A stretch of 64,000 nt of DNA from Watersipora subatra. Its lineage: Eukaryota > Bryozoa > Gymnolaemata > Cheilostomatida > Watersiporidae. The notes under the pieces are model-generated. The model was not told where the DNA came from. It saw only the letters and a list, made by a program, of their open reading frames with translations, and made no database searches. This document shows, piece by piece, positions 1 to 64,000 of this stretch (the stretch's first letter is position 1; each line of letters opens with the position of its first letter). Position numbers and translations under genes: made by a program. The stretch covers positions 2,046,001 to 2,110,000 of the forward strand of contig NC_088711.1 of the NCBI RefSeq assembly GCF_963576615.1, read 5' to 3'.

Positions 1-1117
1 ATCTGCCATGTTAAGTAAATACCAATAGATACACACCTATCCAAAATGCAGCAAGTCATAGAGTACAACCCAAAGTTGTATAACCACCAACAAACATTTT
101 TTGTGGATGGTGCCTTTTTTGTGGATGGTGCCTTTTTTTGGATGGTGCCTTTTGGTGGATGGTGCCTTTTTTGTGGATGGTGCCTATTTATGGATGGTGC
201 CTTTTTGCGGATAGTGCCTTTTTGTGGATGGTGCTTGTTGCTCTTAACTTCTTGCTTGTATTGTCTTAGCATTGTATTAAGCTACAGCAATTGTGCAACA
301 AACATTAGTTTTATATTAACCTTGGCATGGTTATCTTGATTCATTTTTTCTAAGCAACTTATGATATAACATTACATTATTTTTTATTAATTGTTCAGTG
401 TAATGCCATATTTTATATCTTTTTTGTAAAATTCTTGTTCACCACCCGAGTGAAGAGTGGATTGCTTTTTGCCAACCCTTGCTAAACATATTTCATAACC
501 AATTGTCAAATGAGTTGTATCAGAGATTGATACAGCTTCTGATGTACTCTCTCTCTCTAAGTACCATGTTCTGTAAGGATGTAGGCGATCGTGGTTTTCC
601 ACCCTCCACTTCCTCTAACCATGTTTGTTCTTGACAGGTTCCAACAGTGGTTTGCCATTGCCTTTTGTTGATTTTTTTTTATTGAGACACCATCTTTAGC
701 TAGCTGGTCATTGGCTCACAGAGGGGCTTCTCCACCCTTAGTCAGGTTTTGTTTTTAATGTTGCAGAATTGCTAGCCAACCTCATTCACGCTAGAGCGCA
801 GATGGGGAGCCGGCTTAGTCGCCGATGACCTTGATGTATTAGAATTGATAAAAGCTCAAAACATGTAGACATAATAATTATTGGTGGTATCAAGTGCTGC
901 CCACTTGCTGATTGTATTATAGCAGGAGTACAACTGGACATAGAAAGTTTATTGTAAAATGTGTTTTAACCATAGTGTGGTTTAACAAGCCAAACTCTTG
1001 ATCCAGTGGATGAATAGGTTATAACAGCAGTGTACACTCAAACTTTAGTTTATGATTACTGTAGCGTACAAATTCTGTGTCATGCGACATAAAGTTTGGA
1101 AAAATGTAAGCCGGTAA
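1..1117. other. Left-edge region without a recognised gene
   Basis: Apart from the short G/T-rich tandem repeat near 108-236, this stretch holds no exon I can support. The open frames at 46-339 and 387-602 have no recognisable domain, and the first overlaps the tandem repeat. It may be intergenic or a far-upstream part of the elongase gene. Confidence 0.5.
108..236. repeat. Short minisatellite, ~18-bp unit
   Basis: About seven imperfect copies of a unit reading GTGGATGGTGCCTTTTTT follow one another, with variation mainly in the length of the T run. The open reading frame across it is a by-product of the repeat. Confidence 0.85.
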
Positions 1118-2980
1118 TGTGTATGCAGTTCTATAAACCAGTACATGTGTATGCAGTTCTATAAAACAGTACATGTGTATGCAGTTCTATAAACCAGTCT
1201 ATGTGTATGCAGTTCTGTAAACCAGTACATGTGTATGCAGTTCTGTAAACCAGTCTATGTGTATGCAGTTCTATAAAACAGTACATGTGTATGCAGTTCT
1301 ATAAACCAGTACATGTGTATGCAGTTCTGTAAACCAGTACATGTGTATGCAGTTCTGTAAGCCAGTACATGTATATGCAGTTCTGTAAACCAGTACATGT
1401 AAGTTCAGTTCTGTAAACCAGTACATGTAAGTTCAGTTCTGTAAACCAGTACATGTGTGTGCAGTTCTGTAAACCAGTCTATGTGTATGCAGTTCTATAA
1501 ACCAGTATATGTGTATGCAGTTCTGTAAACCAGTACATGTGTGTGCAGTTCTGTAAACCAGTACATGTGTATGCAGTTCTGTAAACCAGTACATGTAAGT
1601 TCAGTTCTGTAAACCAGTACATGTGTGTGCAGTTCTGTAAACCAGTCTATGTGTATGCAGTTCTATAAACCAGTATATGTGTATGCAGTTCTGTAAACCA
1701 GTACATGTGTGTGCAGTTCTGTAAACCAGTACATGTGTATGCAGTTCTGTAAACCAGTACATGTGTGTGCAGTTCTGTAAACCAGTACATGTGTATGCAG
1801 TTCTATAAACCAGTCTATGTGTATGCAGTTCTATAAACCAGTATATGTGTGTGCAGTTCTGTAAACCAGTACATGTGTGTGCAGTTCTGTAAACCAGTAC
1901 ATGTGTATGCAGTTCTGTAAACCAGTACATGTGTATGCAGTTCTGTAAACCAGTACATGTGTATGCAGTTCTGTAAACCAGTACATGTGTATGCAGTTCT
2001 GTAAACCAGTACATGTGTATGCAGTTCTGTAAACCAGTCTATGTGTATGCAGTTCTGTAAACCAGTACATGTGTATGCAGTTCTATAAACCAGTCTATGT
2101 GTATGCAGTTCTGTAAACCAGTACATGTGTGTGCAGTTCTGTAAACCAGTACATGTAAGTTCAGTTCTGTAAACCAGTACATATGTATGCAGTTCTATAA
2201 ACCAGTACATGTGTATGCAGTTCTGTAAACCAGTACATGTGTATGCTGTTCTGTAAACCAGTATGTGTATGCAGTTCTGTAAACCAGTACATGTGTATGC
2301 AGTTCTGTAAGCCAGTACATGTGTGTGTGCAGTTCTGTAAACCAGTACATGTGTATGCAGTTCTATAAACCAGTACATGTGTATGCAGTTCTATAAAACA
2401 GTACATGTGTATGCAATTCTGTAAACCAGTACATGTGTATGCAGTTCTATAAAACAGTACATGTGTATGCAATTCTGTAAACCAGTACATGTGTATGCAG
2501 TTCTGTAAACCAGTACATGTGCATGCAGTTCTGTAAACCAGTATATGTGTATGCAGTTCTGTAAACCAGTACATGTGTATGCAGTTCTATAAACCAGTAT
2601 ATGTGTGTGCAGTTCTGTAAACCAGTACATGTGTGTGCAGTTCTGTAAACCAGTACATGTGTATGCAGTTCTGTAAACCAGTACATGTGTATGCAATTCT
2701 GTAAACCAGTACATGTGCATGCAGTTCTGTAAACCAGTCTATGTGTATGCAGTTCTGTAAACCAGTACATGTGTATGCAGTTCTGTAAACCAGTCTATGT
2801 GTATGCAGTTCTATAAACCAGTACATGTGTATGTAGTTCTATAAACCAGTACATGTGCATGCAGTTCTATAAACCAGTACATATGTGTGCAGTTCTGTAA
2901 ACCAGTACATGTGTATGCAGTTCTGTAAACCAGTACATGTGTATGCAGTTCTGTAAACCAGTACATGCGTATGCAGTTCT
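1118..2980. repeat. 28-bp minisatellite, ~66 copies
   Basis: A long uninterrupted tandem array of a 28-bp unit (GTATGCAGTTCTGTAAACCA followed by GTACATGT). The variants are mostly single substitutions: CTATAAA versus CTGTAAA, CAGTACATG versus CAGTCTATG, and a few units with AAGTTCAG. Because 28 is not a multiple of 3 while three units make 84 bp, the minus strand stays open in three frames and yields repetitive pseudo-proteins. I do not treat them as genes. Confidence 0.97.
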
Positions 2981-4320
2981 CTTTCACATAGTTTCGTTCT
3001 GAAGGACTTGATTAATATTAAACAGTCCTTGACTATTGTTTTATAATCTCAAAAAAACTAGTCCGAGCTGATGAAGGAGTGAGAGAAGTGCACAGTGGTT
3101 TTGAGAATCCAAGCAAGAAACTATGGAAAACATAAAAATAATTTTATTAATTCTTTTACAAAGTAGTAAGTCGTCAAGGTGTTGGCAGGGTGACAAAATT
3201 GAAAATGTTCCAAAGTTAGGAAAACCTGAAGTAACTGAAAGTGGAAAATCTGGAGATGATAATTGAAGGCATGATGTGGAAATGTAGAAAACTATCGAAC
3301 ATAAAAATGAGAAGTTATATAGACACAGTTAATTTAGAGTTGATGTAGTCTCCGCTAGACTAGCTCTGTATCTCTAAGAACTTTTTTATTGGTTATTACT
3401 AATACATAAGTTTCTACATATAATTTATTTTGTGTTTATTTTTCACATAGTTCTCTATAATGTATAATAATTTTATGATATATTTACTCGCCTGAAGTAT
3501 TTATGGTTATTAAACGTAATGCTATGTATTTTTATGAGAATATTTGCTTTAGCGTGTGACGGTTTTGATATACGAAGTCACAGAATTAACTAACTTTGTA
3601 TGCGAAGGTATGACTTTAGCCCCAAATCCATTTGACTGTACTGTTTAACATTCATGGTTATTGGTCTAGGTGTTGACTGTACTGTAACAATAGTACACAT
3701 GTCAAACGTAACATGTCCAAAGCAAATACATTGTTCTATTTTTATGTTATAGCTCTTCCTTTGGAGTGGTCCAGTCATAGTTTGATCATCAAATATGATA
3801 TCTGCCAGCCAAACTAATTTATCCACTGGCCGAACTGCCGGTTGGATTTTTCAACAGCTAGGCACTCCAAATGAAGGTAAGGTGTTGGCTAATATCTCTA
3901 CTTTACACATACTACCTTAATTTTATAAATGTTCAAAACTGGATTCATTGATTTTACTATTTATTTTTGATACATGGTGGTGAGTAATGGATTTCAGTTT
4001 GCAATGAAACGTTTAGCGTGGTACCAGGGCTGTATTGTCCAAAGAAAAAGTGGTCAGGAGACTTTCAATTAGTAGTTGCCGAAGGCCCGACTGGTCGTGC
4101 GGGGAGGGTCTGGGAGGGGAGCTGAAGCGCCCTCCCAGAGAAGGGGGGTTCGGGGGCCCTCCCCCGAGAAAATTTTGAGAATTAGAAGCAAAATTAAAGC
4201 GTTTTAAAGTGTATCTTGTACTATTTAAGGTGGTTATCCAGGTCCTGCCAAGGTGAGTCATTTCATGTCTTGCAAAGAGAGCTTGCTACAGAGTTACATA
4301 GTTTGAATTGTAACCATGTA
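2981..4320. other. Intergenic, with a GC-rich patch
   Basis: No exon is supported here. A G/C-rich patch at about 4075-4180 (runs of CCCTCCCCCGAGAAAATTTT type) stands out from the AT-rich surroundings. It looks like a piece of an interspersed repeat, since similar text is common in marine invertebrate genomes, but I cannot define its ends. The minus-strand frames at 3590-3826 and 4013-4261 have no recognised domain. Confidence 0.4.
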
Positions 4321-5571
4321 CACTCATACTTCGACTTACGAGCTTAATGCGTTCCGAGACTGAGCTCGTATGTCAATTTACTCGCATGTTGGCGCAATTT
4401 ATTTATATATAGAACAATTAAATATGTATTGATTGGTTTCCATACTCTAAAAAATGCAAATAAAACACTCAAAACAAGATATTGTAACAGAAAGAACGTG
4501 TTGGTTATTGTCCTAACTTACCACAAGCAACAAATAAAAAATAATACAAGGAAATGTGATGAATTAAAATGTAAAATTAAATACATACAATAGCAGCTAA
4601 CGCTAGCATTTGCCAGAGAGGGAGATATCCTAGGGAGTTATAGAGAGTTATCCTTCATTACAACAGTTGACTTTGATAAATTTGAATTTTATTAAAGTTT
4701 TAAAAAACAAACTTAGAAACAAACTAAAAGCAAACTTTCAATTTTAACTTAACGTAATTAAAATTTCTTCGGCGTTCATAGTTTGAAGTTTCTCGCTGGT
4801 TAGCTAATTTTTCCTTCGTTTCGCCTTCCCGACTAACCGGCCGTTTTAAGATCTAAGGACGTTTGCCTTTGTCGCCCCTTTTAACATGTTGCGATTGGGA
4901 CAAACACAGGTGTCGTCACAAACGGTTAATGGTACGACCACTAGCCAACTTGTCCAAATGTTAATAATTTTGATAGATAGCACCGGCCTTTTTACATAGC
5001 ATCGGTCAGTTACGCTGTCACCGGCCAATTGTCTATCTTTTATCCAATGCCTGAGCGGTCTCTCCGTCAACGATCGTGAAGATCGCTGCGCCGTTTAGAA
5101 ACTATAGTTAGTCCTTTTGCGAACTAAATAAATGCCTTGAATATAATCCTTCTGTTTGATAATTGTGGATGTATTTCTGTCATATTGCTGAGCTAGCTCA
5201 ATCACGCATTCCCACTTCGCATATTTTTCAATAGTTTTCCGTTTAATATAAATTGCTATTATTTGCTTTTTCTTTGCATTTCATCTTTCATTTTACTGGC
5301 AAACTTTCGGTCTACGTACAGTACTTTTAATTCACATAATTCTGCACTGAAAATCGCGCGCAAAAAAAACACGGTACAAAAGTATAACCTGAGCAGTTGG
5401 AAAATACAGAGTGATGCTGTTCTCATAAAACACCTCCGGCATACTTGGCAACTGACTCACGTGCTCGTATCTCAAACATGGCTCGTATGTTAGTGCTAAA
5501 ACTTGCTTAAAAGCTGGCTCGTATCTCAAGTTTCTCGTACGTTGGAGCACTCGTAAGTTGAAGTATTACTG
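4321..5571. mobile_element. pogo/Tigger-like inverted-repeat element, 1.25 kb
   Basis: The left end CACTCATACTTCGACTTACG and the reverse complement of the right end (CAGTAATACTTCAACTTACG) match, and the element is flanked by TA on both sides (4319-4320 and 5572-5573). Inside each end a word related to CTCGTATSTC is repeated several times, with a GCGTTCC motif about 35 bp from the left end. No transposase frame is visible, so it is non-autonomous. The pogo/Tigger assignment is inferred from the CAGT-type ends and TA target. Confidence 0.8.
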
Positions 5572-6813
5572 TATATGTATATTTACATTTATATTCATAA
5601 ATATACATACATGTACATGTGTACATAGAAGATTAATTGTTATAGCTTGACACTTGTCTTTTAAAATTTAAATTTAAGAGCACCTGCTTTAGTTACATGA
5701 ATAAGTATAAATAATATATTACATGCACCAAGGAAAGACAACAAATAGATTACTTGGCCTGCTTAAAACTTACTATGTTTAAATTATGGCCACCTAGGAA
5801 TACAATGACCAACAAACTTGGCCTGCAAACACGAACATACATGTACATGTGTACATAGAAGATTGATTGTTATAGCTTGACACTTGTCTTTTAAAAAGCT
5901 CTTTTTCTGTCAATGTGTCCATGGCAGAAATCTTTTACAACTGATTCTGTATCTATTTCAACATCTTTATATATATATATGTAATATTAGAAGATTATTT
6001 AGACAGCCTGCCCCATGGTGTCCCTCGTCCATGTTTGGATTTGCTTCAATACAGAAATGTATCTCTCGCCAACTGCATTAGTAGCAGGCAAAACCGATAC
6101 TAGATTAGTGAGCCTCTCCACTTCATCGCTAGTTGCTAGTGCGCAACGTTGCGCTAGAGCGCTAATAATTAGTAGTTGGAAATTCCAAGTGAATGAGCTT
6201 AGACTTAAATTCTTAGTAATTAGCCGCTAAAGATCACTAAAAGGTTGGGGCTGCTCAGCTGCCCAGCCGCTTCAGAGAATACGGGCCTGTGAATTTTAGT
6301 GTCACGTATGACTTCCACTATAATGTACACTGCCGATTTCGCAATTTCCGAAATTTTGACAGAAGAAAAGTGCTCCGGATGGTTCCGGAGTCTCCTAATA
6401 GGACAATACAGTACTGCGTGGTACACAATCTAGCTACATTTAACGGCTTGTAAATTTGTCAAAGGTCAAGGTGGAGTGATCTTTATATTTAGTGTAGATA
6501 AACTTGCTGCGACCTTGAACGGCTAAACTGCTGGGTGTATATGTCTACTATCGAGGGTCTCTTATCATCTGTGGCCTATCACACGCCTATTATCATATAT
6601 CTCCGCGCCATCAATTTAGCTTCATGAAATTCGTAGCACAAATTTTAGGAATCTGCTGCTCAATTTTTGTGAGTGCTAGACCTACCACTTCCTACTAACC
6701 AAGTTGTTCTACCTGTTCTAGCTTTATTGCCTGAGCATGCCAAGATAAGGTGAAGATAATGCTGTTTGTTACAAGAGGATAAGTGCATGCATGTTGTGGT
6801 CCTACATTTGTAG
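5572..6813. other. Upstream flank of the elongase, no exon found
   Basis: This region should lie before, or within, the first intron of the elongase, but I found no convincing first coding exon. It contains two direct copies of a ~60-bp sequence (about 5606-5662 and 5837-5893). Short open frames at 5884-6230 (+) and 6220-6426 (-) show no domain. Confidence 0.4.
5606..5893. repeat. Pair of ~60-bp direct repeats
   Basis: The text CATGTACATGTGTACATAGA and the following ~40 bp (to GACACTTGTCTTTTAAAA) occur at 5606-5662 and again at 5837-5893, about 230 bp apart, with almost no differences. This could be a segmental duplication, or the terminal repeats of a very short element. I cannot tell which. 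Confidence 0.7.
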
Positions 6814-9800
6814 ATGCTAGGGTAGATAATTGGTTACTGATGTCGTCTCCGTGGCCTGTGCTTGCACTCATCAGTGCCTATCTTCTCATCAGCACTCAAG
6901 GACCAAAGGTTATGGAGAAGAAAAAGCCCTTTGACCTGCAATTGTATATGATAGCCTACAATTTTGTTCTCGTCATCTTATCAACGTATACTGCCATAGA
7001 GGTGCGGGTCCATACTATATATAGTACTAGTTTTAAGGAGTAGATACATTCTACCCCTTAAATGTTCTCTCTATTTACTGTACGCCAGACAAATCAGACT
7101 AAAACTAAGAACATGCCAACTGGTATTTTAAAAAATTTATTAGCCGATAATTGAAGACTTGCATTGGGCAGATTAGTTTGTGGAAAATGCGAACTAACCA
7201 CAAGGCTGTGACATCGACAGCCAGATACATTTGCTGAATTTTTATGCTTTTTCACTGCGATCAATCAGTTCGAATATGCTTCATTACGAATGAAACTTTT
7301 TTGTATCTTTCTCATATCTACATTTTTATTGGAATTTTTAATACACTTTCAAATCTCTCAGCAAAATAATAATATATTCATCAACATTTAACAATGTTGT
7401 CTGTGAACCTCAAAAAACAAGAATAAATGACGCACAATAGTTTGTAGACCCTTTGCTTTGCTCTTTGACAGACCTTAGACACTCTATAACCAATTTCAGA
7501 GTCAGTGTGTACCTTGACCATATCACAGCAGCTCTCTATTGCTTGCTACGTATCCATCCTGTAGCACATTTCGTGCAAAACTACCATAATTGTTCACGAT
7601 TGTGAGGAGTACGTGTTTGGAATTGGATAGGGTATTGAGGATAGGATAGGGATTGGGTATGACTTAGCACTGGTAGTATTTTTAACTGTTGATTACATAC
7701 CAGCACATGATTCTCACTGGATCAAACCAACTGCCCTATAAGTGAATCCTTACGGGTTTCTCTAGCAGAGATGGACTAGCTCTAAACTAGCAATAGTAAT
7801 TAGTAATGTCTTTGTCACGATCTTCCCTCCTCACTCACTGTCTGTTAATAATTAAATTGCAGTCTATAAAAAGTGTTTTACTCATATCTTATTGGAGTAA
7901 CAATTCCTGTCTTAATGGAAATATAAATATTGATACAGTATTTTTCACCACGAGATGTTAACAAATTAACGGTTTAAGCTCAAGAAGTGTGTTTCTATAG
8001 ATGTGCAGCTGGGAAGAGAAGTGTGTTTCTATAGATGTGCAGCTGGGCAGAGAAGTGTGTTTCTATAGATGTGCAACTGGGCAGAGAAGTGTGTTTCTAT
8101 AGATGTGCAACTGGGCAGAGAAGTGTGTTTCTATAGATGTGCAACTGGGCAGAGAAGTGTTTTTATAGATGTGCAACTGGGCAGAGAAGTGTGTTTCTAT
8201 AGATGTGCAACTGGGTAGAGAAGTGTGTTTCTATAGATGTGCAACTGGGAAGAGAAGTGTGTTTCTATAGATGTGCAACTGGGCAGAGAAGTGTGTTTCT
8301 ATAGATGTGCAACTGGGCAGAGAAGTGTGTTTCTATAGATGTGCAACTGGGCAGAGAAGTGTGTTTCTATAGATGTGCAACTGGGTAGAGAAGTGTGTTT
8401 CTATAGATGTGCAACTGGGAAGAGAAGTGTGTTTCTATAGATGTGCAACTGGGCAGAGAAGTGTGTTTCTATAGATGTGCAACTGGGAAGAGGTGTGTTT
8501 CTATAGATGTGCAACTGGGTAGAGAAGTGTGTTTCTATAGATGTGCAACTTGGCAGAGAAGTGTGTTTCTATAGATGTGCAACTTGGCAGAGAAGTGTGT
8601 TTCTCTAGATGTGCAACTGGGCAGAGAAGTGTGTTTCTATAGATGTGCAACTGGGTATGCTTACCAACTCATGCAAATATATATGATTTCATGTCTTATG
8701 TAAATATGCCTACCGATTTATCACCAATCAGAGGCATATTGGATTTTGCCCTTAATGAATAGTTGTAGATCATTAGGCTGCTTACCTTCTATAATCTATG
8801 ACCTGGTGCTGCCAGTTGTCTTAGAGCTAGGTTTGAATCCTGTGCATCACTGTTATTTCCATGAATAACTATATAGCTCGTCACATCTAAGCTTCATTCA
8901 TCTAGTGAGAACCAGGGCTTCCAAAATTTTTGAATATTTAAATTTTTAGCTTTCAACAGTGCTTGTTTTAATTTCAGCTTTTTTAACTATGTGAGATAAA
9001 TAAGATAACTCCATAAACTTCTGGAAATCAACTCTGTATATATATGGATGAAGCAACTCCAACAAATAGCAGTCCATGTTAGGATAAGTATTTTTATAGA
9101 ATGTGGAATAAGGAGAAGTCTTTTATTATTTGTTACAGGTATTCATAGCCACGTTTCTCAACCCTCAGTTCAACGGGCCGGCATGCGCCCCCGTAGATTA
9201 TTCAAACAACCCGAGTAGCATGCGAGTAAGTTACTTATATGAGATTTCTGACCGTCTGCCTTTCCTTCTCATTCGCTTTATTTGGTTACCTAGTCTCTGA
9301 CTATATCTTGTTAATTTGGATTTCATTGCAGCTGCTGTCCATATGTTGGTTGTACTTAATCACCAAGTGTATTCACCTCTCCGAAACTGTAAGTATATGT
9401 ACTCACTCAATAATATTTAGTTTAGTCTTAATCTGTACTAGTACATGCCTCGTTTTCTTCTTGTTGCATTGATGCCTTCTTTCAGCGCTCTATATGTGAA
9501 AACAGTTGACTATATAATTCGCTCTCCGTAACCATACGCGTGCATCATGTGACTCGTCTGTCGTATGGATACTCTTGGACTCTATATGATCTCCATAAAT
9601 ATTTTTCAATTTCATTCAGTTGTAAGCATTGATACGCGATGAGAATTTAATTACCAGTAAAATAAATGTTAAAAACCAGTTGTTCGTTTGTGGCGACCTC
9701 TAGGACGTCTAGGTAGTCAACAGTAACGTTAGAACTTCATATGGGGAGGTAATTCTTCAACATGCAGTGGCCACAGTGCTTCAACATGCAGTGGCAACAG

Positions 9801-12800
9801 TGCTCCGACATCAGGCAAACATACACTTTAGTTATTGAGTGTTTCAGCAGATTTGATGCTGAAACAGTGCAATGCTGATTTGTATTACAGAGTCTGTGCA
9901 TATTGGTGCAAACGGGCAAGAGGTAGCAACTCCAACTAAAATCACCTCTTGCATCGAAAGTTATATAACTGTGATATTTTTTTCAATGTCTATTTTTTGC
10001 TTCACCTCAGTCTATACAACGCTTGCTTTAGCCAGGCACACAGAAGGATGTTCATGCTCATAGTTGTATTTCTAGTTTGGCACATGGTTATGTGTTCACT
10101 CTTATGGCCGCGTCTCTAGCTAGGTACATAGTGGATGTCTATGCTTACGCTTGTGTCTATAAATAGCAACAGTGTTGGATTGTTAACTTATCCGGTTTAT
10201 GAAGTCTTTGTCTTGATGATTATTGAGTTAAAGGATTAACAAGGCTGGAAAAGTGCTTGTATATAGGGTGTCTACACTTTGAATACAAAATGAGTTTTCA
10301 TTGAGCAGATCTTAACATAGGCAGTCTAATACTGGTGGTCTTAATTTGTTGTTTCATGTCCAGCTAGTTGACTGGCCAGGACATGAGCTGAATTGTGCAG
10401 GAATTGTGTGATATTGCATGTGATATTGTGTGATGTCAGTTGCCCTTGCATGTTGTATAGCGCATACACTATACACCCAGTTTTCCTGTTAGGCTGATGC
10501 ATTTGACTGTAGTCATTATGTTTATTCTTGTATTATTGTATTATATAGGCAGTGTTCGTGTTGAGAAAGAAGAACAGTCAAATTAGCTTTTTACACGTGT
10601 ATCACCATGCAAGCATGCCCATACTGTGGTGGATAACAGTGAAGCACTGCGGTGGTGGTTCAGGTAGGTAGTGGTGGATAATAGTGAAGCACTACGGGGT
10701 TGGTTCAGGTAGGTGGTGGTGGTTAACAGTAAAGCACTGCAGGAGTGGTTCAGGTAGGTGGTGGTGGATAACAGTGAAGCACTACAGGGGTGGTTCAGGT
10801 AGGTAGTGGTGGTTAACAGTAAAGCACTGCGGGGTTGGTTCAGGTAGGTAGTGGTGGATAACAGTAAAGCACTGCGGGGTTGGTTCAGGTAGGTGGTGGT
10901 GGATAACAGTGAAGCACTGCGGGGTTGGTTCAGGTAGGTAGTGGTAGATAACAGTGAAGCACTACAGGGTTGGTTCAGGTAGGTAGTGGTGGATAACAGT
11001 GAAGCACTGCAGGGGTGGTTCAGGTAGGTAGTGGTGGATAACAGTGAAGCACTACAGGAGTGGTTCAGGTAGGTAGTGGTGGATAACAGTGAAGCGCTGC
11101 GAGGGTGGTTAAGGTAGGTAGTGGTGGATAACAGTGAAGCACTGCGAAGGTGGTTCAGGTAGGTAGTGGTGGTTAACAGTAAAGCACTACAGGGGTGGTT
11201 CAGGTAGGTGGTGGTGGATAACAGTGAAGCACTGCGGGGTTGGTTCAGGTAGGTAGTGGTGGATAACAGTAAAGCACTGCGGTGGTGGTTCAGGTAGGTG
11301 GTGGTGGATAACAGTGAAGCACTGCGGTAGTGGTTAAGCTAGGTAGTGGTGGATAACAGTGAAGCACTGCGAGGGTGGTTCAGGTAGGTGGTGGTGGATA
11401 GCGATAAAGCATTACAGGGGTAGTTAAGGTAGGTGGTGGTGAATAACAGTAAAGCACTGCGGGGTTGGTTCAGGTAGGTAGTGGTGAATAACAGTGAAGC
11501 ACTACGAGGGTGGTTCAGGTAGGTGGTGGTGGATAGCGGTAAAGCACTGCAGGGGTAGTTAAGGTAGGTGGTGGTGGATAACAGTAAAGCACTGCGGGGT
11601 TGGTTCAGGTGGGTAGTGGTGGATAACAGTGAAGCACTGAGAGGGTGGTTCAGGTAGGCGGTGGTGGATAACAGTAAAGCACTATAGGGGCCATTTCAGG
11701 TAGGTAGTGGTGGATAACAGTGAAGCACTGCGAGGGTGGTTCAGGTAGGTGGTGGTGGATAACAGTGAAGCACTGCGGGGGTGGTTCAGGTAGGTGGTGG
11801 TGGATAACAGTGAAGCACTGCGGGGGTGGTTCAGGTAGGTGGTGGTGGATAACAGTGAAGCACTATAGGGGCCGGTTCGGGTAGGTAGTGGTGGATAACA
11901 GTGAAGCGCTGCGGGGGTGGTTCAGGTAGGTAGTGGTGGATAACAGTAAAGCACTGCGGGGGGATTCAGATAGATGGTGATGAATAACAGTAAAGCACTG
12001 CGGGGTTGGTTCAGGTAGGTAGTGGTGGATAACAGAGAAGCACTGCAAGTGTGGTTAAGGTAGGTAGTGGTGGATAACAGGGAAGCACTGCAAGTGTGGT
12101 TAAGGTAGGTAGTGGTGGATAACAGTGAAGCACTGCAAGGGTGGTTCGTGTAGGTGGTGGTGGATAGCGGTAAAGCACTGCAGGGGTGGTTCAGATAGGT
12201 GACAGGAAAAGCATAACATCAACTTCAGTAACATTTTGCTTGTCCAGTCCAACATGTCCTGCCCTAGTTGCAAGAATCTGGGGTCAAACATTGCAAAGAC
12301 CTGGGCACTCTGATGAGAATTTAATGCGATGAGTGAGCAGAAAAGACTGGCAGATATACTGACAAATTGTGTGCTTTTCTCAGTTTGCTGAACAGCATTA
12401 ATGCAAATTCACTGCTGTCGCTTGCTCTGGAATGTTCAGGAGTGCATAGTCACGTTTATTGCTCTTGTGTGTAGTTTTTGTACCTTTTTTGTACGCATTG
12501 TACCTTATGCGGCATCAGTTTTAGCGTCCTATCAGATGCATTAGACACCAGGATTGGAAAAAACCATGATTTTTATATTAAAAAGACCGAGTAAACTAGG
12601 TTATTTTGGTTTAAACCGTTTTTTATGGTTTATATAAATTGACCAAGCTTTTTGCAATTTCAAGTCTAATTAACATTACTTCCTATAGCTGCATGATTGA
12701 GTATTGAACATAAATATGTGGAATCATCTGTTAAAGATGGTACTGTGGGAGTTGTTATAAGAAATTAAGAGAAAAAACATGGAAATTTCAGAATGAACCT

Positions 12801-15800
12801 TTAATCAAACATGAATGAAGAAATACAGAGTAGAAATCTTATCACATAAAGTGAATATATTACATACAACGCTATGTATAAGTAGGAATTTTAATCCCAA
12901 TGATTAACTGTGTGGTACTGAAGGGCAGATCACAGTGATCTACATTTACTAAAATTGAAGCAAAAAAGTTGTAAATCCGTAAGAGTAGTAGTAGATACAA
13001 TATGTGACTGAATATGTACTTAGATATTTTGGTCATATGATACATAAATACAAGTTTCCCAGCTTTCTCTGTGCCCAGTCTATTTTTGACTTTTGAATGG
13101 ACCAACCCAAATGTTGATAATATCCGCTCAATACTAGCACTAGAGTTGATTTTTTGAAACACAAAATACTTGATAAACTGAATTCTAACAATCCAACCAC
13201 TTTGGCTTGTGCCCACTAAATGGAGTATTAGTTTAAAAGCCTAAAGCTTTTGCCCAAAAGGATGGTCAGTATTGTTTTAATATCTAATTATAAGCAATCC
13301 TTTCTCACTGGCCAGATTTGAAAAAGTTTTCATTGATTATTAGAGACAATGATGGGATTAGTATATTTCATATGGTTTTTATATATCACCAGTACAAGTA
13401 ATGGGTTCATCCTGTCACTAATGAAATAATAGAAAAAAATATTAAGAAAAAAGTAAGTTTTCAGCAATAGCGCCATAAATTTATTTTGTGCGATGCTCTC
13501 CTCAGGCGCCATTTGACTAAAACCGTCAAACCGTGCCTGAGGAGTGCATCGCTCGAAACAAATTTGTAGCGCTATTGCTGAAAATTTAATTTCTTAATAT
13601 TTTTTTCTATTATATATATTAATTAATTATATTAATGCAACTTATATATACGTGTATATACATAGGTTGCATTAATTTAATCAATTTTTTTTATTTCATT
13701 ATATATTTGAACTTTGGCATTTGGTTATTTTTGCTTACGAAATTGTAACGTTTTGAGGGACTCGATACATTATTGCCGGAATTACTTCATTTGTTTAGAC
13801 AAATGTTTGCTCAAGTGTTACGTTGTGCCTAGAGACATTGTGCCTACACTATTTGTACTTAGAGACATTGCGCCTACACTATTTGTACATAGAGACATTG
13901 TGCCTACACCATTTGTACATAGAGACATTGTGCCTACACTATTTGTACATAGAGACATTGTGCCTACACTATTTGTACCTAGAGACATTGTGCCTACACT
14001 ATTTGTACCTAGAGACATTGCGCCTACACTATTTGTACCTAGAGACATTGTGCCTACACTATTTGTACATAGAGACATTGTGCCTACACTATTTGTACAT
14101 AGAGACATTGCGCCTACACTATTTGTACATAGAGACATTGTGCCTACACCATTTGTACATAGAGACATTGTGCCTACACTATTTGTACATAGAGACATTG
14201 TGCCTACACTATTTGTACATAGAGACATTGTGCCTACACTATTTGTACATAGAGACATTGTGCCTACACTATTTGTACCTAGAGACATTGTACCTACAAT
14301 ATTTGTACCTAGAGACATTGCGCCTACACTATTTGTACCTAGAGACATTGTGCCTACACTATTTGTACCTAGAGACATTGTGCCTACACTATTTGTACAT
14401 AGAGACATTGTGCCTACAATATTTGTACCTAGAGACATTGTGCCTACACTATTTGTACATAGAGACATTGTGCCTACACTATTTGTACATAGAGACATTG
14501 TGCCTACACTATTTATACCTAGAGACGATCACAAGTCGAGGTTTGACCGTAATAAACACTAGTCAAGGTTTGATTAGTAGATGGATTTTTATTTTTCATT
14601 GCTTTCTTTGATGTATAGAATTAGGAGGCAGTTTCATATATAATTGACTGTTTAGTAAAACAGCTCCAAGGAGAAACGGTTCATTGAACATTTAAATTTT
14701 TAGTAAATTGATGAGAGCAAGTGTCAACGTGAGATTTGTTGTAGCTTATTTCCCGGTGCTTATAAACTCCAGCGTGCATGGAGTCATGTACTTCTACTAC
14801 TTGATGGCAGCGATGGGTGAGTGGACGCGCCCCTACCTCTGGTGGAAGAGATATATCACTCTAATGCAGATGGTCAGTATTATCAATCTATCTACTTTAA
14901 CAGAGAAGTTGAGAATTTAAAATAGTTTGTCTTAAGGAAACAGGCCAGGTTAATTTTATTAACCAACTAGAATACTGTCCGTATTGCAATATCCATTATG
15001 GAGTTAGGTGGTGTCAGTCTTGATCTTGCTTGTGTCAGTTACTAGGCTTGCAAAATATTAATTGCTCATACTAACAAAAAATCTATTGTCTTTGATCAAT
15101 CTCATTTGTGACACTGTTGGTATTATGATATTTGTATTAAAGTGTGTATTAGTCATACTGATCCGTTGCCTGCGGGAGTCGACCATGAAACTAGCAAGGG
15201 GTGGGACTTGGGGAAACTACAAGGAGTGGAGCTCAGTGAAACTAAGCTAGGGGTGGGACTTAGATCAACTACAAGGAGTGGAGCTCAGTGAAATTAGCAA
15301 GGGGTGGGACTTGGGGAAACTACAAGGAGTGGAGCTCAGTGAAACTAAGCTAGGGGTGGGACTTAGGTCAACTACAAGGAGTGGAGCTCAGTGAAATTAA
15401 GCTAGGGGTGGGACTTAGATCAACTACAAGGAGTGGAGCTCAGTGAAACTAAGCTAGGGGTGGGACTTAGGTCAACTACAAGGAGTGGAGCTCAGTGAAA
15501 TTAAGCTAGGGGTGGGACTTAGATCAACTACAAGGAGTGGAGCTCAGTGAAATTAAGCTAGGGGTGGGACTTGGGGAAACTACAAGGAGTGGAGCTCAGT
15601 GAAATTAAGCTAGGGGTGGGACTTAGGTCAACTACAAGGAGTGGAGCTCAGTGAAACTAAGCTAGGGGTGGGACTTAGGTCAACTACAAGGAGTGGAGCT
15701 CAGTGAAATTAAGCTAGGGGTGGGACTTAGATCAACTACAAGCAGTGGAGCTCAGTGAAACTAAGCTAGGGGTGGGACTTAGGTCAACTACAAGGAGTGG

Positions 15801-16858
15801 AGCTCAGTGAAATTAAGCTAGGGGTGGGACTTAGGTAAACTAGCAAAGGACGAATAGTCATTACCAGTCTTTGTACATTCAGGAGCCTCATCGGAAGCTG
15901 CCTGTGAATTCTGCATCCTAGTTTGTTAATTTAAGCTTTTCCATGTGAAGAGGGCCCATTTCATTAGAGCTTCTTGGGTGCTGAACAAATACAATCTTGC
16001 TTTTGGCTTGGAAACATTTAGAGCTTGTCAACAAACTTGTCAACATTTTGTGGTACAAACTTTAATATCTTGACATTTCAAGTTAATCTATTTCAATATC
16101 TGCCTTGAAATCTTCGTCTGTTGATGCAGATATTTTTATGTCTGTATACTATTACCTCTCCACATGACCTTTACAGTATTACCTCTCCACATATTCTTTA
16201 CACTATTAGTTCTCCACACAGTCATTTAAAAAGAAGATTGTATCTCATACCTAGACGCAAAAGCACTTTCAGCAGTCACCACACTTCATCTTTAGCTCAG
16301 TTTTAGTTGCAAAGTTTCGTACACATTTGTTGGTTTCCCCACAATTCCTTCCAGCCCAGGAACATTTTCCTCTCTCATGGGTGTTGCAGCTGTGCTTTCA
16401 GCTCTCTCATCCTAATAAAAGTTATCCTATACATTGGACTTGTGATGCAGCAATAATGGCTAGCGACCATAACAGTACTGTTGATGTACATTTGATTATA
16501 AGCAGTTAGTATTTAAACTTTTATTTCTATTCAAGGGTGCAACCTGCCAGCTTTAGCGCTGACTTTGCAGATTTTACCTCTGCTTTCTTTGCTCTTTGTC
16601 AAAGCACCCTCAACAGTGAAGGCCTGCATATTTGTCTGTGGCAATTACATTGCTCTGTATTTGTAGGTTCAGTTTTGGGTGGTTGCCATACACATTCTCC
16701 ACTCTATCTACCTTGACTGTGGCTACCCTAAAGGCTACCAGTGGCTCCTCGTGGCATTTCTTATAACCCAGAAGGTCCTCTTCATGAACTTCTACCTCAA
16801 GGCCTACAACAACTCCGCTGCTCGAGCATCAAAGAAAGGCAGTTCCAAGAATGAGTGA
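6814..16858 (+). CDS. Elongation of very-long-chain fatty acids protein (ELOVL family), N-terminus missing
   Basis: Condensing enzyme of the ER fatty-acid elongation cycle: it joins malonyl-CoA to a long-chain acyl-CoA. Coding exons: 6814-7001, 9139-9225, 9332-9388, 10549-10663, 14745-14872, 16667-16858 (stop TGA 16856-16858). All joins keep frame, giving about 255 residues. Visible family marks are [10 protein letters not shown] near the N-terminus, [17 protein letters not shown] with the catalytic HxxHH box (exon at 10549), [12 protein letters not shown] and [12 protein letters not shown]. Several hydrophobic segments fit a multipass ER protein, and the C-terminus is lysine-rich (SKKGSSKNE). 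The first exon here opens in phase 1, so a short upstream coding exon of perhaps 25 residues is missing. The WWI and GGG context resembles ELOVL4-type enzymes more than ELOVL2/5, which is only a tentative subclass. At exon 5, 14718 is also an in-frame acceptor, but 14745 fits the family length better. Introns carry four minisatellites. Confidence 0.95.
7983..8655. repeat. 34-bp minisatellite, ~20 copies, in elongase intron
   Basis: The unit reads GAAGTGTGTTTCTATAGATG then TGCAACTGGGCAGA, repeated about 20 times with a few internal deletions (for example near 8160 and 8490). It lies in the intron between the coding exons ending at 7001 and starting at 9139. It contains no exon sequence. Confidence 0.95.
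10625..12200. repeat. 45-bp minisatellite, ~35 copies, starting inside an elongase exon
   Basis: The unit is 45 bp (GTGGTGGATAACAGTGAAGC, then ACTGCGGGGTTGGTTCAGGTAGGTA). The first unit is the last ~39 bp of the elongase exon 10549-10663, including its splice donor CAG|GTAGGT. The remaining copies fill the start of the following intron, so the donor-like text TTCAGGTAGG recurs in most units. Reading on in frame past the true donor meets TAG at once in the first intronic unit. Minus-strand open frames across the array are repeat artefacts. Confidence 0.95.
12550..13216 (-). mobile_element. hAT transposase relic (C-terminal dimerisation region)
   Basis: A minus-strand frame at 12872-13216 contains [18 protein letters not shown] followed by a [14 protein letters not shown]-type stretch, the typical hAT-family C-terminal dimerisation motif. 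The upstream catalytic part is absent, so this is a decayed fragment. Text such as GGTTTAAACCG around 12609-12619 may belong to the same element. The outer limits are approximate. It lies in the elongase intron 10664-14744. Confidence 0.7.
13432..13620. repeat. Imperfect ~190-bp inverted repeat
   Basis: The left arm (TTTTCAGCAATAGCGCCATA and flanks, with GCGATGCTCTCCTCAGGC) pairs with a right arm that reads as its reverse complement (GCCTGAGGAGTGCATCGC ... GCGCTATTGCTGAAAA). The centre is near 13525. It looks like a small foldback transposon in the elongase intron. Confidence 0.75.
13831..14526. repeat. 30-bp minisatellite, ~23 copies, in elongase intron
   Basis: The unit AGAGACATTGTGCCTACACT followed by ATTTGTACAT is repeated about 23 times with few substitutions (CAT/CCT, TGCC/CGCC). 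Since 30 is divisible by 3, two plus-strand frames and one minus-strand frame stay open through the whole array and give repetitive peptides. The array sits inside an intron of a well-supported gene, so I regard these frames as non-coding. Confidence 0.95.
15185..15840. repeat. 52-bp minisatellite, ~12.5 copies, in elongase intron
   Basis: The unit GAAATTAAGCTAGGGGTGGG then ACTTAGATCAACTACAAGGA and GTGGAGCTCAGT recurs about 12.5 times between coding exons 14745-14872 and 16667-16858. The copies differ mainly at ACTTAGRTCA versus ACTTGGGGAA. Confidence 0.95.
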
Positions 16859-17346
16859 GGTGGTTGCGACAGCAACGGCAGCAGCTCTATACTCTGTTGC
16901 TTCAGCCAATCACACTCACTCTCTGCTTGACTATTAACCTCCCTAATTCGCTTTGGCTTCTCTCGACTGCTCACCAACGTTTATTATACTCATGCGTAGC
17001 TATTGATTTGGTATTGATGATTGTTCCATGATTTGTAGGCGTCTGTCTCCATGGATTCACTAAAAGGAGCACTTGCAGTTTACTGCCTTTTTACATACCT
17101 TGTGATGTTGTATTTAGAGCTACTGTATGTTACAATCATATTCTTAGACGGCCTGTTTCTAGTTGCCTCCTCCATAGAGTCATAGAGTCAATCTCTTGTC
17201 TTTCTCTATTTTTACACTTGAATTATGTAAGGCATCTATTTTGAGACGATTGTTTTTACTGGTTTCTTAAATACATACACATTTGTAATATGCCAAATTT
17301 GTATTTTGCCATCTTAAATTGCTGCCAAGTTGATATGGTCAATAAA
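16859..17346 (+). other. Elongase 3' UTR with AATAAA
   Basis: Non-coding sequence follows the elongase stop. The first canonical AATAAA hexamer is at 17341-17346, so a 3' UTR of roughly 500 bases is likely. This is inferred from the hexamer only. Confidence 0.55.
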
Positions 17347-17689
17347 TAAGTGCTTATAGAGTGCTGCCTAGATTGAGTAACAATCATACACTGTGGTACA
17401 TTGTCTTAGCCTCAGAATGTGATATTCAGCTCACGTTTTCTCTGTCAGCCAATATGAGCAGTTGGTTGAACAATGCTTTTCTGCATATATGCCCAGGAGC
17501 TTCTGGTAGGAATCATATATAAGTAGTAGCTTTGTTCCAATGAGAGCATGATCACAGCGCTTGGTACCCTTTTTAGATAAGTAGGCCTAAGTACAGCAAA
17601 TAGCCACTGCAATTCCACTCTCCCTTGTCCGATAAATACATGTAGACAGAATTAACTGCTTTGCAGGTTGGTGAAAGTGTGAATTGGCA

Positions 17690-18170
17690 TCCCAGTGTTT
17701 ATAATTGCTGGGTGGTAAGTGTGAATTGGGACAACAGTGTTTATAATTGCTGGGTGGTAAGTGTGAATTGGGACAACAGTGTTTATAATTGCTGGTTGGT
17801 AAGTGTGAATTGGGACAAGTGTTTATAATTGCTAGTTGGTAAGTGTGAATTGGGACAACAGTGTTTATAATTGCTGGTTGGTAAGTGTGATTTGGGACAA
17901 CAGTGTTTATCATTGCTGTTTGGTAAGTGTGAATTGGGACAACAGTGTTTATAATTGCTGGTTGGTAAGTGTGAATTGAGACACCAGTGTTTATTATTGC
18001 TGGATGGTAAGTGTGAATTGGGACAACAGTGTTTATAATTGCTGGTTGGTAAGTGTGAATTGGGACAACAGTGTTTATAATTGCTGGTTGGTAAGTGTGA
18101 ATTGGGACAACAGAGTTTATAATTGCTGGTTGGTAAGTGTGAATTGGGACAACAGTGTTTATAATTGCTG
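17690..18170. repeat. 42-bp minisatellite, ~11.5 copies
   Basis: The unit AATTGGGACAACAGTGTTTA followed by TAATTGCTGGTTGGTAAGTGTG is repeated about 11.5 times just downstream of the elongase. Almost every unit carries GGTAAGTG, a perfect splice-donor-like word on the plus strand. Two minus-strand open frames across it are repeat artefacts. Confidence 0.95.
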
Positions 18171-18569
18171 ACAATAATCATAACGATGGTTAATTCGATC
18201 ATGCTAAAGCTGATATTTTTACAAATTTACGGACTAAGAGTAGACCCAATATAGTTTTCTCTCGTTAATTTTGTGAGGGAATTATGTCTGTCAATATTAA
18301 AACAGAATGCAAATGTGTAACATCCAAGATGTGAAGAGGTAGGCGCTTGCTATGATCTACTGCTCAAAAGGTAGAGTTTGATGAGCATTAGATGAATATA
18401 TAATTGTATAAGTTACATATCACATTCAAATCTACAAAATAAACAAAATCTTCCTATTATTGCTATTTGCATTTCAAAGGCTTTGGGCTCATAAATACAT
18501 GCACATATAAGAGATACACTAGGCCTCTTATGCAACTTTGGAAACCTTGTCCTAAGTTGTTTGAACAAC

Positions 18570-18630
18570 TATGCAACAAGCCATTATGTGAATTTGTTTA
18601 TTATAAACAAATTCCCACAATGGCTTGTTG
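18570..18630. repeat. Small hairpin
   Basis: CAACAAGCCATTATGTGAATTTGTTTA is followed directly by its imperfect reverse complement (TAAACAAATTCCCACAATGG, then CTTGTTG), giving a stem of about 27 bp with almost no loop. It is probably a transposon scrap. Confidence 0.7.
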
Positions 18631-18781
18631 CAGGATTCACATGGGAGATTTTTGTGGGTTCACATGTGGTTTCCAATTGTAAATAGCATTGGACACTGCT
18701 GAAGATTCACATGGTAACTTAATTTCTTGAATAAAATGGGCCAAAATGGGAATTATTGGTCGCTCAGGCAAAGCTTATTTC

Positions 18782-19258
18782 ATAGGTGAAATTTATAAAC
18801 AATCTATTTCGGCATAGATGACGTTTAGAGCGCCTATTGTTAAATCGAAACAGTCATGTTTTGATACAAGATTCTCGGGAATTTCGATGGGAAATATTGT
18901 GAAAAAATGTCGGCAGTGTTCTTCTCTTCATTGGAAGAGGCCAACAGTTTTATAAGAAAAGAGGAGCTACGAACAAAGCAGGGAAGAATTTCTCGCAGAC
19001 TATAGCATTTGGTGGTACGTAGATCAATGTTGGGGCAAGAATACTTGGTTGGAGTTGGCAACTGATTCCGAATATGTAGTCAATATATTGGAGTAAATCC
19101 TATTCTATACTTTAGAGAAACCAAAAAAAGACATCATCATTTCAGTAATTGTCTTGGCTGGCAGCTATTCCTTGAATCATTTACCTGTGCAAATAATTTT
19201 ACTGACATCCCATTGGTCGTCATCTAAGCAGAAATAGATTGTTTATAAATTTCACTAA
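18782..19258. mobile_element. Foldback element with ~40-bp inverted repeats
   Basis: The left arm GTGAAATTTATAAACAATCT (then ATTTCGGCATAGATGACG) recurs as its reverse complement at about 19212-19256. The interior (~390 bp) shows no recognisable protein. The family is unknown and the target duplication is not clear. Confidence 0.65.
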
Positions 19259-20970
19259 TCAGGATCATGTTATGTTATATAGCCTGTACATGATGCCTCT
19301 AAATAAGCCTCCTCAAATGCGGCACGCTTTCTTACCATGCCAATCTATGCCAGTCAATGCCCAGTATGTATAGTCAACCCAATCATTGTCGCCGCTGGCC
19401 ATCGACCTATCGCGCTTGCTAAGCTCGCAGAACACAAGCTATTTACAGCAGTTGGAACTGCGCTAATTTACCGGCTTACCGACCAGCCGGTGAACGCATT
19501 TACACAAATTAATAAAAGGGGTAGTACCTGTATAATTACTTTATAGTATGTTATTAAAACACAATAAAATGTAATTTATATTAAATATATCATATGAAAA
19601 ACTTATTAATATTACATTAATAAATTTATTATTTTAAAAAATATAAATTCAATTGTTATACAATGATAATGATTGAACGTACGCACAATGGTGTCATTCC
19701 TTCAAGAACAACTTTTGAAGCGAGGCTCAAGGGAAGTTACATCACCTTGTCGTCAGTTGAGCCGTTAAAAGGTCTATTTATTTGGCTGCAGGTAGGGATT
19801 TAACGTAATTGCTTGTCACTAGTGTCATTACAGAGTCGCTAACTCAGAATCAGTAAGTAAAGCTTTTATTTGGCGTTTCAAGTTATTGAATCCGTTATGA
19901 ATACAGAAATTAACGATAAATATCGCTGAATTACAAGTGCAATGCCAAGGCATACGTCGAACACTTTTAATATACATATTCTGTCAAAAGCGTGGCGTAG
20001 CAGGAGAACATGTACGACAGAAAATGAGTGAATTTAAGATTTTAAATTTCTCTATATCACGGCAAATAACAGCAACCATAACCTAAAACAAATTTGAATA
20101 TGTGTATTGTTCTATTGTATAAAGGTTATCAATCGTGCTCTTTTCTAAGCCCCTCTACATTGTTTAACATACCTCCACAGAGTGAAATAAAAACATTTTT
20201 TGTAATCTAACATGTTCCTAGTGATTATGGTAGGTATGAGAGTAACTCTAACCGTGTTGGTAAATAATTACTTCCATTTGAATTTTCCATCGAAAGCATA
20301 ACCTTAGATGCGTTTTCACTTCGGACTGACAAGATTTCTCTTCTCTATTTTATTTTGCTACGTCCTTGTGTAAGTTTATCCTACACATTACTTTTGTTTT
20401 GCTGCATTTTCTGAAGTCCGAATATCAATACGTAAAATTAAGTACATGAAAGCAAGCTAATATACACTTTCATTGGAAACTTAATCATCTGAATGAAGCT
20501 AAATAATTTTTCATTGGTTGAACTGTGTAAGAAACTTCCAAATCAAACTTTAATGCTCCTAGAAAGGCTTCGAAAAGTTAAATTTTGGACTTCAAAAGGT
20601 ATGGCACTGCTGGTCTGTTGTCTATCTGCCATGTCCCTATTGCTAATAGCAATTTTAAGTGTTTATTCATTATGTTCTTAATAATACTCGCATGTATAGC
20701 ATTATTAGTTGCAAGAAAAAATTTGCTGTATTGATCTACTAAAATTTTATACACAGGTCAAGGTCATCCAGCTTATTCTCATTTTGTAATAGTAGTTGTT
20801 ACAGCCATCAATTTGCTCTACATTATTAACTCTATATTGAATTTTTTGCATGCCACTTTTTCGTATCAACTGTGACACACTTTCTATTACTGATACCTTT
20901 GTGCAACCTATACAAAGCAATAAAAATGTGTTACTTATATGATAGCGATGCTAGTATGTCACCAAAAAAG
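19259..20970. other. Intergenic, nothing recognised
   Basis: AT-rich sequence between the elongase and cytochrome c genes. Short open frames at 19337-19546 and 20493-20681 have no recognisable domain and no convincing splice context. Confidence 0.4.
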
Positions 20971-21103
20971 GTATTGAGCTTTTAAGAGCTTGTAATCACA
21001 TTTTCACATATTTTGCACCTACAACACCACAGAGTAAGACATGGTGTATATTTTGATACCAAATAACTGTAATGTGAATTTTGTTGCAAGTCAACCTTTA
21101 ACA
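20970..21103. mobile_element. Solo end of the TTAA-flanked element family
   Basis: The stretch from GAGCTTTTAAGAGCTTGTAA to GTTGCAAGTCAACCTTTAA matches the right end of the complete copy at 30131-31008, with about 10% differences. No left end is found upstream, so it is a truncated copy. It again ends at TTAA. Confidence 0.8.
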
Positions 21104-22119
21104 ATGATTTCATACATTTTATCCAGTCTGCTGTTCATTATGATTCTCTTGATTTTTGTGCTACCGCTAATAACTCTTTTGCACATCTAGAGCACTTTTT
21201 GACAGTGTATAAATTAACAGTCACGCTTGGGTAAAGAAATTGGAATGTTATTTACAGAATACTGGAGGCAATGAACATAGGTCTTCCTGTTGTTCAGCCT
21301 TTGTTAGGCATACTAATGATCAACTAGCTCGTCATCAATTTTTTTATTGTGACGGTGTAGCGAGTCGCTCTTGTGCAAACCACATACAAATTAGGAATTA
21401 TTTTTGTACATGTAGCTACTAACAGTTAATTACTCTTTCAACTCGTCACTGTTGGATTGCGTGTCAATTTCTGTTTCTGATGTATTAGTTCAGTGGCTCA
21501 GTTGATTGTGCTTAGCCCTCATTCAGTTAAAAGGTAGGTCGTGTCACTTGCTTCAGTATCGTCGCAATTTCACCGCTTGCAACCTTATAATCATGTTTTG
21601 TTAAGTTCAGTAGCGGGCGAATAATTGCTTCGAACCGCATAACATTCTTGTATCCTAACATACTCCTACATTTTATTGAATTTTATCATTATTGAAGTTG
21701 AATGATATACCAACAGTACGGTTGACAAAAGTGTTTCATCTTTGTTGTGAGTTGAACACGAGTGCTGATCACCGATAAATAAAATGTTTAAAACCTGTTG
21801 AAAATCATTTTGACCACAAATCCTGCTTCGACACAATTGCACCATGATTGCAGTTGTTCTGACAAGTTTCATGTTTTAAAAAATACTAACAGTACTTTAA
21901 GGACTGCAGTTAAATGGCTATATTAATTAATGACCATATAATTGTTGATACAAATGCAATAAGATTCGATAAAATCTGTTGTCCGTCATGCTATACAAAG
22001 ATGAAATCTTTGTATAGAATTCGCAATGACATTAATGAGCATCGTTTTTGTGTTAACTTTAAAATGGCTAAAAATATATTCATTGGATGTTGGCTGGTTT
22101 GGTTATCTTAGAAACAAAA
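21104..22119. other. Upstream flank of cytochrome c
   Basis: No coding exon is recognised. The 5' UTR and promoter of cytochrome c must lie here, but I see no motif that fixes the start of transcription. Confidence 0.35.
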
Positions 22120-23639
22120 ATGGGAGAAGAAGATACTATTGAAGGAAATGCAGCAAAAGGAAAGAAAATATTTGTTCAGAAATGTGCCCAGTGTCATACT
22201 GTGGAGAAGACTGGCAAGCATAAGACCGGTCCGAACCTGCATGGACTGATAGGAAGAAAAACCGGGCAAGCTCAAGGCTTCCAATATACGAAGGCCAATC
22301 AGGACAAGGGTGAGTTATGTATATTCTTCATGAGTACTGAAGTTTACGTTGCTCGTGTAATTTCATTCAAATAGTAGTCTGATGGTAGAATTCCTCAAGT
22401 GCTTACACTGTAGTAGGAGATGCTTTCCATCAGATGCCTGTGCCAGCTAATTCAATACAGTCATACCTCGACCAGCGAGCTTAATACGTTCTAGGGCTGA
22501 ACTCGTATGTCAGCGTACTTGTGTCTCAAGCCATTATTTCCTATATAAAATAACTAAATACAAATTAATTCATTACCATACTCTGAAAAAAACAAAACAG
22601 AATATTACAGTGGAAAAAACGTTTTTCAACTGTCGTAATTTAGTACGTACACTTAAAAAGTAACAAATACCTATTTAGTTTGTTAAAATATGCAGGTTTT
22701 TACCTTCGAGACCGAGGTAGAGGCTAACAGCGGTCAGAGAGACTTGACAGCAATATGCTCGGTACACTGAACTTTTGTGAGACTACATAACAGGAACTTT
22801 AAATTTAACTTAAATAAATTTAGCATGCTAAATACACATTTCAAGCAGCTGTTTTAATCTTTAAATTTTTTTTATCACCTCTGGTTAGGCGCTTTTTGCC
22901 TCGCATTTACTATAACAATTACTCGACCTTTTAAACATTTTTTTCAAGCTTATTTGAGGAGAAAGATCCCGCGATGCTGTTCTCAAAAGCGGTCCCTCAC
23001 ACACTTGGTCATATAGTGTCCATCGAGAACCGGCTCGTATCTCAAAGATTACTCGTATCTCAAAGAAGAACCTTGTTCAAAATGCTTTTTGTATTGCATA
23101 TATGTTGGGCCACTCGTATGTCGAGGTATGACTGTAGTCTTCTTCAATTCACCCTCATTATTATCGACATGCTTTCATCATGCTTGATTTCTTCATTCTA
23201 TTGACAATATTGGAGTATTACTGTGCCCACAAAATGATGGCAATGAAGTGCTACTTCCGTCCAAATGTTGTTCATTGAATTGTTAGCTATCTGTCGACTG
23301 AAGTGCAAAATGCTGGGATATGTGGAGTATTATTTTTTTAATATTACTTTAGCTTTTTCGCCAGAATTACGGGCTGGGACTTATGTGTAATTGGCTCATT
23401 TAGTATTGAAATACAAGTGGAATATTATGGCTTGTCTGGAAAAGTTTTGATCATGAAACAAACTTTATATGGATTGTTGATTAAATCTAGGAATTACTTG
23501 GGGCAAAGATACTCTGTGGATTTACCTTGAGAATCCGAAGAAATACATTCCTGGAACCAAGATGGTGTTTGCTGGACTAAAGAAGAAACAAGAGAAAGCA
23601 GACCTGATAGCTTATCTGAAGTCAGCATCCGCTAAGTAG
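22120..23639 (+). CDS. Cytochrome c (mitochondrial electron carrier), complete, two exons
   Basis: Small haem protein of the mitochondrial intermembrane space. It carries electrons from complex III to cytochrome oxidase and also triggers apoptosome assembly. Exons: 22120-22309 and 23491-23639 (stop TAG). The joined frame gives 112 residues, normal for an animal cytochrome c with a slightly longer N-terminus ([18 protein letters not shown]). The haem-attachment CAQCH box, [14 protein letters not shown], the WGKDTLW segment and the axial methionine in PGTKMVFAG are all present. The ATG at 22120 sits in AAAATGG, a good initiation context. The single intron splits the glycine codon after KANQDK, the position also used in vertebrate somatic cytochrome c genes. 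The intron contains a 677-bp transposon. A hexamer AATAAA at 24146-24151 could end the transcript. Nothing suggests a processed pseudogene. Confidence 0.97.
22458..23134. mobile_element. pogo/Tigger-like inverted-repeat element, 677 bp, in cytochrome c intron
   Basis: Left end CAGTCATACCTCGACCAGCG and the reverse complement of the right end (CAGTCATACCTCGACATACG) match. TA flanks both sides (22456-22457 and 23135-23136). The word CTCGTATSTC occurs repeatedly inside both ends, and ATACGTTCT lies about 30 bp from the left end. It is closely related in design to the element at 4321-5571. No transposase is present. Confidence 0.88.
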
Positions 23640-25920
23640 GCAAGCTGTTGATCCCGAACCCAACACTGCACTCTTTTTCGATTTGTGCTCAGATGCTCGC
23701 TACTTTTCCATCTCATTGGTTACAGATGTACAACCTTCATCCGTTTATGACTATTTGAGATACTATATTTGTAGTCGTTTGCATTGTTTAAACTCTCTAG
23801 GTAATTTTTAAACCCCTGCCATATCTAATTTGAAATTGTGCAAGGTTGTATTTTTACATTTTATTCTGTCTGCAGTTCAAGTTGAATGCAAATGGCATAC
23901 AATATTGCTTTGTTTGAAGATATTGATATCCATGAGGTTTGTGTATGTATTCAGTGAAATATATGATGTTATATTTATATATTATCACTATTAACCAAGC
24001 ATTGTTCTGTATTGTTGTCTTGTGTTGAAAATGTAGGTCATATAGGTAGCAGAAAACCAGCTCGATTAGACCACTGTTGACAAAGCTGACACCTCAATGC
24101 CAGTTCACTTCTTAGTTACCAAGGTGCTACATAGTCAAACACACCAATAAACGGCACTATGTACACTTGAGTTTAGGTCACTACTACCAGTTAGAAATAT
24201 GTTACTTGCTGGACCAGTTTTTCAATTCTGTATACGTATTAATATTAGTAATATTTAGCCAAAACACATTGTGGATAAATGCTTTTTATGTAATACTGCC
24301 TAGAAAATAGATTGATCTTTCGAAGTCATCTTTAATGTAACTGAATGTAAACTGCTTCACTCGTGGTTGCTAACCTTGTTCAAGGTACTGAACCCGTAAG
24401 TATCATATAGTGTAAACTCATCAAACCCTCCATGGTTTGAAACATGATGTAGGTCAATGGAATAAATAGGTCAACAGAGAGAACATGAAGTTCACTTACA
24501 TGGGAACATCTATACATGTCATATTTTTTTAATTTGCATGTATGTGTACCATATTTTAAATCTAAAATATAATATATTAATGCACACACCGCAGCAATTC
24601 ATTTTCAATAGGATTGAAAGCTAGACTGGTTTTGATGGTCACAATTAGCATTTTTTCTGCTACCTTATGGTGTGTCACCTCCTCAGAACATCTGAGAGTG
24701 TCGAGTCAAACCCATAGTATTGGATTTAATATAGATTGAAAGCCACTGCACTCAACCATTACAGGGTCAATTACATATCAGGTTAATATGTTGACATAAA
24801 GATGGTGATGCTTTTCTCAACTATGGTAATATAGTTGAGAATATGGTAATAACTGGTGATGCACGTGAAGATTCACAGTTTCATGTGTATCACCAGTTAT
24901 AGCTAAAACTCACGAATAATGTTATAACATCTGCTCATAGACATGCCCTATAAAACAGACGTTGGTCTTTTGCCACTTAATATGAAAACATTATCAAATT
25001 TTAAAATGGCTTTATTATTTTAGAAAGACACTTGCAATTTTTGAAAATCAACCCCATTTGAGCTGGGTATTTTGTGATAAGAGTATTTTGAGCATTTTGC
25101 TTACTTGGCTTCAACCATTTATCTGAAACAAGTTACTAAAAATTGAGATGATATAAGTGTCTTACACAAAATACAGTATTGATTTCTTAGCATTAAGCTA
25201 AAGCAAACTTCTTTCTCGATGTTGTAACAAGTTTGTGACCTCACAAATGTCAATTTAGATACGTGCATATAAACATCTTTGGTACGTGTATAAAGTATTC
25301 ATATAAAATCTCAAATACTATATATTTTAAACAATGTATCGAGTCACGTAAAAGTATACTTATATTACATTTCTCATATTGGTTAATAACGATTGTTCTA
25401 TACAATACGAGTTGTACAGTTATAAATTAGTGGAAAAGGACTCAGAAATAATAACTACTGAGAGTAGCTGCCAAACCGTTTGAAATTTGTTGTCATAGAT
25501 ATGCATAACTATTTCACAGAGATTTTATTTGTCCACTTTTTGTTTAAACAATACTCGTATCAATCCTCAGGCTTGCTTTTTACATATTTCATGCGTTCAT
25601 TCCAACATTATTATATTAGTTAGACTATTCATTAGTTTTTTTAGTTAGACTATAGTTTTTTGTGTTGTTCTCTTTTGTTTTTTTGTTGTGCACTGCTTTT
25701 TAGTTAGTTTACTTGCTGTGGTACCTTGTGGAAGACATGTTGTAAAATATGACTATGGATTACCACAATTATAAAGCTTGCAGATATATAAACCGGCATA
25801 CCCGTGTCAAGTTGCCTACTCTTGATTTCTTACCAGACGGTTAAAGTCTTCTTCGTCGACTATCGGAAATATCATCAATCCGACATTTGTTCTAAAACCA
25901 AAGACGGTCTAACCATGCAC
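23640..25920. other. Cytochrome c 3' region and intergenic DNA
   Basis: No coding exon is supported. The region holds a short hairpin at 24847-24901 (TAACTGGTGATGCACGTGAA pairs with TTCATGTGTATCACCAGTTA). The open frame at 25804-25986 runs into the S26 5' UTR and is not considered a gene. Confidence 0.4.
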
Positions 25921-25929
25921 TTCCTTTCA
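25921..25929 (+). promoter_or_regulatory. Possible 5' TOP start of S26 mRNA
   Basis: CTTCCTTTC, a pyrimidine run starting with C, lies 56 bases before the S26 start codon. Ribosomal protein mRNAs usually begin with such a tract, so transcription may start here. This is inferred from spacing and composition only. Confidence 0.3.
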
Positions 25930-25976
25930 AATTCAAGGTGGCTGACAGCGCTGGAGGTTTCTGGACCTAATCAAAA

Positions 25977-31191
<5,215 letters not shown>

Positions 31192-31829
31192 GGGTAAAGT
31201 GGAAGCTATGATTGGAACGTGTATCTTTATTATAACATACATCAGTTGAATACATGACCTTCTCTGAATGAATGCGCTGTTATTCTCAATCAATACTCAA
31301 TTAACAATATTTTATTCAAACTTCAGATTTGGCTGCATAAAGCCATGTTGTATAAAAGTTACCACGTACAGTTAATATGTCGTTTTGATGTCAAAGTTGA
31401 CAATGTCACCATGGGCTTAATGAAACTAGCCATATTATGCAAAGTGCTAGTTTGGATGATATCACAATTATTGTAAAGCAAGCACACGCTTACAGAAATA
31501 AAAACAAAGTAGTCAATAATTTCTTTTTAAACCTGCAGATCATAATGTATCTAAAGACCTATAGCTACATGTAGAACTGTCACTTGATGGCTTACCTTCC
31601 AAATGCTGTTGCCACGATAGACCTATAGCACGTATTGAATGCATAAAGTTATAATCAACCCGCTATATTAATGCACCAAACCCTCTGTAAGACAAAATGA
31701 CGAATGGTATATCATAAACCACGGCAGCAACTGCTAAATGTTGCATACCGATCATTTTCTTGCATATGTCACTATTTGTGAACAACATTACATGTAAATT
31801 ATATAGTCAAGGTTAACAGAAGCGCAGCC
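31192..31829. other. S26 3' UTR and intergenic DNA
   Basis: No exon is recognised. The nearest AATAAA after the S26 stop is at 31497-31502, which would give an unusually long 3' UTR for a ribosomal protein gene. A variant signal nearer the stop is possible. Confidence 0.35.
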
Positions 31830-32930
31830 ATTGCCGGCAATAAGAATACAGGGTAGTGTTTTGTCACCCCTGCTTTTTGCTATATACATACACGATATGT
31901 CAGCCGATATTGCAGGTCAGTCTTCAATATACTGATGACGCCACAATACTAATTGCAGCGTCTACCTATGAGCTACTGCAGGAAGTATGTCAAAACACAA
32001 GGTGAACATCTGGCTTAGACGTTGGCGACTGGCAATACATGCAGTAGCAAATATGATTTCGTTTCTTTCAACAGTGCATGTCAATCACCCAAACTTTCTG
32101 GTCATCCTATTACCTTAACCGCAGAATCTTCTGCGCTTGGCGTTATAATTGACAAAAATCTGCGATTCAAGGCTCAACTAAGTAAATCTAAACGTACTAC
32201 TTCAGAAGTGGTCCATATTTAGACCATTTGTGCTTAGTGGTTTACATGTTCAAACTTCCACCGAGATAATTGATGCAGTGTTGCTCCCTAAACCTCTTCA
32301 CCTAGCATACTTGTGGGACTCTTCACACAGACTTACATTTTACTATATTTTGAAGGAATTTTTAAAAGTTTCATTCTTCCCTCCGACTGAATGCTTACAT
32401 GTTTTTCACAATTAAAACAAATAGAAACATCGTATAATCAACTCAGTCTGAATCTGGTGCGACAGCTACTGAAATTGGGAAGTGATATATTAACCAAACA
32501 CTTTTCTAGCAAACTTTCTCTAATACTCATGTCTGAATAAAAAGGTTTCTTGGTGTCAGATTTATAAAAATGAATGCACAAAATTGCTGGTTGAGACGAT
32601 GGAAAACCTTCTGTGCCAACAATGCTGCCTCAGGTCTACTCCACTCTTTGCTAAATCCTGCTTCGCTAATAACTTCTAATACTATATGAAGACATGTAGA
32701 TCCAAAACTCTTAAGGTGGCCTCTGCGCCCTACTCACAGGTCACACAAGACCTCAGTTACACTACTACAGACTAGATCTTTCTTTTTCTCCCACTTACAA
32801 TTGCCTAACGGCGGATAAGTCCCCTCACCACTACATGTTTTCCTAGTAAACTTTTTTAGTTTTACATTCATCGAAAGAACTGGTCGTCTGGTTTAATGAG
32901 GCTGCCACCTTGAGCGACTTTTAATTGCTA
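31830..32930 (+). pseudogene. Broken non-LTR retrotransposon (LINE) reverse transcriptase
   Basis: Fragments of a Jockey/CR1-like reverse transcriptase can be read in shifting frames: GSVLSPLLFAIYIHDM, then QYTDDATI containing the catalytic DD of the palm, then LGVIIDKNLRFKAQ, then a thumb/C-terminal part near 32239-32330 (TSTEIIDAVLLPK). Scattered matches continue to about 32920. Many frame changes and stops show it is dead. The 5' part of the element (endonuclease and ORF1) is missing, as is usual for 5'-truncated LINE copies. Confidence 0.8.
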
Positions 32931-34336
32931 ACCCATGTTGTTTTTTGGTAGCCCTTGTTGGTATCGATTAATCAATACTATCAAGGGTTACTACTTATTT
33001 TCCAGATTATTGTATGTACAGAACTTTGTCTTGTTTCACTTGTGACTGCATGACACTTGATCTCACCAGTGATATAAAAACCCCGATTGTAAGGGTTGTA
33101 ATCATTGGTGAAATTGCTGAAAATTACCTTTTAGCAATTTTTTGTTCTATTTTATTTTCTACAGTATTATTATAGTTCTTGAGACTCCTTTGTTGTGGTT
33201 CGCAGAGGTGACTGCGTCGCGGGCATGGCTGGTTGACGGTCATGGGGCGCGATCAGGTTTGGGGGGTGTTCTGGTTGACTGGGATGAGCTCGCTGGGCTG
33301 GACAGGCCTTCTTCACTTCCACCAACCTTCTTCCAACAGGAACTACCTTCTTGGGTCAAGCCAAAATCTTGAATATTGATGCAACAAATGTCTGACATTA
33401 TTTCACTTGACAGTTAAATACTAAATACATGAATGTTTTAATGAAAGTACAACTTTATGTTGTCACAACATTAGTGTAGTATTGAGTTTTTGCACTCTCA
33501 TGGGTGTGCAAAGAGGGATGTCATTAATGATAGTGCCAGACACTTAGGCACATATTGATGAAGAACAAGCTGTTCAGTTCTGCAGGCATGTCTCGGGTTT
33601 GTCTGCTGTCTCGGTGCTTGGATGGTTTTGCGGCGCGCTTCGCAGTTTTGTCTGCGATGCTGTTGCGGGCCACAAGAAATGGTACATAACTCTATTTACA
33701 TGTTGTTCAAATTATATTGTCTGCAAATAAAAGCTTTTCATTGGAAATAGGTTGGAATTTTAGAATATTTTCCCCTATAAAGCAGAATAACTAGTTAACA
33801 TTAAGAATGATAAAGAAAGTACAATATCTGTACAATACATTGCGTTATACCCAGCTGCAGTGAATTTTTTGTCCAAGAGTTTGGCACTCAATGATTCAAC
33901 CAGATTTTCTGGTTTAATCATTGAGTGCCAATGATTTTTAAATGATATTTCTGTATATTTTAAATGATAAATTTATACGATATATATTAAATATGATTTT
34001 CAAATTATATTTAAATGATTTAATCATTGAGAAAATTCAATAGCATTAATAATCACCAAATGCATGTACGTACATGTATTAATTAACCAAACAAACCATT
34101 CGAAAGGAGTTGTCTTACCAGTTTGTCAACGATACGTATGTAACCGTATGAAATATAGCCTTGCATCCTACGGAACATTGAATTGTTAAATGCTTTTATA
34201 CTTTATTGCAAAACCATTTAGTAGCACGGTGCACAAATGAAGTCGCAGCGATCACAGTACTTATGTTTTTGTTAAGTAGGTCGGATTCCAGTGTTTGCAC
34301 GAACGATCAAGTCTGATCTACTCCTGTGTTAGCATT
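32930..34336. other. Intergenic with GC-rich patch and hairpins
   Basis: No gene is supported. A GC-rich patch at about 33200-33310 and another at 33585-33680 differ from the AT-rich surroundings, and a 76-codon frame (33142-33372) over the first shows no domain. Hairpins are visible at 32949-32993 and at 33876-33930, where TTGGCACTCAATGATTCAAC pairs with GGTTTAATCATTGAGTGCCAA minus one base. Confidence 0.4.
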
Positions 34337-37010
34337 ATGCTCAATTCAGGTTTAATAGTCTTACTGGTTTTGTCCATTACATCTACATGTATGTATCATT
34401 TACATTGTTTTTTTGTGGATTACCCGTAGATATCGTGTTCTATAGAACACACGATACGTTTGCGAAGTGGCGTACCGTGCGTTAAATATACTTACTCGAT
34501 AGTAATAGTACACTTGTAATTAACCCCAGGGGCCTTGAGAAAGTGCCTCGGAAGTAAAAATTCGATTAAGACTTTTGTTCACCTAAATTCCAGCATTAGG
34601 CTGAGTGATGTTTCAGTCTGAGATTTAAGTCTTAAGTCTCTAAATAGAATATTACATTGGCGTGAAATGTGTACTACCCTTTATTAAGTCTTATAAACAT
34701 GAATCTTTCCTAAAAGTCATTTTTGTATGTTTTCCAATATTACTTCATCAATACAAAGCGCACACCAGTTGTGTGGGTTGACTTACAAATCTTATGTCCT
34801 TGCAACTTTACTATATTCAAGAAAAAACCGCCGAAAGTACACATTAGGTAGTCTATTTTTTACATCTTGTACTTATTGTTGTTAAATGACTGGATGTACA
34901 AGTTGATTTGTTGGTTATAACAAACGATTTAGACGAGTATGACTGTATGTCGTTATTCATAAGCATTGATTCACATTATCAAACTAAAATATTTTGCGAT
35001 TTTTGTGCTAAACTGCTTTTGTTGCATCCTAACTATTTAAGAGTTAATTATCTTTTAGCATAGGTATGGATGTTTTTGTAATTTTCACATTGAGCTGTAT
35101 TTCGTGAGTTGAAGATCAGTTACACTCGGCATGAAATTTTACAAAGTTATTACAGACGAACGAGTAAAATTAAAACTCATTATTTAAGATAATTTGGAGC
35201 AATTGCCATTTCGACTATTCTCATAAAAGCTTTATTGGAGCTAGTGTTAGTTTAATGTATGTTGATTAAGGCGTAAACACTTTGAAAGATCACTTGTTAT
35301 TGATGTTACTAAATTATATATTGATTTGGCGACGTTGTTGTACTGTAATTCTTCCTTCGTTGTAGGCCGGATTGATCTACCATAGTGTTCTGTACATTTA
35401 ATTTTGCATGTATGCTCTCTTAGGTTTAGCCATACAGTGCTATCAGTGTGATAGCGATTTTGATGAGAACTGCCGACCAGACAAGCCCTTTGATGACAAG
35501 ATAAATGCACTAGTCGACTGTCTTAGCGATGAAGCTAACGTTCCTGGCACCTATTGCGTGAAAAAGGAATATAGAAGTCCTGGATGTTAGTATGCAAATA
35601 ATTTTAGAAAAGAGTTTCTACTGTTCATGATTAATTAAAGCTCTCAAATTATTATCTGTTTGTATTATTGTTTATAAATAGATTAGTACACTAGACCGTA
35701 TTGTCAAAGAAGTCAGAATCTCAGTTGTGTCCTGGGTTGAAGTCAGTTTGTCAATTCATGATGAACAGCAAACAGCGGTTGTTTTTGAGCGATCACATAT
35801 TTATTTTTCATAGTCCAAGAACAGATAATTTTTAAAAGGAGCTGCATATGCAAAAGTATAATTCAAAGTAGATTTTTTTAAAGTATGAGCCATAATTTTA
35901 ACACTTCAGAACACCTGAATTGCTTTCTAAACTTTTGCGACTGCTATACATGTAAGTCCATGTACCTCTCCTTATACTTGCGGCAGGCGTACTTTTATGG
36001 TAAATTTTATAGACATCATATATATAAAAAACTAAAATTCATAAGAGATTAATGAGACCATAACTGGGACGGGTTAGAGTCAACAAGGTAAATTTCATTT
36101 TTATGGTTGGCATTAGCCAGCTTTTTGCTGAAGGACTCATATCAATAGACTGTGTGCCCTGCATTTAGTCCTTAGCAATGAAGCAAATCATGTATTGCTA
36201 TGAGTATTTTTTAGGCTTATCTAAATGAAGGTCACTGAAAAACTCACGAAGCTGTAATAGTTTAAACCACAAAGTAGGAGGGATTATTGTATCTCTCTCC
36301 AACAACAAAAGCTAAAGTTACCAAGTTGGCAATTAATCCAAACCAAGATAACGTTATAGCGATGATGTTTGTATTTATCACATACGCACACCTCAATGAC
36401 CTTTTGTGCCTTTAGCCCAAAATACCGTAGTACTCGCAAGATTGTTAGAAAAATTCTAACCAGTCACTTTCACTGGAATGTACGTTTTTATCTTTTGGTA
36501 ACATTTATGATTGCTTTATCGGTTTTACATCTATTTAACTTGAACTGCTATATAGGAGTGGTTTTTAATGGTGTTGTTGTCATTTGTGTGATGTCCTTTC
36601 ACAGGGTGGGGATGGCACAAAGTTACTCGAAGATGCGGTTCCTCTACAGGTTTGGGTACGTGTTCTTCTGCCGCATGTACTGGCTCTTCAAACTTTTGTC
36701 TTTTCATTCATGATATTTACAATGTCATTAATGCGTAATAGTTTGTGGTTGTAACTGACTTGTACTGCATCAAGTGTGGAGAGTTTAATTAGCTCTAGGT
36801 AGTTAAGGAGTTTCTGTACTAAACAGTAGTCACCTTTTGTCTGCAGGCAGTACAAGCACATGTTTCTGGGGAAGGCTTGAAGACCGAGGAGTTTATGTGA
36901 GAGAATGCAATTGTAATACAGAAGGCTGTAATTCTGCTCCTACACCAGCAGCTAATATATTTATAACGTGCGCATTCCTTCTATACACACTGCTTTTCAA
37001 TATGCATTGA
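34337..37010 (+). CDS. Secreted Ly6/uPAR-domain protein, quiver-like, probably GPI-anchored
   Basis: Predicted cell-surface three-finger protein of 142 residues in four exons: 34337-34388, 35424-35585, 36605-36655 and 36847-37010 (stop TGA). All phases join. Exon 1 encodes a signal peptide (MLNSGLIVLLVLSITST). The mature part has ten cysteines in LU-domain spacing: IQCYQC, ENC, VDC, TYCVKKEYR, VTRRC, STC, REC-NC and EGCN near the end. The tail (APTPAANIFITCAFLLYTLL) is hydrophobic, as expected of a GPI-attachment signal. The YCVKK and WW context resembles the invertebrate quiver/sleepless group, whose fly member tunes potassium channels and nicotinic receptors; function here is inferred only. 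The third exon could instead end at 36649; both donors are in the same phase and differ by two codons. Its stop faces the ZSWIM8 stop 675 bp away. Confidence 0.85.
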
Positions 37011-37684
37011 TTGCCGTTGTTGGCACTTTCTATTTCATTATTTTATATTTGATACATTTTACAGTAATTACATTCCAATTATGTGTTGCCAAAGTAACTG
37101 GTAACACACTATACATCTCTGCTCTCAATTTTATTGACAATTATGTTCATATTCACTGAAGATAACAAATATAGTATATTAAAGTGTACTGTAAGATAAT
37201 CAAAAATTTGCTTGCAATGATGTCGCGCCGTCACCATATGTGTGCTGTATATTCGCTTGAAGTGATAAGATGGATGTTTACGTGCTGCTCATAAAAATTC
37301 GAGATCTTTAGAGGCAGGAATTAATGTTTTATTGTATATTATGTCAAATTGAACCTAAAAAATAGAAGTTCTTTTGGCTAAAATCAAGTTTGATATTTTG
37401 TGTAGAGGCTCAAAACTAAAACCAATGTAACATTTGTATTTGAGGGAAAGTGGATCAACTAATATAACTACAGTCTATAACGTATTTAATAAATAAGAAA
37501 TGAGTCATCATGGATGGCATTGTTAGACCGAGAAAAAAGCAAGTTGCAATACCGGTCATGGTTAAGTACAGAAAGAGGTACAGCAGTAACAAAATACACT
37601 CGCTGTTATAATCCATAACAAAATAATGGGCTTAGATAATCTGGCTATACAAGCTATGGGGACCTATATACAGGTAATGAGGTG
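37011..37684. other. Shared 3' region between convergent Ly6 and ZSWIM8 genes
   Basis: Both 3' UTRs must lie in this short stretch. Plus-strand poly(A) signals are ATTAAA at 37178-37183 and AATAAA at 37489-37494. On the minus strand, AATAAA reads at 37328-37333 and ATTAAA at 37485-37490. If the outer hexamers are used, the two mRNAs overlap. Confidence 0.5.
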
Positions 37685-37810
37685 CTAGGAAGGCAATGCG
37701 AGGCCACTCATCATCCTTGACCAAAGCTCCTTTTTGCAGGACTTGTTTCTCCTCAAGCCCTGCAGCATCTCCTGGAATTGAACCATCCCTGACGGTTGTG
37801 TGCTGAATGC
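37685..37810 (-). CDS. ZSWIM8: ZSWIM8 terminal coding exon
   Basis: This 126-bp exon lies 3 kb beyond the previous one. After a clear acceptor (TGTTTGCAG) it reads AFSTQPSGMVQFQEMLQGLR, then a segment containing CKKELWSRMMSGLALPS and a stop (TAG 37685-37687). It corresponds to the conserved ZSWIM8 C-terminus of the form MMQFNDILQNLKRSKQTKEL. The phase joins exactly to the exon ending at 40849. The long intron holds a 1.1-kb transposon and a short 32-bp tandem repeat. Confidence 0.93.
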   Translation of the reverse strand, partial: AFSTQPSGMVQFQEMLQGLRRNKSCKKELWSRMMSGLALPS

Positions 37811-40800
37811 CTGCAAACAGTCAGCACAATGGCATACATGCCCAAACTACTAGTAAACCAAGCTTTCAGCAAGGCTTTGAGATCAAGACTGATTATAGAT
37901 CATCAACTCAGTTTCCTTAAAGCTATGCTTACCTAATGCTTCTAATCAGCAACACACTGGCTAACATGCCAGCAATGAATAAACAAACAGAAATTACGAG
38001 CTAAAGTTGTTCAGATGAGATCAGTCTTAAAACTGCTGCGTTCTGAGGACTTTTTAGAATGCCCTACACCGAGTCCAGATACTGTTTAGCATGCCCTACA
38101 CGGAGTCCAGATACTGCTTAGCATGCCCTACACCGAGTCCAGGTACTGTTTAGCATGCCCTACACTGACTCCCGACTTTTTAAAAGAAGCTCTCGAAGCT
38201 GCTGGTGCTCAGACAGGCAGATCAGGACTGGTTCTCTCTAAAGATTCACAGTATCGTTCTTTACATGTTTTACTAACAAAATGTTAACTATGTGAACTTC
38301 GAAATGCGGCCGAGTTTTTTGTTGTGTGAATCTTGCAACACAATACATGCTTTATATGAGAATATATTTGATCAGACTAACTTCACATTTAAATAAGCTG
38401 AACTCAAAAGATTGCTTCTAGATGCAGATGGATTATACAAATAAACAGCACAAAGGACAGTGTCAAATGTGAAAATAAACAACATTGAAGGTAAATCAAC
38501 TGTTGCTCGTGCCCAAAATAAAAGAGAAACAGATTTAGGGAAAGCAGAAAGGTGTTTTGCAAGAATTATTCATTTACAAAAAGGATTTTATATTAATTGA
38601 TGTACCTTTCTTCACATTAAAGAAAAAGTAAAACTACAAGAAATTCTTTCCATTATGGTCTGTTACAGTGGCTACTATGCAGCCATTTCACAGCACTCTG
38701 ATTGTATTTTGAATGTAAGACAATATAAAAATCTTTCAACTGCAGTTGTTCCATATGGATACAAAGTTGAACAACTTTGACCACAGGAGTTGAGCAATGT
38801 TTTATAGATACCTAAAAAAGCCTTTAGAATTATTTATTGCATGAAAACAATGAATTTTGCGACGACTCTGAAAATTTTGCAATTTTATGTATTATGCCAA
38901 TTGGAATATTTGAATATTTTTCTTTGATATATTTGATTTAAACTCGCACAACTGATGATTTGAGAGATATGGCTATTGATGATGAACATAACACTGGGCT
39001 AAAGAAAAGCAATGCTTTACATATAAACAAATTTAAGACAAACAAAGGGCAGAGATAAATGTTGTATTCAACTGCGGCACTGTGTATAAGTAACTTGAAT
39101 ATTTGACAGATTTGACTCTGGGTGCTTTGAAGATTAGACTAACCTAATGCCTATGGGGTGATTAGATGGAGGGAGCAGTATTTTTTTAGTTTTGCATTTT
39201 TAAATGCTACTGGGCTACCTTGTCTCTAGTTTTAAACTATCTGGCAGTTCCTTTTGCTAATACAGTCAAACATGGATAACTCGAACTTCAAGGGACCGAG
39301 CAAAAGTGTTCGAATTATCAGAGCATTCAAGTTATCAGAGCACTGTCACAAGTCCATATATTTACTTATTTATTACTAGATACATGTACATATACAAACT
39401 ATAATATAAATCAAAAGCACAAATGGCTTGTTTCAAATTAAATGCTTCTAATGTAAAGTTTAAAACGTTTTCATGAAAAAGTATAGAGATTTTTCTATCA
39501 CTTGAGATTGGTTTGTTGTTTGAGGTGATGTTATTGCCAGGACGTTTTTCAGATTGACATTGGCAAAACTTGATCGTTGTTGAAATGCTCAAAAGAAAAG
39601 ACATTTTTTTCTTTTGGGGTTTTACCCACGATCAATTTTGCCGTTTTTTCTTGAAGTTTATGCAGATTACCTTACTTTACCTGGGATTCGTTAAGAGCAA
39701 CACTCCGAGGCAGTTCAATTAGAAGTTTCACGAGGTTTTACGGTACATTCTATATCACTCACGCTTTTTTAATAGATACTTATTGAATGTACACACGTAT
39801 TCTGTGTTTAGGTCAAACGATGAATAGTTTTTTTGTAGCTCAGACAACGTATACGTTTAATTACAACATTTTTTAAGACGTTTTAAACATTCAACATTCC
39901 GACGTTGATTCAACACGGAATCAACGTCGGAAAACTATTCATCACGGGCTAGCCGAGTCACGCACTCAAGGATTTTCGCCACGCACATACAAAACAACAT
40001 GCGATTTTTGTTTTGTATGTGCGTGGCGAAAATTCTTGCGCGCGCGACCCGGCTAGCCCGTGCTATTCATCGTATCGCAGTATAAATCAAATTTCACCAA
40101 ACTTTTAGAAAAGTCGTTGACAAAAATATTTTGCTGACGGTGGTAATAACGACGCTTATGAATTACGAAAAGATGAAGTTTACCTCTATGGCTTTGAATA
40201 AAGTGATTTTCTAAAGCGAAAACAACCGTTTCGGTAGCTGTTGGGCAAAAAACAGTTCGAATTAACAGTGTTGAGTTCGAGTTATCTATAGCAATTTATC
40301 ATTACGTGGGAACGGACCAAAGGAAATGTTCGAATTAACCATGTGTTCGAGCTATCCGTGGACGAGTTATCCATGTTTGACTGTATTATGTTTTTTTTAT
40401 ACTCTGACATATCACCTTATTATAGCGCAATAAACCCAAACGCAAAACGTTCTATTCTTAATGGCTATATTCTATACTAAGGTAAAAATAAATGCTCTTT
40501 GATCTGAGTGCTAGTCTTGAGTAGTTTTGTACCCAAATGCGCTATAAATATTCCATACATGGCCAACTTGTATTTAAGGCAATGGCAGCTGCCAAAAACA
40601 AGCACTTTGTAGATTTGCTATTTGTTTGTATCTTTTTTACTGCTCCATCGGCCATGTCATGGTAACTTTTAATCCTCTCTTTCCAAATATAATATTGACC
40701 ATTACACAACAGTTCTTTGTATGACTTGCATAGCGAAACAGAGTTAGTTAGCATTAGCAAAGCGGTTAGATTTGTAAACTAGATATCCGTAAAAGTAGAA

Positions 40801-43800
40801 AAGAGTAACTTGACTTATGACAACACCAAATCTGTTGCTACAACTCACCTTTCTGGCAGCGCAAACGATGCCAACAAATTCATCATAATCGCTGCTCTGT
40901 ATGTGATGAATTCTGTGATGAGCACACTGTATATACCTGCACAAAAGACAATGAAAAGCTACCGTTGCTTGATTACATGGAATAGCATGTGGTATAAGCA
41001 TCAGAGAAAATGTGGGTAACCTACATTTGAAGGCATTTTTGCATAAGGGAGCTGAGCACAGGAGTCCTAAACACAGACTGGTACTGCGCGGGATTGTTTC
41101 GGGTCTGGTAGCTGGCAACTTCCACAGCGATGTCATAGAGAATAAACGGACTGAAGAGGGAATTGACAGCAATCTGGCAGAACTGTTGGAGGTAGCTTGG
41201 ACCATTGTACGTGTTCCCTACAGCAAAACATGTCATGGCAAATACTGCCAGTAACTGTAATAATGCGCACTCAGGAAGGATATGGAAGACACAGTTATAT
41301 GTGGACCTGAGAAGACGGAGAGAATAACTACCTAATTTTATGGCTAAACTGAGCAGCCATTTGATGTCATCTTTACAAGGAGGGTTTCTGTTGTACTTGG
41401 CTGGGGTTCTGTCATCCACTACCCTACGCCCGTATGTCTCCATAGCCAAGGTGCCAACTCTGAAGGCGGCAAGCACATAGTTCACTTGATCTGGCACCTG
41501 TGCACATTAAAAACCAGAAAAGTGTACTGATGATTATAGCAATGACCTTAAGAACATGATGAAGGAATGTAAATGAGTATCAGCGATGCCACAAAAATAA
41601 AAAAGAACTTGCAGACGGCATGCATAAGCGCTAATTTATATGAAGAAATTTAAAAGTTGAAACAATAATAAAAGTTGTATGATGTAATCGACAACTTTAA
41701 CATATTAGCGGACAAACCATGTGATGCGCATGCAAAGTTGCTCCACCATGTTGTGGGACCATTTGACCTGCTGTCAGACCTTGCTGACCAACAGGGAGCA
41801 TGTTGGAGGCTACCGAAGGCTGACCGTGTGCGTTGTACAATGGGTACACTCCACTAGGAGGCTGCATCTGTACGGCCATCTAAAATAGAAGGCTACAATG
41901 AATACATACGGCCTATAAATCTCAGACTAACCCACTACCGCACTTGAAACTAACTTGCTTCTGTACTCGAGATTGACTAGCCTGTGCAACAACCACCAAT
42001 GAATGCAATTGAAGCTAACTAGAGCCAACTAGTTTGACTGTAACTAACCTGTGGTACTTGAAATGCAGGATGCTGGTTATAAGGGAAGGAAGCGAGTGGG
42101 AGACTCCCAGGAGCTGTGACTGGCACCTGACCAGGAGGATAGGTATAGCTGAGATACTGCGACGGGGCTACAGGGTAACATGATAGATTATAGGTTGGAC
42201 TCGAGTTGTATACTGTATAGTTCGCATTGGCCTGCATCGCTCCTGGAAAGCCTCTATTCATGGTGGGCAAAGAATTAGCCTGTGGACTGATTGAATGTTG
42301 CTACAACAGAATATCAGCAAATACCACTGATGGTAAAATACTCTTCTCCCAGACTAGAGCGAATCTGAATAATAGACTAACATAGTTAAAGCACATAAAT
42401 TACATAATTTTTTTATTATATATTTCGATACATCAGTCTTGCCTTTCGAATGAGCCTATATTCAATACACAAAGAATAATAGAACTATGAAAAACGGGGT
42501 GTCAAAAGTACGTCCTGCAAAAAAACACTTGGTTCAGGTACTCAAAATGTGACGTCCTAATTCTCATTTAGCCTTAGGTCGTCGATCCCTTTCGCTGCCA
42601 TTGAGGCTGCGTTTTTCTGTGACAATCGGTGCTGTTAAACCCGGAGAGCGCTAATAATAAACTAAGATTCTAGATAATCAACAATGCCCGCGATCGTAAT
42701 GCCCGACCAATACAAACACATGTTCTGGGTTAATTAATTATGCTTCAATAAATGTACTGTCGTTGATAAAGGTAATGAAATCACATCGATTAAATTATGA
42801 CCTGCGGTTGCGTGGCCCTAGGACTAAATATCAATCGCACTTTCGCGAGATCACGCAATGCTTGAAGTTAATTAGTCTCAGTCGTCACCCTTAACAACGT
42901 ATTAAAAATAAAGAGCTAGTGCATAATATCATCGAAAAATATAGTACGGTTCTTGGAGTCTGAGGTACTTATCATAGAAATAATATGTACATGGAGAACT
43001 AATGACACTGATTCCTTTGTCATCTTAATTCATTCTCTGGAGTTGTCCTACATTCGCCTGCCACTAGCGTCATTATCGTCACTTTCGTAGTTGATAAATA
43101 AGCGGTAAGAGCACACAACAACGAATATGAGAATTGTGATGTCACAATTTTCGAGACTATGCCAGTAAACCTTTTCGCGGTAGAGCTCTGGGGAAATCCT
43201 ATAAACACCAACCAATGTCTGTCTCACCATGGCAAACAATAGCTCATTCGAAAGCCAAGACTCTGATGTATTGAAATATACAATTAAAAAATTATGTAAT
43301 TTTGGTGCTTTAAGGAAAAAACAGGAATTGATTATAACATACCTCAGTATTGCTTGCCATTTGCATGCGAGGGCTGCTCGTGTTCTGCCGAGTCAAGTTG
43401 TTGCAGACAACTGGCTGTTGAACTGTCACTGGAACGTCAGAGTCAGCACCTCCTTGACGAGTTTCCTCATGCAAGGTATACCACCTCCTTGCCACATCAA
43501 AGAGAACCTCTGGAGATACACCCCCATCCTTGGCCGCACTCTCTACAGCTAGGCATGCCTACAGTAAATACATGAACTGAATAGCTAGCAACCATCGAAG
43601 AGCTGCAGCCGAAGTTGATGCCAGTCGTAAAAATCCAAGATCGCTACAACGAAGAATAGCAGCCGAACCAACAACCATCGCCGGTGAAAGAGAAATTAAA
43701 GGCTAAACTGAGATAAACAACATACAAAGATTTTCGGCTCTTGACGAAATAGCAAAACCCAAAAAGATCAAGGTCGAGATATAAACGTATACAGCTATTT

Positions 43801-46800
43801 AAAACACTTGTGAGCACATGCGATGTGTTGTCAGTATGTAACATATATGATAGATGAGATGTATGCCACTTACCTTCTCCATCATGCTGTTGCTTTGCTC
43901 TTTGCACTGAACTAGAGCCCTTCGAGTCTCTTGAGGATTTAGTGCTTGAGCATGAGCGAGACAGGATAAAGCAAGTTCTGCTGCTGCTCGTACCATGTTC
44001 GGGTCGCGTCCTCTTGATGCCCTATCTGTGAGAGTTGCTACTTCTGTTGGAGTGAGATGGCCCTCCCACGTGTCCAAAAGGATATTGATAGCCACAGTTC
44101 CTAGTTCCATAGCTTGACCTTGAAATACCCAAAAGTATGAGGGTAAGGTCTAATGCAAACAAGATACAGTTAATCTGAAGGTGAAAACGTTCTGTGGTCC
44201 GCATGGGTGGAGCATATCGGTGATAACCGATCTAAAGTCAAAATAAACATGGGTTGAGCATATCATTGATAATCGATCTCAAGTCAGAATAAACATGGGT
44301 GGAGCATATCGGTGATAACCGATCTCAAGTCAAAATAAACATGCAGCAATTAAAACATTTCATAAGATTCAGAAGACATCAAGAGGCATCAAATGCTTAA
44401 ACAATCTCAAAAGCAATTTTCTGACCTAATAGAAATACTTAGTTTATACCAGTGAAAATAAACGATAAGATTATCAGGTGTCTTTAAAAGTTGACTTGCA
44501 ATAAAATTCACATTACAGTTATTTCGTATCAAAAGGTTCAGCATGTCTTACTCTGCTGTGTTGTAGGTTCAAAATATGTGGAAATGTTATTAAAAGCTCT
44601 TGAAAGCTCAAAAATGAACAGTTATGGCAGTAGGTTGGAATTCCTTATTTTGATGACGTATTCAACTCGAAGTGGTTATTGTTTTGACACCTGATGTTAT
44701 CACATGAAATGAAAGGCCAATAAAAGGCTCAATATAAACCGTCTTGTAGCATTAGTTTACGACGAACAGTTCGGGTTCTACTGAAAAACCATTATCAAAT
44801 ATAGATGCTCGCTACTTTACAGTTTCGTTTCAGCTTAGTCTAATCATGTAGTCATAATCTGATCATGTGACCCATATTTCCCGCCATATGACGCGAACAA
44901 TTTCTGCAGCATTTTTCGACCATCACAGGTGACCAACAGGCCCTCATGTTTATCAGATTATGATATGCACCTCGTCGAGCTAAGGGTAATAAATTGAGCT
45001 GATTTTTAGGCTAAGTTTTGAGATATCAGTGCTCAAAGTGACAACATTACAATGATAATGAAAAAGACGTGCAAGGACAATAGACATGATTTTATTGAAT
45101 GCGGGAAGCATATTTGTGAAATATTTCGATGAATGAGGTTGCATGAAAGTGTAAACAGAAGCACATCGTGTTCAACTACGTCTCATTTGAGCCGTTTTAG
45201 AGAAGGATTGTAACCTTTTTTCTAAAGCATTTTCGTGATGGCTGCGATTAACTGTTCATTTTTTAGCTTTTAAAAGCGTGTAATCACATTTCCACATATT
45301 TTGAACCTACAACACAGCAGAGTAAGACATGGTGAACCTTGTAATACCAAATACCGTACTTTTCGGACTATAAACCACACCCCTATATAAGCCGCATCTA
45401 CTTTATTTTCCAAAAACGATAATAAAACAATACATAGGCCGCACCTTTGTATAGGCCGCAGAACTCACGACGGTGCTTTTTAATGCGGCAGCAACTTTGC
45501 TGTTTAACTCTTTCACTACCGCATTTAAAAATCTTACCAAATGAATATTCTGCCCAAACTAATAAAACGAAATTTTCGAAAAACTGATATAGCGCTCGTA
45601 TTAAGCAATATCTCAAGAATAAAAGCAGATATCGTATTACTGTAAAATGCATATTATTCAAAACAAAATTCTCTACAAGCTAAGTATAAAGTGAATTCCA
45701 CTCTCATACAATCTCCAATGTTTTATTTGCATTGAACGAACGCGTGAGTTTTACCTTACGATAACGATAGCGATCTGGTTTTGTCGTTTTGAAAAATAAT
45801 TGGAAATGGAATCGTTAAACCAAAAAATTTTCTTTTAGGTGCACGTGATTGGCAACAACGTAGTTTCACTGGAGACAATACTTGCTTGGTTTAGCTAATG
45901 TGTGGGCTTCATAATGAAAAGAAAAGAGAAACCCCATTGATAAGCTGATATATCGTTTTATGGTTGGTACTTTTATCACCGCGAATTAATGAAAATGTTT
46001 AGCCAAAATTTTTTTTATTGATAGCAAGTGATTGGCAACAAGGTTGTTTCACTGGAGACAATGTTTTATTGGTCTAGCTATTGTATAGGCTTCGTAATTA
46101 AAAGAAAAGTGAAACCATATTGAAAAGCCGATATATCGGCTTACGGTCTGTACTTAAATTACCACGTAAGCCGATATATCGGCTTACGGTAGCGAAAGAG
46201 TTAAAATGGAACAGTATCTAACGGCACTGTTTCGTATTAAGCGACGCTTGTTAACCTAGTGCCTAACGGAACAGTACCGTTAGGCGTTGTTTGTATTTTC
46301 TTTCACCGCTAAAGGCGCACTAACTGGAGATTCTGGTTAACCTAGTGGTCAAAGAAAAAGCCCAGAATAGCCACACCCTTATATAAGCCGCATGGCTCAA
46401 ATCATCAGAAAAAAGTAGCTGCTAATAGTCTGAAAAGTACGGTAACTTTAATGTAAATTTTGTTGCAAGTCAACTTTTAATATCAAATGTAAATGAGCTA
46501 GAGATAAATGTAACTTATAAGTTAGCACACCATTATTAGCAGAAGATAACTTCAGGGATTTGATTTACTAGTTACTAGTGTTGAGTATGTGACTGTCTCA
46601 AGGTACAGGTTTGGTATCAAAGTCACAAAAAGGAAGAGTTCAGAAGCAATACTTACCAGTTATCCAAGACACATGAGAGGAGTAGGTTCGAGAGAGCCAG
46701 TTTTTGCTGACACAGTTGTTTATTCCGAGAGCGTATAAGCCGACCTGGAAGGCGCAGAGATGTAGAAGTCGATGAGTACCTGTTTGGGCCGTGTTTTCTC

Positions 46801-49800
46801 TCTACAATCAAAACACAGCGCTGCAAAACTCTTGATGATACGCTAGAAGAAAAGCGATGTATGTAAGTGAACGCAAATTCATTGTTTAGTATAAATGAGA
46901 ATAAAACCCACATGAGTGAAAAGGGAAGTAGAGCTGGTACCCCCTGCCTTTTGAAGTAGGGTCTTGGCTAATTCGAACATAAAATGAGCAAATGCTTCAC
47001 TAGGTTGGTTGGGCTCAGTGGGAGTCATTTTAGTCTTCCCCTTCCCTCTACAACAGACAGCTGTTAGCATGTACTGATACAAGGGAACTCTCTACAACAG
47101 ACAGCTGCTAGCGTGTACTGATACAAGGGAACTCCCTACAACAGACAGCTGCTAGCGTGTACTGATACAAGGGGACTCTCTACAACAGACAGCTGCTAGC
47201 ATGTACTGATACAAAGGAACTCTCTACAACAGACAGCTGCTAGCATGTACTGATACAAGGGAACTCTCTACAACAGACAGCTGCTAGCGTGTACTGATAC
47301 AAGGGAACTCTCTACAACAGACAGCTGTTAGCATGTACTGATACAAGGGGACTCTCTACAACAGACAGCTGCTAGCGTGTACTGATACAAAGGAACTCTC
47401 TACAACAGACAGCTGCTAGCATGTACTGATACAAGGGAACTCTCTACAACAGACAGCTGTTAGCGTGTACTGATACAAGGGGACTCTCTACAACAGACAG
47501 CTGTTAGCGTGTACTGATACAAGGGAACTCCCTACAACAGACAGCTGTTAGAATGTACTGATGCAAGGGAACTCCCTACAACAGACAGCTGTTAGCATGT
47601 ACTGATACAAGGGAACTCTCTACAACAGACAGCTGCTAGCATGTACTGATACAAGGGAACACAAGTGAGTTCCGTAGTCATTCATTTATTAAAGAAGGAA
47701 AAGGAAAGGGGATACCAACCGGAATGGGTAGCTCTTCATAGACCTAGGTTCTACATTGTATTGATATCTAAGAGATGGGCTATCAGTGTTGCGGGTTCGT
47801 TGCGGTCTCGGCATAGAACTACCCGAACCAACAGAGTCACTACTTCGGCCGCTGCTCTCGCTGTCACTACCCGCCCCACCAGACATGTGCTTGGCAAATG
47901 AACGCCTCACAACAGTTGGAGAGTTGTCACTCGAAGTTGTTTCGGGGGCGCTGCTGTCAACAGCTGCCATGCCTAGACAGAATACATAGCTGTTAACATT
48001 CAGGCTATAGAGATTAACACTCGGGCTATAGAGATTAATTCTCAAGCTACAAAATTAATAATTACATTCGGAAGATGCTATTAGACAGGCTTAGAGTTGG
48101 CACCTACCTACAGAAGGCCGCTTTGACCGGCCATAGAGGCCACACCTCAACTTGGCCTCGAGCATCTTGCAGTCCAAGTCATCTTCTCGCCTTTCCTCCA
48201 GTGAATTGCTGCCACAAATGAATACCGAGCTGAACCCCAGTTGAATAGTACTACTTTAATCTAGTTTAGTGATAGCAATACATAGAAAACAACTTGAAGC
48301 CGATGCTGAAATCACACATAACTTGTATAAAAAAGCTATTTACAAAAGCAAGCTACCTATAAGAGAGAGCATGTATCTGTAAGAAGAAGCTATCTGTGTG
48401 ACAAAGCTACCTGTATAACAGAGTTATCCACACAACAAAACATGCAAAGTAAAATCATCAAAAATTGTCCTTAAAAAATTACATATAGTAAAAACTCCAC
48501 AGCAACCTTATTAAAAAAGCATTGGCCGAACAAACATATTGGATGATCATTGTACTAACAAACTAAATATTAGTTAGTGAGTTTTTGACATGCGATGTAA
48601 GTACTCCCTCTTTCACATCCCTCGTCCAATACCGATAATGGTTTACATACCTGGTTGGACGCGTGGCACGATAGACTCTGGGCCTCACCACGTTGTCTCC
48701 CCTTAGCTCACCCAAGGTCATGCTCACAAAACCGCTGCTTACTGCTGTGATGTCTGCCTGTCTGCTGCTAGCTCTTCCGGAGCTGACACCCGCACCTGGT
48801 GTCAGATAGCTGCTAATGGGTGGTGCCTTGAACAACTGATGTATGCTTTTGTCCAGCAGCTTCTCTAGAATCTAAAAGAATACTATGATACATGTAATAT
48901 AGAAAAGCACTAATTAAGGGCTGCTGGAATAAATGGCTGAATGAGTTGTGCGGTCAAATGTTCAACTACATGCAGATGAATCAGACTGACCTTGTCTAGT
49001 TTATACTGATCCTCTTTATATTGGACCAGCAAGGAGATGGCCAGGTCACCTTTTTGCCGCCTTGTTCCCTCACATATGAGGGGATGCTGCGCCTCCGATA
49101 TGTTCGCTTTGAGCCCGAGTGCAGCGACAGCGGCGTCAAACCCAAGCTGTTCATCAGTAGGCAGTCTGGAACTGTAAACCTGAACAGACCGGCTAGGAGG
49201 TCTACTGTTGACAGCCGAGGCTCCACCACCATTGCTCTGAGCTGTAATCATCACAGGATAAAGATTAACCAGCATTAGCTACATACACAGTATGAAATGA
49301 CACGGAGTGAACATGAGAAAAACGACGCACTGCAGTTCGAACAACAGCTAGTGGCCATGCCATACCAGGTAGTGATAGCGACTCAAATATGAAAGTGGTA
49401 AGCATAAGCGGCAGGTATGCTTCTCCGCGAGACATGAGGTTACCATCACGAATCTGTTCAGCTCTCTCACGAAGCACACCCAGCTCTGCAGGACCGAGAG
49501 GAATACGCTTGAGAAGGCCCACCAACTCACTTTCTTGGTTGGCTAATTTCACCTGAAAAACAAGTCAGCCATTTGCCAAACATCAAGTGGACTAGCCAAT
49601 AGCTTGCCATAATACTCCTTATCAAAGCCAAATAAGGCATGCTAGGTCAATCCCTATATACAATAAGCCACTGGTCTGTTCATATGCATTGACCCAGCTG
49701 TAAGATATACAGTACTTGTTACTAATAAAAGGTAGGTGACTTGTGGATTGGGGTGGGTGCTAATAAGGTTAGGGATGGTTGAGGAGTTGGCCAGAAGCCC

Positions 49801-52800
49801 AGAACTTGTCAGAGGGAATCAGAGAGACGTTCAAGCTATGAAACTGACACTGTAATGGAGTGAAAGCTATTTGTAGAAGGGGTGGGATGTGTAGAAGGAT
49901 TAGCATTCGTATTGTTATTAGCATAAGTATTGGGTAGGAGGATTATTCGTGGGTGTATTGGGTAAAAAGGTACAGTAAGTGGACCACGTGGATAGCCGAA
50001 GAGATCCAAATGGAAGAACATAATAATGCAAAAATTGTTTTCATCAACTTTGGGCCGACAGTCACCTTCACATAGTATTCAAAACAAATTTTTTGTCTTT
50101 TTTGAGCTCGAAGTCCTTGCAGTAAGAAGCATTTCAAATTCACTCAAACAATCCTTCGCCATGAAAATTGCACAAAGTAAGCAAACATGCATTCGCACAC
50201 AGTGAGATACTAAATAATTTAATTAATTCTGGTTCATAAGAGACAACTATAAAAGCTCAATACTGAGCGATTATCTTACCTCAAGAGCCTTGCTGGCAGC
50301 GGGGTCTCGATGCATTTCAAGTCCATACATGCCTATCTTGAAAGCGAGGTGTTGGTAGTTAGTATCCTCGAGAAGAACTGTGCAAAGAAAGGCTGTTTTG
50401 GCCAAAGGAGTGTTGTTAAAGCAGATCGAAGAGGAAAGAACAGGACTTGATCTGCGCCTTTTCACTATAACACACAGTCACACGCTTGATTAAAGGTCTT
50501 GAGATCAACGAATGGAATGGCTAACAATCAGCGCAGATGAACGTCACAAATACGACAGATATGTAGTTTACCCGTTTTGCCATCAAGAGGATCGTCTGCT
50601 TCTGCTAGCATGTCCAAGGCGAGAGTAGAGGCGAGCTCACAGCTCTGAGTAATGTAGCCGTGTGCGTGCAAAGCTTCTGCTCTAGCAAACAACACCTATA
50701 AAGCAAAATAAAATGGACTGCGGAGATTGAGGTGAGTCATAGAAAGCCTATGAACATAAATTGATCACAGCTTCACCAACGAGAGATATCTTTATAAATA
50801 ATATATTTAATATCACCACACAAACGTAAAACTAGTTTAGAATGAGTCATCATCTCACTTGGTCTGATGTAAGACAATCATCTTGAGGAATAATTGACAG
50901 CATCCATTTTCATTGCATGCAATGCAAGCATAAAGATGCATTCATTGCATCTGCACAAGTGCACATAACATTAGATTGGTGTTTGAATAACATTTTTGTA
51001 TAATTTTAACCAAATACAAGGTTATATACACACTTTCAAGCTATGAAAATAAACAGAAAGATTTGTGATCTAGCAAAATATTAAACGGAAACAGCTGCAA
51101 CAGTATATAATTATTTTAAAATAAAGCGTTTTTTCAACTCGCATATCTAAAAATTGTCCATTTAAAACCCTTACTCATGAAAGGAGACCGTGCATTAATA
51201 GGTATTAAACAAATGATTTCCGATTTTTTATCGACGGTTTTTACAACTAAGTTATACAAACAATTATTTTATTTGCTATTAGTATGAAGGAAGAATTTTT
51301 TGCTAGTACACTCCACGAGAAGCATGCACAAGCCGATTGGTGTAATTCTATAACCAATGTTCGAAAGTTAATGCGGGGCACATAAATACGGCACAGACTT
51401 TTTTAGCATTTGTGGAATCTGCTTCAGCCGTATGTTTAATTACATGCCATGCTGGGTAACGAAAACATGTAGCTTGGTGACTAGATGGAGAAATGTATTA
51501 GAAAGGTGACTAACAGAAATGTTTTGTCTCGACATTGGCTAATCGCTAGCATTGTTATCATACGTCTATGTTTTGCCAAAATATGACCTCCTTATGTCAC
51601 AGCTTGGTGTTTACATAACGAGGGTTTTTTGTCACCAAAACCGGTTTTTGTTGTTCTAGCATCAAAATTATAGCTAAAAAATGAAAGATCATGATTATAA
51701 ATACATATTTGGTAGGAATAGATAAATTTTAAAATGCTGTCAGTTGACTTTCAACTGACCTCCTTCTCGTCATCCCATTTCTTGATGCCAGCAAAATAGT
51801 TGGGCTCCTCGGTGCCAGTGCCGAGAAGAGGCAGGTCAATGCGTAAACTTGGGTCATACTGGTAGACATTATAAGCGTCAGCGGCAAGAGGTCTGAGAGG
51901 TAACGCCGCTGCTGCCCCCAGTTGACTGCCTTCCACTGTTGCCGCAGATGGAGGGCTGTTGGTGGCAGACATGAGAGGCGCTGACATGTCAAGGTCACTG
52001 TCATCATCGGCAGCCGTGTAACCATCTCTGTTTATGTTCACCTGTGAGATAAAAGTGACGAAGTTTACCAAGACGCATATTTCATGACGAACTACAGTGA
52101 AACCTCGGAACTACAGTGGAACCTCAGTTCTCGAACACAATCCGTTCCAAAAGGTTGGTCGAAAACCGAGTTGTTCGAGATCCGAAACAGGTTTTCCCAT
52201 TAGAATTAATATATGTAAGTTTTAATCCGTTCCAAGTCGATTTAACAACTTCGGTAAAGTATTTTCAACACTTTACACCATAAACTGTACTGTATACTGC
52301 ATACTATAAATAAAAACGGGTAGATAGAGATCGTATTTAACTTTAATAAAATATTTTCCATTTATGATGAAAAAAAAAGTAATTATTTCGTATGCTTTGC
52401 TCTTAAAACGTTAAAGGTAACGATACAGTACCAAAAATTGTCGCAGAAATTGATAATGAAACAGCAAGAAAATGCAAAAGATCAGTTACATCAAAAATCG
52501 TGTGAAAAAGAAAATAGAAACAGCAATGGCACATTTACTTCACATCTTTGAAGAATAATCCTCCTCCAAAACAATATAGGGTAACTCGATCGGAGGAGTT
52601 GTGTTCCTAGTAAACCTCTTCGGTAGAGACGACATCCTCCCAGATGGCTCCTTCTTTATGTAAATAATATATGACGTGACACTTCTCCTTTTGTTTGAGA
52701 ACTTTCCGACAAGCTCATAACAACTAGAGATGCCCTGATTCTAATTTCACCAGCCGATTCAAATACCGATCCAATATACCGATTCTAATTGAAAAATAAT

Positions 52801-55800
52801 CCGATTAAGATCTGTTGTGTTGCATCGATAATTGTTAGTTTTATTATGCAAATATAAATATAATACAAAGAAAATATAAATTTTGATGTAGTTATTTGTT
52901 TGTATTTATGGAAAAAAGATATTCACATACTGACATACCGTGCATCTAGTAACAAAACAGTCCATGTTTCTAGTAATTTGTTATTAATAATGGTAATTAC
53001 TGTTAGTGGTACAGTTTTCTTTGTGATAATGAAGTCTCTCTTCTATTGCTGAACGAACTTCTGCACCTGTACAAGTTTAGAGCAGATCAATGCTTCTTTT
53101 AATTACCGTTAGTGATTCAATTCTCTCAGTGAGATGTCTTTATTTTCTATCACTATTGATGTAGCCAGTCAAACTGAAAAAGCACTCACTCGCCAGAGAT
53201 GATGGAAGACAGGCTAAATACCGATAAGCCACTGAGGTTATTTTATGCCATACAAACGACACAATATATCGTCAGGATCAAAAGAGAGATAGATAACTTT
53301 AAGCATCGACTGCTCAAATTACTTTCGTAATGCTAGTAAATAGAAATATTACACCACATTCTTGTTTCTCATCATTGTTCCCTTGTTCGTGATTGGTTGC
53401 AATAAATCATATCGCTGTAATTGGGAAATACCGCACTTTGTGATTACGTCCTGACTAAAGCCAAAAAATTCCTCAGCTGTGTGAATTTTTATCAGACTAT
53501 AGCCCTGAAATAGATTGTGTGACAGGACTGGAATTCATTAGGTAAAAATAAGAAACTTACAGCTGATGAATTTTTTATTAGTGTAGCAGGCTGAAATACG
53601 CTTTTCTGCTAAATAGTGGGTCTGAAAAGATCGGCCGATACCGATTCAGTTACTTAACAACCATATCGGCACCAATACCGATATTAGAATCGGGGCAACT
53701 CTAATAACAACGTCGTTAACCGTATAAAAACGCTGTTTCCAGAGCTGTTCCGAACATTTAATTCAAATGCGCATGTTCCGGTTTGGTCGAGAACCGAATT
53801 TATGGTCGAGATCCGAGGCAAACAAATCTCAACTTTTTTGGTCGAAAACCAAGTTGGTCAAGAACTGAAGCATTCGAGAACTGAGGTTCCACTGTACTGC
53901 TACTGAACAAGAAAACCTGAATGACAACGAACATGTGAACGCAGAAAGAAGTTGCTACTAATGAGAGACTAGTTGTTGAGATGATAATTCTTTTTAAGAG
54001 AAGAGAAAGGCCCAGACTCACCCGAATGCCTTCATCGCTCCAGTCTGAAGCACCTTCAGGATCACCGAGTTCAGCTTCGGCTCCTCTTTCTTCACAGAAA
54101 CCCTCAGAGCCTGAGCTTTCTTCATGGTGCTGCTCTGCGGCTTCCGCTGCATCTCCAGGCCGACGAAAGCCCTGCTCATTGGCAAAGGAGTACTTACTGT
54201 TGTCAACCTAAAAAAGAATTATGCATATCCCAACCCAAGCTTCGATTATATGACAATTGCTCTGCCAAATCCTGGCACTAGAGTGCAAAGCAAGAAACAG
54301 ATATTCCGCTTATCAAAGTTAAGAAGTTTTCCAATACAACCAGACATTGAGATTAAACCTTATAGTTTGTAACTGGAGAGATCTTGCTGGCAGCGCATGC
54401 CCCATCGCTAGTGAGGCAAGTCTGGCCGGGTACTGCTGAAGCGCTCTCATAGATGGTACGCTGCGTCTCACTGTATGTCACTCCATCTATGCTGTAGTCA
54501 GTCCAGTCTATGTGAGTCACCTCAAATGCTGGTTTAAACCCTGGGAACAACTCGATGTCATCCTTTTTAGATGAGTTGTTACACTTAGCATTACGAACCT
54601 ACAAAAGCACAGAAAAGTTGTATCAAAATCAATAGACAAAATATTATAAGTCATCTCTTTGAAATTGGCCAGTAGCAAGACAAATTGCTCTAGAATGAGT
54701 GGCCTTTTCAAGTTGTTAACGTTATATTTGCATGTATCCGTGTGCGCCTAGTTGTCTTGTTGGAACTCAGGCTACAGTGGCTGTATCGGCATTGGAAGGT
54801 CACGCCTCCAATTAAATGAACCTCTAAGAGCCCGGTGTCTGCACAGGTTTGGATTTGGTTGACCGTATATATACGACGGCTATGTTCATTCCAATCTGGA
54901 ATTCTGGTGAGTGTAAATTTGACAGTTAGCACAAACCAGCAGGGATAAAGCAAAGTGAACTAAACTAGAGTTATCTACTCCTGGTTGCTCTACTTTTAAC
55001 TTCTTTAAAATAGTGATTTAGTGTTCCTTCAACAATGTGCATGATGAATAGCTTGTGTCACTCATGTTTAGCAAGGAGTTGTCTGCTGATGATAAAACAA
55101 TATGAACCCAAAAGCTATGAGAGACAAACAGTCCCTTGCTGTAAGGAAACAGAACACACTAAATGTTTAATCGCATCTGTATTTCTCATACATTCCTCAC
55201 TAACCTTATCGACGGACATAATGTGCCAAGTCTCGAGCTGTGACCTCAGGTCATCCCGCTGCAAAGGTGAGAGTCGAGGGTTTAGAGCTACTAATCTCCA
55301 TAAAGTCACTATCTCATCGCAAAGGCTAGAAGCAGCATTTTGAGTTGTGTTACCATTGCTGCTCCCGTTCTTGGAGATTGTGACAACGCTATTGTGGGCT
55401 GATGAGATTTTGGTAGTAAACCACCAGACGAGGAGCTGAAATGAAGCAGGTAATTTTATCAAACGGCGTGTCTGATCGGTTACAGCATATCAAGTAACAG
55501 TATATCAAGTACCCTACAGGATGAAAATATTCGTTGGTAATAAAAATTCGCGATTTCGCGAACAGTCAACTCCGCGAATTATTAAATTCAGTGAATAATT
55601 AGTTCTATTTTTAATCACAAGAGAGAATAACTACTGCATCAAATTGAAAACTAGTCGCTAGCCTAGTTTTTAATGTAAATACTAAACGTAATTGAGTTCC
55701 AAAACATTTTAAAAATCATTGCCTGAGCTTTGAGCTAACACCATTGCCAGTGCCTAAAAATAGGCCTACATGTTAACAACTGTGTTGATCTTGTTTATTC

Positions 55801-58800
55801 AGAACTGTGCAACAAATACCCAGAAGTGTTTGATGGGGTAGGCCTACTCAAAGACTATGAACTAAAGCTAAGCATAGACAAATCAGTTAAACCTGTCATT
55901 CAGCCCTATAGGAGGGTCCCCTTTGGCCTACGAGAGAAGGTTGAACACAAACTCCAAGAATTAGTTGACAGCGGAATAATTGAGAGGGTAGATAAGCCAT
56001 CTGATTGGGTTAGTCCGGCGGTTATAGTACCTAAACCGAACGGAGACATCCGCTTGTGTTGACATGCGCCAGGCAAATACTGCAATAAAGAGGCAGATAC
56101 ACCCTATCCCCACTATAGATGAGATGCTTTTGGATATGAATCAATCCAAAGTGTTCAGTAAACTAGACCTAAAGTGGGGATTCCATCAAATTCAGCTACA
56201 CGAAAACAGTCGAGACATAACTACATTTAACACGCATATCGGCTTGTACCGATACAAACGCCTTATGTTCGGCATTAACGCTGCGCCGGAGGTTTATCAG
56301 AGCGAAATCCATAAGATCGTTGCTGGTATCCGGGAGTCGCTAATATGAGCGATGACTTGGTTGTACATGGCTCGTCAAAGAATGAACACGACCAAAGGCT
56401 AAACGACGTTTTCAAACGTCTGTCAAACTGTGGACTCACTCTAAATAAAGAGAAGTGCAAGTTCGGTGTAAGCGAGATGGAGTTTTTAGGCCATAAACTC
56501 TCCAGCAATGGGGTGGCCCCGAGTGAAAATAAAGTTAGAGACATCCTGAATGCCGCACCTCCAAGGGATGTTTCCGAAGTTAGATCTTTTATGGGCCTTG
56601 TTAATTACTGTGGAAAATTCATTCCTAACCTAGCCGAAATCAGTGAACTTCTCAGAAGGCTTACTTGTAAAAACGTTCCATTTGATTACGGGGTTGACCA
56701 GATCCAAGCGTTCAATCTTCTCAAAAAGGCCATAGCGAGTCATGTAACATTGGGATTCTTTGATGTTAAAGCAAAAACAACGGTCATAGCTGACGCAGGG
56801 CCTGTGGGTTTAGGGGCAGTTTTGGTACAGGTTCAAGATGGGGTTCCTAGAATTATTAGCTTTGCTAGTAGATCGCTCACTGATGTTGAACGTAGGTATA
56901 GCCAGACTGAAAAAGAGGGTCTCGGGTTAGTGTGGGCCTGCGAAAGGTTTCAATGTTATTTGCTGGGGTTGAAGTTCGATTTGGTTACTGACCACCAACC
57001 TCTCCTCAGTATTTATAGTAAGAAATCCAAACCCAGCGCTCGTATTGAAAGATGGGTGCTAAGATTACAACCTTTTGACTTCAATGTCGTTTATGTTAGG
57101 GGAAGAAACAATATTGCTGACCCCTTGTCTAGGTTAATGACTGTAGACACCAGTAAAACTCTCACTAGGACACAGTTAGAAGACTTGGCAGTTCGTAGAG
57201 TAGTGATTGATTCCACCCCGCGTGCTTTAACTGCTAGGCAGATTGAGCGAGCCGCCGATAAGGACGGTGAATTAACAGAGGTGATGAAATGCCTCGAATT
57301 CGGAAATTGGCACGACTTTAAAGATCCTCCCCTTTTTAAAACCTTGAAAGACGAATTGTGCGTCGTGGGGCGGGTGCTTTTGAGAGGGGATAGAATCGTA
57401 ATTCCGAAAACCCTGAGAAATCAAATCATATGTCTTGCTCATGAAGGTCACCTGGATATAGTAGGAACTAAACAAAATCTCAGAACTAAAGTTTGGTGGC
57501 CTGGTATGGAGGCTGAAGCCAAAAAGCATTGCAAATCCTGTCATGGTTGCCAGATCACAGGGCGAGGCTTAAATCCTGAACCGCTGCGTTCCACTCCTTT
57601 ACCAATTGCGCCCTGGCAAGAAATTTCAGCCGATTTTCTTGGACCACTCCCTTCAGGAGAATACATACTAGTCGTCATAGACTACTACAGTAGGTTCTAC
57701 GAAGTTGCATACATGAAATCAATTACCGCAGACAAAACTATCTAAGCGCTAGACAACATATTTTTTACTCATGGCTTTCCAGAATCACTTAAAACCGATA
57801 ATGGCCCGCAATTCATTTCTCACGAGTTTGCCAAATACTGTGACCATTATGGTATAGTCAATAAACGTGTTACGCCGAGGTATCCCCAGGCTAACGGGGA
57901 GGTAGAAAGGCAGAATGCCTCACTTTTAAAACGTATCAAGATAGCATATAGCGAAGGTGGGGATTACAAATCTGAGATCAAGCGATACATGAGGGCGTAC
58001 CGTAATGTCCCACATCCAAGTACAGGAAAAACCCCGGCTGAACTTTTATTTGGTAGGAAAATCCAAACTAAATTACCCCAATGGACCTCTAGTGTAATTG
58101 ATCAGGAGGTAGCAGATCGTGATAGCCAATACAAAGCTAAGTCTAAAGAGTATTTCGACGAAAAGTCTCAGGCCGAATTTTCCAAAATATACCCTGGTGA
58201 CCGAGTATTAATGAGACAAGAATTTTCATTGAAAGCTGACACACCTTTTCACAAGGAACCAGTCACTGTAACGGGTAAAACAGGTAACCACGTAACCGTC
58301 GAATGCAGCGATGGCCGTAGGGTTGAGCGTAACATCACTCATTTTAAACCATATATACTACCACCTGTGATTTCTGTTGTAGACGATGAAGAAAAAGAGA
58401 GAATATCAAATAGTGACTAGCTAGAAAAGGACAATGATGACAACATACCAACCAATAGGGCAAGTCCAGTAAACACCGAGACGTCCAATACCCCGAAAAT
58501 CAGACAGTCTGAACGAGAGCGGAAAACTCCACAGAAATTTAAAGACTATGATATGAAGCGATAATCGACTGCAACAAGATCACGAATAGAAAACGGACTG
58601 AAACAACACCACGCATGAACCATTATACATGTTCCAACAATCGACTATTGACAATCAAATAATTCAGAAATAGCAACACAATATTATAGTGTACCACATA
58701 ACATTATATTATATATTCATAGCGAATTAAGAAAGATGGGAAGGGATGTTGCGTAGTGATACTATTGCATTTTATACTGCGCATCAACACGTTATGTAAC

Positions 58801-61056
58801 CAGGTTGCCGACCTGGATGAATACTTCTTGCTCTTACCTCGTGGACATCGCAGAGTACACACCTGCATTTCATAAGAGATAATAAACCAAATAAACAGCA
58901 ATCTAATCTATGTCTGATCCTGTTAGTAAATGATAATTACTAACTACTGACGGACACAACAGTGCCGGTTGGCCAAAGATTTGTGCTCGTAAAGGCGTTT
59001 TTGTTCCTTTTTTAAAAACAGATATATTATTCTCGTAAGTAGCTGCGGTCACTTCAACCTCAATTTCCAGACCTCCCTGAATGATTGGTGATCTTCTAAG
59101 AATGACATCTACCACCCTGGCAATCATTGTTCTTCGGTGTATGATGAAAAATCTCTCTCTCACACTAAAACAAATAATGAAGCGGTAGGGATGGAAAAAA
59201 TAAGTATTGCGTTTTACCAAAGAACCAAAGTAAAATTCAACTAATTCAGTAAATGAAAAAACTCATTACTTACCACAAGTTGTTGGCTTATCAAAGGCCT
59301 CCTAAGCGATGAATATTCGTGAAAACCTCTGGACGCAGCAAAAATTGTTCACCGTAGCTTAGCATGATCGCCTCGCAGTTGTAAGCTAAATATAACCGGA
59401 ACACGCGGTGTGGGCATGCGTAGGAATAACTCTATTACTAGCCGCAATAGAGTTAACTTTCCCTAGAGAGTGGCAGTTTTCAGCCGCGAATAAATCCATC
59501 CGCGAATATGCATAAAAAGACAATTTCCGCGAAATATAACTCCGCGAATAAATTCATCCTGTAGGGTAATAGTATATCAAGTTATAGTATATATCAAGTA
59601 ATAGTATATCAAGTAATAGTATATCAAGTAATAGTATATCAAGTTACAGTATATCAAGTTATAGTATATCAAGTTATAGTATATCAAGTTATAGTATATC
59701 AAGTTATAGTATATCAAGTTATAGTATATTAAGTCATAGCGCATCAAGTTACAGTATATCAAGTTATAGCAATCAAGTTATAGTATATCAAGTAATAGGA
59801 TATCAAGTTATAGTATATCAAGTTATAGTATATCAAGTTATAGTGTATCAAGTTACAGTATATCAAGTTATAGCAATCAAGTTATAGTATATCAAGTTAT
59901 AGTATATCAAGTTATAGTATATCAAGTGGAAGAAAGAAAAGCGAAGAAAATAACAAGAGCAGTTTATATATGAAGTAAAAAAAGCTGAAGTGCTAAATTC
60001 AAATGGAAAAATGTATAAAAATGGCGGCCAACAAAAGTGCTCTGATCTCGGATTCACGCATTTACAAATGATCAGTTTGGACATCGCAATTCGGACGTCT
60101 ATGTTTTGCCAAAACATGATATTTTTATATTATAGCTTAGAGCTTGCATTACGAGCATTTTTTACTTCACAACTGGTTTTTGTTCTTCTAACATCAAAAT
60201 CATTGCGAAAAAATGAAATATCTTGATTATCTTATTATAAATAAGCGTAATTTTAAAATGCTGTCAATTAACCTTTAATAATAAAAGATGCACTTGTTAA
60301 TTTACCATAAAAATGTGGACAGAAACGCAAGCTCGCTACGAGTAGGTTCTATGGTAAAATGAGTGATAAAAACACGGCGGCACACATTACTATAACATAC
60401 AGTACGTTCAATAGAGTGTAAATTAGCTGCATTTTCATATGTTTCATTCCATGCCCATGTTTTATCAGCTATTGTCCCTTTTCCTAGCAAAATTACTGGA
60501 AACTTCAAAGTTCATATATTGGAAACTAAATCATCTGGTGTAACAATTATTTGCTCCAACTTTATGTCGTATGTCAAACATTTATCTGCGGTGATCCTAA
60601 ATCGAGGACTACATTCTTATTCCAGCTATGACATGACTACTACCCTATCAGACAAGCTAAGAATGCTGGTATGCTCTATGTAACCATTAAGGTGGAGGAG
60701 TTCATAAAACTCTCCTAAGGGTTGCTAGGAATCAGTCCATAATAGTCTGTGGTCATCTAGAAGACGTCTTGGCTACTTCAACTCTGAGAAACTAATGTTA
60801 TCAGAATTTTCCAATGACAGTTGAATACCACTAGATTGGGATGCTCTGCGGCTCACCATTCAGCTAGACTAGAGCAATTGAAGTACAATTCTAACCTGTT
60901 CGCATTGCAGCATTTCATCAGTGAGAATTTCAAGCAGCGGTACAGCATTACTGTCTCGCCGGTGAAGCAGCTCCTTGACTATAGAGAGAAGGTTCCAAAT
61001 GCCCTCCGGTTCCCTACCCCTGAGAGGCCGCAGAAGGCTCTGGTATTCAGCAGCTG
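37685..61056 (-). CDS. ZSWIM8: ZSWIM8 orthologue (Cullin-3 E3 substrate receptor), C-terminal ~1,380 codons in 22 exons
   Basis: ZSWIM8 (EBAX-1 in worms, Dora in flies) is a cullin-RING substrate receptor that marks Argonaute bound to extensively paired targets, causing microRNA decay. Exons in transcript order: 60896-61056, 55205-55435, 54359-54598, 54022-54207, 51760-52041, 50572-50695, 50280-50464, 49366-49552, 48991-49241, 48651-48871, 48108-48208, 47720-47972, 46912-47047, 46657-46801, 43874-44118, 43343-43558, 42049-42300, 41718-41879, 41332-41497, 41025-41217, 40849-40936, 37685-37810. Phases agree throughout. Diagnostic blocks: LLRPLRGREPEGIWNLLSIV, SLCDEIVTLWRLVALNP, ALHAHGY, QHLAFKIGMYGLEMHRDP, GFDAAVAALGLKANISEAQH, DSSAPETTSSDNSPTV, NQPSEAFAHFMFELAKTLL, NWLSRTYSSHVSWITG, DRASRGRDPNMVRAAAELAL and DDIKWLLSLAIKLG. 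The N-terminal BC-box, Cullin box and SWIM finger lie outside the window. The exact 5' edge of the first listed exon and the 47720/47047 junction have close alternatives. Confidence 0.96.
38058..38166. repeat. 32-bp tandem repeat, ~3.3 copies
   Basis: The unit GCATGCCCTACACCGAGTCC then AGATACTGTTTA is repeated about three times inside the last ZSWIM8 intron. Confidence 0.85.
39263..40383. mobile_element. pogo/Tigger-like inverted-repeat element, 1.12 kb, copy A
   Basis: Both ends read CAGTCAAACATGGATAACTC in opposite orientation, with TA on each side (39261-39262, 40384-40385). Near the ends the word TAAYTCGAAC is iterated, and GTCCGTTCCC lies inside the right end. The centre has a perfect hairpin (TTCCGACGTTGATTC pairs with GAATCAACGTCGGAA) and a long imperfect palindrome with CGCCACGCACATACAAAAC. 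There is no transposase. Copy B at 62619-63743 is nearly identical. It lies in the ZSWIM8 intron 37811-40848. Confidence 0.93.
44202..44342. repeat. 46-bp tandem repeat, 3 copies
   Basis: The unit CATGGGTGGAGCATATCGGT then GATAACCGATCTCAAGTCAAAATAAA occurs three times in a ZSWIM8 intron. Each unit contains the short palindrome ATCGGTGATAACCGAT. Confidence 0.85.
44484..46480. mobile_element. TTAA-flanked inverted-repeat element, with a second element nested in it
   Basis: Begins TTAA-AAGTTGACTTGC and ends GCAAGTCAACTT-TTAA, matching the copy at 30131-31008 along both arms and through the middle (for example GATGCTCGCTACTTTACAGT). Its right arm is split at 45352-46444 by another element. Without that insert it would be about 0.9 kb. 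It lies in the ZSWIM8 intron between exons 46657-46801 and 43874-44118. Confidence 0.88.
45354..46442. mobile_element. Nested TA-flanked element, 1.09 kb (CCGTACTTTTCGGACTATA ends)
   Basis: Left end CCGTACTTTTCGGACTATAA and right end TAGTCTGAAAAGTACGG are inverted copies. Subterminal text CACACCCYTATATAAGCCGC is shared by both ends. TA is duplicated at 45352-45353 and 46443-46444; the intact host copy reads CAAATAACTGTAATG at this site, so the insertion point is known exactly. The interior has several palindromes (AAGCCGATATATCGGCTT twice and GCCTAACGGAACAGTACCGTTAGGC in two halves). No transposase is present. Confidence 0.92.
47048..47662. repeat. 44-bp minisatellite, ~14 copies, abutting a ZSWIM8 3' splice site
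   Basis: The unit CTCTCTACAACAGACAGCTG then CTAGCGTGTACTGATACAAGGGAA is repeated about 14 times. On the ZSWIM8 (minus) strand each unit contains CAGCTGTCTGTTGTAG|AG, the pyrimidine tract and AG of the acceptor of exon 46912-47047. The first unit is that acceptor itself, so the array multiplies a 3' splice site through the upstream intron. Confidence 0.93.
48209..48650 (-). other. ZSWIM8 intron, nothing recognised
   Basis: AT-rich intron between exons 48651-48871 and 48108-48208. A few AAGCTATCTGT-like words recur loosely near 48340-48420, but no repeat or element can be defined. Confidence 0.5.
51540..51754. repeat. Dispersed repeat ending beside a ZSWIM8 splice donor
   Basis: The text from TACGTCTATGTTTTGCCAAAA to TTTTAAAATGCTGTCAGTTG recurs at 60088-60270. 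The repeat ends about 6 bp inside the intron that follows exon 51760-52041. The junction itself is the palindrome GTCAGTTGAAAGTCAACTGAC on the minus strand. The other end of the element was not located. Confidence 0.65.
52114..53894. mobile_element. pogo/Tigger-like inverted-repeat element, 1.78 kb, host of a nested hAT
   Basis: Ends CAGTGGAACCTCAGTTCTCG on both sides in inverted orientation, flanked by TA (52112-52113, 53895-53896). The word GGTCGAAAACCGAG and relatives are iterated at both ends, with AATCCGTTCC about 30 bp in. An hAT element (52725-53703) interrupts it; without that it is about 0.8 kb. A second partial end (CAGTGAAACCTCGGAA) lies just left at 52094. It is located in a ZSWIM8 intron. 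Confidence 0.9.
52725..53703 (-). mobile_element. Non-autonomous hAT element with transposase relic
   Basis: A perfect 8-bp target duplication ATAACAAC (52717-52724 and 53704-53711) flanks ends TAGAGATGCCCTGATTCTAA and, reverse-complemented, TTAGAGTTGCCCCGATTCTAA less one base; short inverted repeats and an 8-bp duplication are hAT hallmarks. On the minus strand at about 53145-53230 a fragment reads AYRYLACLPSSLASECFFSL, the C-terminal dimerisation motif of hAT transposases, then ends in a stop. The catalytic RNase-H region is gone. Confidence 0.9.
55480..55511. repeat. Left fragment of a 15-bp minisatellite
   Basis: Two units (CAGCATATCAAGTAACAGTA, TATCAAGTA) match the long array at 59567-59930. 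The 4-kb element at 55512-59566 separates the two parts. Confidence 0.8.
55800..58564 (+). pseudogene. Decayed Gypsy/Ty3-type LTR retrotransposon pol (RT, RNase H, integrase)
   Basis: Order of domains: the start of reverse transcriptase (55802-56062), central RT fingers/palm (56064-56345), the end of RT with the SDD catalytic text, RNase H and the integrase zinc finger (56345-57745), then the integrase core and C-terminus (57746-58564). Visible landmarks are GLREKVEHKLQELV, FSKLDLKWGFHQIQ, LNKEKCKFGVSEMEFLGH, RRYSQTEKEGLGLVWACERF, TDHQPLL, the HEGH...CKSCHGC zinc ligands, SADFLGPLP, KTDNGPQF and NGEVERQN. The frame is broken by a shift near 56056 and another near 56345, and by in-frame stops at 57743-57745 and 58418-58420. 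Gag, protease and recognisable LTRs are missing at the left, so it is a dead 5'-truncated copy. Confidence 0.92.
58903..59220 (-). other. 105-codon minus-strand frame inside the 4-kb element, unrecognised
   Basis: I do not recognise this frame. It has a non-random look (ARVVDVILRRSPIIQGGLEI followed by EVEVTAATYENN), vaguely like the end of an RRM-type fold, and it lies between the pol relic and the right end of the element. It could be a captured host exon, part of the element, or chance. Confidence 0.25.
59567..59930. repeat. 15-bp minisatellite, ~23 copies
   Basis: The unit AGTTATAGTATATCA is tandemly repeated with minor variants (AGTAATAG, AGTTACAG, one ATAGCAATCA form). Minus-strand open frames of the IYYNLIYYN type are artefacts. 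The array continues to the left of the 4-kb element at 55480-55511. Confidence 0.92.
60088..60270. repeat. Second copy of the 51540-51754 dispersed repeat
   Basis: From CGTCTATGTTTTGCCAAAAC to TTTTAAAATGCTGTCAATTA the sequence parallels 51565-51748 with substitutions and small gaps. The end reads AATTAACCTTTAA, resembling the TTAA-terminated families. Confidence 0.6.
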
Positions 61057-61066
61057 CTGGAGGAGC

Positions 61067-62618
61067 ACTCGAAGAAAGACAGTTTAGGTCACTGTAATGA
61101 AAAACATTTCAATTGAAAATTGTTTTTGAGCTCAAAGTATCACTCCAGCAGTAGATGATTGTTGAACACATATTCCATGAATTGTGCTCTAGCCCCACCC
61201 ACAGTTTGTCAACCTAGCCACTCCCTCTACCAGTTCTAATCATACCGCTAAAATTATTTGAGCTTGTGGAAAACATTTTTAACCAGGAGCGTAGAATCAG
61301 GAATATTACAGCGCAGGTAAAGACCATAGAGCATTAAGAAAGCAATACAAACGGTAAGCAGGTAGAGACTATAGAGCATCAAGAAAGCAATACAAACGGT
61401 TGGACTACACAAACGGTAGGACTACACAAACTGTAGGACTACGCCTTGCAACAATCATGCAGTGATTGTAATGCCTAATACTAGGTAGAACTTCTTATCT
61501 GTGGTAAAGCAAGATTAGCACATTACTTATTGCGTATATGAGTAAAAGAAATGAGAGCAATTACTAGAATCCATTCATTCATTACTTCTGATATTCAGAC
61601 CAACGATAAGATGCAGACACAAAATAAACTTCTAGTGTCAAACAAAAACGAATGCAGGCTTTAGGACTGCGTATGACAACATCATCGGGCAGGCAGCCTA
61701 CTAAGAGGAGTATCACATGAATGGTATATCGAATAGGATAGCTGGTCAGGTCTAATCATCTACGGCCACATCCCAATATTTATTAGCCTAGTATAAGCTA
61801 TTTATCATGGCTTCCTATAAAGATACAAGTAAACGATAGCCGCAGTGCTTCGAAGCATGGTGCAAGCTCAACATTGAATAGGCGTATGATTGGGATATGG
61901 AGAAGAATGAGACAAAGAACTAAACAAAGGCCGTGTACTAAGTCAGATGTCGTCATCCACTCGGCTATTTGCCTCGGCCATTTGACCTTAGTAAGTAGAT
62001 GCAAGGACAACGACCGACCTACGACAATAACATGGGCAATCATCAGCTGCTTACTCTTGGACAAGCACCAACACAGTGTACTAGTGTACTGCAACTTCGA
62101 ACAGCTACTATGGGCATCATAGAACTACCTAGACTATGGCAATTTGTGGAAAAATAAAATAACATCACATGACTACATGAAAACTGCACCAGAATGTAAG
62201 TACAAAGGTTTGCTGAGGCTGTCCACTGGGTAAAAACTATTTGAATAAATGGTTCTTGCACAAACGCCTCACTCTATTCCAACTACCTGTAAAGCCTTAA
62301 GGCGTGGTCACACGAGCACCGCACCGACGTAGATTCGGTTCGGAGGCTGGTTCGGTTCGTGGCACATGTCACACGGCATCCGAAGTCACTTCGCTTCCTA
62401 GATACCATACGCATGGAGACAGGACACTGTTTCATTAGTAGTTTTTATGTATTGGAGTTAAATATTTCTATTGTAAACAAAAAACTTTGAAGAACAATTA
62501 TAAATTATAATTACGCAGCAGATTTATCAGAAGATCGTTCAGCTGCTCAAAATAAATCACTCGATACAAAGATTTTGCCAACCCTTTCCATCAACATAAT
62601 CATATTTTTTTATTAATA
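61067..62618. other. Upstream ZSWIM8 intron or flank, no exon found
   Basis: I could not place the preceding ZSWIM8 exon here. Short repeats occur at 61317-61441 (a ~60-bp duplicated CATAGAGCATYAAGAAAGCA unit, then three GGACTACACAAAC units). An isolated GGCGTGGTCACACGAGCACC motif at 62303 looks like a transposon end without a partner. Confidence 0.4.
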
Positions 62619-63743
62619 CAGTCAAACATGGATAACTCGAACTTCACGGGACCGAGCAAAAGTGTTCGAATTATCAGAGCGTTCAAGTTATCAGAGCACT
62701 GTCACAAATCCATGTATTTACTTATTTATTAATAGATACATGTACGTATGCAAACTATAATATAAATCAAAAGCACAAATGGCTTGTTTCAAATTAAATG
62801 CTTTTAATGTAAAGTTTAAAACGTTTTTATCAAAAAGTATAGAGATTTTTCTATCACTTGAGATTGGTTTGTTGTTTGAGGTGATGTTATTGCCAGGACG
62901 TTTTTTAGATTGACATTGGCAAAACTTGATCGTTGTTGCAATGCTCAAAAGAAAAGACATCTTTTTCTTTTGAGCGTTTTACCCACGATCAATTTTGCCG
63001 ATTTTTCTTGAAGTTTATGCAAAGATTACCTCACTTTACCTGGGATTCGTTAAGAGCAACACTCCGAGGCAGTTCAATTAAAAGTTTTACGAGGTTTTAC
63101 GGTACATTGTATATCACTCACGCTTTTTGAATGGATACTTATTGAATGTACACATGTATTCTGTGTTTAGGTCAAATGATGAATAGTTTTTTTTTAGCTA
63201 AGACAACGTATACGTTTAATTACAACAATTTTTAAGACGTTTTAAACATTCAACATTCCGACGTTGATTCAACACGGAATCAACGTCGGAAAACTATTCG
63301 TCACGGGCTAGCCGGATCACGCACTCAAGGATTTTCGCCACGCACATACAAAACAACATGCTGTTTTTGTTTGGTATGTGCGTGGCGAAAATCCTTGCGC
63401 GCGTGACCCGGCAAGCCCGTGCTATTCATCGTATAGCAGTATAAATCAAATTTGACCAAACCTTCAGAAAAGTCGTTGACAAAAATATTTTGCCGATGGT
63501 GGTAATAACAACGCTTATGAATTACGAAAAGATGAGGTTTACCTCTATGGCTTTGAATAAAGTGATTTTCTAAAGCGATAACAACCGTTTCGGTAGCCGT
63601 TGGGCAAAAAAACAGTTCGAATTAACAGTGTTGAGTTCGAGTTATCTATAGCAATTTATTATTACGTGGGAACGGACCAAAGGAAATGTTCGAATTAACC
63701 ATGTGTTCGAGCTATCCGTGGACGAGTTATCCATGTTTGACTG
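62619..63743. mobile_element. pogo/Tigger-like inverted-repeat element, 1.13 kb, copy B
   Basis: Nearly identical to 39263-40383 along its whole length, with the same CAGTCAAACATGGATAACTC ends, the central TTCCGACGTTGATTC hairpin and TA flanks (62617-62618, 63744-63745). Differences are scattered single substitutions and a few 1-3 bp indels. Both copies have the same orientation. Confidence 0.93.
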
Positions 63744-64000
63744 TATATGAATGTTTTTCTATGCTGAGTACATAACAGACAAAAACAGTCTTTATCATAG
63801 TACTGTGGTTTTACATAAATAAATCAGTCAACGATTCTTCATCAGGATGAGTATGACACATTCCTTATATTCTACACAAAAGAAAATCACAACCATTCTC
63901 TTACATTTATGCAAAACTTAAGTGCAGCATCTTACATTTATGCAACACAATCACAAGTCCGGGTGAGCCTTGTCGTAAATTGCTTCATGTTGTTCATTTA
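63744..64000. other. Right edge, nothing recognised
   Basis: No exon, repeat or element is supported in these last ~260 bases. Confidence 0.5.

Follow-up and report, generated by a model that had tools for sequence, protein, structure and literature searches.

The ELOVL gene and its host intron

The window, as we refer to the whole stretch of DNA analysed here, is 64 kb long (C4:2046001-2110000) and comes from a 784 Mb assembly of 239 contigs. Its plus strand carries an ELOVL gene (Pfam ELO), downstream of which lies a cytochrome c gene in two exons (22122-23639; Pfam Cytochrom_C, 1.2e-15), and no known RNA families were found in the window at gathering scores. The presence of several ELO paralogues points to an animal genome. 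COX1 had no match in the assembly, cytochrome c was of no use in placing the organism, and the molluscan haemocyanin domain matched neither this assembly nor the controls, which makes that result uninformative. A genome-wide search for ELO gave in-window matches at 6837-7043, 10552-10764 and 14726-14896, and the protein joined from 10549-10663, 14745-14872 and the last exon matched Pfam ELO at 5e-38. Translation of the joined exons demonstrated that the junction from 10663 to 14745 preserves the reading frame, and on sequence homology the exon end is fixed at 10663. The 115-nt exon is flanked by introns of 1160 and 4081 nt, the second of which hosts a long minisatellite. The features of this region are:

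10549-10663, plus strand: ELOVL exon (AVFVLRKK...HVYHH...), 115 nt, ending in phase 1; matches Pfam ELO and stays in frame at the junction
10626-12200, plus strand: 45-bp minisatellite of 35 units, unit 0 being the exon end and donor and units 1-34 intronic; TRF and unit alignment
10661-10669, plus strand: true 5' splice site CAG/GTAGGT; reading frame and homology once the exons are joined, and the strongest predicted U1 pairing among the six donors of the gene
10664-14744, plus strand: host intron, 4081 nt, phase 1; position common to the paralogues L022 and L013
10669-10671, plus strand: in-frame TAG, met by any transcript spliced from a later donor; translation
11301-11345, plus strand: unit 15, donor GT changed to CT; unit alignment
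11933-11976, plus strand: unit 29, donor GT changed to AT; unit alignment
12157-12200, plus strand: unit 34, last and shortened, donor GT changed to AT; unit alignment
14745-14872, plus strand: next ELOVL exon, preceded by TTGTTGTAG; Pfam ELO match

Structure of the 45-bp array

TRF reports the array with period 45, 35.0 copies, 87% matches and a score of 2257, in agreement with the preliminary description, which had counted about 35 copies and taken the exon end plus its donor as the first unit. Unit 0 (10626-10670) consists of the 38 final exon bases followed by seven intron bases, GTAGGTA, and the array consensus is the same as this unit at 44 of 45 positions, with one base different. Most units retain a donor, as had been proposed from the letters: GT is kept in 32 of all 35 units (31 of the 34 intronic ones), the three losses being in units 15, 29 and 34, whilst the exact CAGGTAGGT, identical over nine bases, is present in 23/35 units overall and 22/34 intronic units. 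The TAG likewise lies in frame ahead of every later donor, and whilst a 45-bp step does keep the frame, that point is made irrelevant in this allele by the TAG. The claim that the array fills the intron was wrong, as it covers just 10664-12200 of 10664-14744 and ends ~2.5 kb short of the used acceptor.

Mean pairwise identity between units is 0.87, with three identical pairs, and the commonest departure from the consensus is G-to-A (62 of 123). Units further 3' in the array are only weakly more divergent (Spearman 0.31, P 0.07). Local homogenisation of the array was rejected, as unit identity does not drop with distance. A dispersed repeat was also ruled out: an assembly search with the unit, which may skip common words, listed 20 matches, all of them within the ELOVL locus.

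Donor strength and splice-site choice

Pairing of the true donor with the 5' end of U1 has a predicted duplex energy of -13.4, whereas the remaining five donors in the gene model range from -5.6 to -10.0, and at a threshold of -13.4 none of the 3997 GT sites on the plus strand of the window outside the array is as strong. Within the array, the predicted U1 pairing of 12 intronic decoys equals or surpasses that of the true donor. RNA structure that hides the decoys was considered and rejected, as the true donor ranks only 30th of 35 in openness in predicted local folding. In human minigenes that had 365-nt flanking introns and carried the donor CAG/guaagu twice, splicing was reported to take place only at the upstream copy, and strength-matched transcriptome data also lean upstream under exon definition, whereas without strength matching the downstream donor was preferred in about 60% of events (PMC9225289). 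Given the long flanking introns, the upstream-only use in minigenes and the lack of help from RNA structure, we infer that the true ELOVL donor is selected by its position, an exon-definition rule taken from human data. For the same reasons (the long introns and the minigene result), of the two functional guesses in the preliminary description, a strongly preferred first donor appears better supported than decoys that lower output.

Similar arrays at other exons

The genome was searched for donor triplets whose starts lie 29-59 bases apart, arrays being taken from the matches listed, and each array was examined for a 5' edge at an exon end, as at ELOVL (a structure termed a "mirage" in amphioxus, see below). 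Triplets of MAGGTRAGT gave 2213 matches vs. 257 for the reversed pattern (matches, not arrays), and of four listed arrays one begins at the end of a DNMT1 exon and a second at another open frame, whilst the other two do not. Triplets of CAGGTAGGT gave 183 matches, with at least 30 arrays on C1-C3 besides ELOVL among the matches listed; the upstream flank was read for 29 of these and the 5' edge was visible in 27, 11 of which start at the point where an open frame on the sense strand meets a donor. For CAGGTGAGT there were 353 matches and at least 22 arrays among those listed; 20 were read, 19 had a visible edge and nine of the 19 qualified. In total, 22 of 50 other donor-bearing arrays with a readable 5' edge seem to begin where an exon ends. 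Translations were judged by eye for these calls, and in 15 of the 22 the support comes from the reading frame only. Homology backs the remaining seven exons:

DNMT1 exon, 25-bp unit: PDB match, 1.6e-14
ADP-ribose pyrophosphatase/TRPM2-like exon: match, 6.3e-12
CUB domain exon (L077): Pfam, 7.6e-7
hydantoinase B/oxoprolinase exon: 3e-10 vs. plasmid records, no match in PDB or Pfam
axonemal dynein heavy chain exon: match, 4.9e-25
BTB_2 exon (L108): Pfam, 6.7e-10
GPR158-like receptor exon: 4.8e-4; Pfam 2e-5, below the curated cut-off

A Pfam scan of 17 exon pieces of the 22 (those with no other support or confirmed only elsewhere) returned significant matches for the L077 CUB and L108 BTB_2 pieces and none for the other 15, the L113 match falling below the curated cut-off. 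In a PDB search L088 and L090 had no match and L092 matched only a designed helical repeat protein. Open reading frames at 43 array edges were longer than those at antisense flank positions (medians 33 vs. 23 aa, P = 0.0006; for L073 and L088 the edge was placed manually at the donor of the exon itself, which lies upstream of the TRF edge). Single calls may nevertheless be wrong, because open frames of at least 35 aa also occur at 25% of null positions in the antisense flank and 33% in the sense flank of non-mirage loci. No exon was called at 28 of the 50 arrays, including L109, whose edge is open for 114 aa without a Pfam match. In L106, L095 and L091 the exon contributes very little to the unit (3, 5 and 6 nt, respectively), so for these no more than a start at an exon end can be claimed.

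In 21 of 23 mirages including ELOVL (12/14 plus 9/9; the exceptions are L078 and L079), one or more decoys are predicted to match or exceed the true donor in U1 pairing, a figure valid for those genes only, as strong decoys were the basis on which they were picked. Position rather than strength therefore probably selects the donor in them. In three of 14 mirages (L072, L090 and L092) the unit length is a multiple of 3 and the frame stays open for 60 codons, and later donors in these could add peptide repeats.

Minisatellite density and donor enrichment

Arrays of CAGGTAGGT with at least three copies outnumber those of the reversed motif by 28 to 4 on C1, C2 and C3 to 66.57 Mb, the control arrays being compared by count alone and two of the four being TGGA simple repeats. 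Single copies genome-wide number 4587 vs. 2769, a 1.66-fold ratio, and given this ratio the binomial P is 0.0017 for 28/32 and 0.0004 for 25/27 when simple repeats are removed. Part of the excess is expected, because real donors sit in introns, where arrays are tolerated. Minisatellites make up 12% of the window. Their share is 24% in 16 ELO loci elsewhere, which were left after 12 of 28 loci had been set aside because they overlapped, were near-identical or lay in the window. With arrays so abundant, some must hit donors. That minisatellites in this lineage preferentially arise or survive at 5' splice sites, mirages being a genome-wide class, is a tentative idea that we regard as rather doubtful; if true, mirages could be seeded by a process linked to nascent RNA at donors, such as R-loops on the G-rich strand.

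The window holds seven more minisatellites with at least 12 copies (1105-2980, 7983-8655, 13823-14526, 15186-15842, 17661-18170, 47046-47660 and 59569-59927), three of which sit in ELOVL introns. The one at 17661-18170, downstream of ELOVL, is a 42-bp array whose units carry the donor-like GGTAAGTG, and no exon was noticed at its edge. Three ELO loci elsewhere (L014, L030 and L032) have a similar 25-bp array within about 150 bases past the matched exon, without overlapping it. Six others (L020, L021, L023, L024, L034 and L035, on C1 near 51.58 and 51.71 Mb) belong to two ELO copies that are nearly identical, contain stops and lie ~129 kb apart; they probably reflect a pseudogene that was duplicated recently.

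Origin of the array and alternative explanations

Two ELO paralogues have open exons at the corresponding border, which reads GGTTGCG/GTAAGT...TAG/CCTATTTC in L022 and GGCTGCT/GTAAGT...TAG/CATTCTTT in L013. Both have an intron at the same position and in the same phase (1) as in ELOVL, and neither border has an array. The intron thus predates the array, which was copied from an old border, and the exon of a conserved protein is the source of the repeat. Changes in the intronic copies are spread roughly evenly over the three positions of a codon (30 changes over 13 columns, 41 over 12 and 32 over 13), which speaks against coding use and suggests copies free of coding constraint. Of 45 nine-column windows, 11 match the donor window in conservation. 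The donors therefore appear neither strongly removed nor specially kept, which speaks against clear selection on them. The proposal that the array grew from the exon-intron border thus stands on the conserved ELO exon, the array-free intron of the paralogues and the non-coding copies, whilst slippage or unequal exchange is still a presumed mechanism.

We consider it probable that the ELOVL array is a mirage derived from a duplicated border segment, that the first donor is still used, that the copies are near-neutral and that the structure recurs at other exons. The sequence shows the origin: a short stretch across the 5' splice site that opens the old ELOVL intron was duplicated in tandem, and its copies multiplied into the intron, presumably by slippage or unequal exchange. 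Exon definition would pair the 3' splice site ahead of the exon with the closest 5' splice site, so that the near-identical donors downstream would be skipped, and occasional use of a later donor would lead into the TAG, yielding a truncated frame probably removed by NMD. The copies would otherwise act as near-neutral intron sequence, and the same kind of event is likely to have occurred at other exons of this genome. What argues against strictly upstream splicing is that decoys can be used, as reported for human IFI6 (PMC4526556).

IFI6 is also the precedent for an alternative that we judge unlikely, in which the decoy donors compete measurably, some transcripts take the TAG and are destroyed, and ELOVL output depends on array length. 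The 22 nine-base matches to the true donor, the 12 decoys of equal or stronger U1 pairing and the stop behind every later choice are all consistent with such competition, but the donors bear no sign of selective loss and exon definition favours the upstream one. An assembly artefact is very improbable: arrays are hard to assemble, yet the units here differ among themselves, with only three identical pairs, and similar structures recur at other genes. We give equally little credence to a positive role for the copies, such as U1 binding that shields the intron from premature polyadenylation; the strong predicted U1 pairing over 1.5 kb would fit, but the donor columns are not specially conserved and two paralogues do without the array. 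Finally, that the array created the intron, coding repeats having turned intronic through AG/GT use (a Rogers-type gain, proposed for mirages in PMC3087553), is barely credible even though CAG/GTAGGT supplies both AG and GT in each unit, as gain by AGGT tandem duplication predicts that the paralogues lack the intron, whereas L022 and L013 share its position and phase without an array at the border, which contradicts it, and the array stops far short of the acceptor in use.

Comparison with known systems

Each mirage is a natural experiment, in which many donors are nearly the same in sequence and local context and position is the main difference. In a mirage-rich genome, ordinary RNA-seq would be enough to measure the proximity rule of exon definition in gene after gene, and such a genome would show how far introns tolerate strong decoys and whether array length tunes expression. 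No genome-wide set of mirages was found in open-licence PMC text, and what is added here to the known cases is scale, with the 22 further arrays all in one genome.

Minisatellites across exon-intron borders were named mirages in amphioxus, where they are described in Adh3 and the globins BflGb6 and BflGb9, and from the Adh3 data and globin RT-PCR the authors state that regular splicing seems undisturbed by them (PMC3087553); mirages are also cited for TnC and PGBD5 (PMC3902484). Unstable length, varying among haplotypes or cells, is a further trait of mirages. The ELOVL array shares two of their properties, with a unit that spans the border (38 exon and seven intron bases) and a splice signal in the copies (GT in 31/34 intronic units), and resembles the amphioxus cases as a border-spanning tandem array in an otherwise ordinary gene. 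It differs in its 35 units, compared with three and six in the two haplotypes of BflGb6, in its 45-bp unit, compared with 150-160 bp there and 10-72 bp in Adh3, in copying the 5' splice site only, and in the gene and organism concerned.

A second parallel lies in human IFI6 (6-16), whose minisatellite with multiple splice donors was reportedly described by Turri in 1995. There, too, minisatellite units supply 5' splice sites beside an exon, and two downstream repeat units are reported as donors (PMC4526556), whereas at ELOVL each later donor would meet the TAG. Human segmental duplications likewise contain tandem repeats of minisatellite size across exon-intron boundaries, with 27 intron modifications reported (PMC2812944), but these are tied to new introns or alternative forms in recent paralogues, whilst ELOVL keeps an old intron. 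The ELOVL array is thus a long, clean member of the mirage kind already described, a kind which may reach beyond the cephalochordates.
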